Shown: positions 1 to 64,000 of the stretch, piece by piece | Position numbering within the stretch: position 1 is the first letter of the stretch | Layout of the letters: each line of letters begins with the position of its first letter | Assembly (NCBI GenBank): GCA_937926445.1 | Contig: CALBAK010000028.1 | Location: 62,001 to 126,000 of the forward strand | Source of the DNA: an uncultured Alphaproteobacteria bacterium | Lineage (GTDB): Bacteria; Pseudomonadota; Alphaproteobacteria; Geminicoccales; Geminicoccaceae | Direction: 5' to 3' | DNA: 64,000 nt | Made by a program: the position numbers and the translations under genes | The notes under the pieces: generated by a model | Told to the model about the DNA's origin: nothing | Databases searched by the model: none | What the model saw: the letters and a program-made list of their open reading frames with translations, nothing else

Positions 1-1
1 C

Positions 2-655
2 GAGGATCTCAAGCGCCAGGCGGCCGGCAAGCTTCGGGGATACGTCCTCGATTTGCGGAACAATCCAGGGGGTCTGCTGGACCAAGCCGTGGCCGTGGCG
101 GATGCCTTTCTGGATCGTGGGGAGATCGTCTCGACGCGGGGTCGCCGCCCCGACAGCATCCAGCGTTTCAATGCTCGTCCCGGAGATGTTGCTGAAGGTC
201 TACCGATCGTCGTCTTGATCAACGGAGGGTCCGCTTCGGCTTCGGAAATCGTGGCCGGTGCCCTCCAGGATCAGCGCCGCGCCATCGTTATGGGCACACC
301 GTCATTCGGCAAGGGGTCGGTCCAAACCATTATGCCGATTGCGGGCCAAGGAGCGATCCGGTTGACGACGGCTCGTTATTATACGCCGTCCGGGGCGTCT
401 ATACAGGCGAAAGGGATCGTACCGGACATCGAAGTGCACGAGGCCAATGTCGAGCTCATCGACGATACTTCTGGTCGCCGAGAGGCGGATCTTCGGGGCC
501 GGCTGAGCAACGACAAGGAACCGTCCTCCAAGGGGGGTGCGTACCAGGGAAAGTCGTCCGGCACGTTGGACACAAGAGACTACCAGCTGGCCCGGGCGAT
601 CGATCTACTGCGCGGAATTGCGCTCTACGAGGGAAGGAACACCGCGCAGCGTTGA
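2..655 (+). CDS. ctpA: C-terminal processing peptidase (S41 family), 5' end outside window
   Basis: The frame is open from base 2, so this is the C-terminal part of a protein whose start lies left of the window. The first visible residues include the S41 core motif VLDLRNNPGG. The catalytic-serine motif GGSASASE and the catalytic-lysine motif GKGSVQT follow with normal spacing. These define a periplasmic serine/lysine-dyad tail-specific protease, which trims or degrades envelope proteins from their C termini. The last ~60 residues are hydrophilic and low in complexity. In many alphaproteobacteria ctpA lies upstream of a divergent polysaccharide deacetylase gene and rppH; here rppH follows after a long gap and no deacetylase is visible. 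The family call is firm; the physiological substrate is unknown. Confidence 0.93.
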   Translation, partial: EDLKRQAAGKLRGYVLDLRNNPGGLLDQAVAVADAFLDRGEIVSTRGRRPDSIQRFNARPGDVAEGLPIVVLINGGSASASEIVAGALQDQRRAIVMGTPSFGKGSVQTIMPIAGQGAIRLTTARYYTPSGASIQAKGIVPDIEVHEANVELIDDTSGRREADLRGRLSNDKEPSSKGGAYQGKSSGTLDTRDYQLARAIDLLRGIALYEGRNTAQR

Positions 656-1511
656 CATTTTCGGCCCGTGGCGAGCATGCCGAGAGAGGAGTCCCTCAAG
701 ACTTTTGCATGCCGCATCTCTTGGCGTTGGGCCCATGGTTTCGCCTCAATGCCTCAAGGGGTGATCTTGCCTAATCCTTTTTGTAACCAGTCGCTGCCGG
801 TTCCCAAAATTTGTGAAGGAACCGAAGCGCCATCGCAATCGGGAGTGTTGCAAGCCCTGCAGAAGTGCGCTGTCCCGGCCTCGTCGGAGGCAATGGGGTA
901 AACTCGCATCTCTATCGCCAATCTCGGGTTCGGCTCCTGATGCCGCGGCTCGAGCCGAAGATCGTTTTCGCATGACACGACTATTTCAGCTTCCAGTTGC
1001 CAAAAACCATTAATAACTAGCTCGGCGTACCGCAGTTAAGGCTTGAGCTCGCGATCCTCACAACACGTCAGCCGCGCGCGGCTTACCACATTGCATCGCA
1101 CCTCGACACTTCAAAGGTCGAAATTCCGGTCTCGATATATTTCCGTACTTGCGAGCGCGGCTCCCCGTCATAGCAACTGACATCTCTGACGCGTTCGTGG
1201 GTCGGGATCGGCGTGCGCCCAGCGTGGGAACCGACCGACAGAGACTGGTTCGGGCATCTCTCGATTCGCCGCCCGAGAGATCGCGATCCGTCCTTGAATG
1301 TTTGGATGTCCGCGCTGTTCGGACCCGTCGGTCCTTGCACTGCCTCGTGATGAAGGTACGATGATCGTTTGATGAAGCGGCCGACGACGGGGACGGAGTC
1401 ATTGGCGCCCGCCGCCGCTGCCTTCTGCGGCACATCTCGCGGCCACGGACAGACCTCCCAACTCGTGCGAGGTGGCGTTATCTCTTGCGTTGACGTACCG
1501 GGACAGGGGCG
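656..1511. other. Gene-poor stretch between ctpA and rppH
   Basis: I find no recognisable gene in these ~850 bases. The short open frames on either strand are arginine/serine-rich and look like shadows. The stretch is visibly less GC-rich than the right-hand part of the window, for example around 770-830 and 1005-1020. A five-base stem (GCCTC/GAGGC) near 880-895 lacks a T-run and is not a convincing terminator. In related genomes a polysaccharide deacetylase often sits here, so the stretch may be the eroded remains of a gene, but I could not align it to one. Confidence 0.5.
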
Positions 1512-2015
1512 GTGAATGTGACCGAGAGAGACGGCTACCACGAATCCTTGGAACCGAAGCCGGGTTATCGGCCGTGCGTCGGCATTTTTCTGATCGGACC
1601 GAACCAAACCGTGTTCGTCGGCCAGCGTCGCGACAAGCGCGAGCCGGCGTGGCAGATGCCCCAGGGAGGCATCGACGCCGGCGAGACACCCCTCCAAGCC
1701 GCGATTCGGGAACTCAACGAAGAGATCGGTACCGATCACGCTTTGTTCCTGGCAGAGAGTAAGATTTGGAGGTCGTACGATCTCCCGGTAGCCATTGCGA
1801 AACGGATGTGGCAGGGGCGGTACCGCGGGCAAACGCAGAAGTGGATGGCTTTTCGGTTTCTGGGTCGGGACTCTGATATTTTTCTCGACACGCCGCATCC
1901 GGAGTTCTCGACGTGGCGCTGGGCGTCGCCCGACGAGCTGATCGACCTGGTCGTACCCTTCAAGCGTTGCGTTTACTTCAGTGTCGTCGGCGAGTTCCGG
2001 CACCTATTGGCTTGA
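1512..2015 (+). CDS. rppH: RNA pyrophosphohydrolase (Nudix)
   Basis: The 167-residue protein has a complete Nudix box at about residues 52-74 (GGIDAGET...REL.EEIG). It also has the flanking RppH features PAWQMPQGG near residue 45 and a C-terminal WRW motif. RppH removes pyrophosphate from the 5' end of triphosphorylated mRNA and so starts 5'-dependent decay; homologues also hydrolyse diadenosine polyphosphates. The start is GTG at 1512, a few bases after a purine-rich ACAGGGGCGG; a second GTG at 1518 is possible. The length is normal for the family. The 3' end overlaps the tail of the disrupted gene on the opposite strand by 38 bases. Confidence 0.93.
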   Translation: MNVTERDGYHESLEPKPGYRPCVGIFLIGPNQTVFVGQRRDKREPAWQMPQGGIDAGETPLQAAIRELNEEIGTDHALFLAESKIWRSYDLPVAIAKRMWQGRYRGQTQKWMAFRFLGRDSDIFLDTPHPEFSTWRWASPDELIDLVVPFKRCVYFSVVGEFRHLLA

Positions 2016-2768
2016 CCGGCGCGTCGGATGTTCTCGCGTCGCTTGCCGGCCTTTTTGTCGTTGAGTGGGGCCCAGAGGCGGAGGATTCCGTTGAGACCGC
2101 GAAAGACGATGTCGCAACCTCCGAGGCATTGCAACCCGCCCTGTCGTTCTCGGCCCCTTCCTCTACCGCGGCTTGCACCCACTCGACCACGGACGGCAAA
2201 CTGACGAGGATTTCAAGGTAGACCGCGGCGTCACCCGCGAGACACACGGAGTTGCCGAAGAGATGCATGGCTTGGCCGGCATATAAAGCGTCGGCCATGC
2301 TGAAATCTCCGAAAAGATACGGACCTGCCGTCCCGAACTCGATGCGGCATATTTTCCAGATCTCGTCAAGTCGGCGTACGTCCTTCTGCACAGAACGTGA
2401 CAGGCGAGCCTGCGAAAAAAACGTTGCGTCACATCAAAGGGCAGCAGAGCTCGAAGCGCGCTCAGACCGCTCAACACCTCGCCGGCCACGGAGCGTGCCG
2501 AGGCCCGAGCCCTGGGATGGCTTGGCCAGAGGCCGGGCACGTCCTCGGCGAGAAACTCTCCAATCGCCAAAGCGCCCCAAATGGGAACACCGTCCACCAA
2601 CAATATGGGTGGCTCGATCGTAGGAGGCACGTGAAAAGACGTGACGTCTGCTGGGCTGGAACAGGTCTCGACGTGGAATATTAGACCTGCCTGCCGTAAG
2701 GCTATCCACGCTTGAAGCGAGCCTTCGGAGCTGGCGCTCTGACCGTTCAGTAACGTCATTTCAGCCAC
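1978..2768 (-). pseudogene. Glutathione S-transferase family gene, broken by a frameshift
   Basis: Two minus-strand frames together make one GST. The first, from 2768 (or the ATG at 2758), encodes a thioredoxin-like N domain with SSEGSLQAWIALRQAG, resembling the YfcF-type SSWSLR motif, followed by EPPILLVDG. The second, ending at 1978, encodes the helical C domain with FGDFSMADALYAG. The switch falls at a run of seven A (plus strand) near 2414-2420. One extra base there would give a continuous QRFFSQARLSRSVQKD reading. The C-terminal ~50 residues are low-complexity and overlap the end of rppH, so the original stop may also be lost. The alternatives are a sequencing error or transcriptional slippage at the homopolymer. 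Confidence 0.8.
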
Positions 2769-3397
2769 AGCTGCACCGACTTTTTTTCCCGCTTAGTGCG
2801 CGTCGAAATACCCTGAGTGATCCACCGCGGACGCCAACAGAGTCTAGTGACAAACGGGACGGTTCCGCTGCGCGGACGATCGAGCTCGAGCGGTTTTTTT
2901 TACCATCGGATCAATCGCGGGACGGCATCGAGATAGGCAGACTCCAGAGTTCCAACGGCTCGCCAAGCACCTGGTTCCCGACGCTGCCCGCAGGCGTCTT
3001 CGACGGATTAATCCGCACGTGAACGACCGGGATGGCGACGAGGCGCTCCCTATCGCTCCTAGGAGCGCTCGTCGACCCCCCGATTGATCGGCACCGTTTA
3101 GATCCGGTCCCGCGATGGAGAAGCCAGAGAGCCCAATTCGGGCACGGCGGCGACCCAACGCACTTTCGCAGAATGGGGGGGCGTGGCTGCCGAAGTCGAC
3201 TTGGACAAGCGCTTCAAGGAGGGTATGAAAGCGCCTGTTCGGTCGGGACGCGCCCGCGTGCGTTCTCGACGGGCACTCCGCTCCAGGCGGTTTCGGTCGT
3301 TGGTATGACGTCCCGACCTTTCGCGTTTCGGACACGTCGCGTCGAGGCGACCCGAAAACCCGAAAGGATCGACACAGAGGAAAACAGGGGAGGTCGT
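2769..3397. other. Gene-poor stretch upstream of the cyclase gene
   Basis: I see no nameable gene here. A run of eight T lies at about 2894-2901, preceded by a weak CCGCT/AGCGG pairing; this is not convincing as a terminator because no gene reads into it. A minus-strand frame from about 3080 to a stop at 2911 reads plausibly protein-like (VAIPVVHVRINPSKTPAG) but has no evident start, and I cannot assign it to a family. It may be a remnant. Confidence 0.4.
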
Positions 3398-4459
3398 ATG
3401 TACAGGGCTTGGGTTGTGATCACGGCTGCGATCGGCGCCGCCGTGATGAGTACCGCACAGACCAACGCATGCACGCCCGACAATTGGCAGACCTGTAAGG
3501 GTAAGCCCTGGGTCGACGGTGATACGATGGAAACGCCGCTCGGCTCCAAGTGGTGGCCCCACCCGATCTGGGGCGCAGGCGACGAAGCCGGCTCGACCAA
3601 TTGGTACACGAAGCCGGAGGTCGTCCTTCGAGCCCTGCGTGAGGCCGACAAGGGCAAAGTATACAAGCTCGGCCAGCCCTACGACAGCGAGATGCCGCTG
3701 TTCGGCTCACGGCGGTTCACGCTGCGGATCCCGGGTACGCCCACCGGCGGGCCGTTCGGCGCGAACAAGATCATCTGGCACGACGAGTTCCTCGCGACCG
3801 AGGTCGGTCAGGTGGGCACCCAGTTCGACGGACTCGGGCATATCGGCGTGCAGGTAGGAGGTCCCGGGGATAAGTCCAACATGCGCTACTACAACGGCTT
3901 CACCGAGGCCGAGATCGGGGACGCATACGGCCTCAAGAAGCTCGGGGTGGAGAAACTGAAGCCGATCGTGGCGCGCGGCGTTCTGCTGGATATAGCCGGC
4001 GCCAAGGGCGTCGAGATGCTGGACGCCGGGTACGAGATCACGATGGCCGACGTGCGTCTCGCCCTGGAGAAACAGGGAATGAAAGATTTTCAGTTCGCGG
4101 AGGGCGACGCGATTGCCTTTTACACGGGCTGGTCGAAGCTCTGGAAGAAGGACAATGCCAAATTCAACTCCGGTGAGCCGGGCTACGGGATGGAGGTGGC
4201 TCGGTGGATGGCCGAAACGGTCAAAGCCGGTGTCACTATTGCAGATACCTGGGCGGGAGAGGTAGTCCCGAACGCGGATCCGGCCTGTGCCTTCTGCGTG
4301 CACACCTACCTGCAAACCCGCCATGGCATCGTCAACCAGGAGAACGCGAAGCTGGACGACCTGGTCCGGGACCGCGTTTGGGTCTTTGCGTATATTTTCA
4401 GCCCGGCACCGATCGTCGGTGCGACGGGGTCGATGGGCGCGCCGATCGCGATCGACTGA
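3398..4459 (+). CDS. Secreted cyclase-family (kynurenine formamidase-like) protein
   Basis: The protein has 353 residues from the ATG at 3398, which follows a strong GGGGAGG. The frame is open further upstream, but the protein-like part starts here with a hydrophobic signal peptide (about residues 4-22). The mature part belongs to the cyclase/kynurenine-formamidase superfamily, metal-dependent hydrolases of amides and lactones. The hallmark HxGTHxDxPxH site appears as QVGTQFDGLGH: the Asp and the last His remain, while the first two His are Gln. Homologues with GTQ.D exist in the longer cyclase branch, so it may still be active with altered metal binding. Substrate unknown. An ABC operon begins 74 bases downstream on the same strand; co-transcription is possible. 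Confidence 0.78.
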   Translation: MYRAWVVITAAIGAAVMSTAQTNACTPDNWQTCKGKPWVDGDTMETPLGSKWWPHPIWGAGDEAGSTNWYTKPEVVLRALREADKGKVYKLGQPYDSEMPLFGSRRFTLRIPGTPTGGPFGANKIIWHDEFLATEVGQVGTQFDGLGHIGVQVGGPGDKSNMRYYNGFTEAEIGDAYGLKKLGVEKLKPIVARGVLLDIAGAKGVEMLDAGYEITMADVRLALEKQGMKDFQFAEGDAIAFYTGWSKLWKKDNAKFNSGEPGYGMEVARWMAETVKAGVTIADTWAGEVVPNADPACAFCVHTYLQTRHGIVNQENAKLDDLVRDRVWVFAYIFSPAPIVGATGSMGAPIAID

Positions 4460-4533
4460 CGTGTCTCCACGCGTTGGGTGAGAAGAGCGGTGGGGGCGGC
4501 AAATGATCGCCCCCGCCCGAACTGGTAGTCGCA

Positions 4534-5205
4534 GTGTTGAAACGTATAGAGGCCGGTGCGGCTTCGGTAGTTCTTGTTGAGAAACTTCGTATCGTCATTG
4601 CCGGTCGGAAGCTCGTGAGCCTCGACCGCTGGGAGTTGCGCGAGCGTGACAGAGCCCTCGTGCTGGGGCCATCGGGCAGCGGAAAAACCAGCTTCCTGCA
4701 CGTCCTCGCTGGGCTTCGCCTACCAGAAGCCGGGAGAGTATCCATTGTCGGGCAAGACCTCGGTGCCTTGCGGGAAACTCGGCGTGACGCGTTGCGCGGG
4801 CGCCGCATCGGATACGTGTTGCAGACGCTGCATTTGGTAAGTGCGCTTTCGGTTCTGGACAACCTTCGCTTGGCGGCTTTTCTCGCCGGCAATCGCGTGC
4901 CCGAGACGGAGTTGCGATCACTTCTCAAAGATGTCGGACTCGAGGATCGAGCGAACGCACGAACATTCGAGCTCAGCCAAGGCGAGGCGCAACGGGTCGC
5001 GATCGCGCGCGCACTCGTCAACAGGCCGGTGCTCGTGCTCGCTGATGAGCCGACCTCGGCACTAGACGACCGCAGTGCGCGTTCTGTTCTCGATCTCCTC
5101 TTGAAGACAACCTCGGAGCGCGGCGCGGCTCTGGTCGTGGCAACGCACGACGCGCGGCTTCTTCCCTTCTTCAGCCAACGCCTCGAGCTCGGATCAGATG
5201 GATGA
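4534..5205 (+). CDS. ABC transporter ATP-binding protein (LolD/MacB-like)
   Basis: This 223-residue nucleotide-binding subunit shows Walker A GPSGSGKTS, a Q-loop around YVLQTLHLV, a signature in the form LSQGEAQRVAIARA, Walker [14 protein letters not shown] and an H-loop THDARL. The start is GTG at 4534. The ATPase class that pairs with FtsX-like permeases powers mechanotransmission or export across the envelope rather than classical import. The next gene starts inside this stop codon (ATGA, 5202-5205), so the two are translationally coupled. With the DUF3299 gene behind them they form a three-gene operon. I recall a comparable ATPase/permease/DUF3299 set in zinc-responsive zrg loci of Vibrio, but no DUF2796 partner is visible here, so metal transport is only a hypothesis. 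Confidence 0.88.
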   Translation: MLKRIEAGAASVVLVEKLRIVIAGRKLVSLDRWELRERDRALVLGPSGSGKTSFLHVLAGLRLPEAGRVSIVGQDLGALRETRRDALRGRRIGYVLQTLHLVSALSVLDNLRLAAFLAGNRVPETELRSLLKDVGLEDRANARTFELSQGEAQRVAIARALVNRPVLVLADEPTSALDDRSARSVLDLLLKTTSERGAALVVATHDARLLPFFSQRLELGSDG

Positions 5206-6404
5206 CGCTGGTCAAAGTCGGCCTGGCTTACCTGCGGTTGCGCTCGGGAACGACAATCCTGAACGTCACTCTCGTTGCTCTCGGGGTGCTGATCGTTGTA
5301 TTCGTCCTTCTCGTCGGAAATCAGCTTCGCGAGCGAGTCGAGCGGGAAATACAGGGCATCGATCTCGTTGTCGGAGCGAAGGGAAGCCCGCTGCAACTTA
5401 TCCTCTCGGTCGTTTTCCAAATCGATGTTCCGAGCGGGAACATCCGGACCGACGATGTCGGTTTTCTTCGGAACCATCCGCAGGTCGCGAGCGCGATCTT
5501 CGTAGCCATGGGGGACAGCGCTTTCGGCTTCCGCCTTCTCGGCACCGAGCCTACGTTCCTTAACGAGCGGCGGGTGTCGATCGGCGAGGGTCGTGTGTGG
5601 CAGGAACCCATGGAGGCGGTTCTCGGCGCAGAGGTCGCGCGCGCCACCGGGCTGCGCCCGGGTGCGCAATTTCTGGGGTCGCATGGTCTCGCCGGAGGGA
5701 TCGCCCACGCCGATCATCCCTACATCGTAGTGGGCATCGCGCGGCCGACCGGCACCGTCGTGGATCGGCTGATCCTAACGTCGCTCGAGAGCGTTTGGCG
5801 CGTCCATGAGCCGCGCGGATCGCTCCCATCTTCTTCGCAGCATGATGGCGAGAACCGGGAGATCACGGCGGTCCTCGTCCGCTATCGAACGCCGCTTGCC
5901 GCGATCCAGCTACCGAGGCTCGTCAATGCCAAGCCTATGCTCATCGGCGCGGCGCCGGCTTTCGAGGCGGCACGGCTGTTGAGCCTTGTAGGATTCGGCC
6001 TCGATGCGCTTCGGGTTTTTGCCGGGGTGATCCTGGCCACGGCCGCGGGCTCGGTGCTCGTTGCTCTCACCAACGCGCTTTCCGAGCGTCGGGCCGACCT
6101 CGCTCTGATGCGCGTCCTCGGCGCCAGTCGTAGCCTCCTGATCCGACTGCTCCTCCTCGAGGCAGTGCTCCTCGCCGGTGCAGGCTTGATCCTGGGCCTG
6201 TCGCTCGCTCACCTCTCCCTTGAGCTCCTCGCTCGTATCGTACCGGAGGCGGGAGCGGCTGGGCTGTCGGGGATCGCTTTCGTGCCCGGAGAGCTCTGGC
6301 TCGTAGCAGGAGCATTTGTCTTGGCGATCGTTGCGGCTGCGGTGCCGGCGGTCCGGGCCTACCGCGCAGACCTTGTCGGCACCCTTGCTCGGGGATACGG
6401 CTGA
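5202..6404 (+). CDS. FtsX/MacB-like ABC transporter permease
   Basis: This 400-residue membrane protein has one N-terminal transmembrane helix (about residues 18-40), a long periplasmic domain and three C-terminal helices (about 265-395), the usual four-helix FtsX-like layout. The motif LVVGAKGSPLQL near residue 55 is characteristic of one branch of these permeases. Before the second helix the chain reads LRVFAGVILATAAG, and a coupling stretch ALMRVLGAS follows, as in MacB-type proteins. It overlaps the ATPase gene by four bases and is followed two bases later by the DUF3299 gene, so the three almost certainly act together. The cargo is unknown; no dedicated outer-membrane factor or periplasmic adaptor is encoded next to it. 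Confidence 0.87.
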   Translation: MTLVKVGLAYLRLRSGTTILNVTLVALGVLIVVFVLLVGNQLRERVEREIQGIDLVVGAKGSPLQLILSVVFQIDVPSGNIRTDDVGFLRNHPQVASAIFVAMGDSAFGFRLLGTEPTFLNERRVSIGEGRVWQEPMEAVLGAEVARATGLRPGAQFLGSHGLAGGIAHADHPYIVVGIARPTGTVVDRLILTSLESVWRVHEPRGSLPSSSQHDGENREITAVLVRYRTPLAAIQLPRLVNAKPMLIGAAPAFEAARLLSLVGFGLDALRVFAGVILATAAGSVLVALTNALSERRADLALMRVLGASRSLLIRLLLLEAVLLAGAGLILGLSLAHLSLELLARIVPEAGAAGLSGIAFVPGELWLVAGAFVLAIVAAAVPAVRAYRADLVGTLARGYG

Positions 6405-6406
6405 GC

Positions 6407-6919
6407 ATGCTGAAAGTCCGGTCCGCGGCCGTCGGTGCACTCCTTCTGATCTTCGGCCTATTTTGTCCTGCTGAAGCGTTCGTGCTCGGCCAAACGCCCG
6501 GCACGGTCGTTCGTGATCATGACCCGAAGTTGCTGGAGCGGGCGGGCGTGGTCTCTTGGGATACGCTTCGCGAGCTCGATATCGTTTACGAGACGAAGGG
6601 CCCGGGAATGACCGATTTCCGGACCAACTTCACTTCTCGCCTTCTGGAACTCGATGGGAAATCGGCGAAATTGATCGGTTTTATTTATCCTCTTGAAGCT
6701 GCGGAAAAGCATCAACGCTTTCTTCTTTCGGCCTACCCGCCGAGCTGCCCGTTCTGTCTTCCGGGCAACGCTACCGAGATGGTCGAGGTGTTCGCCCGTG
6801 CTCCCATAGCCTTTACCTATGACCTCCTCGTACTGGAGGGCCGGTTCGAGCTTCTGCGTGACGATCCCACGGGATTGCTCTACCGTCTTCACGACGCGAG
6901 AGCGATCCCCCTCGACTGA
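6407..6919 (+). CDS. DUF3299 family periplasmic protein
   Basis: The 170-residue protein starts at the ATG two bases after the permease stop and opens with a signal peptide ending near AEA (about residue 24). The mature domain carries the DUF3299 hallmark YPPSCPFCLPG: a CxxC pair followed by LPG that could bind a metal or take part in thiol chemistry. The family is found beside ABC ATPase/FtsX-permease pairs in many Proteobacteria, which supports a periplasmic partner role. Its biochemical function is not established. The CxxC and the context make metal handling a reasonable inference, but nothing in the sequence proves it. Confidence 0.8.
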   Translation: MLKVRSAAVGALLLIFGLFCPAEAFVLGQTPGTVVRDHDPKLLERAGVVSWDTLRELDIVYETKGPGMTDFRTNFTSRLLELDGKSAKLIGFIYPLEAAEKHQRFLLSAYPPSCPFCLPGNATEMVEVFARAPIAFTYDLLVLEGRFELLRDDPTGLLYRLHDARAIPLD

Positions 6920-7094
6920 GGCAAGAAGCAGGGCCTTGCCGTCCCGAGCACCGTGGTGGCGCTCGCGAGATGGACCTTCCCGCCGACGCAAGGTGATCTC
7001 GGGAATCTCCGCCGACGAAGCGCGGAGGCACCGGCACTTCCGGCTCGCGATCTCGGCCCTGGCAGCGCAGGCGGGGCGGCTTACCTAAAGGGCC

Positions 7095-7685
7095 ATGAAC
7101 GAGGCTATCCGTGGTTACTTCGGCGTCGGAGCGGAGGGGATCAGCAAGCCCGGGAACCTGGGAGCGCTGGTCCGTACCGCTCACGCTTTCGGTGCGAGCT
7201 TCCTGTTCTTCGTGAACGCCTATTGGCGAGCGCGAGAGGCGATATCGGACACCTCCCGCGCGGAGCGAAACGTGCCGCTCTTCGAAGCTGTTTCCGTCGA
7301 CGAGCTCCTGCTTCCTCGAATGTGTAAACTAGTTGGTGTCGAGCTGACCGACGCGGCCACTCCGTTGCCGAGCTTCCGACATCCGTTGAATGCGGCGTAC
7401 GTCTTCGGGCCCGAGCGTGGGGCGTTGTCCCCACAAATGTTGGCGCGCTGCGATTGGGTGGTCAAAATCCCGACACGGTTCAGCATCAACCTCGGCATCG
7501 CGGTCGGTATCGTGCTTTACGATCGCTTTCTCTGTTACGGCCGTTATGCGCCCCGCCCAGTTCGTTCCGGTGCACCGACCGAGACCCTCGCCCCGCATGT
7601 GCCCGGTGCTCCAGTGTTTCGTAATTCGCCGGGACGTTCGGATTCGGCTAGAAATACGCCCCGAGACGGAGACCTGCAATCTTGA
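7095..7685 (+). CDS. TrmH/SpoU-family RNA methyltransferase
   Basis: The 196-residue protein shows the three SPOUT methyltransferase motifs in order: NLGALVRTAHAFGA (motif 1), FGPERGALS (motif 2) and SINLGIAVGIVLYDR (motif 3, the knotted SAM site). It opens with GYFGVGAEGISKPGN, typical of a stand-alone alphaproteobacterial subgroup that lacks an N-terminal RNA-binding extension. It probably 2'-O-methylates a ribose in tRNA or rRNA, using S-adenosylmethionine. The exact target cannot be read from the sequence. The C-terminal ~40 residues are hydrophilic and variable. The next gene's longest frame overlaps the end, but its likelier ATG lies 26 bases downstream. Confidence 0.9.
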   Translation: MNEAIRGYFGVGAEGISKPGNLGALVRTAHAFGASFLFFVNAYWRAREAISDTSRAERNVPLFEAVSVDELLLPRMCKLVGVELTDAATPLPSFRHPLNAAYVFGPERGALSPQMLARCDWVVKIPTRFSINLGIAVGIVLYDRFLCYGRYAPRPVRSGAPTETLAPHVPGAPVFRNSPGRSDSARNTPRDGDLQS

Positions 7686-7711
7686 GGTACGGGCGTCCTC
7701 GACACGATGAG

Positions 7712-8227
7712 ATGATTGCGAATTTCGTCATATTTCTGATCTTCGGCATCGTCCTTTTTTGGGAAAGACCGGCGTTCGGCGGGTTCGTCGAACGGTTCCG
7801 CGATTGGAGCCTCTATGTTCACGAAGATCCTTCCGGGAAGATTTGCTTCATCGTCTCCCTTCCAACGAAACAAGAGGGAACTTTCACCCGGCGAGGCCAG
7901 CCTCGCCTGTTCGTGACACAGTTCGGCGGCGAAAATGCGAGACAGGAAGTCTCTGTCGACCCGGGTTACACCTACCGCAGCGGCAGCGTCGTCGAGGCCG
8001 TCGTCGGCGAAGTCCGGTTCGAGCTCTTCACCGAAAAAGACCGCGCTTGGGCGCGAAGCGCCGTCGACGACGCCCGGTTGATCGATGCTATGCGCCGCGG
8101 CAACCAGATTCAGATCCGTGGCACATCGATCCGCGACACCTGGTCGCTCGATACGTACTCGTTGGCCGGCTTCAGCGCCGCCTACCGTGCGATGATGGAG
8201 ACCTGTCGGAATGCTCGGACTCGCTGA
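7712..8227 (+). CDS. Invasion-associated locus B (IalB) family protein
   Basis: From the ATG at 7712 the protein has 171 residues and begins with a signal peptide ([16 protein letters not shown]). An upstream TTG at 7682 would add ten charged residues before the signal and is less likely. The mature domain matches the IalB family: an N-terminal [11 protein letters not shown] followed by a paired core with [12 protein letters not shown], and a late [14 protein letters not shown]. These are small periplasmic proteins, common in alphaproteobacteria. They are named after a Bartonella virulence locus, but most lie in free-living species and have no defined activity. The rlmN start overlaps its last 17 bases, implying co-transcription. 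Confidence 0.8.
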
Positions 8228-9395
8228 ACCGAGTGCCGGCTGCAGCGCCAAGAAGCGTCTCCTGGGAATGGGCCATTTGCAGCTCGCCCAGTGGCTTCAC
8301 GATGCGCTCGGTGAACCGCTCCGAACCGCGTCCATGCGGGCCCGCCAGCTTTATCATTGGCTCTATGTTCGCGGCGTCGGCACGATATCCGAAATGACGA
8401 GCCTCCCCAAAGAACTCCGTCTCGCCCTCGAAAACCGTGCAGAGATAGGTCGTCCGTCTATCGTGAGCGAGCAGATTTCGCGGGACGGCACACGGAAATG
8501 GCTCCTTCGCTATCTCGACGGACAGGAAGTCGAAACTGTCTACATCCCCGAGGAAGATCGAGGTGCTCTCTGCGTCTCCACGCAAGCGGGTTGCAGTCTC
8601 TCGTGTAAATTCTGCCATACCGGTACGATGCGACTCGCACGCAATCTCACGGCTGGTGAAATCCTTGGCCAGATCCTCGTCGCGCGCGACGCACTCGGCG
8701 ATTGGCCATCGGCTCGCGTCGACCGAGCCCTCACGAACATCGTTATCATGGGTATGGGTGAACCTCTCCTGAACTACGAGAACGTTGCCGATGCCTTTCG
8801 AATTGTCGTCGATGGTGACGCGCTCGGGATCTCGAGGCGGCGAATCACGCTTTCGACTTCCGGAATCGTCCCGAAGATCGAGCGATGGGGTAGCGACCTG
8901 CGCACCGGCCTCGCCATCTCGCTTCACGCCGTCCGCGACGAACTGCGGAACGAGCTCGTCCCGATCAACAGGAAGTGGCCCATCTCCGAGCTTCTCCAGG
9001 CATGCCGGCGCTATCCGGTAAACCGGCCCATCACCTTCGAGTATGTCATGCTGCGGGGCGTGAACGACGCCGACGCAGACGCGCGCGAGCTCGTTCGTCT
9101 CCTTAGGGGGCTGCCCGCGAAGGTCAATCTGATCCCGTTCAACCCCTGGCCGGGCGCCCCTTTCGACTGCTCCGACCCAGCCCGGATCCGGTCCTTCGCC
9201 TCGATCATCGAGGCTGCCGGATATCCGAGCCCCGTTCGAACACCGCGCGGCCGCGACATTATGGCGGCGTGCGGACAGCTCCGAACCGCCGCTTCGCGCC
9301 TTCGTCGCTCGACCAATCGAGCCTCGCAGTTCGCCGCCGCAAAGGCCGGCGAAGCGAGGGAGCCGTCGGATGGCGGTGCCTTCGGCGGGCTCTGA
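8211..9395 (+). CDS. rlmN: 23S rRNA/tRNA adenine-2503-C2 methyltransferase, radical SAM
   Basis: The 394-residue protein carries the radical-SAM cluster motif CxxxCxxC at Cys128, Cys132 and Cys135. It also has GMGEPL, the [22 protein letters not shown] block and the methyl-accepting cysteine in MAACGQL near residue 352. RlmN methylates C2 of A2503 in 23S rRNA and A37 of certain tRNAs by a radical mechanism through a methyl-cysteine intermediate. The start at ATG 8211 overlaps the IalB gene by 17 bases; the second ATG (GMGHLQ, 8268) is an alternative. The C-terminal ~35 residues after the catalytic cysteine are a family-typical variable tail. It converges on phoB. Confidence 0.95.
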
Positions 9396-9407
9396 GGCCA
9401 ACGATCG

Positions 9408-9460
9408 CCCAGCTTCTTTCGCCAGCTGGGATTCCCGCGCCGGCGAAAAGTTTTCCCGGC
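9408..9460. terminator. Possible bidirectional terminator between rlmN and phoB
   Basis: Two inverted repeats lie between the convergent genes. CCCAGCT (9408-9414) pairs with AGCTGGG (9424-9430). GCCGG (9439-9443) pairs with CCGGC (9456-9460), with GAAAA/TTTTC pairing inside it. The second has A- and T-tracts within the stem, but neither has a clean T-run after it, so function as a terminator is inferred mainly from the position. Confidence 0.4.
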
Positions 9461-9501
9461 TCCGCGTGCTTGTGCGCTTTCGCCGACATACCACTAGCGA
9501 C

Positions 9502-10218
9502 TCATTTCGACGGCGCCGTCGCGAATTTCAGGTCCAGCGCGTATCCCTCGGCCCGCACGGTCCGCAAGAGATCCTGCTCACCGGCCGCGTTGAGAGCACG
9601 CCTCAACCGACGAATGGTCGCATCGACCGTACGGAGCTCGATGTCGAGCTCTCCACCCCAAACGCGATCCAGAAGCTGAGCGCGACTGAATACACGCCCC
9701 GGGTTCTCGAGGAAGTACCTGAGGAGCCGGAACTCCGTGGGTGACAGGTGGACCTCCCGCGCGCCTCGAAAGACCCGGTGCGCAGCGAGATCGATCCGGA
9801 GATCTTGGAACTGTAGCACCTGCTCGGTCAGGGCAGGTCGAACCCGCCGTAGGACCGCCCGAATTCGCGCGATCAGTTCCGCGGGCGAGAACGGTTTGGT
9901 GATATAATCGTCCGCTCCGAGTTCGAGACCCCTCAGTCGATCCGACTCTTCCGCCCGTGCGGTTAGCATGACGATCGGGATATGAGCGTGCTCCGGTCTT
10001 CTCCTCATCCGTCGAAGCAGCTCGATGCCCGAAAGCTGCGGAACCATCCAGTCGACAACGGCGAGATCAGGCGTCCGTTCCGCGAGTAACGTCAAGGCCT
10101 CCTCGCCATCCAACGCCTGAGCGACTTCGAAACCGGCGGCCTCGAGATTGTACGCCAGCAATTTTTGCAAGGCCGCCTCGTCCTCGACGATCAGGATCAG
10201 CGGCTTCAACGTTGTCAC
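9502..10218 (-). CDS. phoB: Phosphate regulon response regulator PhoB
   Basis: The 238-residue OmpR-class regulator has a receiver domain (about 1-120) with phospho-acceptor Asp56 in LAVVDWMVP, Thr86 and Lys108 (DDYITKPF). A winged-helix DNA-binding domain (about 140-230) carries LSPTEFRLLRYF and VDATIRRLRRAL. Once phosphorylated by PhoR it binds Pho boxes and activates phosphate-starvation genes, here pstSCAB itself. It starts with GTG inside the phoU stop (GTGA at 10215-10218), so it is the last, translationally coupled gene of the aacS-phoR-pstSCAB-phoU-phoB run. The identity is secured by the motifs and by neighbours. Confidence 0.95.
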   Translation of the reverse strand: MTTLKPLILIVEDEAALQKLLAYNLEAAGFEVAQALDGEEALTLLAERTPDLAVVDWMVPQLSGIELLRRMRRRPEHAHIPIVMLTARAEESDRLRGLELGADDYITKPFSPAELIARIRAVLRRVRPALTEQVLQFQDLRIDLAAHRVFRGAREVHLSPTEFRLLRYFLENPGRVFSRAQLLDRVWGGELDIELRTVDATIRRLRRALNAAGEQDLLRTVRAEGYALDLKFATAPSK

Positions 10219-10916
10219 TCCACTTCATGTCTCGGGCGGTTGATCTCGGCACCGTGAATAATGAACACGATCTTCTCTGCGATGTTGGTGGCATGATCTG
10301 CAATCCTCTCTAAATTTTTTGCTATGAACAGGAGATCGATACACGTACTGATAGTACGCGGATCCTCGAGCATGTAGGTAACGAGCTCTCTGAAGAGGCT
10401 CGTATATTGGTCATCGACCTCCTTGTCGCGGTTCCATACTGTACTCGCCTTGTCCGCGTCCCGCTCGACATAGGCGTCGAGCACATCCTTCACCATGGCT
10501 AGACAAGACTGACCGATCCGCGGAATTTGCTGGAGCGGTTTCGGCTCGGGCTGTTCCGCCAGCCTCTGCGAGCGCTTGGCGATACTGACTGCATAATCGC
10601 TCATCCGCTCCAGATCGTTGCTGATCTTCAACGCCATCGCGATCATACGCAGGTCGATAGCCATGGGCTGCCGCAGCGCCAGAAGTTTGATGACGTCCTG
10701 GTCGATCCGCTCTTCCAGTTCATCGACTTTCTTGTCCGTTTGGATGACCTGAGCAGCGAGATCGACGTCCCGCCCACTCAAAGCTCTCAACGCGTCGGCA
10801 ACTTGCCGCTCGGCCAAGCCACCCATTTCTACGATCGCGCTCGTGAGCCTCGCAAGTTCCTCGTCGAAAGCCCGAACGATGTGCTGGTGCTCGAGCGCCT
10901 CGGTCTGCCCCCGCAT
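10215..10916 (-). CDS. phoU: Phosphate signalling protein PhoU
   Basis: The 233-residue protein is all-helical with the two tandem PhoU repeats (about 15-115 and 120-220). Each has the metal-binding pattern: E.D.KVDELEERIDQDV in the first and DKEVDDQYTSLFRELVTYM in the second. PhoU bridges the Pst transporter and PhoR and turns the kinase off when phosphate is plentiful. It starts at ATG 10916, ten bases after the pstB stop, and its own stop overlaps the phoB start. The length is normal. Confidence 0.95.
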   Translation of the reverse strand: MRGQTEALEHQHIVRAFDEELARLTSAIVEMGGLAERQVADALRALSGRDVDLAAQVIQTDKKVDELEERIDQDVIKLLALRQPMAIDLRMIAMALKISNDLERMSDYAVSIAKRSQRLAEQPEPKPLQQIPRIGQSCLAMVKDVLDAYVERDADKASTVWNRDKEVDDQYTSLFRELVTYMLEDPRTISTCIDLLFIAKNLERIADHATNIAEKIVFIIHGAEINRPRHEVE

Positions 10917-10926
10917 CGCTCCTCCG

Positions 10927-11745
10927 TCAGCCGAATCGGCCGGTCAGGTAGTCGCTGGTTCGCTGTTCGCGCGGACGTGTGAACATTTCGTTCGTCGGTC
11001 CGTATTCTATCAATTCACCCAGATACATGAAGGCGGTGTAGGTCGAAACACGCGCGGCTTGCTGCATGTTGTGTGTCACGATGAGGACCGTTACGCTCCC
11101 CGCCATCGAGATGATCAGATCCTCGATGCTCGCCGTCGCGATCGGATCGAGCGCCGACGTCGGCTCGTCGAACAGCACGATCTCCGGATCGGTGGCGAGC
11201 GCCCGTGCGATGCACAGCCGTTGCTGCTGTCCCCCCGACAACGCGGTTCCCGGCTCGCCGAGGCGATCCTTCACCTCCTCCCAAAGCGCAGCCCCGCGCA
11301 ACGCAGCCTCGACCCGCCCGTCGAGCTCCGTCTTGTTCCTCACGCCGCGGACCCTGAGCCCGTAGGCGACGTTTTCGTAAATCGATTTCGGGAACGGGTT
11401 CGGCTTTTGAAACACCATCGATATCCGCATACGAACCTCGATGGGATCCACCTCGGGCGAAACGATATTCACGTCGTCGGGGAACAGACGTATTTCTCCC
11501 TCGTAGCGCGTATGCGGTGTCAGATCGTGCATGCGATTGAAACAGCGCAGAAGGGTCGACTTCCCGCAGCCCGACGGTCCAATCAGCGCGGTCACTGCAT
11601 GCTCGTAAATTTCCATATCGATATGCTTGAGCGCCTGCGCGTCACCATAGAAGAAGTTGAGGTCTCTGATGCTGCTCTTCACGTTCCTTTGCGTAGTCGA
11701 GCCCGACTGCGGCGAGGGAACACCCACGGATACCGGATTCGACAT
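10927..11745 (-). CDS. pstB: Phosphate ABC transporter ATP-binding protein PstB
   Basis: From the ATG at 11745, preceded by AAAGGGG, the protein has 272 residues. The reading frame is open much further upstream, but that part is antisense-like sequence over pstA. Walker A (GPSGCGKST, about 56-64), [15 protein letters not shown], Walker [13 protein letters not shown] and the PstB-specific [19 protein letters not shown] are all present. It energises phosphate uptake through PstC and PstA and takes part in signalling to PhoR. Its start lies eight bases downstream of the pstA stop. Confidence 0.96.
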
Positions 11746-11753
11746 GACCCCTT

Positions 11754-12710
11754 TCACCAGTTGATGCGCTTGCGAAGCCGATAACGCAGGAAAATCGCAA
11801 ATCCGTTCATCAACAACGTCAAAACCACGATAACGATGCCTGCTGCCGCGGCGTTCGCGTGGAACGCCGTCCCCGGTCGAGAAACCCAATTGAACATCTG
11901 GATCGGCAGAACTGTGAACCCGGACCACAGCCAATCGAAGTTCACGAACGGCGGCGTCGTCGTCAGCGGCGGGTTCGGCAGATAGGCGATGAAGGTTAGG
12001 GCCCCGATCGTGATCAAAGGCGCGGTTTCGCCGATCGCGCGCGCCAGGCCGATGATTACGCCGGTAGCGATCCCGGGTATCGAGTAGGGCAGGACATGAT
12101 CCCGCGTCACCTGCCAGCGCGTCGCTCCCACCGCGTAGGCGGCTTCCCGGATGGTGTGCGGGACCGCCCGGACCGCTTCTCGAGTAGCGACGACAATTAT
12201 CGGCATGATCATCAACGCGAGAGTGAGACCGGCAGAGAGAATGCTCTGACCGAATCCGAGTGCGTAAACGAATAAACCTAGCGCCAACAGGCCGTAAACG
12301 ATGGAAGGAACCGCCGCGAGGTTGCTCACGTTGATTTCTATCACGGTGGTCAGCCAATTGCGAGGAGCATATTCCTCTAAATAGAGGCCGGCAGACACGG
12401 CGAGTGGAACGCCTACCACCGCTGTCACCAGCATTACCAGGCAAGTTCCGACCCAGGCCGACAGAATGCCCGCCTCGGACGCGCGTCGGGAAGGAAAGCT
12501 CAAGAAGAAGTCGGGCGTCAGGCGCTGGTAGCCATCCATGACGAGATCGATAAACAGCGCGAGCAACGTGACCACGCCGATCGACGTGGCCAGCAAGCCG
12601 AGGACGGCGAAAACCAGATCCCATCGGCGACGCTGGGCGACGTTCGCACGAATGTCCGCTACCGTTGCGTGGGACGCGTCGATTGCAAGGGGTGGCGACA
12701 GGCTGGCCAT
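11754..12710 (-). CDS. pstA: Phosphate ABC transporter permease PstA
   Basis: This 318-residue inner-membrane protein has about six transmembrane helices and the binding-protein-dependent permease loop [20 protein letters not shown] with a following [17 protein letters not shown]. It pairs with PstC to form the phosphate channel. Its ATG shares one base with the pstC stop (TAATG at 12708-12712), which couples the two. The N-terminal cytoplasmic stretch before the first helix (about 35 residues) is slightly longer than in Escherichia coli. Confidence 0.94.
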
Positions 12711-13627
12711 TAATACGCCTCCCGGAAACGCATGCGCAGCACGTGCGCGAGTATGTTGAACAACAACGTGATCAAGAGGAGGACCAGCCCCGCAGCGAAG
12801 ATCGATTGGTAGCCGATCGACCCGTGCGGCAAATCGCCCAGTGCGACTTGCACGATGTATGCCGTGATGGTCGCAGCCGGCTGCGTCGGATCGAAGGTGA
12901 GGTTCGGCTGCTGGCCGGCAGCGATCGCTACTACCATGGTTTCACCCGTTGCCCTTGCGATACCGAGCACGAAAGCCGCAGCTATACCCGACGTTGCAGC
13001 GGGCATGACCACGCGAAGCGTCGTTTGGAGACGGGTAGCTCCACAGGCATAAGACGCCTCCCGCAACGCCTGCGGCACCGCTCGCATGGCATCCTCGCTC
13101 ACCGAGCCGACGTACGGCACGATCATGATGCCGATGACGATACCCGGACTCAGTACGTTGAATCCGGGAAGATCCGGTATGATGTTCTGGAGAAGCGGCG
13201 TGACGAACAAAAGCGCGAAATATCCGTAGACGACAGTCGGCACGCCCTCCAGCATCTCCAGTAGAGGCTTGACGGTCTCGCGCACCTTTACCGGTGCGAA
13301 CTCGCTCAGATAAACAGCGACCATGACGCCGACCGGAACGGCAACCGTCAGAGCCACCGCAGCCGCGAGCACTGTTCCGCAAAGCAAAGGCAAGATACCG
13401 TATCGCGCCTCGGCGAAGAGCGGCGTCCACATCGTGTCGGTGAGAAAATCGACGATGGAGACGTGTGAAAAAAAACCCGCCGATTCCACGAGAAGAACGA
13501 CAACGATCGCCGTCGTCACCGCGACGGCCGAAGCCGCACAGGCGAACAAAACAGACTCGACCGTTCGTTCCATCACGTCCCGGTGACGAACGCCCCGACG
13601 GATCAGCGTCTGTCGTGCAACGGCCAT
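12710..13627 (-). CDS. pstC: Phosphate ABC transporter permease PstC
   Basis: The 305-residue permease has six predicted helices, the EAA loop [23 protein letters not shown] and the [13 protein letters not shown] segment found in PstC. Its first helix (about 25-50) follows an arginine-rich N terminus beginning MAVARQT. It starts at ATG 13627, downstream of a strong hairpin that separates it from pstS, and ends overlapping the pstA start. It is a little shorter than the E. coli protein but intact. Confidence 0.93.
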
Positions 13628-13644
13628 TCGGCGAACCCCCTGGA

Positions 13645-13667
13645 CCTGCCGGGGCGAACCCGGCAGG
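13645..13667 (-). promoter_or_regulatory. Intercistronic hairpin between pstS and pstC
   Basis: CCTGCCGGG (13645-13653) and CCCGGCAGG (13659-13667) form a perfect nine-base-pair stem with a five-base loop, between the pstS stop and the pstC start. No T-run follows in the direction of transcription. Stems of this kind usually protect the 3' end of an abundant upstream message or cause partial termination. This would let PstS be made in excess of the membrane subunits. Confidence 0.65.
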
Positions 13668-13699
13668 CCCTTGGTGGCGAGAACGAGCGACGCGGTCGC

Positions 13700-14692
13700 T
13701 CAGGACTTCAGCTCGCGAGCGAGGAGATCCATGATCTTCATGCCGACCTCCGGATGACCGCCGAAGGCTGTCCCGATCTTGCGGGCTTTGAAGCGCTCCA
13801 GCCCGATCTTGTACGCTTCTGCCGGCAGCGGCGTGTAGCCCACCTCTTTGGCTAGCTCCGCCCCCTTCGTCAGATAGAACTCGACGAATTCGGCAACTTC
13901 CGGCCGGTCCGCGGCCTTCCGGTTGACGTAGATAAAGATGGGGCGCGAAAGCGGCTGATAGGTACCGTCGATCACGGTCTCCATGCTCGGCTCGACCGCC
14001 TTACCCGTCTTCGGATCGACCACCTTGAGCGGCTTGAGCTTGCCCGGGTTCTCGTGGACGTAGGCAAAGGGCACGTAACCGAGCCCCTGCGGGTCACCCG
14101 AGATACCCTGCACGAGCACGTTGTCGTCTTCGCTCGCCGTATAGTCGCCGCGGCTGGCCTTCGCCTTGCCGACCACCGCCTCTGTGAAGTAATCGAAGGT
14201 GCCCGAATCCGAACCAGCTCCGTACAGGTTGAGCTTCATGTCGGGGAATTCGGGTCGGATCTGCTTCCAGTTGGTAATTTTTCCCTGTGCTGCCGGTTCC
14301 CAGATCATCTTAAGCTCCGGGACAGTAATTTCCGTGATGATATTGTTCTTCGGGCTCACCGCAACGGTAAGAGCATCGAACGCTACAGGCAGCTCGATAT
14401 ATTCGATGCCGGCCTGCTTACAGACATCCATCTCCTGAGCAAGAATGGGTCGTGACGCGTTCGATATATCGGTTTCGCCGCGGCAGAACTTCTTGAAGCC
14501 ACCTCCGGTTCCAGAAATTCCGACCGTCACACGAATGGCACCCTTCTTCGACTTCTGAAACTCCTCGGCTACCGCCTCGGTCACTGGGTACACCGTACTC
14601 GAACCGTCGATCTTCACCTCCGGGGCCGCAAACGCGACCTGCGAGGCGAGGAGCGCGCCAGCCGCCGCGCCACCGAACAGAAAGAATTTCAT
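13700..14692 (-). CDS. pstS: Periplasmic phosphate-binding protein PstS
   Basis: The 330-residue protein has a signal peptide ([20 protein letters not shown]) and the phosphate-binding-protein fold. [18 protein letters not shown] and a [12 protein letters not shown] loop supply phosphate ligands, followed by [10 protein letters not shown] and [14 protein letters not shown]. It captures phosphate in the periplasm and delivers it to PstCA. The ATG at 14692 follows GGAGGGATCGCG. A Pho box lies about 60 bases upstream within the end of phoR, so pstS is probably the first gene of a PhoB-induced transcript. It belongs to the GISGTGGG branch of PstS, common in alphaproteobacteria and cyanobacteria. 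Confidence 0.95.
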
Positions 14693-14749
14693 CGCGATCC
14701 CTCCGAGCGAACTTCTCGCCCCCGAACCGATGACCGTACCCGGTGCTGT

Positions 14750-14783
14750 TTCTATGACGGTGTCGTGATAGTTCTATGACGTG
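14750..14783 (-). promoter_or_regulatory. Pho box (PhoB binding site) inside the 3' end of phoR
   Basis: Read on the minus strand, ACGTCATAGAACTATCAC matches the consensus CTGTCATAWAWCTGTCAY at 14 of 18 positions. CGTCATAGAA is repeated exactly 22 bases later (14772-14781 and 14750-14759), giving the 11-base periodicity of PhoB half-sites: GTCATAGAA, ATCACGACA, GTCATAGAA. The site covers the last ten or so codons and the TAG stop of phoR and lies about 60 bases upstream of the pstS start. A PhoB box normally replaces the -35 element; a weak -10 candidate is TACGGT near 14734-14739. Confidence 0.82.
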
Positions 14784-16194
14784 TCGGTTCCGGCAGCGGC
14801 AGGAGGACCGCGAAACGGGAGCCTCGACCGACCGTGCTTTCGATCGAAAGGTGTCCCTGGTGGCGCCGAACGATGTGTTTCACGATGGCCAGACCGAGAC
14901 CGGTCCCGCCGACCTTGCCGGAGCGTGCCTTGTCCACCCGATAGAAGCGCTCGGTCAGGCGCGGCAGATGTTCCGGTGCGATCCCCTCACCCTGATCGAC
15001 GACGGCGATCTCGACCGCGCGACGCCCGGCGACCGGACCGGCACTCGCCGGCGCCTTCTCCAGAAGGCGGACCTCGACCCGTACTTCCTTTTCGCGTCCA
15101 CCGTATTTGATGGCGTTGTCGACGAGGTTACCGAACAATTGGTGCAACTGATCGGGGTCGGCGACGACTTCGGGCAGATTCGGCGATGCGTCGAGTACGA
15201 GCCGAACACGCGCCTCTTCAGCCATCGGGCGCATCCGGGCGAGCGTTCCTTCGAGAACACTCTCGAGTGCGACGCGAGTCGATGGTGGACGTCGGGCCGC
15301 CAGCTCGATTTGCGAGAGCGAGAGAAGATCGTCGACGAGACGCTTCATCCGACCCGCCTCTTCCGCCATCGTCGCCAGAAACATGTCTCGGGCTGTGGCA
15401 TCGTCGCGCGCCGGTCCACGCAGCGTTTCGATGATCCCGATGATCGCCGCGAGCGGTGTCTTGAGCTCGTGACTGGCATTTGCCACGAAATCAGAGCGCA
15501 TCCTTTCGATGAGAAGCTGTTCTCCTTGCTCACGCAGTACGATGATAGCGCCGCGGCCGCCCTCGGAACTATCGATTGGCTGAATGCGCGCGGCGAAGAA
15601 CTTGAGATTATCGTCGACCGGCGAGAACACGACTGTGCTGCCTGTCCCTGCTTCGATCGCGGCCCTCAAGGCTGCGACGACGCCCGGATCCCGGGTCGCG
15701 CGGGCGAACGGGACGCCGACGCGCTCTAGCTTGAATGTCCGACGTGCCGTCGCATTGGCTTCGACGATCGTGCCCTGGCCGTCGACGAGGAGGACGGCAT
15801 CCGGCAGCGCTTCGAGGACCGTATACAACCGTCGCGCATGGAGTGTAGCCTGCCGCTCCGCCCGCCGCGCACGTCGCGCCAAATCGAGCGCCGGCCACAC
15901 GATCCACTCGAGCGCCGATCCGAGCACCAGGGAAGGACGATGACCTTCCTCGCCGCCACCGAGCCCGATCATCCATCGCGCGAGGATGCCAGCTTGGGCC
16001 ACCCATTGCCTCGCGATCAGGTGAGCCGCGAGCGCGCCGGTCGCGAGCCCTGCAGCGATCACGATCGGGTCGACACCGCCGAAAGAGGCAACCAGAACCA
16101 GGGCGGCTGCCGCCGGGACGGTGCCGACGAGCGTGTCTCGGAAAAGGCTGAGGCTCGCCGCGGGCCCTCGAAGACGCCCCTGTGCCTGCGCCAA
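14752..16194 (-). CDS. phoR: Phosphate regulon sensor histidine kinase PhoR
   Basis: The 480-residue kinase has two N-terminal membrane helices (about 22-62), a PAS-like domain (about 120-220), a HisKA domain with phospho-accepting His242 in [12 protein letters not shown], and an HATPase domain with [21 protein letters not shown] and [14 protein letters not shown]. It phosphorylates PhoB when phosphate is scarce. The start is TTG at 16194, three bases after the stop of the acetoacetyl-CoA synthetase gene and within reach of a CGGAG. It is therefore probably translated from the same message. Its 3' end contains the Pho box for pstS. Confidence 0.93.
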
Positions 16195-16197
16195 CCC

Positions 16198-18138
16198 TCA
16201 ACTCCGAAGCTCGGCAAGATCGCGGAACAGATCGAGGGCCTGCGGGTTGGCGAGTGCCTCGACGTTGGAGACCGACCGGCCGTGGATCACGTCGCGAACA
16301 GCGAGTTCCGAGATTTTGCCGCTCATCGTCCGCGGAATGTCGGCGACCTGGAGGATCTTGGCGGGAACGTGACGCGGGGTCGTATTCTCCCGAATACGAC
16401 GGCGAATGCGGTCGCGTAGAGCATCGTCGAGCACGATGCCTTCGCGGAGCTTCACGAAAAGCACGACCCTGACGTCCCCTTCCCAATCCTGACCGACGCA
16501 CACCGATTCCAATACTTCGTCGATCTGCTCCACCTGGCGGTAGATTTCCACGGTGCCGATCCGCACGCCGCCCGGATTGAGCACCGCGTCCGATCGGCCG
16601 TAGATGACGATCCCGTCGTGCTCGGTCAGCTCGGCGAAATCGCCGTGACACCAGATTCCCGGAAAGCGAGCGAAGTAGCTATTGTGATATCGTTTGCCGT
16701 CCGGATCGTTCCAGAATCCCACGGGCATCGACGGGAACGGCTTGGTGCACACGAGCTCGCCCCGTTGGCCGCGGACCGGTCGACCGTTGTCGTCGAAAAT
16801 CTCGACCGCCATGCCCAATCCCCGCATCTGGATCTCGCCGCGCCAGACCGGGCCTGCGGGATTCCCGAGGACAAAGCAGGAAACGATGTCCGTGCCACCA
16901 GAGATCGAAGCCAAATGCACGTCGGTCTTGATCTTCTGGTACACGTAATCGAACGACTCGGCCAGCAGGGGCGAGCCGGTCGAAAGGATCGCCTTCACGG
17001 AGTCGAGTTCGTGAGTCTCTCTGGGAGCTACGCCGGCCTTTTCCAGAGCCTGAAGGTATTTCGCACTCGTGCCGAAGACAGTGATGCGCTCGCGCTGCGC
17101 CAGATCCCAGAGCATTTGCGGTCCCGGATGGAACGGGGACCCGTCATAGAGAACGAGCGTGGCCTCGCTCGCCAGGCCCGAGGCGAGCCAGTTCCACATC
17201 ATCCAACCGCAGGTCGTATAGTAGAACAGTCGTTCTCCGGGTCGCAGGTCGGTGTGAAGCCGATGCTCCTTGAGGTGCTGCAGGAGCGTGCCGCCCTGGC
17301 CGTGCACGATCGCCTTGGGCATGCCTGTGGTACCCGAGGAATAGAGCACGTAGAGCGGGTAATCGAAGGGCAACTGCTCGAACCGCAACGGCCCGGGCGT
17401 GCCGGCCGTGAAGTCGGCCCAGGTGACGGCCTTGGGAATCGAGCCGAGATTCGGGTGCTCCTCAAGGAAAGGAACGACGACCACGAGTTCGAGGCTCGGG
17501 AGTTGAGCCGTCACGTCGGCGACCTTGGCGCGAATGTCGATCCGCTTGCCGCCGTAGAAATAACCGTCGACGGTGAAGAGGATCTTCGGCGCGATCTGAC
17601 CGAACCGATCGAGAACCCCTCTCGCCCCGAAGTCGGGCGAGCAGGACGACCAGATGCCTCCGATCGCGGAGGTGGCGAGCATTCCCACGATCGTTTCGGG
17701 AATATTGGGAAGGTAGCCCGCGACCCTGTCGTCGAGCCCGACACCGACGCTCCGCAGCGCCGAGGCCATGCGCTCGACGGCGTTCCAGAGATCGCCCCAG
17801 GCGAGCTCGGACCGGCGGCCGTCCTCTCCGCAAAAGATGATGGCAGGCGAGGAGTCGCGGCGTCGCAATAGGTTCTGGGCGAAGTTGAGCCTCGCCCCCG
17901 GGAACCAACGCGCGCCCGGCATGGCGTCGGGTTTCTCCAGAACCCGCTCGGCCTCAAGGCTCGCTACGACACCACAACGGCGCCAGACGTCCTGCCAGAA
18001 GCGCTCGGGATGATCGACCGACCACCGCCACAGCGCGCTTACCGCGTCGGGCCCGACGAAACCATGCTCGGCAGCAAAGCGCGCGATCTGCGTTCCCGCC
18101 GCCCGCTCCGGATCCGGTCGCCAAATCGGACCATCCAT
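16198..18138 (-). CDS. aacS: Acetoacetyl-CoA synthetase
   Basis: From the ATG at 18138 the protein has 646 residues, normal for acetoacetate-CoA ligase. Adenylating-enzyme motifs are [15 protein letters not shown], the [14 protein letters not shown] stretch specific to the acetoacetyl-CoA branch, [16 protein letters not shown], and the catalytic-lysine region [10 protein letters not shown]. The N-terminal ACAS domain is complete ([14 protein letters not shown]). It converts acetoacetate, ATP and CoA to acetoacetyl-CoA, feeding ketone-body or polyhydroxybutyrate carbon back into metabolism. phoR follows immediately on the same strand, tying this gene physically to the phosphate regulon. The frame extends upstream, but MDGPIWRPD is the natural start. 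Confidence 0.93.
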
Positions 18139-18211
18139 TCTCTTCTCCCAACCGACGCGCGCCGCCACGCTGACGGACCCATTGTTCGAAGAGCCGCGGG
18201 ATTTGCAACCG

Positions 18212-18911
18212 ATGCATCGTTTCGATCGGCGACATTTCCTCCTGGTGGCCGGAGCAGCCGGGCTCGTTACCGGCACCGATGCGAATGCTCTCATCGACCC
18301 CCGCCTCGAAGCGGCAGGCTGGCGGGAGATGACCTTCCGTGAGAAGCTCGGCAACCCTTATTTCCCCGACGGCACCGACGGTATTCGGGTCGAAAGCCGG
18401 AACTCGGTATCGGTCGAGTGGCGGAGCCTTCCCGCGGATCTCTCCCGTACACCCTGGCTCCGCTGGCGTTGGCGGGTCGACCGCGCCGTGCCGGCGACCG
18501 ATCTGACCCGCAAAGGGGAGACGATCGGTCGCTTTCGGTCTACGTGGCCTTCGCCTGGGCGCCGGAGCGTGCCGGCCTTTTCGAGCCCAGTGTTCGCGCC
18601 GTCCTGGGGACACTGGTCGGAGAACAGCTTCCCGGCCGTCTCCTGACCTTCGTTTGGGGCGGGGACGGCCGATCGAACGGATGGTTTGCGAACCCCTATC
18701 TTCCCATGGGCGCGAAGCTACGGGTTCTTCGCCACGGCACCGCCCTGCACGGTGTCTGGCTCGAGGAACGAGTCGACGTGCGCGCCGAGTTCCTCGCCGC
18801 GTTCAGCGAATATCCGCCACCCGTGGAGCAGGTCGGGGTCGGGGCCGACAGTGACGACACCGTAGCGAAGCACTGGGCGCCGTCCGCGACCTCAGGCAGC
18901 TCGAAGGCTGA
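18212..18911 (+). pseudogene. DUF3047 family gene with two frameshifts
   Basis: The 5' frame starts at ATG 18212 with a twin-arginine-like signal ([14 protein letters not shown]) and reads DUF3047 sequence up to DLTRKG. The frame must then shift at the four-G run 18515-18518; one more G restores GGDDRSLSVYVAF. The second frame carries LLTFVWGGDG and NPYLPMGAKLRVLRHG. A further shift near 18864-18867 is needed to reach ALGAVRDLRQLEG and the expected stop at 18909-18911. Both sites look like a lost G. DUF3047 proteins are periplasmic and of unknown function. The gene is either decayed or mis-sequenced. It converges on, and its unshifted frame overlaps, the end of the nicotinate phosphoribosyltransferase gene. 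Confidence 0.82.
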
Positions 18912-18942
18912 GCGGTCCCCGCCCTTCGGCCCTGGACGGTCT

Positions 18943-20190
18943 TCAGCATGACTTGCGCCCGATGCCGCCGACAGCCGCTCTCGGTCGCTCGAACAGGAAC
19001 TCGCGCCCGACCTTGACCCGAGGCTCGCCGTCGTAAGCGATCACGTCCGCAGTGGCATAAGTCTCGCTCCAGCGCTCTGGTAGATACGAGCCGGTTCCGA
19101 TGATGTCGATCGGTGCACGTACACTCGCCATGAGCTTGCATTTCTGCGGCGAGAATCCCGAGCTCGCGATGATCTTCACTTGCCGGAAACCGGCCGCATC
19201 GAGCTGCTCGCGCATGTGGAAGATGGCAGCCGCCGTGACACCCGTTCCCGTGAGCCAAGCGAGCTCTTCGGGCGTCCTGTAGGTGCGGATGGCCTGCGGC
19301 GCGTGGCGCTCAAGCACGGCGTAAGAAGCCGCTACATCGAGACCTTCGAGAAAACGCCCGCCGTGCGTGTCCAGACGAATACCCAATCGACCCTCGGCCG
19401 CCAGATCCGGAAACCGCCTGCAGACCTCGAGAGCGTCGGTCACCTCGCGTCCGAAATAGTCTACGAGCACGTAGAGCGGATCGTCGGGAAACGTCTCGTG
19501 AAACATCTCTGCCGCGCGCACGGTCGAGCCGGCATATCCGATCAAGGCGTGCGGCATGGTGCCGAGCCCGCGCGAGCGGCCGAAGAAGTGGGCCGTCGCG
19601 TCGGTCGCGTTACCGATGAAGCCGATGGCGTTCGTCTCCGCCCGTGCTCGCCTCGAGCCGACGCTCGCCGCATACGCCATCATCTCCGCCATCTCGAGGC
19701 CGGCGCAATGGCGTGCATCCATGGCGAGAAAGGCCACGTAGGGAAGATCGGTGCACATCGAATAGGCATTGAACGCGGCGACACAGGCCGGCCCGATTTT
19801 CTGGAGAAGATTGGTCTCGAGATCCACCAGATGGTGGAACGAGCCGGTCACGTACATGAGCGGCTCACCGGCGCCGACCCAATCGCCTTCCTCGAACAGA
19901 AGCTCGACCCGGAACTCCGCGCCACGCTCCCGGCCGACCCTCGCGAGCCATTCGAGGGCGAGCCGCGGAGCCGCCACCACGGGTCGGCGAAGGAAAACCG
20001 CGTAGGTCACGCGGCAATCGCCGAACCGTTCGACGATGGCCTTGGTCTTTCGGAAGTAGGTGTCCGTGTAGCGGGCGATGTCCTCACCCAGCGGATGCGA
20101 AGCGGCTACCGCCGGGAGGGAATTGTCCTCGGGCGCGGGCGCCGTGCCCTCCGGCCCGGCCTGCGCCCCTGGGTCGGCGGAGCTCTTCAC
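18943..20190 (-). CDS. pncB: Nicotinate phosphoribosyltransferase
   Basis: The protein has 415 residues from GTG 20190, whose GTGA overlaps the stop of the DAHP synthase gene (20187-20190). Family motifs are [16 protein letters not shown] near the N terminus, a central [47 protein letters not shown] and GTGSYLPE. It makes nicotinate mononucleotide from nicotinate and PRPP in NAD salvage. It belongs to the shorter alphaproteobacterial type rather than the E. coli type. The open frame further upstream is the shadow of the preceding gene. An isochorismatase/nicotinamidase-like gene lies elsewhere in the window (50466-51215) but is not adjacent. Confidence 0.85.
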
Positions 20191-21560
20191 GAAGCCGCTG
20201 CCACCCGTTGCGAGCGACGCTCCTCCTTGAGCGCTTCGGCCATGATGAAGGCCAGCTCGAGGCTCTGCTGCCCGTTGAGCCTCGGGTCGCACTGGGTGTG
20301 ATAACGAGAGGCGAGACAGGCTTCGGTGACCGCCTGGGTGCCTCCGAGACACTCGGTGACGTCCTCGCCGGTCATCTCGAGATGAATCCCGCCCGCGTGG
20401 GTGCCTTCCGCCTTGTGGATCGCGAAGAAGCTCTCGACTTCGGCGCGGATCCGGTCGAACGGTCGGGTCTTGAAGCCGTTGGTCGTCATCGTGTTGCCGT
20501 GCATCGGGTCACAGGCCCAGACCACCACGCGCCCCTCGCGCTGCAAGGCCCGGACGAGCGGAGGCAGGTGCCGCTCGATCTTGTCCGCTCCCATGCGGCT
20601 GATCACCGTGAGGCGACCGGCTTCGTTTCTGGGATTGAGCACGTCACACAGCCGCAGCAGTTCGTCCACGGTCATCGACGGGCCGGCTTTGACGCCGAGC
20701 GGATTGGCGATCCCCCGGCAGAATTCGACATGCGCCCCGTCGAGCTGGCGGGTGCGATCACCGATCCAAAGGAAATGGGCGGACGTGTCGTAGACCCGGC
20801 CCGTGGTCGAATCGACCCGGGTCATCGCCTGCTCGAAGCCGAGCAACAGCGCCTCGTGGGAGGTGTAGAGCGTCGTACGAGCGATTTCCGGCGTCGTCGA
20901 ATCCGAGATCCCACAAGCCCGCATGAAGTCGAGGGTCTCGCTGATCCGATCGGCGAGGTCCCGATAGCGTTGCGCCCAAGGTGAGCGGGCCACGTTGTCG
21001 ATCATCCAAGTATGGACCCGGGTCAGCGACGCGTAGCCGCCTTCGGTGAAGGCGCGCAGAAGATTGAGGGTCGCCGCGGCCTGCGTGTAGGCGCGCAGCA
21101 TCCGTGTCGGATCCGGACGCCGAGCCTGTTCGTCGAACTCCATGGCGTTCACGATGTCGCCGCGATAGGCCGGCAGCTCGCGATCGCCTTGCCGTTCGAC
21201 CGGCGAGGACCGCGGCTTGGCGAACTGCCCGGCGATCCGACCGACCTTCACGACCGGCAATCCGGCCCCGAATGTCAACACGATCGCCATCTGCAGGAAC
21301 ACCCTCAGCCAATCCCGTATCTTGTTGGCGTTGAAGTCGGCGAAGGCTTCGGCGCAATCACCCCCCTGCAGGAGAAAGGCGCGCCCGGCCGCGACCTGGC
21401 CGAGCTTTTCCTGCAACGTCCGCGCCTCGCCTGCGAAGACGAGCGGCGGATAGGTGGCGAGTTCATGCTCGACGGCCGCGAGTGCCGCCTCGTCTTCGTA
21501 CACCGGCATCTGACGCGCCGGCTTCCCGCGCCAACTGTCCGGCGCCCACAACCCACTCAT
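20187..21560 (-). CDS. Class II 3-deoxy-7-phosphoheptulonate synthase
   Basis: The 457-residue protein is a class II (plant/AroH-type) DAHP synthase. Motifs are [12 protein letters not shown] with the metal-binding cysteine, [60 protein letters not shown] and the terminal [15 protein letters not shown]. It condenses erythrose-4-phosphate and phosphoenolpyruvate, the first step of the shikimate pathway. It starts at ATG 21560, 39 bases after gor, and is followed by an overlapping pncB. Feedback regulation cannot be judged from the sequence; the N-terminal extension of the Mycobacterium enzyme is mostly absent. Confidence 0.95.
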
Positions 21561-21599
21561 TCCGCAAAACTCCGCTCGAGGCGTCGCCTTCGCGTCGCG

Positions 21600-22994
21600 T
21601 CAATCCTCCGCCGGCCGCCACATCGTGACGAGTTCCTCCGCCGCGGTCGGATGCAGGGCCACCGTGGCGTCGAATTGCGCCTTGGTCGCGCGACAGGTCA
21701 AGGCCACGGCGAAACCCTGCACGATCTCGGCCGCTTCCCCGCCGACCAGATGAATCCCGAGCACCCGATCGTCGGAGGCGTCGACCACCAGCTTCATGAA
21801 GACCCGCTCCTCTCCCCCGCCCAGGGTTTCCAGCATCGGGCGGAAGCGAGTTCGGAACACCTTGATCTCGCGGCCTTCGGCCGTCGCGCGTTCCTGCGAC
21901 AGACCGACCGCGGCCGCTTGGGGTAGACTGAAGACCGCTGTCGGCACGGTTTTGTAGTTGACCGTTTTCGGATTGGCGTTGAACAGCCGCTCGGCGACCG
22001 CCCGACCCTCGGCGATCGCCACGGGCGTCAGGTCGTGTTGCGTTGCATCGAGACCGTGTCCGGCGTGATCGGAACAGTCGCCCACCGCGAAAAGACCCGG
22101 GACCTTCGTCCGATAAGCGACATCGACCGGGATCGCACCATCGGCATCGAGCCGGATGCCGAGCTCCTCGAGCCCCAACCCCTTGGTGTTCGGGATCGGC
22201 CGCCGACCGGTCGCGAGCAGCACGCAATCGCTCTCCACCGGCCCTTGCGAGGTGTCGAGGACATATCCCCCGGCGACGGGCACGATCCGTTCGGGGCGGG
22301 CCCCGGCCACGAGTTTCACGCCTGCCCTGGAGAGCGCTCCGGCGAGCTCTCGGCGGAGGTCGAGATCGAAACCGCGCAGAGGAAGCTCGCCCCGGAAGAC
22401 AATCGTCACTTCGGAGCCGAGCGCTCGAAAGATGCTGGCGAGCTCCACCCCGATATAGCCGGCCCCTACCACGACGAAGCGGCGCGGCAAAGCGTAGATG
22501 TCCTCCAGGAGCTCGTCCGAGGTGACGGCGTGCTCCACGCCCGGAATTTCGGGTAGGCTCGGTCGGGCCCCCACCGCTACGACGATCCGTTCGGCCGTAC
22601 CCTCGATACCCTCGACCTCCACCCGAAAGCCTTCGGCTACGCGAGCGAGGATCCGCGCCCGTCCCGGGAGCAGCCGCACCCCGGCGCTCTCGAGCATGTC
22701 CAGATAGACGCGGTTCAGTCGGCCGATCTCGGCATTGCGCGCTTCGAGCAATGCGGCGAAATCGAGGACCGGCTCGCCGAGCCTCCAGCCGTAACCACGA
22801 GCGGCACGAAAGAGCTCGCGAAAATGCGCGCCCAGATGCATGAGCTTCTTCGGCACACACCCGCGGATGACGCAGGTGCCGCCGACGCGACCCGACTCGG
22901 CGATCGCCACCCGCGCGCCGTAATGCGCCGCACGGCGGGCGCAAGCGACACCGCCAGAGCCAGCGCCGATGACGAGGAGGTCGAAATCCGCCAC
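21600..22994 (-). CDS. gor: Glutathione-disulfide reductase
   Basis: The 464-residue flavoprotein begins with the FAD-binding GAGSGGVACARRAA. It carries the redox disulfide GGTCVIRGCVPKK (Cys41, Cys46), a second dinucleotide fold VVGAGYIGVELASIF, GRRPIPNTKGLGLEELG, and the C-terminal HPTAAEELVTMW containing the catalytic histidine. The GCVPKK form and overall spacing mark glutathione reductase rather than lipoamide dehydrogenase. It regenerates glutathione with NADPH. Eight bases separate it from the upstream dehydrogenase gene, so the four minus-strand genes from 24484 to 18943 look like one transcript. Confidence 0.94.
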   Translation of the reverse strand: MADFDLLVIGAGSGGVACARRAAHYGARVAIAESGRVGGTCVIRGCVPKKLMHLGAHFRELFRAARGYGWRLGEPVLDFAALLEARNAEIGRLNRVYLDMLESAGVRLLPGRARILARVAEGFRVEVEGIEGTAERIVVAVGARPSLPEIPGVEHAVTSDELLEDIYALPRRFVVVGAGYIGVELASIFRALGSEVTIVFRGELPLRGFDLDLRRELAGALSRAGVKLVAGARPERIVPVAGGYVLDTSQGPVESDCVLLATGRRPIPNTKGLGLEELGIRLDADGAIPVDVAYRTKVPGLFAVGDCSDHAGHGLDATQHDLTPVAIAEGRAVAERLFNANPKTVNYKTVPTAVFSLPQAAAVGLSQERATAEGREIKVFRTRFRPMLETLGGGEERVFMKLVVDASDDRVLGIHLVGGEAAEIVQGFAVALTCRATKAQFDATVALHPTAAEELVTMWRPAED

Positions 22995-23002
22995 CTGAAG
23001 GC

Positions 23003-24484
23003 TCAGGATATACCGCCGAGGCTCACATATTTGATCTCGAGATATTCGTCGACCCCGTAACGCGAACCTTCCCGCCCGATCCCGCCCTCCTTCACGCCTC
23101 CGAACGGAGCGACCTCGGTGGCGATCACACCGTCGTTCACACCGACCAGCCGGACCTCGAGCGCTTCGGCGACGCGGAAGACCCGCCCGAGGTCACGGGC
23201 GTAGAAATAGCCGGCGAGCCCGACGTCGCTGGCATTGGCGAGACGGATGACCTCGTCTTCGGTCTCGAACCGGAAGAGTGGCGCGACGGGCCCCAAGGTC
23301 TCCTCGTGCGCGATCAGCATCGAGCTGTTGCAGTTGGCCAGCACCGTCGGCTCGAAAAATCGCCCATCCAGGGCGTGTCGCCGGCCGCCGATCGTGACCG
23401 TAGCCCCTTTGGCCGTGGCATCCGCCACGAGCTGTTCGACTTTGACGACCGCCGCCTGGTCGATGAGCGGGCCGACGACCACACCCGGCTCGATTCCGGG
23501 GCCGACCTTTAGTCGGCTCACGGCCTCGGCGAGCTTTCGCGAGAACAGGTCGAAGACGCCGGCCTGCATATAGATGCGGTTCGTGCAGACGCAGGTCTGA
23601 CCACAGTGGCGGAACTTGCAGGCGACCGCACCCTGCACGGCCGCGTCGATATCAGCATCGTCGAACACGATGAACGGTGTGTGTCCGCCCAGTTCCATGC
23701 TGACGCGCTTGACGGTATCGGCAGCCTGGTTGAGGAGAATCTTGCCGACAGCCGTAGAGCCGGTGAAGGACAGCTTGCGAACGTCCTTGTTCGTCGCGAG
23801 TTCGGTCCCGACCGTGGTCGCGGGTCCGGTCACGACGTTGAAAACGCCCCTGGGGAGGCCGGCGCGCTCGCCGAGTTCGGCGAGTGCGAGGGCGAACAAC
23901 GGCGTGGCCGAGGCGGGGCGAACCGCCATCGTGCATCCGACCGCGAGCCCGGGTGCACATTTGCGGGGGATCATCGCGTTCGGGAAGTTCCACGGCGTGA
24001 TCGCCGCACAAACCCCGACCGGTTGCTTGAGCACCAGGATTCGTCGCGAAGCCACCGTCTGTAGGATGACATCGCCATAGACGCGCTTAGCCTCCTCGGC
24101 GAACCATTCGACGAAAGAAGCCCCGTAAGCGATCTCGCCCTTCGCCTCGGCGAGCGGCTTTCCCTGCTCGCGGGTCATGATGTAGGCGAGATCGTCCGCA
24201 TTCGTCGCGACGAGGTCGAACCAACGCCGGGGGATCGCCGCCCGCTCCTTGGCGGTAAGGCTGTGCCATGCCGGCAAGGCCGCCTCGGCTGCCGCGATCG
24301 CCCGACGCGTCTCCTCGACACCCAGTGCCGGAACGGCCCCGATCACCTCCCCCGTCGCCGGATCGGTGACGGGTAGCGTGCGCCCGCTGTCCGCGGCGAT
24401 CCACTGTCCGTCCACATAGCAGCGCTCCTGGAACAGTTTCGGATCGGTGAGCGCCACTGGAACGTCTTTGAGCGCCGTGGCCAT
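23003..24484 (-). CDS. gabD: Succinate-semialdehyde dehydrogenase-like aldehyde dehydrogenase
   Basis: The 493-residue aldehyde dehydrogenase aligns throughout with GabD: ITPWNFPNAMIPRK, FTGSTAVGKIL, the general-base region MELGG, catalytic cysteine in CGQTCVCTNRIY, and the C-terminal TEVAPFGGVKEGGIGREGSRYGVDEYLEIKY. It would oxidise succinate semialdehyde to succinate. Some conserved positions differ: the usual KPA of the cofactor site reads MAVRPAS (Arg for Lys), GGN reads GGH, and RNAGQTC reads RHCGQTC. These changes may alter cofactor preference or substrate. It starts at ATG 24484 and heads the gor-DAHP synthase-pncB run. Confidence 0.85.
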   Translation of the reverse strand: MATALKDVPVALTDPKLFQERCYVDGQWIAADSGRTLPVTDPATGEVIGAVPALGVEETRRAIAAAEAALPAWHSLTAKERAAIPRRWFDLVATNADDLAYIMTREQGKPLAEAKGEIAYGASFVEWFAEEAKRVYGDVILQTVASRRILVLKQPVGVCAAITPWNFPNAMIPRKCAPGLAVGCTMAVRPASATPLFALALAELGERAGLPRGVFNVVTGPATTVGTELATNKDVRKLSFTGSTAVGKILLNQAADTVKRVSMELGGHTPFIVFDDADIDAAVQGAVACKFRHCGQTCVCTNRIYMQAGVFDLFSRKLAEAVSRLKVGPGIEPGVVVGPLIDQAAVVKVEQLVADATAKGATVTIGGRRHALDGRFFEPTVLANCNSSMLIAHEETLGPVAPLFRFETEDEVIRLANASDVGLAGYFYARDLGRVFRVAEALEVRLVGVNDGVIATEVAPFGGVKEGGIGREGSRYGVDEYLEIKYVSLGGIS

Positions 24485-24568
24485 GACTCGGCCTCCCCGT
24501 ATCGCGTAACCCGGTCATACCTCCCACGCGACACCGGCGCGGCGCGCGCCCCGGCGGCGGCGAACGGC

Positions 24569-25633
24569 TCATTCCTCCGGGACTCGGTCCTCCTCGAGGA
24601 GGGCCATGCTCGCGACCCCGACGCCGGCCCGGCTCCGGATCGCCTGCTCGAGCTCCGCTGCCGCCTCCGGATGCTCTTTGAGCCAAGCCTTCGCGTTCTC
24701 GCGACCCTGGCCGATCCGCTGGTTGTTCCAGGAGAACCAGGAGCCCGATTTCTCGACGAGCCCCACCCGCAGGCCGAGGTCGATCAGCTCTCCGGTCTTC
24801 GAAATTCCTTCCCCGTACATGATGTCGAAATCGACCACCCGGAAGGGCGGGGCGACCTTGTTCTTGACGACCTTGACGCGGGTCTGATTGCCGATCGGTT
24901 CGTCTTTGTCCTTGATGGCGCCGATTCTGCGAACGTCGAGCCGAACGCTGGCGTAGAATTTGAGGGCGTTGCCCCCCGTAGTGGTCTCGGGGTTGCCGAA
25001 CATTACGCCGATCTTGCTTCGAATTTGATTGGTGAAGATCAGGAGGCATTTCGAGCGACTGATCGAAGCGGTCAACTTGCGCAGGGCTTGGCTCATGAGC
25101 CGAGCCTGCAGGCCGGGCAGCGACTCGCCCATCTCTCCCTCGAGCTCGGCCTTGGGCACGAGCGCCGCCACGCTGTCCACCACGATGACGTCGATCGCCC
25201 CAGAGCGAACCAAGGTGTCCGCGATTTCGAGCGCCTGCTCGCCGGTATCCGGTTGAGAGATCAGGAGCGATTCGAGGTCGACACCGAGCTTGCGCGCGTA
25301 GCTCGGGTCGAGGGCGTGCTCCGCGTCGATGAAAGCGCAGACGCCACCGGTGCGCTGCGCCTCGGCGATGACGTGCAACGTCAAGGTTGTCTTACCCGAG
25401 CTCTCGGGCCCGTAGATTTCGACCACCCGCCCGCGCGGCAGCCCACCGACCCCGAGCGCGATGTCGAGGCCGAGGGATCCGGTCGAGATCGTCTCGATCT
25501 CGACCGACGCCCCGGCCTGCCCGAGCCGCATCAGCGAACCCTTGCCGAAGGCCCGCTCGATCTGCGCGATCGCGGCATCGAGCGCACGCTGGCGGTCGCT
25601 GCCCTCACGGCGGCTGACGACGGCGTCGGCCAT
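24569..25633 (-). CDS. recA: Recombinase RecA
   Basis: From ATG 25633 the protein has 354 residues with the full RecA core. Visible are Walker [10 protein letters not shown] (about 75-83), FIDAEHALD, Walker [22 protein letters not shown], the DNA-binding loops around [10 protein letters not shown] and [18 protein letters not shown], and the C-terminal [17 protein letters not shown]. It forms filaments on single-stranded DNA, performs strand exchange and activates LexA cleavage. The region before 25633 in the same frame is not RecA-like. A separate promoter lies just upstream. Confidence 0.98.
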
Positions 25634-25670
25634 GTCCGATCCTCGGCTCGATGGATGTGATCTCGCCACG

Positions 25671-25699
25671 CTTATAGTGGAGAGGTACCGTTTGGCCAA
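25671..25699 (-). promoter_or_regulatory. Likely sigma70-type promoter of recA
   Basis: On the minus strand, TTGGCC (25694-25699) and TATAAG (25671-25676) are separated by 17 bases, about 40 bases before the recA start. The -10 box matches the consensus at five of six positions. No alphaproteobacterial LexA box (GTTC-N7-GTTC or its complement) is visible between 25634 and about 25730, which is unusual for recA. Confidence 0.65.
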
Positions 25700-25719
25700 T
25701 GGCCCGCTGCCGCAAGGCC

Positions 25720-26655
25720 TCAACCGCTGCGAGGAGTCCGCGCTCTCGGCAAGAGGACGAGGCCGATCGCCGCCACGACGAGCAGCAGGGCAACGAGCTC
25801 ACGCATCCCGATCGGTTCGTTCAACAGCCAAGCCGAGCTCGCTACGCCGACCACGGGTATCGCGAGCGTACTCAGCGAGGCGGCGATCGCAGGGAGCAGG
25901 CGGACGATCCGCAGGAACGTCGTGAAGCAGAAGACGAGTGCCACGAAAACGACGTAGAGAAGCGCGAAGACCCCCGTCGAGCTCACCCGGGACGGATCCG
26001 GCCAGGCACCCCACCACAGCCAGACCGCCAGGATCGGGAGGCCGCCGGCCAGAAGCTGCCAAGCGGACAATGCCATCGTCCCGATCCGCCAGTCGTACGC
26101 CTTGGTGGCAACCGTTTGGATCGCCCAGACGATCGCCGCCGCGAGGATCAGCAACGCGCCGAGCGGTGCTTCGCCCACCCGCCCAACCTCGGGCCCGAGG
26201 AGGACGGCGAGGCCACACATGCCCAGGAGGAGTGCTAATCCGAGTGCTACGGTCGGCCGCTCGCCCAAGAAAAGAATGGAGAGCAGGGTCGCCCACAGCG
26301 GCATGGTGAAAGCGATGATCGCCGCCCGCCCGCTGCCGGTGTAGAGAAGGCCGAAGGCGGTCAGCATATGCCACAGCGTCACGCCGGCGAGCGAGATCGC
26401 GAGGTGGGGAGCGATCAGCCGGCGATCCATGCGGATGCGCTCGCCGCGGAGGCCAGCGAGCAGGAGAAGCGTGAGACCTGCGCCAAGAACGCTCACGACC
26501 CGGAAAGTCCAGGGCTCGAATTCCTGCACGGCGAGTTTCATGGCCGGCCAGTTGGCGCCCCAGAGGAGCGTCACCGTCACGATGAGGAGGCCGAGCTTGG
26601 CCGATCTCCTACCCGAAGCCTCGCCGGCTTCGCTTGCGTTCACCGCATCCCGCAT
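25720..26655 (-). CDS. DMT-superfamily transporter (EamA family)
   Basis: This 311-residue protein has ten predicted transmembrane helices arranged as two EamA repeats (about 20-150 and 160-300). The first opens with [16 protein letters not shown]; the repeats end around [25 protein letters not shown] and [27 protein letters not shown]. These proteins export or import small metabolites across the inner membrane, and substrate cannot be predicted from the family. It runs in the direction of recA but ends 87 bases before the recA start, overlapping neither the -35 nor the -10 element. Confidence 0.9.
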
Positions 26656-26764
26656 GACACCGCCGTGCCAGCCTCGCGAAAAGCCGCGAAGCTACGCCGA
26701 GGGGCGAGCCTGTACAGACGGGACCGGCGTGACCGTGCGTTGCGTCGGCCCGGGTTCCGCCGGC

Positions 26765-26935
26765 TCAAAAGTCGGTGCACCGACCGCCGATTTCCCAATC
26801 GCCGTAGCGTGTGGGCTCCGGGCCTTCCGGGCCACCGATCTCCTTGGGCGGCTGCACGACCGCCGACGGGACATCCGGGGCGGGTGCTCGCGCCTCGGGC
26901 GACACCAAGTCGGCAGGAGAGGCCTCGCCCCTCAC
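26765..26935 (-). CDS. DUF1674 protein, succinate dehydrogenase assembly factor 4-like
   Basis: This small gene encodes 56 residues from GTG 26935, whose GTGA overlaps the stop of the DUF1476 gene; an in-frame ATG at 26971 is an alternative. The C-terminal end GPEPTRYGDWEIGGRCTDF is the signature of DUF1674/SDHAF4. In mitochondria this factor binds flavinylated SdhA and protects it until it joins SdhB. The N-terminal half is proline/alanine-rich and variable, as in other bacterial members. Its coupling to the ATPase zeta subunit gene and a quinone oxidoreductase gene suggests a respiration-related unit. The function is inferred from the motif. Confidence 0.85.
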   Translation of the reverse strand: MRGEASPADLVSPEARAPAPDVPSAVVQPPKEIGGPEGPEPTRYGDWEIGGRCTDF

Positions 26936-27255
26936 TCGCTCATCACCTGATTTCGGGCGATCGTCTCGCATTCCTGCAGATGCTTCTTCAGGAGATGGTC
27001 GGACAGACTCTTACCGGCCTTCGACAAGTCGGCCTTCACTTTCGTGAAAATGTCTTCGTCTCCCGGAACGTCGAAGTCGGCCATCACCACGTCCTTGGCG
27101 TAAGCCAACGCCGCGTCTCCGGAGAGACCGAGATGCTCTTCAGCGATCCACAGGCCGAACAGCTTGTTACGGCGGTTCCGGATCTTGAACGCGAGTTCCT
27201 GCTCGTGCTTGAACTTCGCTTCTTCCGTTCGCTCGCGCTCGTTGAAGCTGGTCAT
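26932..27255 (-). CDS. F1-ATPase inhibitor zeta subunit-like protein (DUF1476)
   Basis: From ATG 27255, preceded by AGGAGG, the protein has 107 residues. It matches the DUF1476 family throughout: an N-terminal FNERERTEEAKFKHEQEL segment, RRNKLFGLWIAEEHLGLSG, and VVMADFDVPGDEDIFTKVKADL. In Paracoccus denitrificans the zeta subunit blocks reverse ATP hydrolysis by the F1Fo-ATP synthase through its N terminus. The ATG overlaps the stop of the upstream oxidoreductase gene (ATGA, 27252-27255) and its stop overlaps the DUF1674 start. Restriction of the family to alphaproteobacteria supports the taxonomic call. Confidence 0.92.
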   Translation of the reverse strand: MTSFNERERTEEAKFKHEQELAFKIRNRRNKLFGLWIAEEHLGLSGDAALAYAKDVVMADFDVPGDEDIFTKVKADLSKAGKSLSDHLLKKHLQECETIARNQVMSE

Positions 27256-28448
27256 CGGCCGCGGCCTCCTTGGTCGCTCCTTCGATAAATTTGATATAGG
27301 TGGTCGGTGCGGTGCCCGCCACCATCTGCGGTGTCGCTGGGTGCCCGGACATCGAGCCGCGGCGGGCCCTCGCCTCCGCCCGGGCGCTCCTGCTTCGTCC
27401 GACCTCGGCTCCCCGAACCTGCCTTCGAGCCCGATTCCGCACCTCCCATGGCTGGTCGGAGACCTGAGCGACCGGTGAGCAGCACGAGCTTGCCGATGTG
27501 CGTGCTCGTCTCCATGAGCGCGTGGGCCTCTGCCGCCCGGTCGAGCGGGAAGGTGCGATAGACGGGAACCGTGAGGCGTCCTTCGGCGAACAACGGCCAA
27601 ATCTTTTCCTCGAGAGCCCTCGCGATCGCCCCCTTCTCCTGGACGGTACGCGGCCGTAGCGTGGAGCCGGTCCAGATGAGCCGCTTGACCATGAGCTTGG
27701 TGAAGTCGGCCTTGACCGTCGAGCCGCACAACCACGCGATCTGGACGATCCGCCCCTCGACCGCCGCCGCATCCATGTTTCGGGCGACATAGTCGCCGCC
27801 CACCATGTCGAGGATCAGGTCCACGCCACGTCCGTTCGTCGCCGCTTTGACCGCCGCGACGAAATCCTGCTCACGATAGAGAATGGCCAGATCTGCGCCC
27901 AGCCGGCGGCAGGCCTCGGCCTTCTCGATGCTGCCGACCGTCGTGAAAACCTTCGCGCCGAAGGCCTTCGCGAGCTGGATCGCGGTCACCCCGATCCCGG
28001 AGCTACCGCCGTGCACGAGAAACGTCTCGCCAGGAGCGAGCCGGCCTCGTTCGAAGACGTTGGTCCAAACCGTGAAGAAGGTCTCGGGCACGGCTCCCGC
28101 GGTCTCGAGAGGGATCCCCGGCGGCAGCGGCAGAGCCTGCGGTTCGGGAACGACACAGAATTCTGCGTAGCCGCCACCCGCGACCAGTGCACAAACGAGA
28201 TCGCCCTCCTGGAAGCGACTCGCGCCGGGTCCGCGCGCCACCACGCGGCCGGCGATCTCGAGGCCGGGGATCTCTGTCACGCCCGGGGGCGGGGGATAGC
28301 TGCCCTTGCGTTGGAGCACGTCCGGACGATTGACCCCGGCGCTCACCACCTCCACCAGGATCTCGCCCGACCCGGGGTTCGGAACGGGCACGCGCTCCGG
28401 CCTGAGGACGTCGGGCGGGCCGTAGCCATCGCAGAGAATCGCTGTCAT
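27252..28448 (-). CDS. NAD(P)H quinone oxidoreductase, zeta-crystallin type
   Basis: The natural start is ATG 28448 (MTAILCDGYGPPDVL), giving 398 residues. The frame is open further upstream but that part is arginine-rich shadow. The medium-chain reductase fold shows GVNRPDVLQRKGSYPPPPG, PGLEIAGRVVARG, the NADPH loop VHGGSSGIGVTAIQLAKAFG and the C-terminal HIGKLVLL. This class (TIGR02824-like, PIG3 relatives) lacks catalytic zinc and reduces quinones with NADPH. After GKLVLLTG there is an extra glycine/arginine-rich tail of about 65 residues that ordinary family members lack; it carries the frame to the overlapping DUF1476 start. Confidence 0.88.
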   Translation of the reverse strand: MTAILCDGYGPPDVLRPERVPVPNPGSGEILVEVVSAGVNRPDVLQRKGSYPPPPGVTEIPGLEIAGRVVARGPGASRFQEGDLVCALVAGGGYAEFCVVPEPQALPLPPGIPLETAGAVPETFFTVWTNVFERGRLAPGETFLVHGGSSGIGVTAIQLAKAFGAKVFTTVGSIEKAEACRRLGADLAILYREQDFVAAVKAATNGRGVDLILDMVGGDYVARNMDAAAVEGRIVQIAWLCGSTVKADFTKLMVKRLIWTGSTLRPRTVQEKGAIARALEEKIWPLFAEGRLTVPVYRTFPLDRAAEAHALMETSTHIGKLVLLTGRSGLRPAMGGAESGSKAGSGSRGRTKQERPGGGEGPPRLDVRAPSDTADGGGHRTDHLYQIYRRSDQGGRGR

Positions 28449-28831
28449 CTCCGACGGCAGCGCCTGTGTCACCTCCCCCTCCCGAACTCGACCCGAGGTG
28501 TCACCTCCGCACCGAGACGAAGGTCCGGCGAGGAGCGCCGGCTCGGCCAGGCATCGCCAGCACCTTCGCGTCCGCAACCCAATGCCCGGATCACGGCCCG
28601 ATGCAACCTCCCCGGGCGGGGACAGTCCCTGTCGAGACACCCGTCGCCGACTCTCGGCCCTTCCGCGCCGCCTGCCCGGAGCGGCGAGACGGTAGGACCT
28701 TCCGCGAGGCTTCGGCTCGGGGCGCCTGATCGTAGCTAATCGTACGCCCGACCAGTCGATCGGCCCGAAAATCGCAAGGGGTCGCGGCTTCGCCGCGACC
28801 CCTCCCGTCTCGAACGGACCTTTCGGACCGA
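28449..28831. other. Intergenic region between groEL and the quinone oxidoreductase gene
   Basis: No gene is recognisable in these ~380 bases. The groEL-proximal end holds the terminator hairpin listed separately. The rest should contain the promoter of the oxidoreductase operon, but I could not pick out convincing -35 and -10 boxes in this GC-rich stretch. Confidence 0.5.
28777..28803 (-). terminator. Rho-independent terminator of groESL
   Basis: GGGGTCGCGG (28778-28787) and CCGCGACCCC (28793-28802) form a perfect ten-pair stem, extended by an outer A-T pair, about 30 bases past the groEL stop. On the minus strand it is followed by TTGCGATTTT, a short T-rich tract. Confidence 0.8.
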
Positions 28832-30818
<1,987 letters not shown>

Positions 30819-30853
30819 GCCACTGGGCTCCTCGTCCACGGACCCGCCGGCTG

Positions 30854-30880
30854 TTAGCACTCGCCGGCGGTGAGTGCCAA
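30854..30880 (-). promoter_or_regulatory. CIRCE element (HrcA operator) of groESL
   Basis: TTAGCACTC (30854-30862), nine bases, then GAGTGCCAA (30872-30880): the consensus inverted repeat TTAGCACTC-N9-GAGTGCTAA with one mismatch. It sits between the -10 box and the groES start. HrcA binds here and represses groESL without stress. Confidence 0.95.
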
Positions 30881-30891
30881 ACCGCGCTGCT

Positions 30892-30919
30892 ATGTAGGCC
30901 GAACCCGGCGGCCTTCAAG
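30892..30919 (-). promoter_or_regulatory. Sigma32 (RpoH)-type promoter of groESL
   Basis: On the minus strand CTTGAA (30914-30919), 15 bases, then CCTACAT (30892-30898) resembles the alphaproteobacterial RpoH consensus CTTGAA-N-CYTATNT with one mismatch in the -10. The predicted start of transcription falls just before CIRCE. Confidence 0.7.
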
Positions 30920-31065
30920 AGGCGTTACCCACCATTTGTCAGCAGTTTCCTCCGAATGCTGCTAAGCCATTGAAAACAATACGAGAATGCATCCGGCACC
31001 GCTTGACGGCGGGCCACGCCCGGGCATCATCGAAAGCGTTGAGTGCCACCTCGGAGACGATTCGG

Positions 31066-31341
31066 ATGTCCCGCCAGCGCGACGATCTCGGACGGCAGCT
31101 CGACGGTTACCGGCTCGCCACCGCCGAAATCGTCTACCACATGCCGGACCATCCGGGCTTGCTGCAGACCTTCATCTGGCAGCACCTCGACATCGCTCCG
31201 CATTATCCGGAGCTGCGTCGGTTTCTCGATTTCTGGGTGAAGAACATCGACGGCAAGCTCCATTCCGTGACCGTCGGTCGAACGACGATCCTTACACCGC
31301 CTCGCTACACTCGTGCAGCGGGGATCTTTACGCTCCACTGA
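31066..31341 (+). CDS. usg: Usg-family protein
   Basis: From ATG 31066 the protein has 91 residues and matches the Usg family of alphaproteobacteria: GYRLATAEIVYHMPDHPGLLQTFIWQHLDIAP, RRFLDFWVKNIDGKLHSV. The family is small, soluble and of unknown function, named after a gene upstream of trp genes in Caulobacter. A longer reading from 30970 adds sequence with no family similarity and is disfavoured. The gene is divergent from groES, with about 150 bases between the heat-shock promoter and its start. Confidence 0.85.
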   Translation: MSRQRDDLGRQLDGYRLATAEIVYHMPDHPGLLQTFIWQHLDIAPHYPELRRFLDFWVKNIDGKLHSVTVGRTTILTPPRYTRAAGIFTLH

Positions 31342-31429
31342 GCCCGCTCGCCCGGTTCCGACACGAGCTGGCGAGCATCACCGGCGCTTCCCTTCTCGGT
31401 CGCATCCGTACCGCGGCAGAGCTGACCGT

Positions 31430-32145
31430 GGATCGGGGAAGGGTGGAAGGGCGACGAGATCGAATGGTGGCGGCTGCGAGCCGAAGAGCTTCGTGCGCGG
31501 GCGCGGTCGGATGGGGTCGTGATCGTGCCACTGGGAACGTGCGAGCATTACGGCTCGCACGTTCCGCTCGAAGTCGACACCGTCCTGGTCGAGGTCGTCG
31601 CGAAACGCACCGGCGGGGTCTTGCGAACGACGAGCCCGGCCGTCGCGGCGCCTGCCGTCTGGGCCGGCACCGCGTTCACCGTTCGAGCTTGGGCGGAACC
31701 GCGACACTCCTCGTCTTCCCGGCCGATGCGGCCATCATCGAAGGGATCGACCGATCGATCCTCCGCGCCGGCAATCGCCGGACGTCCCCCTGAAGGGCCA
31801 CCTCGGTAACGACCATGCGCTCAGTGTAATCGTCGATGAGCTCCAGCCGCAGCTCTCCGCGAAGCTCGTCGAACTGACCCACTTGCCAGCCGCGGCCGAG
31901 GTCATCGGGCCTTTGCTCGACGACCAAGACGAGTTCCTGCGTGGCTGTGAAGCCGAGACCTCGATAACGCCGGTCCTCCGGCCGGGGCTCGTGGACGGGA
32001 GCCGCATTCCCAGACGTTGTGTACGGGACCCGACCTCGAGGCGACACCGAAGCCGGAATTCTATCGTCGACAGCCGATCGTATCGAGCGATCCGACCCGT
32101 GGGCACAGCGAGGGCCGGCCCGCCCTCTGGCTCGAATACCACTCG
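31430..32145 (+). pseudogene. Creatininase-family amidohydrolase, multiply frameshifted
   Basis: Pieces of one creatininase-family gene lie in three frames. First (31438 to about 31680): VVIVPLGTCEHYGSHVPLEVDT, the metal-binding N-terminal motif, normally (E)HGPHLP..TD. Second (about 31680-31785): SLGGTATLLVFPADAAIIEG. Third (about 31790-32010): KGHLGNDHALSVIVDELQPQL, corresponding to the conserved NGHGGN. Then back to the first frame: CTGPDLEATPKPEFYRRQP. At least three shifts and several changed metal-ligand positions show real decay rather than one sequencing error. No confident start codon is visible. The rpiB ribosome-binding site lies at its end. Confidence 0.83.
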
Positions 32146-32190
32146 GCGCTGTATCCTGCGGTCGAACCGAGGAGGGCCGGGGAGGGTGTC

Positions 32191-32622
32191 TTGCCGGAGA
32201 CCGTGGCGATCGCGGCCGATCACGCGGGGTACGCTCTGAAGGAGAAGCTGCGCGAGCTTCTGAACGAACGCGGGCTCGAGGTGCTCGATCTGGGGACCTA
32301 CTCGGCGGAGCCCGCGGATTATCCCGACCAGGCGAACGCGGTCGCAGCCGCGCTCGCCGACGGCCGGGCGCAGCGGGGGATCCTCGTCTGTGGCACGGGG
32401 ATCGGGATAGCGATCGCCGCCAATCGTCACCGGCACGTGCGGGCGGCCCTTTGCCACGATGTGACGACGACGCGCCTCGCCCGTGAGCACAACGACGCCA
32501 ACGTGCTCGTCCTTGGTGGCCGGATCGTCGGCGAAGCGACCGCACGCGACTGCCTGCTGACCTTCCTCGATACACCCTTTGCCGGCGGCCGCCACGCTCG
32601 CCGGGTCGCGAAACTCGGTTAA
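32191..32622 (+). CDS. rpiB: Ribose 5-phosphate isomerase B
   Basis: The 143-residue LacAB/RpiB protein has VAIAADHAGYALKEKL at the N terminus, VCGTGIGIAIAANRHRHVRAALCHD with the active-site cysteine, and HNDANVLVLGGR. It interconverts ribose and ribulose 5-phosphate in the cytosol. The start is placed at TTG 32191, four bases after GGAGGG; a GTG at 32203 is the alternative. In many alphaproteobacteria rpiB is followed by glyA and then nrdR; here nrdR follows after 89 bases and glyA is absent from the window. Confidence 0.92.
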   Translation: MPETVAIAADHAGYALKEKLRELLNERGLEVLDLGTYSAEPADYPDQANAVAAALADGRAQRGILVCGTGIGIAIAANRHRHVRAALCHDVTTTRLAREHNDANVLVLGGRIVGEATARDCLLTFLDTPFAGGRHARRVAKLG

Positions 32623-32711
32623 GCCTCGGTCGCGCGCCGCCCGTCCGGTTTGCCGCTCCCCGTCTGCTGCGGTAGATCTCCCGACGAGCCCGCCTTCGCT
32701 CGGATCCGAGC

Positions 32712-33188
32712 ATGCGCTGCCCCTTCTGCGGTTCCGAGGACACCCAGGTCAAGGATTCGCGCCCGGTCGAGGACGCCTCGGTGATCCGTCGGCGTCGCCA
32801 GTGTCCGAAATGCGGCGCCCGGTTTACCACGCTCGAGCGCGTCCAGCTCCGCGAGCTCGTCGTCGTCAAGAAGGACGGCCGACACGTGCCCTTCGATCGC
32901 GACAAGCTCGCTCGCTCGCTCCGGATCGCGACTAGGAAGCGCGGTATCGACGAAGACCAGATCGAGCGCCTGGTCAATCGGATCGTGCGCGAGCTAGAGC
33001 AGACCGGCGAAACCGAGATCCCCTCGACCCGCATCGGCGAACTCGCGATGGCCCATTTGGCCGGCCTCGACCATGTAGCCTATGTGCGTTTCGCGAGCGT
33101 GTACAAGGATTTCGCGACCGCGCGTGACTTCGAGGAGTTCATCCGCGACCTGCCCGATCGCGAGCCCCATCGCGGTGAGCGCCGATGA
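32712..33188 (+). CDS. nrdR: Transcriptional repressor NrdR
   Basis: The 158-residue protein has an N-terminal zinc ribbon (CPFCG...CPKCG, residues 3-35) with [18 protein letters not shown], and an ATP-cone domain (about 48-138) starting [17 protein letters not shown]. NrdR senses dATP/ATP and represses ribonucleotide reductase genes through NrdR boxes. Its stop overlaps the ribD start (ATGA at 33185-33188), so it heads the riboflavin operon as in many Proteobacteria. Confidence 0.97.
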
Positions 33189-34306
33189 GCGAAGAGGATT
33201 TGCACTTCATGCGCCTCGCGCTCCAGCTGGGCGAGCGTGCGCAGGGTGCCGCTTGGCCGAACCCGGCGGTCGGCTGCGTGCTGGTGGCCGACGGCCGGAT
33301 CGTCGGCCGCGGCTGGACGGGGCCCGGCGGCCGGCCCCACGCCGAAACCGTCGCACTCGCCCGGGCCGGCGCGGCGGCCCGGGGGTCTACCGCCTACGTC
33401 ACCCTGGAGCCCTGCGCGCACCACGGCCGGACGCCACCCTGCTGCGAGGCACTCGTAGCCGCCGGCGTCGCCCGCGTCGTGGTGCCGATGCTCGACCCGG
33501 ACCCCCGGGTCGACGGCCGAGGGATCGCGGCACTCCGCGCGGCCGGGGTCGTCGTGGACGTGGGCTGTCTCGAGGCCGAGGCACGGCGAGCCCATGCGGG
33601 CTTTCTCGCGCGGCACGCCGCCCGCCGTCCGATGGTCACACTCAAGGTAGCTGCGAGCCTCGATGGCCGAATCGCCGTGGCTTCGGGGATCGGCCGCTGG
33701 CTCACCGGTGAGCGGGCACGGGCATGGGCGCATCGGCTGCGGGCCGAGCACGACGCCGTCCTCGTGGGAAGCGGGACCGTTCTCGCCGACGATCCGGATC
33801 TGACCTGCCGTCTCCCGGGCCTTTCCCGGCGATCGCCCGTCCGGGTCGTGCTCGACCGGCGCCTCCGTCTCCCCCTCAAGAGCCGGCTCGTCCGGACGGC
33901 GCGTCGGAGGCCGGTCTGGGTTGTGACGCGGTCCTCGGCCGATCCGGCCCATCGCGCCCGGCTCGAGGCCCAAGGTGTTCGGGTCGAGCTTCTGCCGCAT
34001 GAGCGCTCGGAGCGACTGGCCGACACCTTGGCGCTCCTCGCCGAAAGCGGTATCACCCGCCTGCTCGTCGAGGGTGGTAGGGAAATCGCTACGGCGTTCG
34101 TCCGCGCCGGGCTCGTCGATCGGATGGTCCTCTTCCACGCGCCGATCCTCCTGGGTGCCGAGGGCGTATCGATGGTCGGTGGATTGGATGTCCCGCGGCC
34201 CGACGCGGCCCCGCGCTGGATCGCTGTCGAAGACCGATCGGTCGGCGAGGATCGCATGCTGGTGCTGGAGCCGGCCGGAGAAACGCGATGTTCACCGGCA
34301 TCGTGA
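33185..34306 (+). CDS. ribD: Bifunctional diaminohydroxyphosphoribosylaminopyrimidine deaminase / reductase
   Basis: The 373-residue protein has an N-terminal zinc deaminase domain (about 1-145; PHAETVAL and [14 protein letters not shown]) and a C-terminal NADPH reductase domain (about 148-370; [35 protein letters not shown]). It carries out the second and third steps of riboflavin synthesis. It overlaps nrdR by four bases and the following ribE by 19 bases, so expression is tightly coupled. Confidence 0.96.
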
Positions 34307-34896
34307 CCCATCTGGGCCTCGTCGAGCGGATCGAGGGCGAGGCCGTCCGGACCTTGGAGATCCAGCCGCTCGGCCGTTTCGACACTGTCGAGGTCGGCGC
34401 CTCGATCGCCCATGCCGGGGTCTGCCTCACCGTCGCGGCCCTCACCGAGAGAGGCTGGCGCGTAGAGGCGTCGGCCGAAACCCTCGCGCGGACCACGCTC
34501 GGCCGGTGGCGTCCCGGGGACCGCATCAACCTCGAACGCTCCCTTCGAATCGGAGACGAGCTCGGCGGGCACCTGGTCTTTGGGCATGTGGACGCGGTGG
34601 CGCCAATTCTCGCGATCGAGGAGCAGGCCGACTGCCGTCGGATCTGGATCGAGCTTCCGACGGAGCTCGCTCCTCTGGTTGCCGTGAAGGGCTCGATCGC
34701 CGTCGACGGGGTCTCCTTGACGGTCGTGGACGTGGAGGCGGACCGCTTCTCGCTCGTGATCGTCCCGCACACCTGGGCGGTGACGACGCTCCGTGACCGC
34801 CGAGCCGGGGACCTCGTCAATCTCGAGGCCGACATGCTGGCCCGCTACGTCGCCAGACAGCTCGCTGTGGGTTCACTCGGAGCCGCCCGTGTCTGA
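34288..34896 (+). CDS. ribE: Riboflavin synthase, alpha chain
   Basis: The 202-residue protein starts [10 protein letters not shown] and contains the two lumazine-binding repeats (about 1-95 and 97-190). The first holds AHAGVCLTV-like sequence, the second SIAVDGVSLTVV and FSLVIVPHTW. It dismutates two 6,7-dimethyl-8-ribityllumazine molecules to riboflavin. It overlaps ribD by 19 bases; the next gene starts at GTG eight bases before its stop. Confidence 0.95.
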   Translation: MFTGIVTHLGLVERIEGEAVRTLEIQPLGRFDTVEVGASIAHAGVCLTVAALTERGWRVEASAETLARTTLGRWRPGDRINLERSLRIGDELGGHLVFGHVDAVAPILAIEEQADCRRIWIELPTELAPLVAVKGSIAVDGVSLTVVDVEADRFSLVIVPHTWAVTTLRDRRAGDLVNLEADMLARYVARQLAVGSLGAARV

Positions 34897-36037
34897 TAGC
34901 GTCGCACCCGAGCGAGCGGACCGAGACTCCCCGATCGCCACTATCGAGGAGATCATCGAAGACGCGCGACGTGGTCGGATGGTCGTGCTTGTGGACGACG
35001 AGAATCGCGAGAACGAGGGCGATCTGGTCGTTCCCGCCCAATTCTGTGACGCCGAAGCGATCAATTTCATGGCGAGGCACGGACGCGGCCTGATCTGCCT
35101 CGCCTTGACCCGCCAGCGCTGCGAGCATTTGGGCCTGCCCCTGATGGCCCAGGGCAACGAGTCCCGACGCAGCACGGCCTTCACCATCAGCATCGAGGCT
35201 CGCCAAGGCATCACGACCGGGATCTCGGCGGCCGATCGGGCACGAACGATCCAAGTGGCCATCGATCCCGCCACCCGTCGCGAAGATCTCTCGAGCCCCG
35301 GGCATATTTTCCCCCTCATGGCCCGCGACGGCGGCGTACTCGTGCGTGCCGGCCATACCGAGGCGGCGGTCGACATCGCCCGTCTGGCCGGTCTTGATCC
35401 CTCGGGTGTGATCTGCGAGGTGATGAACGACGACGGGACGATGGCCCGTCTGCCGGACCTCGTGACCTTCGCGCGCCGTCACGGGCTGCGGATCGGCCGG
35501 ATCGCCGATCTGATCGCCTACCGGCTCCGCCACGACCGGCTCGTCGAGCGTGAGTTCACGGCCCCCTTCCACAGCCGTTGGGGTGGCGACTTTCGCCTAG
35601 AAGTCTTCACGAACGTGCTCGACGGGGTGGAGCACGTGGCGCTCGTCAAAGGCGACCTCGCCTCGCCCGAGCCCGTCCTCGTTCGGGTCCATGCGGTCAA
35701 CATCCTCGAAGACATCCTCGGCGCCGGTGAAAGTGGACGCGGCGACCAGTTGCACCGCGCCATGGAGCTGATCGGGTGCGCCGGCCGTGGCGTCGTGGTG
35801 GTGCTGCGCGAGCCTTCGCCCCGGAGTGTCTCGCAACGCCTCGCGATGGGTCAGAACCGAGAGGCGGCACCCCCGGCCGATCTGCGCGTCTACGGGATCG
35901 GTGCGCAGATCCTGAAGGCCCTCGGGGTTCGCGACATGATCCTCCTCTCGAACACCGGCCGGACCATCATCGGATTGCAGGGCTACGATCTGCGGGTCGT
36001 CGAGACCCGGCCGCTGAGCGTGGAGGAGTCCTTCTGA
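34889..36037 (+). CDS. ribB: RibBX: 3,4-dihydroxy-2-butanone-4-phosphate synthase fused to a degenerate GTP cyclohydrolase II domain
   Basis: The 382-residue protein starts at GTG 34889, overlapping ribE by eight bases. The N-terminal RibB domain (about 15-215) is complete: VLVDDENRENEGDL, ITTGISAADRARTI, SPGHIFPL, GHTEAAVD. The C-terminal RibA-like domain (about 220-382) keeps the fold but not the chemistry. Where GTP cyclohydrolase II has HSECLTGD...RCDC, this reads HAVNILEDILGAGESGRGD, losing all three zinc cysteines; the catalytic RQEGRGIGL reads REPSPRSVSQRL. The fusion is the RibBX variant described in Proteobacteria. It should make dihydroxybutanone phosphate but not open GTP. Confidence 0.93.
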   Translation: MSDSVAPERADRDSPIATIEEIIEDARRGRMVVLVDDENRENEGDLVVPAQFCDAEAINFMARHGRGLICLALTRQRCEHLGLPLMAQGNESRRSTAFTISIEARQGITTGISAADRARTIQVAIDPATRREDLSSPGHIFPLMARDGGVLVRAGHTEAAVDIARLAGLDPSGVICEVMNDDGTMARLPDLVTFARRHGLRIGRIADLIAYRLRHDRLVEREFTAPFHSRWGGDFRLEVFTNVLDGVEHVALVKGDLASPEPVLVRVHAVNILEDILGAGESGRGDQLHRAMELIGCAGRGVVVVLREPSPRSVSQRLAMGQNREAAPPADLRVYGIGAQILKALGVRDMILLSNTGRTIIGLQGYDLRVVETRPLSVEESF

Positions 36038-36516
36038 TGGCTGGCCCCGCCGAAGCGCTCGCGCTCCCTTCGGAGCTCGGACCGGTCCGGGCCCTTCTCG
36101 TCGTAGCGCCCTACCATCGTCGGGTGACCGACCTTCTCGCCCGTGGTGCCGAACGCGTTCTGCGGGCCGTCGGTGCGGCGACGACTTTGTTCGAGGTGCC
36201 CGGCGCACTTGAGATCCCGGCTGCCGTCGCGATCGCGAGCCGCAGCGGCCGCTTCGATGCCTATGTCGCGCTCGGCTGCGTGATCCGCGGAGAGACCACA
36301 CACTACGATCTGGTCGCCGGAGAGAGCTGCCGCGGTCTCGTCGAGCTCGGCTTGCGCGAACGGCTCGCGATCGGTAACGGCATCCTGACGGTCGAGAATC
36401 TCGACCAGGCGCTCGAGCGGGCCGATCCGAACCGCCAGGATAAAGGCGGGCACGCCGCGCGCGCCGCTCTGGCTCTGGTCGCGATCGCCCGCCGCTTCGC
36501 GGGTTCGCCGCCTTGA
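36037..36516 (+). CDS. ribH: 6,7-dimethyl-8-ribityllumazine synthase
   Basis: The 159-residue protein shows VPGALEIPAAVAIA, GCVIRGETTHYDLVAGE with the catalytic histidine, NGILTVENLDQALERA and KGGHAARAAL. It joins the ribityl-aminopyrimidine to dihydroxybutanone phosphate and usually forms pentamers or capsids. The ATG shares a base with the ribBX stop (TGATG). An open frame continues upstream but is antisense-like sequence inside ribBX. The N terminus has a short extra stretch before the fold begins. Confidence 0.95.
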   Translation: MAGPAEALALPSELGPVRALLVVAPYHRRVTDLLARGAERVLRAVGAATTLFEVPGALEIPAAVAIASRSGRFDAYVALGCVIRGETTHYDLVAGESCRGLVELGLRERLAIGNGILTVENLDQALERADPNRQDKGGHAARAALALVAIARRFAGSPP

Positions 36517-36998
36517 GTGGCGATCGAAGAGCCGGCCGCGAGGCGCGCGAAGCGATGGCGCGCCGTCGCGCCGCCCGTCTCGCCGCCGTACAGGTGCTCT
36601 ACCAGCTCGATCTGGGTGGCGGTGATCCAGCGATCGTCGCCGAGGAGTTCCTGAGCCACGGCCCGGAAGGCGAAGATGACCGAACCGAGGCCATGGATGC
36701 GGCGTGGTTCCGGAAAGTGGTGGTCGGAGCCTGGTCGGATCGGCCGAGGCTCGATGCGGAGATCTCCTCGGCCCTCGCAGAGGGGTGGTCGCTGGGCCGA
36801 TGCGGCGCGGTCGTTCGCGCGATCTTGCGGGCCGGAGCCTTCGAACTCGCGGCTCTGCCGGAGGTTCCCGTCAGGGCGGTGATCAGCGAATATGTCGACA
36901 TAACGCATCTCTTCTCGGGCGGTGGCGAGCCTGGTTTCGTGCACGCGGTCCTGGACCGACTCTCCCGTCGTTTCCGAGCCGATCGAGGTCTCTCTTGA
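36513..36998 (+). CDS. nusB: Transcription antitermination factor NusB
   Basis: The 161-residue all-helical protein contains ARLAAVQVLYQLDLGGGD near the N terminus and the conserved LRAGAFELAALPEVPVRAVISEYVDITHLFSG near the C terminus. NusB with NusE binds boxA RNA and lets RNA polymerase read through rRNA operons. The start is TTG 36513, which overlaps the ribH stop (TTGA); ATG 36555 is a possible internal alternative. Pairing of ribH and nusB is widespread. Confidence 0.95.
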   Translation: MSGDRRAGREAREAMARRRAARLAAVQVLYQLDLGGGDPAIVAEEFLSHGPEGEDDRTEAMDAAWFRKVVVGAWSDRPRLDAEISSALAEGWSLGRCGAVVRAILRAGAFELAALPEVPVRAVISEYVDITHLFSGGGEPGFVHAVLDRLSRRFRADRGLS

Positions 36999-37954
36999 GC
37001 CTCGGTGAGTTCGACTTCATCGAACGGCTGTTGCGCCCGCTGTCCGAGGGATTTCCGGGCGCTCTCGGGCTGCGCGACGACGCCGCGCTCATCGACGTTC
37101 CTTCCGATCGGCAGCTCGTCGTCGCCAAAGACGCCCTCGTCTCGAGCATCCATTTCTTGCCCGACGATCCCGCTGACCTCGTCGCCAGCAAATTGCTGCG
37201 CGTGAATTTGAGCGACCTCGCTGCGATGGGAGCCGAGCCGCTCGCCTACCTCATGGTTGTCGCACGGCCGGCCGACTTGCCCGATCCCTGGCTCGAGGAC
37301 TTCGTCCGAGGGCTCGAACGCGACCAGAAGGCTTTCGGGCTCCACCTGGTCGGCGGCGACACCGTCTCGACGTCCGGACCGCTCGTCTTAGCCCTGACGG
37401 TTCTCGGGCTGGTTCCGCGTGGCGAAGCGTTGCGCCGTGACGGTGCTCGACCGGGTGAGCTCGTCTGCGTTTCCGGAACCGTCGGGGATGCAGCCTTGGG
37501 CTTGCGTATCCTCCGTGGGCTTGCGGCACCCGACGAGCTCGCCTTGCCCCTGATCGAGCGCTACCGGACGCCACAGCCCAGAGTGGCGCTCGGGCGAGCG
37601 CTACGTGGTCTCGCGAGCTCGGCCATCGACGTCTCCGATGGCCTGATCGCCGATCTCGGTCACATCCTTCGAGCCTCGGGGGTCGGCGCCCGGATCGAAG
37701 CGGCGGCGGTGCCCCTTTCCGCCCCGGCCCGTGCCTTGCCGGGTGCCCGACAGAGCGCATTGTGCGGCGGCGACGACTACGAGCTTCTGTTCACGCTACC
37801 GGCCGAACGCGAGCCGGTGCTCGCGGCGCTTTCCGCCCAGCTCGAGCTGCCTTTGACCGTTATCGGCCGGACACGCGCCGAACCCGGCTTGGACGTGGTC
37901 GACGAGCGGGGCGCACCCGTCCGTCCAGCGCGGCCCGGCTGGCGTCATTTCTGA
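36995..37954 (+). CDS. thiL: Thiamine-monophosphate kinase
   Basis: From TTG 36995, overlapping the nusB stop (TTGA), the protein has 319 residues beginning SLGEFDFIERLL. Motifs are LRDDAALID, VNLSDLAAMGAEPLAYL, VGGDTVS, the SAIDVSDGLIADL block and CGGDDYELLFTLP. It phosphorylates thiamine monophosphate to the active diphosphate with ATP and magnesium. It is the last gene of the nrdR-rib-nusB-thiL run. The upstream part of the open frame is shadow over nusB. Confidence 0.95.
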   Translation: MSLGEFDFIERLLRPLSEGFPGALGLRDDAALIDVPSDRQLVVAKDALVSSIHFLPDDPADLVASKLLRVNLSDLAAMGAEPLAYLMVVARPADLPDPWLEDFVRGLERDQKAFGLHLVGGDTVSTSGPLVLALTVLGLVPRGEALRRDGARPGELVCVSGTVGDAALGLRILRGLAAPDELALPLIERYRTPQPRVALGRALRGLASSAIDVSDGLIADLGHILRASGVGARIEAAAVPLSAPARALPGARQSALCGGDDYELLFTLPAEREPVLAALSAQLELPLTVIGRTRAEPGLDVVDERGAPVRPARPGWRHF

Positions 37955-38072
37955 CCGCGTTCCCCGAAGGTCCGACCCGTAGTGCCCACAGCCTGGGTCT
38001 TCCTCCCTTTGTCATCGGACGTTGCCCCCGCTCCCACTGTGGCCTCCCGCCCCGGGAGCGCGCCGACGTTTG

Positions 38073-39278
38073 TCAACGGGAGCCGACGGCGCGTTCGGCC
38101 GGCGCCAAGACGAGGCAGGGCTTTCCCGCACGACGCAGGCTCGCGCAGGCACCGAGCGCATCCGCTCGACTGAGCCCGACCACTTGGGCGGCGTACATTC
38201 GCACGCGCGACCGCGGCTCTGCGACAACCACGGTTCCCCCCTCGAGCGACGGCAGCGTCCGCGCGAGCCGCCGCGCTGTCTGGCCTGCCGTGCGGCGATC
38301 TCGGAACGCTCCGAGCTGCACCCCGAAGTCGCCCGCCTGTCGACGAGTCGCGCTCGTCGCACGACGCGTCGGTGATGCTGCAACCGAGCGCTCGGCAACG
38401 CCCGGCACCATCTCGCCGACCGCTGGTGCGGGCGGGTTCGAACCCCGGGCCGGCGAGGCGAGCTCGACACCGCTCCCACGTCCGCTGAAAGCCTCGTCCA
38501 ACAGCCGCACCATCTCACGATTGCGTTCGGCGGAACTCGCGCCTCCGAGCACGACCGCCACGAGGCGCCTGCCGTTGCGAACCGCCGAGGCGGCCAGATT
38601 GTAGCCCGAAGCGCGAATGTAGCCGGTCTTCAGACCATCCATCCCGGGATAGGTAGTGAGCAGACGATTGTGGTTGTGGTATGTTCTCCCTCTCCACACG
38701 AAGTAGGGTAGGCCGAAAAATCCATAGTACTCTGGGAAATCGGCAAGTAGACGACCCGCCAGCACGGCCATGTCCCGAGCCGTCGTTCGTTGCAGCTCGT
38801 CGGGAAGACCCGATGCATTGACGAACCGGGTTCGCGTCATGCCGAGCTCACGCGCCCGATAGCTCATGAGCTGGGCGAAGCGCGCCTCCGTGCCACCGAT
38901 CGCTTCGGCAAGAACGACCGCCACGTCGTTGGCCGACTTCACTGCCAACGCCCGAATGGCCTCGTCGACGCGAATGGTGGAGCCTGGCCGCAGCCCGAGC
39001 TTGGACGGCGGTTGGCGCGCCGCCTCGGCCGATACCGGCAGCCGCGTCGCCAACGAGATCCGACCCGCGCGCAACGCTTCGAACGTCAAGTACAGCGTCA
39101 TCATCTTGGTCAGCGAGGCAGGATAGTTGACTATATCCGCGCCGGACTCGGACAGCACGGTGCCAGTACCGTGATCGACAACGATCGATGTGAGGGTTTG
39201 CGCATGCAACGAAGCAGTCGGAGCCAACGCCATGGTTGCGAGGAGCCCGACGACAGCGATGCCCATATGGCTGGCCAC
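38073..39278 (-). CDS. D-alanyl-D-alanine carboxypeptidase with C-terminal SPOR domain
   Basis: The 401-residue protein has a signal peptide (cleavage near HAQ, residue 27) and a penicillin-binding S11 domain with SLTK (Ser55, Lys58), SAN (Ser115, Asn117) and KTG (Lys217). It trims the terminal D-alanine of peptidoglycan peptides in the periplasm. In place of the usual PBP5 C-terminal beta domain and amphipathic anchor there is a linker and, at about 317-395, a SPOR repeat (GDFGVQLGAFRDRRTAGQTARRL) that binds denuded glycan at the septum. This domain order is common in alphaproteobacteria. It converges on thiL. Confidence 0.9.
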   Translation of the reverse strand: MASHMGIAVVGLLATMALAPTASLHAQTLTSIVVDHGTGTVLSESGADIVNYPASLTKMMTLYLTFEALRAGRISLATRLPVSAEAARQPPSKLGLRPGSTIRVDEAIRALAVKSANDVAVVLAEAIGGTEARFAQLMSYRARELGMTRTRFVNASGLPDELQRTTARDMAVLAGRLLADFPEYYGFFGLPYFVWRGRTYHNHNRLLTTYPGMDGLKTGYIRASGYNLAASAVRNGRRLVAVVLGGASSAERNREMVRLLDEAFSGRGSGVELASPARGSNPPAPAVGEMVPGVAERSVAASPTRRATSATRRQAGDFGVQLGAFRDRRTAGQTARRLARTLPSLEGGTVVVAEPRSRVRMYAAQVVGLSRADALGACASLRRAGKPCLVLAPAERAVGSR

Positions 39279-39455
39279 GCCCGACCTCCTCGACCTTGGC
39301 GAGGCATCCGGCGGCCGAGGAGCGACCGCCGATACCCTCTCCGCAGCTATTCTTTAGCAAGGAAAGGTTAATCGATCTTTGAGGTCGTGTCGAGCTGGCG
39401 CGGGAATCGCATCGCCAATTTTTCTACCTAAGGTTGGACGAATCCTTCTCGCCCG

Positions 39456-40418
39456 CTACCGGGCCGAAGCCTCGACCGGTTCGAGGAACCGCCGGTAGAC
39501 CCAGCCGTTTAGCCCGTCCGCGAGCTCCACCTTAAACCAACCCTTGTCCTCGCCACGGGCCGTGAATTCGACGCCCCGACGCAGCGAGCCGATCGCGGCG
39601 CTCGCGGTAGAAGGTTCGGCCCGCACGAACACATCGGCATTGACCCGGAACCGCAGGCCGGAGCCGATCTCTGCGGGAACCCTCTGCGTGCTATCGGCGG
39701 CACGTTTCCCCGCCCTCTCGACCCCGGCGGCGCCGGAGGCCAGCGTGTCCGACGAAGGCTCTGCGGTCGGGCGGCTGGTCGGCTGCGTGGCCGCAGGGGC
39801 GGCAGCCGTGCGCGTAGTGGTGGGCGATGCCGCCGGCTCGGCCTTGGCCGCGGCAGTCGAACGGGCGGCGAGGAGCGAGCGCGCACGATCGAGCTGAGTC
39901 CGCGCCTCCCTGTTGTCTGGTGCGAGCCGCGCCGCGGCCTCCAGATCTCCGATCGCCGCCTCGACCTCGCCCCGCTCCAGGCGCAGTTCGGCGCGGCGGA
40001 CATAGGCGGTCGGATGCTCCGGCTCGAGCTCGATCGCCCGCGTGAGATCCCCGAGCGCTCGATCGACCTCGCCCACCCGCGCCGCGGCCAACCCGCGGCG
40101 GGTATGTGCGATGCGGAGGTTGCGCACACTCTTGGGGTCGCCGGGTCGCAGTTGGAGCGCCCGCTCGTAATCGGCGATGGCCCGGTCGAAGTCCCCGAGT
40201 TCGCCGTACGCCACCCCACGATTGTTGTGCGCGAGCGCGAGGCTGTCCGGGTCCAGGCCGCCGCCGTCGATCGCTCGGCTGAACGCGACGACGGCCTGCT
40301 CGATCTTGCCGTCCGCGAAGGCCTGGTTACCGGCGCGAATGTCGGCAAGCGGATCGGCGGCCAGCGGTCCGCCGGTGCCCAAGAGCAGACCGACCGCGAG
40401 CAGGATCGCGCGGAGCAT
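39456..40418 (-). CDS. Periplasmic TPR-repeat protein with C-terminal SH3 domain
   Basis: The 320-residue protein has a signal peptide (LLAVGLLLGTGGPLAA) and four consecutive TPR units (about 27-180; AHNNRGVAYGELGDFDRAIADYERALQLRPGD is typical, with a second copy around AYVRRAELRLERGEVEAAI). A low-complexity Ala/Thr/Pro linker follows (about 188-245), then a bacterial SH3 domain (about 255-316; VNADVFVRAEPSTASAAIGSL, GWVYRRFLEP). It is probably a scaffold that binds peptidoglycan or an enzyme through SH3 and partners through the TPRs. The partner is unknown. glmU lies 57 bases upstream on the same strand. Confidence 0.82.
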   Translation of the reverse strand: MLRAILLAVGLLLGTGGPLAADPLADIRAGNQAFADGKIEQAVVAFSRAIDGGGLDPDSLALAHNNRGVAYGELGDFDRAIADYERALQLRPGDPKSVRNLRIAHTRRGLAAARVGEVDRALGDLTRAIELEPEHPTAYVRRAELRLERGEVEAAIGDLEAAARLAPDNREARTQLDRARSLLAARSTAAAKAEPAASPTTTRTAAAPAATQPTSRPTAEPSSDTLASGAAGVERAGKRAADSTQRVPAEIGSGLRFRVNADVFVRAEPSTASAAIGSLRRGVEFTARGEDKGWFKVELADGLNGWVYRRFLEPVEASAR

Positions 40419-40474
40419 GGCGTTCCCCCGGTTTTGTTATCGCTATGCCACGAGCAACCGTAACGGCAAAGGGC

Positions 40475-41836
40475 TCACGGCCGTCCGCGTTCGGCCGCCT
40501 TTCGACGTAGCCGCGAGCGGATCTCGGCCGCCCGCCCCGCCTTGTTCTCCTGCTGCCCGCGGGCGATTGCCAGGGCCTCCTCGGGCACATCCCGGGTGAT
40601 CGTACTGCCGGCCGCGACGATCGCCCCCGGCCCGATGCGGACCGGCGCCACGAGCGCCGTGTTGGAGCCCACAAAGGCCGCGGCTCCGATCTCTGTCCGA
40701 TGCTTGGCGATTCCATCGTAATTGCAAGTGATCGTGCCCGCACCGATGTTCGCGCCGGGCCCGACAGTCGCGTCCCCGAGATAGGTCAGATGGTTGGCCT
40801 TGGCGCCCTTGCCGAGCCGGGTGGCCTTGACCTCGACGAAATTGCCGACGCGAGCACCGCTCTCGAGCACCGTACCCGGACGCAGCCGCGCGAAGGGCCC
40901 TACCGCGGCTCCCGCCTCGACTACCGCACCTTCGAGATGCGAGAAGGGGTGGACGACCGCACCAGCTTCCACACGGGTGCCCGGGCCCAATACCACATAG
41001 GGTTCGAGGACAGCGCCCGGCTCGACGACGCAGTCGGACGCCAGGAAGACGGTCTCGGGAGCCGGCATCACGACGCCCTCGTCCAGGAGTTCGCCGCGCC
41101 GGCGTTCCTGCCAGAGACGCTCTAGCTCGGCGAGTTGGCGCTGGCTGTTGACCCCGAGGCCCTCGATCGCCGTCGCCTCGACGGCGCGACACGACCAGCC
41201 TCGGCCAGCCGCCAGGGCGACCGTGTCCGTGAGGTAGTATTCGTTCTTCTCCGGCCGGAGCGGCAGCGAATCGAGAAGGATGCGCAGGCGGGCCGCGTCG
41301 AAGGCCATCACCCCGGAGTTGCACGATCCCACGGCCTTGAGCTCGGGATCCGCATGCCGCTCCTCGACCAGCTCCACGAGCTCCCCATCTGCGAACCGGA
41401 GGCGGCCATATCCGCTCGGATCGTGCGGCCGGAACCCGAGCACGGCGACCGCCGAATCCGTGCGCTCGCGTTCCGCGAGCAACCGCGCGAGCGTCTCCGT
41501 CGCCAGGAGCGGCGTGTCGCCGTACAGCACGAGGACGGATCCGGTGGCCGCGAGCTCCGGGCGGGCCACGGCAACGGCATGTCCCGTGCCCAGGGCGGGG
41601 ACCTGCACGACGATACCAGCCTCGGGTGCGAAAGCCCGCACCTCGGCCTCGACCTCCGCCATGTTCGGCGCCAGGACGACCACGAGCCGATCGGGTTCGA
41701 GCCGACGAGCGGTCGCGAGCACGTGGCGGATCAGCGGCCATCCCGCCAGAGGGTGGAGAACCTTCGGCCTGCCGTTTTTCATCCGGGTACCCTTGCCCGC
41801 GGCGAGGACGACAATGCTGAGCGGCACGCGCGCCAC
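40475..41836 (-). CDS. glmU: Bifunctional UDP-N-acetylglucosamine pyrophosphorylase / glucosamine-1-phosphate N-acetyltransferase
   Basis: The 453-residue enzyme has an N-terminal nucleotidyltransferase domain (about 1-230; VVLAAGKGTRMKNGRPKVLHPLAG, LYGDTPLL) and a C-terminal left-handed beta-helix acetyltransferase (about 250-440; NYDGIAKHRTEIG, GSNTALVAPVRIG). It supplies UDP-GlcNAc for cell wall and lipopolysaccharide. The ATG at 41836 sits 114 bases from the divergent phosphatase gene. The usual partner glmS is not in the window. Confidence 0.97.
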   Translation of the reverse strand: MARVPLSIVVLAAGKGTRMKNGRPKVLHPLAGWPLIRHVLATARRLEPDRLVVVLAPNMAEVEAEVRAFAPEAGIVVQVPALGTGHAVAVARPELAATGSVLVLYGDTPLLATETLARLLAERERTDSAVAVLGFRPHDPSGYGRLRFADGELVELVEERHADPELKAVGSCNSGVMAFDAARLRILLDSLPLRPEKNEYYLTDTVALAAGRGWSCRAVEATAIEGLGVNSQRQLAELERLWQERRRGELLDEGVVMPAPETVFLASDCVVEPGAVLEPYVVLGPGTRVEAGAVVHPFSHLEGAVVEAGAAVGPFARLRPGTVLESGARVGNFVEVKATRLGKGAKANHLTYLGDATVGPGANIGAGTITCNYDGIAKHRTEIGAAAFVGSNTALVAPVRIGPGAIVAAGSTITRDVPEEALAIARGQQENKAGRAAEIRSRLRRKAAERGRP

Positions 41837-41950
41837 GGCACCTCCTGCGATTGGCCGAGGTCGATTGCGGCCCTATCTCTCGCCGCGGTGCGAAGTTCGT
41901 ACAAGCCCGTTCGGACCGCTTCGACGGTCGGGTGCGCTCTGGAGACCCCG

Positions 41951-42619
41951 ATGCCTATCAACGCGGTGATTTTCGATCTCGACGGCACGCTCGTAGAGAC
42001 GGCACCCGACCTGCACGCGGTGCTCGCCGAGCTCCTCGAACGCGAGGGCCTGCGAGTGCCGCCGCTCGAAGCCGTGCGCGGCATGATCGGTGACGGGGCG
42101 AGAACGCTGATCCGCCGCGCTCACGAATGGCAGGGGCGGGACCTCGAGGCCGAGCGTCTCGAGCACCTCTATACCTGGTTCCTCGAGCGCTACACGGCCG
42201 AACCGGCGCGCTTCAGCGCCCCCTACGAGGGCGTCTCCGAAGCCCTCGTCGCCCTGCGCGAGCGCGGAGCGCGGCTCGGTGTCTGCACCAACAAGCCGCA
42301 GGCCCCGAGCGAGCGGTTGCTGGAAGCCGTCGGCCTCTCGCCCTGGCTCGACGTGGTGACCGGCGGTGACGTCCTGCCCGTGCGCAAGCCCGACCCGCGC
42401 CATCTCGCGGCCACGATCGAGGCTCTCGGTGCATTTCCGACCGAGGCGGTCATGGTGGGCGACAGTTCCAACGACCTGGCAGCGGCGCGGGGCCTCGGCA
42501 TTCCCTGCGTCCTCGTGAGCTTCGGGTACACCACAACGCCCGCGCGCGCCCTCGGTCCGGACCGCGTCATCGACCGGTTCGACGAGCTTTACGAGGTTCT
42601 CCGGCAGCTTGAGGGCTAA
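41951..42619 (+). CDS. gph: Phosphoglycolate phosphatase-like HAD hydrolase
   Basis: From ATG 41951 the protein has 222 residues. HAD motif I is VIFDLDGTLVET, motif II is in VCTNKP, motif III uses the lysine of VRKPDPRH, and motif IV is VMVGDSSNDLAAA. The helical cap and length fit Gph, which removes phosphate from 2-phosphoglycolate made by DNA repair or Rubisco oxygenation; other HAD specificities are possible. The same frame is open upstream but that is shadow over glmU. It is divergent from glmU, as often seen in alphaproteobacteria. Confidence 0.88.
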   Translation: MPINAVIFDLDGTLVETAPDLHAVLAELLEREGLRVPPLEAVRGMIGDGARTLIRRAHEWQGRDLEAERLEHLYTWFLERYTAEPARFSAPYEGVSEALVALRERGARLGVCTNKPQAPSERLLEAVGLSPWLDVVTGGDVLPVRKPDPRHLAATIEALGAFPTEAVMVGDSSNDLAAARGLGIPCVLVSFGYTTTPARALGPDRVIDRFDELYEVLRQLEG

Positions 42620-42663
42620 CCTTGACAGACCCCGACACGCCTCCCTAGATGCCGAGCGTCGAG

Positions 42664-42738
42664 GGGCGCTTAGCTCAGCGGTAGAGCACCGTCTTCACAC
42701 GGCGGGGGTCGCTGGTTCGAAACCAGCAGCGCCCACCA
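42664..42738 (+). tRNA. tRNA-Val (anticodon CAC)
   Basis: A 75-base cloverleaf with the CCA end encoded. Acceptor GGGCGCT (42664-42670) pairs with AGCGCCC (42728-42734), followed by A and CCA. The D arm is GCTC/GAGC, the anticodon arm CCGTC-TTCACAC-GGCGG (anticodon CAC, reading GUG) and the T arm GCTGG-TTCGAAA-CCAGC. Confidence 0.97.
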
Positions 42739-42826
42739 CCTTGCTGGTTTGTTCGTTCGCCAATCGCTTTCGTGTTGGAGCGGCCGTTTTCGGGCGGCGC
42801 GCGCAGCTTTAGCCATCCGTAAACCG

Positions 42827-45337
42827 TCACGCCAGGCGCAGGCCCGTAATGGCGGAACGCCCGAGAAGCCGCCAGGCCGTGGCCGCACCGACCGCGAGTG
42901 CGAGCCCTGCGGTCGCCGCGAGCACGAGGAGGGGCGGCGTCCAGGCGAAGGTCCAGCTCGTCCCCAGAACGAAGCGGACGATCGCCCAGGCGGCGAACCC
43001 ACCCACGACAATGCCGGCCGTGCCGGCGAGCACGGCCAGGACCAACACCTCGCTCGAGAGGATGGCCAGGATCTGTCGACGCGGCGCTCCCAGGATCTTC
43101 AGCAGCACCGTCTGCTGCAGATGTCGCCTCCGTGCGGCGACCAGAGCGGCGACGAGCACCAACAGGCCCGTCGAAAGCGTGATGCTCGCGACCGCACGGA
43201 TCGCGAGGGCGATGTTCTCGAGCGTGGCGACGACTTCACGCGCGATCGTCCCAATCTCGATCGGTATGACGTTCGGCAACTCACGGGCGAGCCGGTCGAG
43301 AAAAGCGGGAGTGATCCGGTCGGGAACGTCGAGGGCGGCGATTCGAACATGCGGCGCCTTGTCGATCACGCCGGGGCTCAACACGAAGACAAAATCGAGC
43401 CTCCCCGCGGCCCAGTCGACCTCGCGGCGAATATTGGCGATTTTGGCCTCGATCGGCCGGCCCAGCACGTTGAAGGTCAACGTGTCGCCGACCCGCACCC
43501 CGTAGCCCCGCGCGACCTCGGCCTCTACTGAGACGAGGGGTGGGCCGGCATAGTCCGCTGGCCACCACGAGCCGGCTAGGAGCGAAGTGTCCCCTGGCGG
43601 AGTAGCCTGCCAGGTGAGCCCGCGGTCCCGATCGACGGTCCAGCGCACGTTCTCGGCGATCCGCGCCCGGTCGATCGGCTCGCCCTTGATACGTGTGACC
43701 CGCGCCCGAAGCGTCGGGGCCGACTGCAACAGCACCACGCCCGGTGTGGCCGCGACGAGCCGCTCGAACCGTGTCCATTGGTCGGGCTGGATGTCGATCA
43801 CCACGTGGCTGGGTGCCCGCTCGCCGAGCCGCACTTCGAGCTCGTTGCGGAGATTGGCTTCGATCAGGCCGATCGTGACGAGCAGACCGAGACCGCCGCC
43901 GAGGCCCACCACGACCGGCAGTGCCCCGCTTGCGCTTCGCGACAGGTTGCGCGCAGCGAGCCGCAGCACGAGGGGTGCGTCCGCGAGAAGTTCGGCGGCG
44001 AGGCCCAGTAAAATGCGCCCGAGGCCTGCGAGCGACACGACGGTGAGGAGTGCTCCACCCGCGAAGAGCAGGCCCAGGCGCGGGCGTTCGACGCTCGCCA
44101 CGACGAGCCCCACGAGTGCCACCACGACCAAGCCGAGGGCGGCGAGGCGGTCCCACCGCGGCCAGCCCGATAACGGCGCCACCTCTGCGCGGAAGAGGCT
44201 CGCGGAGGAGATTTCTCGCGCTCGGGCGAGGGGCCATCCAGCGAAGAGAGCGGCGGTGAGGACGCCCGTGGTCCCGGCGAGCAGCAGCGGGCCGGGCTGG
44301 AATCCCGCTTCGATGGGAACCGGCAGGAGCCGGCGCAGCCCCGAAGCGAGCAGGAAGGGCAGGAGCTGGCCGACGACGAGACCGAGCCCGACACCTGCGA
44401 TCGTGACGAGACCCACGAGGCACGCATAGGCCGCATCGACCTCCCTCGTGGTAGCACCCAGCGCTTTGAGTATGCCGATGGTCGATCGTCGGCTGGCGAG
44501 GAAGGTCGAGACCGAAAGGGCGATGCCGAGCCCACCCACGACGAGCGAAGCGAGCCCGGCAAGGGTCAGGTAGCTCGCGAGCCGGTCGGAAAACCGGGCG
44601 ACCGACGGCTCCACCATAGCAGCCGTGCGCAGACGCCAGTTGGCCTCGGGCTCGAGCCGCCGCAGCCGCTCGGCGATCGGCTCCACCTCGCGAGCGGGAA
44701 CCATGGCTCGATGTTCGAACCGCAAGAGCGCCCCGGGCCGGATCGTTCCTGCCCGTTCGGCAGTCTCGCGGCTGACGAGGAGCCGCGGGCCGAAGCCCGC
44801 GAAGCCGCCGAGACGACCGGGCTCGCGCAGGAGCACGGCTCTGATCGTGACACTCGCCTCGCCGAGCCGGAGCCGGTCGCCGACCCGCACCCCGAGCCGG
44901 GCGAGAAGCGTCGTCTCGACGGCCGCGCCGTCGCCGGCCAGCACCTCCGCGATCGGAAGCGGAGGATCGAGCCGGACCTCACCCACCAGTGGCCAAGCGC
45001 GGTCGACGGCCTTCAACGTCACGGCGAGCCGCCGGCCGTCCGGTCCGGTGACGAGCGCGGTCGTCTTGACCGTGGTCGAGAGCCGCGCGTCGGCACCGAA
45101 GATGCGGTCGAGCTCCTCCGCCGCGACCGGGATGTTGGCACTCTCGAGCTCCAGATCGCCGCCCAGCAGTGCGCGCGCGTCGCGGCGGATGCTCTCGCGG
45201 ACCGATTCCGCCGACACGCCGACCGTGGCGATCGTAGCGACGCCGACGGCGAGGGCGAGAAGCACGACGAGAAGCGGACGAAACGCTCCCCTGAGCTCGC
45301 GCCTCGCGATGGTCCAGGCGATCGACAGACCGGCCAT
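42827..45337 (-). CDS. YbbP-like ABC transporter permease (FtsX-type, two blocks)
   Basis: From ATG 45337 ([19 protein letters not shown]) the protein has 836 residues. The frame is open for another ~290 codons upstream, but that is antisense over the ATPase gene. It has an N-terminal helix and a first extracytoplasmic domain, four central helices (about 260-450), further helices around 455-550, a second extracytoplasmic domain (about 550-700), and three C-terminal helices with HLQQTVLLKILGAPRRQIL. YbbAP-type exporters, beside a TesA-like esterase, are thought to handle hydrophobic compounds or lipids. The ATG overlaps the ATPase stop by one base. Confidence 0.88.
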   Translation of the reverse strand: MAGLSIAWTIARRELRGAFRPLLVVLLALAVGVATIATVGVSAESVRESIRRDARALLGGDLELESANIPVAAEELDRIFGADARLSTTVKTTALVTGPDGRRLAVTLKAVDRAWPLVGEVRLDPPLPIAEVLAGDGAAVETTLLARLGVRVGDRLRLGEASVTIRAVLLREPGRLGGFAGFGPRLLVSRETAERAGTIRPGALLRFEHRAMVPAREVEPIAERLRRLEPEANWRLRTAAMVEPSVARFSDRLASYLTLAGLASLVVGGLGIALSVSTFLASRRSTIGILKALGATTREVDAAYACLVGLVTIAGVGLGLVVGQLLPFLLASGLRRLLPVPIEAGFQPGPLLLAGTTGVLTAALFAGWPLARAREISSASLFRAEVAPLSGWPRWDRLAALGLVVVALVGLVVASVERPRLGLLFAGGALLTVVSLAGLGRILLGLAAELLADAPLVLRLAARNLSRSASGALPVVVGLGGGLGLLVTIGLIEANLRNELEVRLGERAPSHVVIDIQPDQWTRFERLVAATPGVVLLQSAPTLRARVTRIKGEPIDRARIAENVRWTVDRDRGLTWQATPPGDTSLLAGSWWPADYAGPPLVSVEAEVARGYGVRVGDTLTFNVLGRPIEAKIANIRREVDWAAGRLDFVFVLSPGVIDKAPHVRIAALDVPDRITPAFLDRLARELPNVIPIEIGTIAREVVATLENIALAIRAVASITLSTGLLVLVAALVAARRRHLQQTVLLKILGAPRRQILAILSSEVLVLAVLAGTAGIVVGGFAAWAIVRFVLGTSWTFAWTPPLLVLAATAGLALAVGAATAWRLLGRSAITGLRLA

Positions 45338-46047
45338 CAGCCGCCCGGCGTTACGAGGGTGCTCGGCCCGCCGGCCGTGTTGGGGCTCGCCTCGCCGAGC
45401 CGACCGGCATCCATGACGAGCCTTCGCACGCAGCGTGCCGCGAGCCTCGCATCGTGAGTGACGAGCAGGAGCGTCGTGCCGTGTTGCTGCTGGACGCCGA
45501 ACAGAAGCTCGACAATCTCCCGTCCGGTCTCGGCGTCGAGATTTCCGGTGGGCTCGTCGGCGAGCAGGAGGTCGGGCGCATTGGCGATGGCCCGGGCCAA
45601 TGCCACCCGTTGCTGCTCGCCACCCGAGAGCTGGGCCGGGTAGTGCTCGAGGCGATGGGCGAGGCCCACTTCCTCGAGGAGCTCGGCCGCACGAGCCATC
45701 GCACCCGGGCGGCCGGCGAGCTCCATGGGCAGGGCCACGTTCTCGATCGCCGTCATCGACGGCACGAGGTGAAACGCCTGGAACAGAATTCCGACGTGAC
45801 GGCGGCGAAACAACGCCAGCTCGTCCTCGTCGAGCGCGCCCAGATCCCGGCCGCAGACGACGACACGGCCGGAGGTCGCCCGCTCGATCCCGCCGATGAT
45901 CGCGAGGAGGCTGGACTTGCCGGATCCCGACGGACCGACCACGCTCACCGTGGTACCCGCATCGACCTCGAGGTCGATATCCCGCAGGATCGTGACCCGG
46001 CCCGCCGGGCTCGAAAGTGTGAGATGGACGTCGTCGAGGTCGATCAT
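45337..46047 (-). CDS. YbbA-like ABC transporter ATP-binding protein
   Basis: The 236-residue ATPase has Walker [10 protein letters not shown], an [20 protein letters not shown]-loop region, the canonical signature [15 protein letters not shown], Walker [13 protein letters not shown] and H-loop THDARL. It belongs to the MacB/LolD/YbbA group. It is translationally coupled to the permease (TGATG) and divergent from a GDSL esterase across 41 bases, the same three-gene arrangement as tesA-ybbA-ybbP in E. coli. Confidence 0.92.
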
Positions 46048-46088
46048 GCGCCCGGCACGCGCTTGGGGATGAGGGAGTTCGCCTGGAC

Positions 46089-46742
46089 ATGGAACGAGCG
46101 TCCACGCGCCGCAAGGTGCTCGCCGCCCTCGTCGCTGGTACGATCGTCCACCTCCGACCGGCGGGCGCGGCCGAGTGCCGCATCGCCGTCCTCGGCGACT
46201 CGCTCACGGCCGGCTACGGGCTGGCGGTCGCGGATGCTTTTCCGGCGCGCCTCGAGGCGGCTCTGCGCAGCCGCGGGTGGGCGTGTGCGGTAGTCGACGC
46301 CGGTGTGTCGGGCGACACGAGCGCCGGTGGCGCCGCGCGGGTCGCCTGGGTACTGGCCGACCGTCCGACCCACCTACTGGTGGAGCTCGGTGGCAACGAC
46401 GCGCTTCGCGCCCTACCGCCCGAGGAACTCGAGGCCAATCTCGAGCGAATCGTCGCAGCGGCGCGGGCTCAGGGCGTTCCGGTCATGATCGCGGGTATGC
46501 TGGCACCGTCCAATCTCGGCGCCGACTACGGAGACGCGTTCGCCGCCGCCTACCGTCGGGTCGTCGATCGCCACGCGCTCGCCTTCTACCCCTTCTTTCT
46601 CGACGGCCTCATGGGCCGGCCGACGTTCTTCCAGGCCGACGGGATCCACCCCAACGCGGCGGGCGTGACGCTGGTGGTCGAGCGGATTCTACCGAGCGTC
46701 GAGGCCTGGCTGCGGGCGACCGGGGTTTCACGGAGAGGTTGA
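46089..46742 (+). CDS. tesA: TesA-like arylesterase/lysophospholipase (GDSL family)
   Basis: The 217-residue SGNH hydrolase has a signal sequence (RRKVLAALVAGTIVHLRPAGAA) and the four family blocks: AVLGDSLTAGYG with the nucleophile serine, GVSGDTSAGG, ELGGNDALRA and DGIHPNAAG with the catalytic Asp and His. TesA-type enzymes act in the periplasm on thioesters, aryl esters and lysophospholipids. Its divergent placement next to the YbbA/YbbP-like exporter supports a shared lipid or ester detoxification role. Confidence 0.9.
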   Translation: MERASTRRKVLAALVAGTIVHLRPAGAAECRIAVLGDSLTAGYGLAVADAFPARLEAALRSRGWACAVVDAGVSGDTSAGGAARVAWVLADRPTHLLVELGGNDALRALPPEELEANLERIVAAARAQGVPVMIAGMLAPSNLGADYGDAFAAAYRRVVDRHALAFYPFFLDGLMGRPTFFQADGIHPNAAGVTLVVERILPSVEAWLRATGVSRRG

Positions 46743-46779
46743 TTCTCCACCGAGCCGATCCCCTCGCTGGTGCAGGATC

Positions 46780-46879
46780 TTACCCACAACCTGTTGACGA
46801 GTTCGGGGATAACCGGCGCAACGCGGTCTTGCGGCATAACGTCCCCGCGTGCTTGAGATTACAGTCGAGCTGGGGATAA
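46780..46879. other. Cluster of DnaA-box-like 9-mers upstream of acs
   Basis: Three 9-mers resemble the DnaA box TTATCCACA: TTACCCACA (46780-46788, plus, one mismatch), TTATCCCCG (46804-46812, minus, two mismatches) and TTATCCCCA (46871-46879, minus, one mismatch). An imperfect GGGGCCC inverted repeat lies at 46894-46922 next to the acs ribosome-binding site. The stretch is not AT-rich and no replication gene is nearby, so a full origin is unlikely. Confidence 0.35.
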
Positions 46880-46934
46880 CCCCCGCGTAGGGATGGGGCC
46901 CGGAGCCTCCGCGGGGCCCATCGGGGAGGGATCG

Positions 46935-48878
<1,944 letters not shown>

Positions 48879-48901
48879 CGATCGGGTCCGGGCGCCCGGC
48901 C

Positions 48902-48919
48902 CCGGTCCGTCAGGACCGG
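48902..48919. terminator. Hairpin between acs and the converging methyltransferase gene
   Basis: CCGGTCC (48902-48908), loop GTCA, GGACCGG (48913-48919): a perfect seven-pair stem 23 bases past the acs stop that covers the stop codon of the converging gene. There is no T-run, so terminator function is inferred from position. Confidence 0.45.
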
Positions 48920-49422
48920 CGGTCGGACCGAAGGCCGAGCGCCCGTTCCTCGACCCCGATCCGAAGCACCAGGACCGCCGTGTTCGCGAGTCTTAACACG
49001 GCCGCCCATCGAGGTTCGCCGCAGGCGAGCGCAAGGGCGGGCACCTCGAGAAGCACGATCAGATAGTTGGGATGGCGAAGCCAGCGGTACGACCCGCGGG
49101 TGACGAGCGGTGCTCCGGCCAGCGTCAGCACCCGCGTCATCCAGCGACCGCCCAAGCTTGCGATGACCCAAAGGCGCAGCGGCTGAAACGCGAGCCAAGC
49201 CAGGAACCACGGGAGGACGAGGGGTCGTTCGGCCAGAGCGGCGAGCCACAGTGCCGCCAAGAGCGCCGCGTGCAGGAGCACGATCAGCGGATAATGACGG
49301 GCGCCGTGTTCGACCGCTCCGCGCGCTCTCAAGCGCCGCTGTTTGCGGTACGACCAGCCGAGTTCGGCGAGCCGCCGCGCCGCCACGACGAGCAGCAACA
49401 GATGAACAGGACCGAGGCTCAC
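48910..49422 (-). CDS. Isoprenylcysteine carboxyl methyltransferase-family protein
   Basis: The 170-residue integral membrane protein has about four helices and the ICMT/PEMT-like SAM-binding end GSYRWLRHPNYLIVLLEVPAL. It starts at GTG 49422, overlapping the type III PKS stop (GTGA at 49419-49422). In Bacillus subtilis the equivalent pair is bpsA-bpsB, where the membrane methyltransferase O-methylates alkylpyrones made by the PKS. By analogy this protein probably methylates the PKS product at the membrane. It does not imply prenylated proteins. Confidence 0.86.
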   Translation of the reverse strand: MSLGPVHLLLLVVAARRLAELGWSYRKQRRLRARGAVEHGARHYPLIVLLHAALLAALWLAALAERPLVLPWFLAWLAFQPLRLWVIASLGGRWMTRVLTLAGAPLVTRGSYRWLRHPNYLIVLLEVPALALACGEPRWAAVLRLANTAVLVLRIGVEERALGLRSDRRS

Positions 49423-50459
49423 CGTTCGATCACTGCAAAGCCTGCCGCGAACCCCGGGCCGAGCGCGGTCAGGACCGCGCGCCGCCAGCGCGGTTCGGCG
49501 AGCGCCCGATCGAGCACGTAGAGCACCGTGGGCGCCGACATGTTGCCGAATTCGGCAAGCACCGCGCGGGCGTAGTCCAGTCCCGCGGCCGGTGGCTGTA
49601 GCGCCCCTTCGAGTGCCGCGAGAATCTTCGCCCCACCCGGGTGACAGAGCCAACGATCGACGTCCGCGGTGCCCAGCCGATGGCGAGACAGAAAGGCGGC
49701 CAGCGCCGGGCCCAGCCGGTCGCGTGCGACCTCGGACACGGAGGGAGCGAACAGAACGCCCAGACCGTCGTCCTCGATCCGCCAACCCATGACATCGAGG
49801 GTGCCCGGAAAGCGTATCTCGCCCGTGGGTCCGATCCGAGGCCCCACACCACCTGCCTCGAGAACGGCCACGGCGACGCTGTCGCCGAAGAGCGCGCAGG
49901 CGACGAGGTTGGCGAGGCTCGCATCCGACCAGCGCAGCGCCAGGGAGCAGAGCTCGACGACCAGCAGAAGCACCCGGGTTCCGGGTCGAGCGCGCGCGAG
50001 ATCGGCGGTCCGTGCGAGACCCAGAACTCCGCCCGCGCAGCCGAGACCGAAGAGCGGCGTGCGCACCACATCGTCCCGCAGGCCGATCCGTTCGGCAAGA
50101 CGAGCCTCGAGCAACGGCGTTGCGATGCCCGTCGAGCACACGGTGACGACCGCATCGATGGTGCCCGGCTCGAGGGCCGCCGCCTCCAACGCGCGCGCCG
50201 TGGCGAGCTCGAGCAGGTCGAGCGCCGTATCGAGAAAGATCGCGTTGCGCCGGCCGAAAACCATCGGCTGCAGATAAGCCTCGACCGGTAATGCGATCCG
50301 GCGTCGCTCGATGCCGCAATGGTCGAACAGCTGGAGCCTGCGGTCGAGCTCGTCGAGCCGGTCGGCGAAGAGCCGCCGAGCTCCGGCCTTCGCCGCGGCT
50401 TGGGTCAAAACGTGCGGAGGGTTGGCCAGGGTCAGAGCACGAAGCGCGACCCCGGCCAT
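49419..50459 (-). CDS. Type III polyketide synthase (chalcone/alkylpyrone synthase-like)
   Basis: The 346-residue protein has the thiolase-fold catalytic triad Cys141 (GLGCAGG), His273 (CHPGG) and Asn306 (FGNMSAPT), and a C-terminal GPGFAAG loop. Bacterial homologues extend fatty acyl-CoA starters with malonyl-CoA to give alkylpyrones or alkylresorcinols. The substrate pocket residues cannot be interpreted reliably by eye. It starts at ATG 50459, six bases after the cysteine-hydrolase gene ends, and overlaps the methyltransferase gene, forming a three-gene operon. Confidence 0.92.
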   Translation of the reverse strand: MAGVALRALTLANPPHVLTQAAAKAGARRLFADRLDELDRRLQLFDHCGIERRRIALPVEAYLQPMVFGRRNAIFLDTALDLLELATARALEAAALEPGTIDAVVTVCSTGIATPLLEARLAERIGLRDDVVRTPLFGLGCAGGVLGLARTADLARARPGTRVLLLVVELCSLALRWSDASLANLVACALFGDSVAVAVLEAGGVGPRIGPTGEIRFPGTLDVMGWRIEDDGLGVLFAPSVSEVARDRLGPALAAFLSRHRLGTADVDRWLCHPGGAKILAALEGALQPPAAGLDYARAVLAEFGNMSAPTVLYVLDRALAEPRWRRAVLTALGPGFAAGFAVIER

Positions 50460-50465
50460 GCTCTC

Positions 50466-51215
50466 TCAAAGCCCGGCGAGCTCGTTGGCGAGGATCGCCC
50501 CGCGCGAGGCCATGAAATAGAGCCCCATGTGATGGGCGGGCCATTTCGGGTGGGCCGAGGTCGCGGGCAGGCCGAGCCGCTCCGCGGTCGCCCGCGGCAG
50601 ATCGTAGGTGGCACAAGCCGGTTCGTAGACCACGATGTCGCGCAAGGTCGGCGCGAAGCCGCGGTTGCGGGCCGAAAGCAGGGTCGAGACGAAGTCCATC
50701 ACGCAGATGTCGGTACAGATGCCGACCGTGACGACCGCCTCCAGACGGTGGAGATTGATCCAATCCACCAGCTTGTTGTGCGAAAGCCCGTGCTGACCGC
50801 GAGCAGTAGCCGGTTCGATCGCACCGACGAAGCCGTTGATGCAATCCTTGCGGATCAGGACGACGTCAGGATCGCCCTCGAGCCAGGACAGCTCCGGCAC
50901 GAGATTCTCTTCGCCGGTTCCGCGAATGCAGTGCGGCGGGTAGGGAGGCTCGGGCTTGTTGGGCTCGTGCGTATCGAGGAAGGCGAGAACGGGCAGCTTC
51001 TTCGCCCGAAAGCTCCGGGCGAGGACGTCCGTGCGTTCCACCATCCGGGCGATCTGCTCGTCCGGAGCGCTCGGCGCGAGGTTGCCACAACCGACGGTGC
51101 AGAACCCGTTGACCTCGTCGACGATGACGAGCCCGGCTTCCGCAGCCAGCCGATAGGGCACGAGCTTCACCGGCATGGCCTCCCGAAGCCCGTCTAGAAG
51201 TTCGTCTGTGCTCAT
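50466..51215 (-). CDS. Isochorismatase/nicotinamidase-like cysteine hydrolase
   Basis: From ATG 51215 (MSTDELLDGLREAMP) the protein has 249 residues. The triad is recognisable: Asp in LVIVDEVNGF, Lys in IRKDCINGF and Cys in GICTDICVMDF. PNHC-type loops such as HCIRGTGE follow the usual order. These enzymes hydrolyse nicotinamide, isochorismate or carbamoyl compounds. The length and PPHCIRGT motif resemble nicotinamidases more than isochorismatases. It sits directly upstream of the type III PKS, six bases away, so a role in that pathway is possible, though NAD salvage is equally plausible. Confidence 0.8.
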   Translation of the reverse strand: MSTDELLDGLREAMPVKLVPYRLAAEAGLVIVDEVNGFCTVGCGNLAPSAPDEQIARMVERTDVLARSFRAKKLPVLAFLDTHEPNKPEPPYPPHCIRGTGEENLVPELSWLEGDPDVVLIRKDCINGFVGAIEPATARGQHGLSHNKLVDWINLHRLEAVVTVGICTDICVMDFVSTLLSARNRGFAPTLRDIVVYEPACATYDLPRATAERLGLPATSAHPKWPAHHMGLYFMASRGAILANELAGL

Positions 51216-51340
51216 TCCCGTCCCCCTGCAGATCCGACCGGATGGTTTGAAGATCGCCTCTTCCGGCAGCTCCTTCAATGCCGCGCTTGACACCGGACGG
51301 TCCCGCGCGCTCCTGCCGCGGCGAAGCGGGGAGAGTCGCC

Positions 51341-52138
51341 ATGCGGGTCGGCGTGATCGGTTGCGGCGGTCGAATGGGCCGAGCCGTCGTGCGCGAGGTT
51401 CTCGGAGCTTCGGACCTCGAACTCGCCGGCGGCATCGAGCGATCGGGCCACCCCGACGTCGGGCAGGATCTCGGGCTTCTGGCCGGCGTGGGCGCAACGG
51501 GACTGGTCGCCGGAACCGATCTCGCCGCTCTCCTCGAGCGATGCGATGCGCTGATCGAGTTCTCGACCCCCGAGGCTTCCTTGGAGCATGCGCGGTCCTG
51601 TGCCGATTGGGGGCGACCCCTCGTGGTCGGCACCACGGGCTTCTCGGCCGAGCAGGATCGCGAGCTGTCGCGGCTGGCGGAGCGCTTCCCGCTCCTGGTC
51701 GCCCCGAACATGAGCCTGGGCGTCAATCTCCTCCTCGTGCTGACCGAGCAGGTCGCGCGTGCGCTCGGCCCCGACTTCGACATCGAGATCCTCGAGATGC
51801 ACCATCGCCAGAAGGTCGACGCCCCTTCGGGCACCGCGCTCGCCCTCGGGCGTGCCGCCGCCGAGGGCCGTGGCGTCCGGTTGGACGAGACGGCCGTGCG
51901 CGTCCGGGAGGGAGTGACCGGCCCGCGCTTGCGGGGCACGATCGGCTTCGCCACGCTGCGCGGTGGCGACGTCGTCGGTGACCATTCGGTGATCTTCGCG
52001 GGCGAGGGCGAGCGGATCGTCCTCCAGCACCTCGCGGCCGACCGGCGGATCTACGCCCGCGGTGCCGTGGCGGCGGCGCGGTGGCTCGCGGGACGTCCGC
52101 CCGGACGCTACGGCATGCGCGACGTGTTGGGCTTCTGA
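51341..52138 (+). CDS. dapB: 4-hydroxy-tetrahydrodipicolinate reductase
   Basis: From ATG 51341, with GGGGAGAG upstream, the protein has 265 residues beginning MRVGVIGCGGRMGR, the dinucleotide-binding loop. An upstream ATG at 51278 would add 21 atypical residues. Other motifs are FSTPEASLEHA, VGTTGFS, PNMSLGVNLL and the catalytic EMHHRQKVDAPSGTAL. It makes tetrahydrodipicolinate for lysine and diaminopimelate. It stands alone, divergent from the cysteine hydrolase gene and convergent with the mutase genes. Confidence 0.95.
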   Translation: MRVGVIGCGGRMGRAVVREVLGASDLELAGGIERSGHPDVGQDLGLLAGVGATGLVAGTDLAALLERCDALIEFSTPEASLEHARSCADWGRPLVVGTTGFSAEQDRELSRLAERFPLLVAPNMSLGVNLLLVLTEQVARALGPDFDIEILEMHHRQKVDAPSGTALALGRAAAEGRGVRLDETAVRVREGVTGPRLRGTIGFATLRGGDVVGDHSVIFAGEGERIVLQHLAADRRIYARGAVAAARWLAGRPPGRYGMRDVLGF

Positions 52139-52160
52139 GCTCGGGCCGGGACCGTACCGC

Positions 52161-54320
52161 TCAGGCCGCGAGATCGTAGCCGAGCTCGCCCGCGAGGATC
52201 TCAAGGAGCTCGGCTGCGGCATCCGCGATCACCGTTCCCGGTGGGAAGATCGCGCGGGCGCCGGCCGCCCTGAGCGCCGGGAAGTCTTGCGGTGGAATCA
52301 CGCCGCCCACCGCCACGACGATGTCGCCCCGGCCCTCGGCCTCGAGTGCGGCCATGAGCTCCGGCACGAGCGTCAGATGTCCGGCCGCGAGCGAGCTCAC
52401 GCCGATCACGTGCACGTCGTTGTCGACGGCCTGCCGCGCGGCCTCGGCAGGTGTCTGGAACAAGGGGCCGATGTCGACGTCGAAGCCGAGGTCGGCGAAG
52501 GCCGTGGCGATCACTTTCTGACCCCGATCGTGGCCGTCTTGGCCCATCTTCGCGATCAGGATCCGGGGTCTGCGCCCTTCCAAGGCGGCGAACGCCTCGA
52601 CCATGCGGCGCACCTTCTGGACCTTCTCGGCTGTCGCCATCTCGCTCGCATACACCCCGCTCACGGCGCGAATCGGTGCCACGTGCCGACCCCAGACCTT
52701 CTCAAGGGCGGCGGTGATCTCGCCGACCGTGGCTCGCTTTCGCGCCGCCTCGATCGAAAGCTCAAGGAGGTTGCCCTCGCCCGTTTCGGCGGCCCGGGTC
52801 AGAGCGTCGAGTGTCCGGCGCAGGGCGAGCTCGTCCCGATCGGCTTTGAGCGCTCTGAGGCGCGCGAGCTGGGCCTCGCGGACCGCCCGATTGTCGATCT
52901 TCAGCACCTCGACCGGCGGCTCGTTCTCCGGCACCCACCGGTTGACACCGACGATCACCCGCCGTCCGCTGTCGATCTGTGCTTGGGTGCGGGCCGCGGC
53001 CTCCTCGATCCGCAGCTTCGGCAGACCCGCGGCGATCGCCGCCGCCATCCCGCCCATGGCCTCGATCTCGGCGATGTGGGCGAGCGCCCGCTCGGCGAGC
53101 CGGGCCGTGAGATTCTCGACATAATAGCTTCCGGCCCAAGGGTCGACGGTCCGCGTGACGCCCGTCTCGTGCTGGATCACGAGCTGCGTGTTGCGCGCGA
53201 TCCGGGCGCTGAAATCGGTCGGCAGCGCGAGCGCCTCGTCGAAGCTGTTCGTGTGTAACGACTGGGTGTGACCGTGCGTCGCCGCCAGAGCCTCGATGGT
53301 CGTGCGGGCGACGTTGTTGAACACGTCCCGTGCCGTGAGGCTCCAGCCCGAGGTCTGGCAATGTGCTCGTAGCATCAAGGAGCGAGGATCTTTGGGCCGG
53401 AACTCCTGCTGGACGAGCTTGGCCCAGAGCAGACGGCCAGCCCGCAGCTTGGCGACCTCCATGAAGAAGTTCATCCCGATCGCCCAGAAGAAGGAGAGGC
53501 GCGGCGCGAAACTGTCCACCGAAAGCCCGGCCCGCAGTCCCGTCCTGATATACTCGATGCCGTCCGCCAACGTGTAGGCCAGCTCGAGATCGGCCGGGGC
53601 CCCGGCCTCGTGCATGTGGTAGCCCGAGATACTGATGGGGTTGAATTTCGGCATGTGCTTCGCCGTCCAGGCGAAGATATCGGCGATGATCCGCATGGAC
53701 GGATCGGGCGGAAAGATATACGTATTTCGTACCATGAATTCCTTGAGAATATCGTTCTGGATCGTCCCGGAGAGCTTCTCGGGGGGGACACCCTGCTCTT
53801 CGCCGGCGACGATGAAGAGGGCGAGCACCGGCAGGACGGCCCCGTTCATCGTCATGCTGACGCTGATCCGATCGAGCGGGATGCCGTCGAACAGGATCCG
53901 CATGTCGAGGATCGAATCGATCGCCACCCCGGCCATGCCGACATCGGCCGCGACACGCGGATGATCGCTGTCGTAGCCCCGATGGGTGGCGAGGTCGAAG
54001 GCGATCGAGAGGCCACGCTGGCCCTGCGCCAGGTTGCGCTTGTAGAAAGCGTTCGATTCCTCGGCCGTGGAGAACCCGGCATATTGCCGGATCGTCCAGG
54101 GCTGCGTCGTGTACATCGTCGGATAGGGGCCGCGCAGGAAGGGCGGAAAGCCCGGCAGTCCTTCGAGAAAATCGAGACCCTCGAGGTCGACCGGCGAATA
54201 GGACGGAGAAAGCGCGATCCCTTCCGGTGTGAGATGGGCCTCGCCTTCCGCCGCCTGCGGCGGTCGGGTGCCGTCCGTCCAGAGCGGGATGTCACGGAGA
54301 TCAGGAATTCGAGACGTCAT
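52161..54320 (-). CDS. scpA: Methylmalonyl-CoA mutase, catalytic (alpha/large) subunit
   Basis: The 719-residue subunit has a TIM-barrel domain (about 40-400; [72 protein letters not shown]). Its C-terminal B12-binding domain has [20 protein letters not shown], including the histidine that ligates cobalt. It interconverts methylmalonyl-CoA and succinyl-CoA, linking propionate and odd-chain or branched-chain breakdown to the TCA cycle. Its ATG overlaps the small-subunit stop (ATGA at 54317-54320). No meaB or epimerase gene is in the window. Confidence 0.97.
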
Positions 54321-56215
54321 TCCAGCCCTCCCGACACCGTCTTCGGCGTTCCGAGCCGCTCGTGCAGCTCCTCAAGAAACGCCAAAAGATCGAAGTCCGA
54401 CCCGATCACGCTCACCTCTCCGGGCAGAGGCTCGGCCGAACCGACGACCCAGATCCGACGTGCCCCGGCGGAGCGTAGCGCATCGACGAGCTCGGCTGTA
54501 CGCTTCGCTTCGCTCGCCCCGATGCAGGCGATCACGACCGGGCCAGCGATGCGTCGCCACGCTTCTCCTGCTTCCGTCGGCCCGCCCAGCCGGACCGAGA
54601 TCGCCTCGAAGCCTCCGGCCGCGAGCAAATTCTCGACCTGTGTCGAGAGCTCGTGGAGCTCGCTGCTCCGGCCGAGGGCAACCACGGGCACCGCGGGCCG
54701 GTGACCGTCCCGCCGTTTCGCCGCCTCCGCGCGCTCCCGTAACCCCTCGAAAGGCTCGGCGAGCCGGAACGGTCGAAGCGGTCGGAACGGTGCCGTCCCG
54801 CGCTCCCTCGGCTGCGCCACCAATACAGTGCGTGCGGCCGCGAGCGCCTCCTCGAATCCGCCCTCGGCCTCCGGCGGCGCCTTGCCCTCGAGGATCGGGA
54901 ACATGGAGACGCCGACCAGCCCGTCCCGGCCGCGCGCCACACGCGCTTCGCGCGCGCGACGGGTCGTCTCGACTTCGGCCTGGAGGCTGCCGGCCCGCAA
55001 GGCGGCCAATAGGCCGCCCGCGGCCTCGATCGCTTGCAGCTTCTTCCAAGCCGCTTCGGCGAGCGAGCGGGTCAAGTGCGCGACATACCAGGCACCGGCA
55101 GCGGGGTCGCGCACGCGCCCCACCCCGGCCTCCTCGCGAAGGACGAGCTGCACGTTGCGGGCGATCCGTCGGGCGAGCGGGCTGGCCGGCCCGAGCGTCC
55201 GGTCGAACGGTTGCACCGTGACCGCATCGGCCCCCCCGGCGACCGCGGCCAGCGCCGCCACGGTCGTGCGCAGGATGTTCACCCAGGGATCCAGCCGCGA
55301 CAACATCCGCGAACCCGTTTCGGCCCGGATCCGGACTTTTTCGCTCCGGTCGCCCAGGCCGGCGGCTTCGAGGATCCGCTCGAAGGCGAGGCGAGCCGCG
55401 CGCAGCTTGGCGAGCGAGAGGAAGAGGTCGGCGTCGACCGCGAAAACGAGCTCGAGCCGCCGGAGGATCGTGTCGAGAGCGATGCCGGCGCCCTCGGCCC
55501 GCTGGAGCCAAAGGGTCGCCGAGGCGAGCACCGCGGCGATCTCCAGTGCCTCGCTCGCACCCGCCTCGTACCAGGACCGACCGTCCGCGAGAATGTACAA
55601 GACAGGGCTGCGCCCGAGCGCTGCCACACAGGCATCGAGTAAGGTCGACGGATCGGCCGAAGCACCCGTCAGGGCTGCGTCCACCGGGTCCGCCAGGACG
55701 CGCCAGTCGGCGGCAACGAGCTCGCGTCGGTACCCTCGCAACGCCTCGAGATCGAACAGCCGCTCCAGCGCCCATTCTCCCGCCTCGAAGCGGACGGTAC
55801 AGCCTCCACTCGGAAGCGCGGTAACGAGCTTCTCGAGGGCAGCCCGATCGTAAGCCAGCACCCCGTCGGGCCGCTCGCCTCCGCGGCCGATCGCCCGATC
55901 GAGGTGAAACACAACGGCATCGGCGCCCGAGTCCAGGTCTTCCCGCGCCTCCGCGCCGGCCCGGTTTGGATCCGGATGGCGGTGCGGCTGCACGATTTCC
56001 CAAACACGCGGCCAACCTCCGCCCGGGCTACGGTCGGCTCCGGCATTGCCGAGCAGTGGTGCATAGAGTGGCTCGATCGGCACGCCGTCGTCGGTGCACC
56101 CGACCAGCCCCTCGACGCCCGCGGCACCGGCCGTTCGAGCCGCCAGTGCCCGCCACTCGTCGGGATTCGGGGCCGGAAAGCTCCCGGCCAGGATACGCCG
56201 CCCGCTCGTCTCCAT
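54317..56215 (-). CDS. mutA: Methylmalonyl-CoA mutase, small (beta) subunit
   Basis: The natural start is ATG 56215 behind GAAGGAG, giving 632 residues. It shares the barrel architecture of the large subunit ([59 protein letters not shown]). In its C-terminal cobalamin-like fold the DxHxxG motif is missing, the normal state of the non-catalytic beta chain. It stabilises the heterodimer. It is more divergent and has a more variable Arg/Glu-rich linker (about 470-530) than the large subunit. Confidence 0.92.
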
Positions 56216-56454
56216 TCGGCTCCTTCCGCGCAGGGCCAACCTGCCCGCCACTCTCGGCCATTCCCCGAACGGGCGCCAGTGTCCGCCGGGTCGCAAGCGG
56301 GCCAGCCTCGCGCTCCATCAACCCAGGGACGTTCCGATGCCGCGTTTTGCTACTTCCGCGAGTGACGAGAGATGAGGTATGAGTGACGACGGGAGTGGGG
56401 CTCTCTATCCGAGGTTGGGCAGGACGTCCCCCGAGCGCGGAAAGGACGGTGGCG

Positions 56455-58713
56455 ATGGCGGCAGTGGAGTCCGCGGGCTTGACGAACACGTCGATGATCT
56501 CGACGGAACCGGGTGGACTCGACCTCAAGGATCTCGTGGCGATCCTTCGCCGCCGGCGCGGCGTGATCATGGGAACGGTCCTCGTCATCACGGCGCTGGC
56601 CGTTCTCGTGGGTCTGCAAATCACGCCGAAATACACGGCCAAAGCGCTGGTCATGATCGATCCACGCCAGGCCAAGGTCGTCGACGTTCAAGCCGTTCTC
56701 CAAGGCCTCGGGACCGATGCACCGACCGTCGAGACGCAGGTCCGGGTACTGAAATCTCGCAATCATATTGAAAAGGTCATGGAAAATCTCGGTCTTTTCT
56801 CTGATCCAGAATTCAATCCGCAACTCTCTGATAGGGGTGGTAACTCGCCGATCCCGCTCGGTACCCTCGGAGAGGTTCTCGCCACCTGGCTCCCGGACGA
56901 ATGGTTGATCGCAACCGGCCTCGCCGAGGAGCCGCGACCGGAAGGCTCTCCGGTCCAGGTCGAGCTCGCTCGCCAGGCCGCGATCGAGCGGTTCGATGGC
57001 CGCTTCAAGGTCACCCAGGAAGGTCGGTCCTACGTGATCGGCGTCAGCTTCACCTCGACCGATCCGAAGAAAGCCGCACTCGTGGCCAATCGAGCGGCCG
57101 AGCTCTACGTCGAGGGTCAGCGTCGACTGAAGCTCGACGCCACGGTCCGAGCATCGGACTTCCTCGGCAGCCGTCTCGACGCGTTGAAGGCCGATGTACA
57201 GCGTGCCGAAGCGGCCGTCGCCGAGTTCCGAAAAGCCAACAAGCTCGTCGACGCCAAGGGTGCCTCCCTCAAAGAGTCGCAACTAGCCGATCTCTCGAGA
57301 GAGTTGATCACCGCGCGTGCCGCCCTCGCCGAGACGCAGGCGAAACTCCGGCTCGTTCGCGAGCTCAGGGACCGGGGAGAGGAACTCGCTTCGGTCGCCG
57401 ACGTTCTGCATTCCCCGGTGATCGTCGACCTCCGCCGCCAGGAGGCACAGCTCCTGCGCGAAGAGTCCGAACTCAAGACGTTCTACGGTGAACGTCACCC
57501 CAAGATGTTGAACCTGATCAATGAGAAGGCGAACCTCCAGAACAAGGTTCGCACAGAGGTCGATCGCATCATCAAGAATCTCGAGAACGACGTAAAGGTG
57601 GCGGCATCGCGCGTAGCATCGCTCGAGCGGGAGACGGCGGCACTCGGGGCCCAGACCGCCGAGCAGCGCGAGCTCCTGGTCCAACTCCGTCAGCTCGAGC
57701 GCGAGGCCGAGGCGAGCCGGCAACTGTACGAGAACTTTCTCCAGCGTTTCAAAGAGACCAACGAGCAGCAAGGCATCGTCGAGTCGGACGCTCGGCTGAT
57801 TTCGGTCGCGGCGCCACCAGAGAAGCCGAGCTCGCCCGGCCCGATGCTCTTCGGCGCGGTCGGCTTCACGGGGTCCTTGATGCTCGGCACGCTCTTGGCG
57901 CTGCTCCTCGAGCGGCTCGACAGCGGCCTGCGGACCGGGCGCCAGATCGAAGAAGCCCTCGGTATTCCGGCACTCGGCCTCGTACCCCGCCTGGATCGTC
58001 TCAAGCGACGACAGCATCCGCACCAGTATCTCTTGGCCAAGCCACTTTCAGCCTACGCAGAAAGCGTACGCGCGATCTTCACGTCGCTTCGGCTCTCGAA
58101 CGTCGACGATCCGCCCAAGGTCGTCCTCGTGACTTCCTCGCTACCCCAGGAAGGCAAGACTACCCTCGCTTTGTCGCTGGCCACTTTCGCGGCACGATCC
58201 AGTCAGAGAGTGCTGCTGCTCGATCTCGACTTGCGTCATCCGAGCATTCACCGCGATCTCGACCTTCGCCCCGAGGTGGGGTTCGTGGAGCTGATGGCCG
58301 GGGAGGCGACGCTCGAGGACGTGATCGTCCACGACGAGGAAACGGGAATCGACCTTCTGCCGGTCAAGAAGCAGACAGCCAATCCTACCGACATCCTCGG
58401 CAGTCAAAAGATGCGAGCCCTCGTCGCCGAGCTGCGAGCCTCTTACGACTTCGTCGTCATCGACTCGGCACCCCTTTTGGGTGTCACGGACAGCAAGATC
58501 GCTTCGTTGCTGGCTGACAAAGTATTGTTCGTGGCCCAGTGGGAGAAAACCAACGTAGATACCGCCCGCAACGGCCTCATGCACCTTCTGGAGGTCAAGG
58601 CGCCGATCGCCGGGGCGGTCTTGACCCAGGTCGACATCAAGAGACACGCAATGTACGGCTACGGAGACGTCGGCCAGTACTACGGCAAATATCAGCGCTA
58701 CTACGTCAACTGA
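56455..58713 (+). CDS. Wzc-like polysaccharide co-polymerase / BY-type tyrosine kinase
   Basis: From ATG 56455 the protein has 752 residues; GTG 56383 would add 24 atypical ones. An N-terminal Wzz domain with a helix (about 38-58) is followed by long coiled coils (about 230-430), a second helix (about 458-480) and a cytoplasmic kinase domain: Walker A SSLPQEGKTTLALSLA, A' VLLLDLDLRHPS, B FVVIDSAPLLGV. The last 19 residues hold seven tyrosines (YGYGDVGQYYGKYQRYYVN), the autophosphorylation cluster. Such proteins control chain length and export of capsule or exopolysaccharide. No export, polymerase or glycosyltransferase gene is adjacent, so here it is an orphan. Confidence 0.93.
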   Translation: MAAVESAGLTNTSMISTEPGGLDLKDLVAILRRRRGVIMGTVLVITALAVLVGLQITPKYTAKALVMIDPRQAKVVDVQAVLQGLGTDAPTVETQVRVLKSRNHIEKVMENLGLFSDPEFNPQLSDRGGNSPIPLGTLGEVLATWLPDEWLIATGLAEEPRPEGSPVQVELARQAAIERFDGRFKVTQEGRSYVIGVSFTSTDPKKAALVANRAAELYVEGQRRLKLDATVRASDFLGSRLDALKADVQRAEAAVAEFRKANKLVDAKGASLKESQLADLSRELITARAALAETQAKLRLVRELRDRGEELASVADVLHSPVIVDLRRQEAQLLREESELKTFYGERHPKMLNLINEKANLQNKVRTEVDRIIKNLENDVKVAASRVASLERETAALGAQTAEQRELLVQLRQLEREAEASRQLYENFLQRFKETNEQQGIVESDARLISVAAPPEKPSSPGPMLFGAVGFTGSLMLGTLLALLLERLDSGLRTGRQIEEALGIPALGLVPRLDRLKRRQHPHQYLLAKPLSAYAESVRAIFTSLRLSNVDDPPKVVLVTSSLPQEGKTTLALSLATFAARSSQRVLLLDLDLRHPSIHRDLDLRPEVGFVELMAGEATLEDVIVHDEETGIDLLPVKKQTANPTDILGSQKMRALVAELRASYDFVVIDSAPLLGVTDSKIASLLADKVLFVAQWEKTNVDTARNGLMHLLEVKAPIAGAVLTQVDIKRHAMYGYGDVGQYYGKYQRYYVN

Positions 58714-58719
58714 GCTCGG

Positions 58720-58740
58720 TTCTTCTACTTCAGAGAAGAA
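58720..58740. terminator. Inverted repeat between the tyrosine kinase and SRAP genes
   Basis: TTCTTCT (58720-58726) and AGAAGAA (58734-58740) form a perfect seven-pair stem with a seven-base loop between two convergent genes, spanning the SRAP stop. It is AU-rich and lacks a T-run, so only weak terminator evidence. Confidence 0.35.
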
Positions 58741-59431
58741 GGGCGGGTCCGGACCGGGTCGCGTCGACCGGTGCGATCAGGTCCGGTCCGCCGCTGCGAG
58801 GGTCGTTCACCCCGCGGCTCACCTCGTAGAAAAGGAGCGACGGCGAGCTCATGGCCCGGCCGACGAGCTCGGACGCCAGCGCAGCCGGATCGGCGTCCGG
58901 TGCGAGCCAGGCGTCGGCGAGCTCCAGTGGAACGATCACCGGCATGCGCGAGTGGATCGACGCCAGCGCCGGATCGGCCGGGCGGGTCACGATTGCTGCG
59001 GTTTCGATGAGGCTTCCGTCGGCCAGCCGATTGCGCCGCCAGAGGCCCGCCAAGAGGAGCGGCGAGCCGTCGACCGAGCGGATGAAGAACGGCCGGCTCG
59101 GGCCCCCCGGCTGCTTCTGCCACTCGTAGAAGCCGTCGGCCGGCACGATGCAGCGACCTTTTAAGAAAGCCGCCTTGAACATGGGCTTCGTCACCGCCGT
59201 CTCGAGGCGGGCGTTGATCTGCCGGCCGGGATCGGCTGCCTCGGTCATCCAGGGCCCGAGAAATCCCCATCGAACGAGTACCGCCACTCGTCCCTCGGCG
59301 CTGTGGCGGACGATCAGGATCGGGGAGTCCGGTGTGATGTTCCAGCGCGGCCGGTAGCCCTCGGGCGCTGCCACCCCGAGAACATCGGAAATCTCCGCCG
59401 CCGCGAGCGAGAGCGCGAAGCGCCCACACAT
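58730..59431 (-). CDS. yedK: SRAP-family DNA-protein crosslink / abasic-site sensor (YedK/HMCES)
   Basis: The 233-residue protein begins MCGRF, leaving the catalytic Cys2 at the N terminus after Met removal. The other active residues are visible: Asn in INARLET, Glu in DGFYEWQ and His in SIHSRMPV. SRAP proteins form a thiazolidine crosslink with abasic sites in single-stranded DNA and shield them. In bacteria they often lie with SOS genes. The gene directly follows the APH/AAA kinase gene, with the kinase stop abutting its ATG. Confidence 0.95.
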   Translation of the reverse strand: MCGRFALSLAAAEISDVLGVAAPEGYRPRWNITPDSPILIVRHSAEGRVAVLVRWGFLGPWMTEAADPGRQINARLETAVTKPMFKAAFLKGRCIVPADGFYEWQKQPGGPSRPFFIRSVDGSPLLLAGLWRRNRLADGSLIETAAIVTRPADPALASIHSRMPVIVPLELADAWLAPDADPAALASELVGRAMSSPSLLFYEVSRGVNDPRSGGPDLIAPVDATRSGPALLL

Positions 59432-60967
59432 CTAGCAACCATCTCCGATCGCATTGCGAGCGTACGCGATGACGCGATCCAGCCGGTCGCCGGCCGGCAC
59501 CCGCTGCCACCCTTCGGCCGGTACCGGTGGCGTCACACGCTCGGCCTGACGCCGAACGACGGTCACATCGGCATCCGAGGCGTCCCCGCTGCGGGCCGCC
59601 ACCCTTGCCTCTAGGACCTTCTCGGGAGCCTCGAGCCAGAGGCCGGTGAACGGGACGCCGGCTCGGCGGGCGACCTCCGCCACTCGGGCCCGCTGCTCGG
59701 CAAGACCGTAGACCGCGTCGCACACCACCGCACATCCCCCTTGCAAGAGGCGCCCGGCGCGCTCGGCGATCGCTTCGAAGACCCGCTCCGAGACTTCCGG
59801 CGCGTACGCCTCTTCGGGAAGGCGTCGCGTCAAAGATATCCCGTACAGCCGCTTGCGGATCACATCGCTGCGGAGGATCGGCGCTCCGGGCGGAGTGCCG
59901 AGCCCGGGTGCCAGAGCCCGGGCCACGCTCGACTTCCCGGTTCCCGATCGACCGCCAATGGCCACGAGGCACGGTCCCCGGGGTCGCAAAACGCGTCCAG
60001 CGAGCTCGAGATAGCGAGCAGCGGCTGCGCGATGTTCGGCGATCGCCGCGGTCCCGTCGACCTGTAGTGCGGTCAAGCCTTCGACCTTGGCGCGGATCGT
60101 GGAGCGAACGGCGATCAGAAGCGGCAGCAGGCCCAGGCCCCGGTCGTCCAGCCGTGCATCCGCCCACGCCCCGAGGCACGCATTGGCCGCTTCCGGCAGC
60201 TCGCGTGCCAGCAGGTCCATGAGGAGGAAGGCGAGGTCGTAGAGGACATCGATGGTCGCGAGCTCCTCGTCGAACTCGAGACAATCGAAGGGTACGGGTT
60301 CGCCGTCGAGCAGGACGATGTTGCCGAGATGCAGGTCGCCGTGAACGTGGCGGACCAGGCCACCCGCACGACGGTCGTCGAGCTCGGCCGCGGCCGCGGC
60401 GAACGCCTCGTCGATCCGGCGCACCACCGCCTCGACCGTGCCCGCCGCGAATACGTCCGGGACGAGCTCGCGCAGGTCTCGCGCGTTCCCGGCGATCACC
60501 GCGGCCAGGCCCGTCGCCCCGCCTCGCCCCGGTCGTGCCGCCAGCCGACCTTGGAACGCCGCCACCCTCTCGCCCGATCGCTCCGCGAGCGCGCGGTCGA
60601 GGGAGCCCGAATTGGCGACCAGGTCGAGGCGCGCCTCGGCGTGAAACCGCTCCATCTCGAGCAGCCACTCGACGACCTCGCCCTCGCCGTCGAGCTCGAG
60701 CTCACCATCTGGTCGCCGAGTAACTGCGACGAGCCGCCGATAGATCCGGGGCGCCGTTCGGCGGTTGAGCGCGAGCTCGGCCTCGAGCGCCGAGCGACGT
60801 CGCTCGAGCGTCGAAAAGTCGAGGAAGCTGAAGCGTACGGCGCGCTTGAGCTTGAAGGCCTTGTCGCGGGTCAGGAGAACGACCGCCGCGTGCGTGTCGA
60901 TGCGTTCGACGGGACCTCCGAGCCCGCCCCCTTCGAGAAAGGCCACCACTTCTTTCTGATCGGCCAA
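59432..60967 (-). CDS. APH-like kinase fused to a P-loop (COG0645) kinase domain
   Basis: The 511-residue protein has two kinase modules. The N-terminal ~335 residues resemble aminoglycoside phosphotransferase-like kinases: TRDKAFKLKRAV near the start, the catalytic VHGDLHLGNIVLLDG, and the metal-binding DVLYDLAFLLMDL. The C-terminal ~165 residues form a P-loop nucleotide kinase with GGRSGTGKSSVARAL, a lid around RKRLYGISLTRR, and CDAVYGLAEQRARV. The bifunctional fusion is widespread in Proteobacteria, but substrate is unknown. It need not confer antibiotic resistance. It is immediately upstream of the SRAP gene and divergent from queF. Confidence 0.85.
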   Translation of the reverse strand: MADQKEVVAFLEGGGLGGPVERIDTHAAVVLLTRDKAFKLKRAVRFSFLDFSTLERRRSALEAELALNRRTAPRIYRRLVAVTRRPDGELELDGEGEVVEWLLEMERFHAEARLDLVANSGSLDRALAERSGERVAAFQGRLAARPGRGGATGLAAVIAGNARDLRELVPDVFAAGTVEAVVRRIDEAFAAAAAELDDRRAGGLVRHVHGDLHLGNIVLLDGEPVPFDCLEFDEELATIDVLYDLAFLLMDLLARELPEAANACLGAWADARLDDRGLGLLPLLIAVRSTIRAKVEGLTALQVDGTAAIAEHRAAAARYLELAGRVLRPRGPCLVAIGGRSGTGKSSVARALAPGLGTPPGAPILRSDVIRKRLYGISLTRRLPEEAYAPEVSERVFEAIAERAGRLLQGGCAVVCDAVYGLAEQRARVAEVARRAGVPFTGLWLEAPEKVLEARVAARSGDASDADVTVVRRQAERVTPPVPAEGWQRVPAGDRLDRVIAYARNAIGDGC

Positions 60968-61130
60968 GGCCGCGCCCCGGCGCCACTCACCTTGGCCGCA
61001 TGTCGGCTAGGCCGGCGGGTGCCACCAGCCGGGCGCGACGATCGGTCGCACATTCCGCCCTCTCCCGCTCGACGCGGGGCGTGCCGGCGCGCTAGAGCCC
61101 GCCCAACGCGTTCCAGCCAGCAGTCGGTCC

Positions 61131-61589
61131 ATGCAGCTTGAGACGAACCTCACCCAGCTTGGCCGAGCGGTGCCGATTCCCGCCTCCCCCGAGGCCGCCG
61201 TCGTCGAAACGGTACCGAATACGGACCCCGATGCCGTCTATCTCGTCCGCTTCACCTGTCCCGAGTTCACCACGCTCTGCCCGATCACCGGTCAACCGGA
61301 CTTCGCCCATCTCGTCATCGATTACGTCCCGCAGGGGCGGCTGATCGAGAGCAAGTCGCTCAAGCTGTTCCTCGCGAGCTTTCGGAATCATCGCGGTTTC
61401 CACGAGGCCGCTACCCTCCTGATCGGCCGCCGGCTCGTGGCCGCTGCCGAACCGCGCTGGCTGCGAATCGGCGGCTATTGGTACCCCCGCGGTGGCATTC
61501 CGATCGACGTTTTCTGGCAGACCGGGTCGCCGCCACCCGGCCTCTGGCTGCCGGAGCAGGGCGTCCAGCCCTATCGCGGCCGGGGTTGA
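61131..61589 (+). CDS. queF: NADPH-dependent 7-cyano-7-deazaguanine reductase
   Basis: The 152-residue short (type I) QueF contains [22 protein letters not shown] with the nucleophilic cysteine, [20 protein letters not shown] with the substrate-binding glutamate and NADPH site, and ends at [12 protein letters not shown]. It reduces preQ0 to preQ1 in queuosine synthesis. The ATG at 61131 follows a poor ribosome-binding site. No preQ1 riboswitch could be seen in the 163-base upstream region. Confidence 0.95.
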
Positions 61590-61693
61590 GGGGAGGCCGT
61601 GCCCGGCTCCGCGTTAGGGGTCTCTTAACACCCGGGCCCTAAGCTCCTAGGCGTGCACGGCGGGCGAGCCCACCGGTGCGCAGGAGACGGGCC

Positions 61694-61861
61694 ATGGCGC
61701 AGACCGGCAGAAGCCTGGAGTTGCAAGAGCAGACCAGCTGGGCCACCGCCGAGCCAGACGAGGAAGCGCGTTGGCCGGCCCACAAGACCGCCTTGTTCGT
61801 CGTGACGAGCTCGGTCGTGCTGTGGAGCGGCATCTTCGCACTGATCGCTTGGCTCTGGTGA
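61694..61861 (+). CDS. Small single-pass membrane protein
   Basis: From ATG 61694 the frame gives 55 residues: a polar N-terminal half, then WPAHKTALFVVTSSVVLW and one hydrophobic helix ending in LIAWLW at the C terminus. The layout (charged start, WPAHKT just before a single helix) resembles small conserved alphaproteobacterial membrane proteins, but I cannot attach a function. It lies between queF and uvrB on the same strand. ATG 61676 would extend it by six arginine-rich residues. Confidence 0.6.
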   Translation: MAQTGRSLELQEQTSWATAEPDEEARWPAHKTALFVVTSSVVLWSGIFALIAWLW

Positions 61862-61957
61862 GAGGGGCAAAGCGCGGCGCCTTCTCCGGTCGTCGCTTCG
61901 GAGCATTGGTCGACGGCTCATCGAAGCAGCGGCGCGACCCTTGAGCGTCCATCCCCG

Positions 61958-61983
61958 CCTCGCCATCTTGCGACTTGGCGAGG
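61958..61983 (+). promoter_or_regulatory. Inverted repeat directly before the uvrB ribosome-binding site
   Basis: CCTCGCCA (61958-61965) and TGGCGAGG (61976-61983) form a perfect eight-pair stem with a ten-base loop. It ends about three bases before the CGGAG of uvrB and thirteen before the ATG. It could modulate initiation, bind a regulator or end transcription from upstream; none is shown. Confidence 0.45.
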
Positions 61984-61995
61984 GGCGGAGAAGCG

Positions 61996-64000
61996 ATGCG
62001 CAGCGAGGCGCTCAATGTGCTCGACCGGCTGCCGACCCTGGCGCTCGGGGCGGAGCGTTTCGAGCGACCCGAGGCGGGTCGCCGGTTCGAGCTCGTTTCG
62101 GACTACGCGCCGGCCGGTGATCAGCCACAGGCGATCGAGGAGTTGGTCGAGGGCATCGAGCGCGGTGCCCGTGATCAGGTACTCCTCGGTGTCACCGGCT
62201 CCGGCAAGACGTTCACCATGGCGAACGTGATCGCCCGTCTGCAGCGGCCGACGCTGATCCTGGCTCCGAACAAGATCCTGGCAGCGCAGCTTTACGGGGA
62301 GATGAAGAGCTTCTTCCCCAACAACGCCGTCGAATATTTCGTAAGTTACTACGATTATTATCAGCCGGAAGCCTACGTTCCGCGCAGCGACACCTATATC
62401 GAAAAGACGGCGAGCATCAACGAGCAGATCGACAGAATGCGCCACAGCGCGACCCGCGCGCTGTTCGAGCGCGACGACGTGCTGATCGTCGCATCGGTCT
62501 CCTGCATCTACGGTATCGGCTCCCCCGAGGTCTACGCCCGGATGACCTTGACCCTGTGCACCGGGGAGACGGTCGATCGCCAGCAGCTCCTGCGAGCCCT
62601 GGTCGAGCTCCAGTATCGGCGCAACGATCTCGACTTCGGCCGTGGCGCGTTCCGGGCCAGAGGCGACGTCATCGAGATCTTTCCCGCCCACCTCGAAGAC
62701 CGAGCCTGGCGGATATCGCTCTTCGGCGACCGAATCGAGCGGATCGTCGAGATCGATCCTTTGACGGGCGAGCGCACGGCCCGCCTCGAGCAGGTCCGGC
62801 TCTACCCCAACAGCCACTACGTCACCCCGCGACCCACACTCCAGCAGGCGGTCGAGGGGATCAAGCGCGAGCTCGCCGAGCGGCTCGCCGAGTTCCGTGC
62901 CCAGGGCAAACTTCTCGAAGCGGAACGTCTCGAGCAGCGGACCACCGCCGATCTCGAGATGATCCTCACTACCGGATCCTGCCCTGGCATCGAGAACTAT
63001 TCGCGCTATCTCACCGGTCGCAAGCCCGGCGAGCCACCCCCGACGCTCTTCGAGTATCTGCCGCGAAACGCATTGCTCTTCGTCGACGAGAGCCACGTCA
63101 CCGTGCCGCAGGTGGGCGGCATGTTCCGCGGTGACTGGCACCGCAAGTCGACGCTCGCGGAATACGGTTTTCGTCTCCCCTCCTGTTGTGACAATCGGCC
63201 GCTCAAGTTCGAGGAATGGGACGCTATGCGGCCGGCGACGATCTTTGTCTCGGCCACGCCGGGACCTTTCGAGCTCTCGCGGACCGGCGGGGTCTTCGTC
63301 GAACAGGTGATCCGTCCTACCGGCCTCGTCGATCCGGTTTGCGAGGTCCGGCCGGTGGAGCGACAGGTCGACGATCTCCTGGCCGAGTGTCGGCTCGCGC
63401 GCGAGCGCGGCTATCGTGTGCTGGTTACCACCCTCACCAAGCGGATGGCCGAGGACCTGTCCGAATATCTGCACGAGCAGGGTGTTCGGGTCCGTTACAT
63501 GCACTCGGACATCGACACGCTCGAGCGCATCGAGATCGTTCGCGACCTCCGACTCGGCAAGTTCGACGTGCTCGTCGGGATCAACCTCCTGCGCGAGGGG
63601 CTCGACATCCCCGAGTGCGGGCTGGTCGCTATCCTGGACGCCGACAAGGAAGGCTATCTCCGCTCGGAGACCTCGCTCGTACAGACGATCGGCCGGGCGG
63701 CGCGCAACGCCGAGGGTCGGGTCGTCCTCTACGCCGACACGATGACCCGCTCGCTCGAGGCGGCGCTGCGCGAGACCGAGCGGCGGCGTGCCAAGCAGAT
63801 CGCCTGGAACGAGGCGCACGGTATCACCCCGCAGTCGGTCAAGAAGCAGATCGCCGACATCCTGGGCTCGGTGGCCGAACGCGACTACGTGACGGTCGAG
63901 CTCGGGCCCCGCACGCCGAAGACGCTCGTCGGCCGCGACCTCCGAGCCTACATCGCCGAGCTCGAGCGGAAGATGCGCGAAGCGGCCGCCGAGCTCGAGT
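61996..64000 (+). CDS. uvrB: Excinuclease ABC subunit B, 3' end outside window
   Basis: The frame opens at ATG 61996 and stays open for 668 codons to the window edge, so the protein is cut at its C terminus. Motifs in order: [17 protein letters not shown], Walker [16 protein letters not shown], the beta-hairpin [20 protein letters not shown], Walker [13 protein letters not shown], the helicase motif ATPGPFE, and [25 protein letters not shown]. UvrB is the damage-verifying helicase of nucleotide excision repair and hands damaged DNA to UvrC. No LexA box of the alphaproteobacterial direct-repeat type is visible before it. Confidence 0.98.

Follow-up and report, generated by a model that had tools for sequence, protein, structure and literature searches.

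A bpsAB-like polyketide synthase and methyltransferase pair lies behind a probable nicotinamidase gene in a group of Geminicoccaceae genera

The window, by which we mean the whole 64,000-nucleotide stretch of contig CALBAK010000028.1 that was analysed, contains three closely packed genes on the reverse strand, flanked by two genes on the forward strand:

51215-50466, - strand: PF00857 cysteine hydrolase gene, ATG start, 249 residues (PF00857 E-value 2.1e-19)
50459-49419, - strand: type III polyketide synthase (PKS) gene, 346 residues (PF00195 E-value 2.4e-18, PF02797 E-value 1.1e-11)
49422-48910, - strand: ICMT-family membrane methyltransferase gene, GTG start, 170 residues (PF04140 E-value 9.4e-21)
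51341..52138, + strand: dapB, divergent; often adjoins the hydrolase gene, whether or not the genome has the PKS
46935..48878, + strand: acs (acetate-CoA ligase), convergent, on the opposite flank of the site

The hydrolase gene ends six bases ahead of the PKS gene, as the initial annotation had placed it, and the PKS stop codon and ICMT start codon overlap by 4 nt. Beyond dapB lie mutB and mutA (methylmalonyl-CoA mutase genes), and beyond acs a GDSL lipase gene and an ABC transporter gene pair. The trio is not a chance assembly of open frames, because the Pfam scores of its products far exceed the cut-offs. The same hydrolase-PKS-ICMT order recurs in eight more Geminicoccaceae genomes (in one of these, G008, the contig stops ahead of the ICMT gene). 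No terminator-like site was seen in a scan of the six-base hydrolase-PKS gap, and a promoter scan of 48870-51400 found no sigma-70-like site; the three genes are possibly co-transcribed.

The PKS passes both of its family profiles (PF00195 at 66.8 bits and PF02797 at 45.4 bits, with cut-offs of 27 bits), and the Cys141-His273-Asn306 triad noted earlier as intact is invariant in all 35 sequences of our alignment, which comprised the window protein and the proteins of 34 of the 46 PKS loci collected from named genomes. The three closest matches among named genomes were Geminicoccaceae MAGs (78-80% identity), which makes it very probable that the window comes from a genome of this family. The AlphaFold2 model (pLDDT 94.0) had as its top PDB fold match Pks11 of Mycobacterium tuberculosis (4jao, TM 0.93), an enzyme of methyl-branched alkylpyrones that has its catalytic residues and Trp230 in common with the window PKS. 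Pks11 was also the top PDB match of the single PKS sequence (E-value 6.4e-53), although identity was 32% and a family-profile search ranked 7cb3 (a M. marinum PKS) and Pks18 above it. Products of type III PKSs are hard to predict from sequence, and the window enzyme could in principle make something other than an alkylpyrone or alkylresorcinol, such as tetrahydroxynaphthalene or a short-chain pyrone, which the ICMT-family enzyme would then methylate; the top NCBIfam match of the PKS, to DpgA, counts in favour of this, its 111.2 bits being far short of the 425-bit cut-off. We give this alternative a slim chance: Pks11 is the closest solved relative both by sequence and by fold, and Trp226 of the window PKS, kept in at least 90% of the 35 sequences, aligns with Pks11 Trp230, a position tied to resorcinol formation (PMC5916927). 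The excerpted text of that study, which dealt with M. marinum enzymes, describes Trp at position 230 as conserved among alkylresorcinol-forming enzymes including PKS11, and the window PKS carries this Trp, the reported mark of an alkylresorcinol-forming type III PKS, at the position of Pks11/MMAR_2474 Trp230. Excerpts of a review (PMC6274091) report that a Trp-Gly exchange between ArsB and ArsC tips the balance between resorcinol and pyrone products. The same excerpts present RpsA of Rhodospirillum centenum as a type III PKS that uses methylmalonyl-CoA; compared by description, RpsA is likewise alphaproteobacterial, and the window has methylmalonyl-CoA mutase genes near its trio.

Coupling of the PKS gene to the ICMT gene extends well past the window. 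The 4-nt overlap was found in 9/9 family loci that hold both genes, and the ICMT core motif RHPNY...E is conserved across 34 aligned sequences. An ICMT gene follows directly behind the PKS gene in 29 of the 46 named-genome loci, and the 17 that have none are all loci of distant PKSs (26-38% identity). These 29 pair loci are mostly from Alphaproteobacteria (Inquilinus, Rhizobium, Stella, Reyranella, Novosphingobium, and others), with two from Bacillota and one from a record labelled Eremiobacterota; the two from Bacillota are those of Brevibacillus (L054) and a Selenomonadales bacterium (L055), to whose PKSs the window PKS is 38% and 43% identical, respectively. Another of the 29 carries the label Mycobacterium, which looks wrong. 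PKS relatives also occur in 159 plasmid records, and an ICMT gene adjoins the PKS gene in four of the five plasmid loci viewed, the exception being R. etli p42d, where none adjoins.

This arrangement recalls that of Bacillus bpsA-bpsB, a type III PKS gene and a methyltransferase gene whose alkylpyrones affect biofilm and sporulation according to the portion of the source available (PMC5686519). The initial annotation had drawn the same comparison, and we find it fair as a likeness of two-gene arrangement; in the window's group, unlike in Bacillus, a probable nicotinamidase gene precedes the pair. Three-gene operons of the hidABC type from planctomycetes and cyanobacteria likewise combine a type III PKS with a methyltransferase and are linked to alkylresorcinols, but in the excerpts of the source (PMC10896814) their third gene encodes an oxidoreductase and the PKS gene comes last, and the planctomycete loci that we fetched had no ICMT match. 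Judged from the loci collected here, the PKS-ICMT pair is an old and widespread bpsAB-like unit, and methylated fatty pyrone or resorcinol lipids are its most likely products.

The hydrolase has conserved residues of the nicotinamidase kind. Asp33, Lys123, and Cys167, together with Asp81, His83, and His95, do not vary among the 25 sequences aligned (from 25 of the 27 family genomes with the gene, those of G005 and the G013 fragment being left out). We take the first three to be the catalytic triad and the others the metal site, as in nicotinamidase structures; these roles were also read from PDB alignments, where nicotinamidases were among the few, weak matches of the hydrolase. The Asp-Lys-Cys triad and the Asp-x-His...PPHC metal motif are shared with PncA and the plant NIC nicotinamidases, and the protein presumably resembles plant NIC1. 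It scored 19.2 bits against a cut-off of 174 with the NCBIfam nicotinamidase/pyrazinamidase model NF008623, and because this is far under the cut-off we class the hydrolase as nicotinamidase-like, outside the NF008623 equivalog. Its AlphaFold2 model, built from a 4-row alignment, was of low confidence (pLDDT 46.2). The genome of the window encodes three further PF00857 proteins, one of which passes the biuret amidohydrolase cut-off while the other two match hydrolase models below cut-off only.

Homologues of the hydrolase were found in 12 plasmid records, and in four of the five loci viewed (Bosea RAC05, Bosea ANAM02, Azospirillum B510, and A. oryzae) the homologue is adjoined by genes for NAD+ synthase and nicotinate phosphoribosyltransferase; the B510 and A. 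oryzae loci additionally hold nicotinamide-nucleotide adenylyltransferase. The fifth, from A. argentinense, has no NAD-salvage genes beside the homologue. Nicotinamide salvage, as laid out in the part of the source at hand (PMC2936527), proceeds through nicotinamidase, nicotinate phosphoribosyltransferase, an adenylyltransferase, and NAD synthetase, and in the two Azospirillum loci, which encode every step but the first, the hydrolase homologue would supply the one that is missing. A. oryzae also has a PKS-ICMT pair, on a different plasmid from the hydrolase homologue. The gene for nicotinate phosphoribosyltransferase in the window's genome lies on another contig, and pncB was not found near the hydrolase gene in the Geminicoccaceae loci searched. 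From these operons and active-site residues we infer that the hydrolase is probably a nicotinamidase of NAD salvage.

The initial annotation had suggested that the hydrolase could act on a precursor or product of the pair and that the metabolite may be new. To see how far the three genes travel together we examined the 31 available Geminicoccaceae genomes, most of them in many contigs; order-level searches returned the same 31. The hydrolase gene is present in 27/31 and the PKS gene (E-value ≤1e-30) in 19/31. The two adjoin in nine genomes (G000, G003, G008, G010, G016, G017, G022, G023, and G024), and are both present but apart in another nine (G001, G002, G004, G011, G014, G015, G019, G026, and G028; the PKS of G004 is a distant type with no ICMT gene). 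Nine more have the hydrolase and no PKS at that threshold (G005, G007, G009, G012, G013, G018, G027, G029, and G030). G021 alone has the PKS and no hydrolase, its contig ending within the PKS gene, and three genomes (G006, G020, and G025) have neither. G020 belongs to the same genus and is 95% complete; an assembly gap or joint loss could explain why it has neither gene. A PKS-ICMT pair lies away from the hydrolase gene in eight family genomes.

Where the junction is visible and the PKS survives, it is kept in 9/9 genomes of the clade, with a spacing of about -11 to 36 nt (gene starts were picked by a script, which fixed all but the G010 PKS start). In a midpoint-rooted RpoB tree of 26 genomes, with several partial rows, a branch with support 95/96 had all nine linked rows on one side of it, along with four genomes lacking the PKS; G021 was counted as linked in this tree, G003, G014, G015, and G030 (no rpoB match) and G020 (fragments) were omitted, and the linked label needs three changes. 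Conservation of the trio, one of the checks that the initial annotation had proposed, held within one group of genera and was not seen elsewhere in the family or in the genomes examined outside it. Of 142 genomes sampled at class level, nine outside the family have the hydrolase gene, and four of these nine also have a PKS (E-value ≤1e-20, one of a distant type), on a different contig in 4/4 cases. The 46 named-genome loci consist of three Geminicoccaceae trios, two that are cut off upstream (L030 and L052), and 41 others with 1.1 to 8 kb of upstream sequence, and no hydrolase homologue was found in any of the 41, including the 24 that carry the pair. Likewise the hydrolase gene was beside the PKS gene in none of the five plasmid PKS loci viewed.

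Sites in the family that have the hydrolase gene and lack the pair were informative. The order dapB-hydrolase-acs with no pair between was found in three genomes: G001 and G015, which have a PKS-ICMT pair elsewhere in the genome, and G018, a member of the same genus as the linked G016 and G017. The sequence behind the G018 hydrolase gene matches G017 in two pieces (81% identity over 143 bp and 75% over 138 bp) that are ~1.3 kb apart in G017. In a 250-base stretch of G018 we could recognize remnants of both genes, namely PKS residues 9-36 (79% identity, E-value 2.7e-6) adjoined by ICMT residues 139-162 (67% identity, E-value 1.5e-7), in G017 numbering and with E-values for that stretch. This scar sits between an intact hydrolase gene, whose frame is complete, and a carbonic anhydrase gene. 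The scar may be an assembly error; read most simply, it records an in-place deletion of the pair that spared the hydrolase gene, and it is the presence of the scar that makes us regard G018 as a case of pair loss. Fewer than 50 bases separate the hydrolase gene from acs in G001, where no scar was found, and in G015 the site is occupied by another open frame with no clear scar.

How the linkage arose is less plain. In a tree of the PKSs the G001 enzyme, encoded elsewhere in its genome, branches among those of linked genomes; the linked group needs three changes and was recovered undivided in 1% of the 200 bootstrap replicates, and the well-supported branches taken alone would remain compatible with one origin of linkage. 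(The tree omits L029-L032, apparently the same records as G023, G021, G022, and G024, and all distant loci save three used as outgroup; G001 is represented by the opening fragment of a gene that is split.) Either the pair may have been inserted once behind the hydrolase gene, or it may have been ancestral there and moved away elsewhere.

These distributions bear directly on the idea of a dedicated pathway hydrolase, one that would trim or prepare a precursor or product of the pair and so give a new metabolite. The tight junction in 9/9 visible genomes speaks for it, the more so in that these include G008 and G010, which have no adjoining dapB. Set against this are the nine genomes with the hydrolase and no PKS and the nine in which the two are apart, the 24/24 other pair loci with upstream sequence that have no hydrolase gene, the NAD-salvage genes that adjoin hydrolase homologues, and the G018 hydrolase, still intact although the pair has gone. 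In the 25-sequence alignment, moreover, every residue fixed in the nine linked hydrolases also occurred among the other 16, so the sequence gives no hint of a new activity in the linked genomes. We rejected a dedicated hydrolase partner on the distribution, the NAD-salvage neighbours, the G018 scar, and the lack of linked-specific residues, and consider this role very improbable. The initial annotation had been prepared to drop the partnership for an ordinary nicotinamidase with no linkage elsewhere; what we find is in substance such an enzyme, as predicted from sequence, except that its linkage is conserved in one group of genera.

Conservation of the junction could hint at a functional tie, but background synteny or shared transcription fits it too, and with either of these a chemical partnership is not needed. 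dapB adjoins the hydrolase gene in 16 of the 26 loci examined (7/9 linked and 9/17 others), and the wider neighbourhood of dapB, acs, tesA, and ABC genes is conserved as well, so that the kept hydrolase-PKS adjacency needs no selection. One could nevertheless suppose that the nicotinamidase gene is co-transcribed with the pair under selection, for instance if NAD turnover or stress induced salvage and membrane lipid modification together. Operon-like spacing throughout the group of genera and the six-base gap with no terminator-like site agree with this, as does the survival of the linkage in G008 and G010, two genomes in which the hydrolase gene has lost dapB as its neighbour and still adjoins the PKS gene. 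The conserved wider neighbourhood, which explains the adjacency without selection, and the eight family genomes with the pair away from the hydrolase gene count the other way, and on balance we think selected co-transcription unlikely, if worth keeping in mind. It overlaps our preferred explanation, and both can hold.

That preferred explanation, to which we assign a probability of roughly 85%, is a bpsAB-like lipid pair located behind a nicotinamidase gene, with the hydrolase chemically uninvolved in the polyketide pathway. The PKS would load a fatty acyl starter on Cys141, carry out two or three extensions with malonyl-CoA and/or methylmalonyl-CoA, and close the chain to an alkylpyrone and/or alkylresorcinol, and the membrane ICMT-family enzyme would carry out SAM-dependent methylation of this product. 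Acting as a nicotinamidase, the hydrolase would convert nicotinamide to nicotinate, feeding PncB in NAD salvage. Its gene would belong to a dapB-nicotinamidase-acs chromosomal backbone, and where the pair sits directly behind this gene, as in one group of genera of the family, it may use the hydrolase promoter. Gene order, coupling, active-site residues, distribution, and the deletion scar are read from the sequences themselves, and the three enzyme activities, their substrates, and co-transcription are inferred from them. A true functional operon, in which salvage and a methylated alkylpyrone or alkylresorcinol serve a common end such as dormancy or stress, or a hydrolase with a second, polyketide-directed activity, strikes us as rather doubtful. 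A literature search for type III PKSs with nicotinamidase returned nothing beyond a fungal genome comparison, and one source from a search on Geminicoccaceae and polyketides (PMC9659566) makes no mention of a type III PKS in its available excerpts.

A pair this widespread beside an ordinary-looking salvage enzyme suggests that the trio reflects a history of gene neighbours and not a new pathway. A new three-enzyme pathway is not supported by these comparisons, and the trio appears to be a known type of lipid-polyketide pair beside a probable nicotinamidase. What looks like a striking three-gene operon can turn out to be two lipid genes that follow a housekeeping gene. Pair-less sites, a deletion scar, and the operons of homologues together provide a clean test that separates true partners from neighbours. 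The comparison also draws attention to a wide range of PKS-ICMT pairs in Alphaproteobacteria, and it would be worthwhile to identify the lipids that they make.

The distance between the type III PKS gene and the gene for its ICMT-family methyltransferase varied among the relatives, and at three loci, in Vineibacter (L042), a Rhodospirillaceae bacterium (L043) and Reyranella (L056), it was ~560-690 bases. A gene for a TPR-repeat protein separates the two in Vineibacter, and a predicted gene occupies the corresponding position in the other two loci. On Rhizobium etli plasmid p42d we found a related type III PKS with no adjoining ICMT gene at this locus (L174); relatives of this PKS occur in 45 Rhizobium plasmid records. 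The PKS gene of G001, a Geminicoccaceae genome, gave two separate matches (L013 and L024; residues 4-261 and 265-345; contig C23:224653-225677), a split due either to a frameshift or to misassembly; downstream of this gene lies a match to ICMT. One PKS came from a record labelled Mycobacterium sp. KBS0706 (L034, NZ_VCCH02000118.1), and since it was near-identical to the PKSs of Inquilinus limosus (branch of 0.017 in the PKS tree), its sequence suggests that this genome is mislabelled or mixed.

At the end of the ICMT gene, the window contains:

48902-48919, perfect inverted repeat across the ICMT stop codon, its 7-base arms enclosing a 4-base loop, in the gap between the convergent acs and ICMT genes

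As no T-run follows this repeat, its assignment as a terminator is uncertain. Immediately 3' of ICMT, a major-facilitator transporter gene was present in a second Geminicoccaceae genome (G002, L130) and in Novosphingobium (L050), and in Sphingomonas parapaucimobilis such a gene is divergent to the PKS; these transporters are possibly exporters of the lipid product.

As for dapB, an uncultured alphaproteobacterium (L041) had a dapB match (49%, positions 10354-11148) less than 1 kb behind its PKS-ICMT pair, and despite this match the hydrolase was absent from that locus. Past dapB, the window contains:

52161-56215, methylmalonyl-CoA mutase genes

Among the loci examined, only those of the window's genus had methylmalonyl-CoA mutase genes in this neighbourhood, where they may link the pair to the use of methylmalonyl-CoA as an extender.
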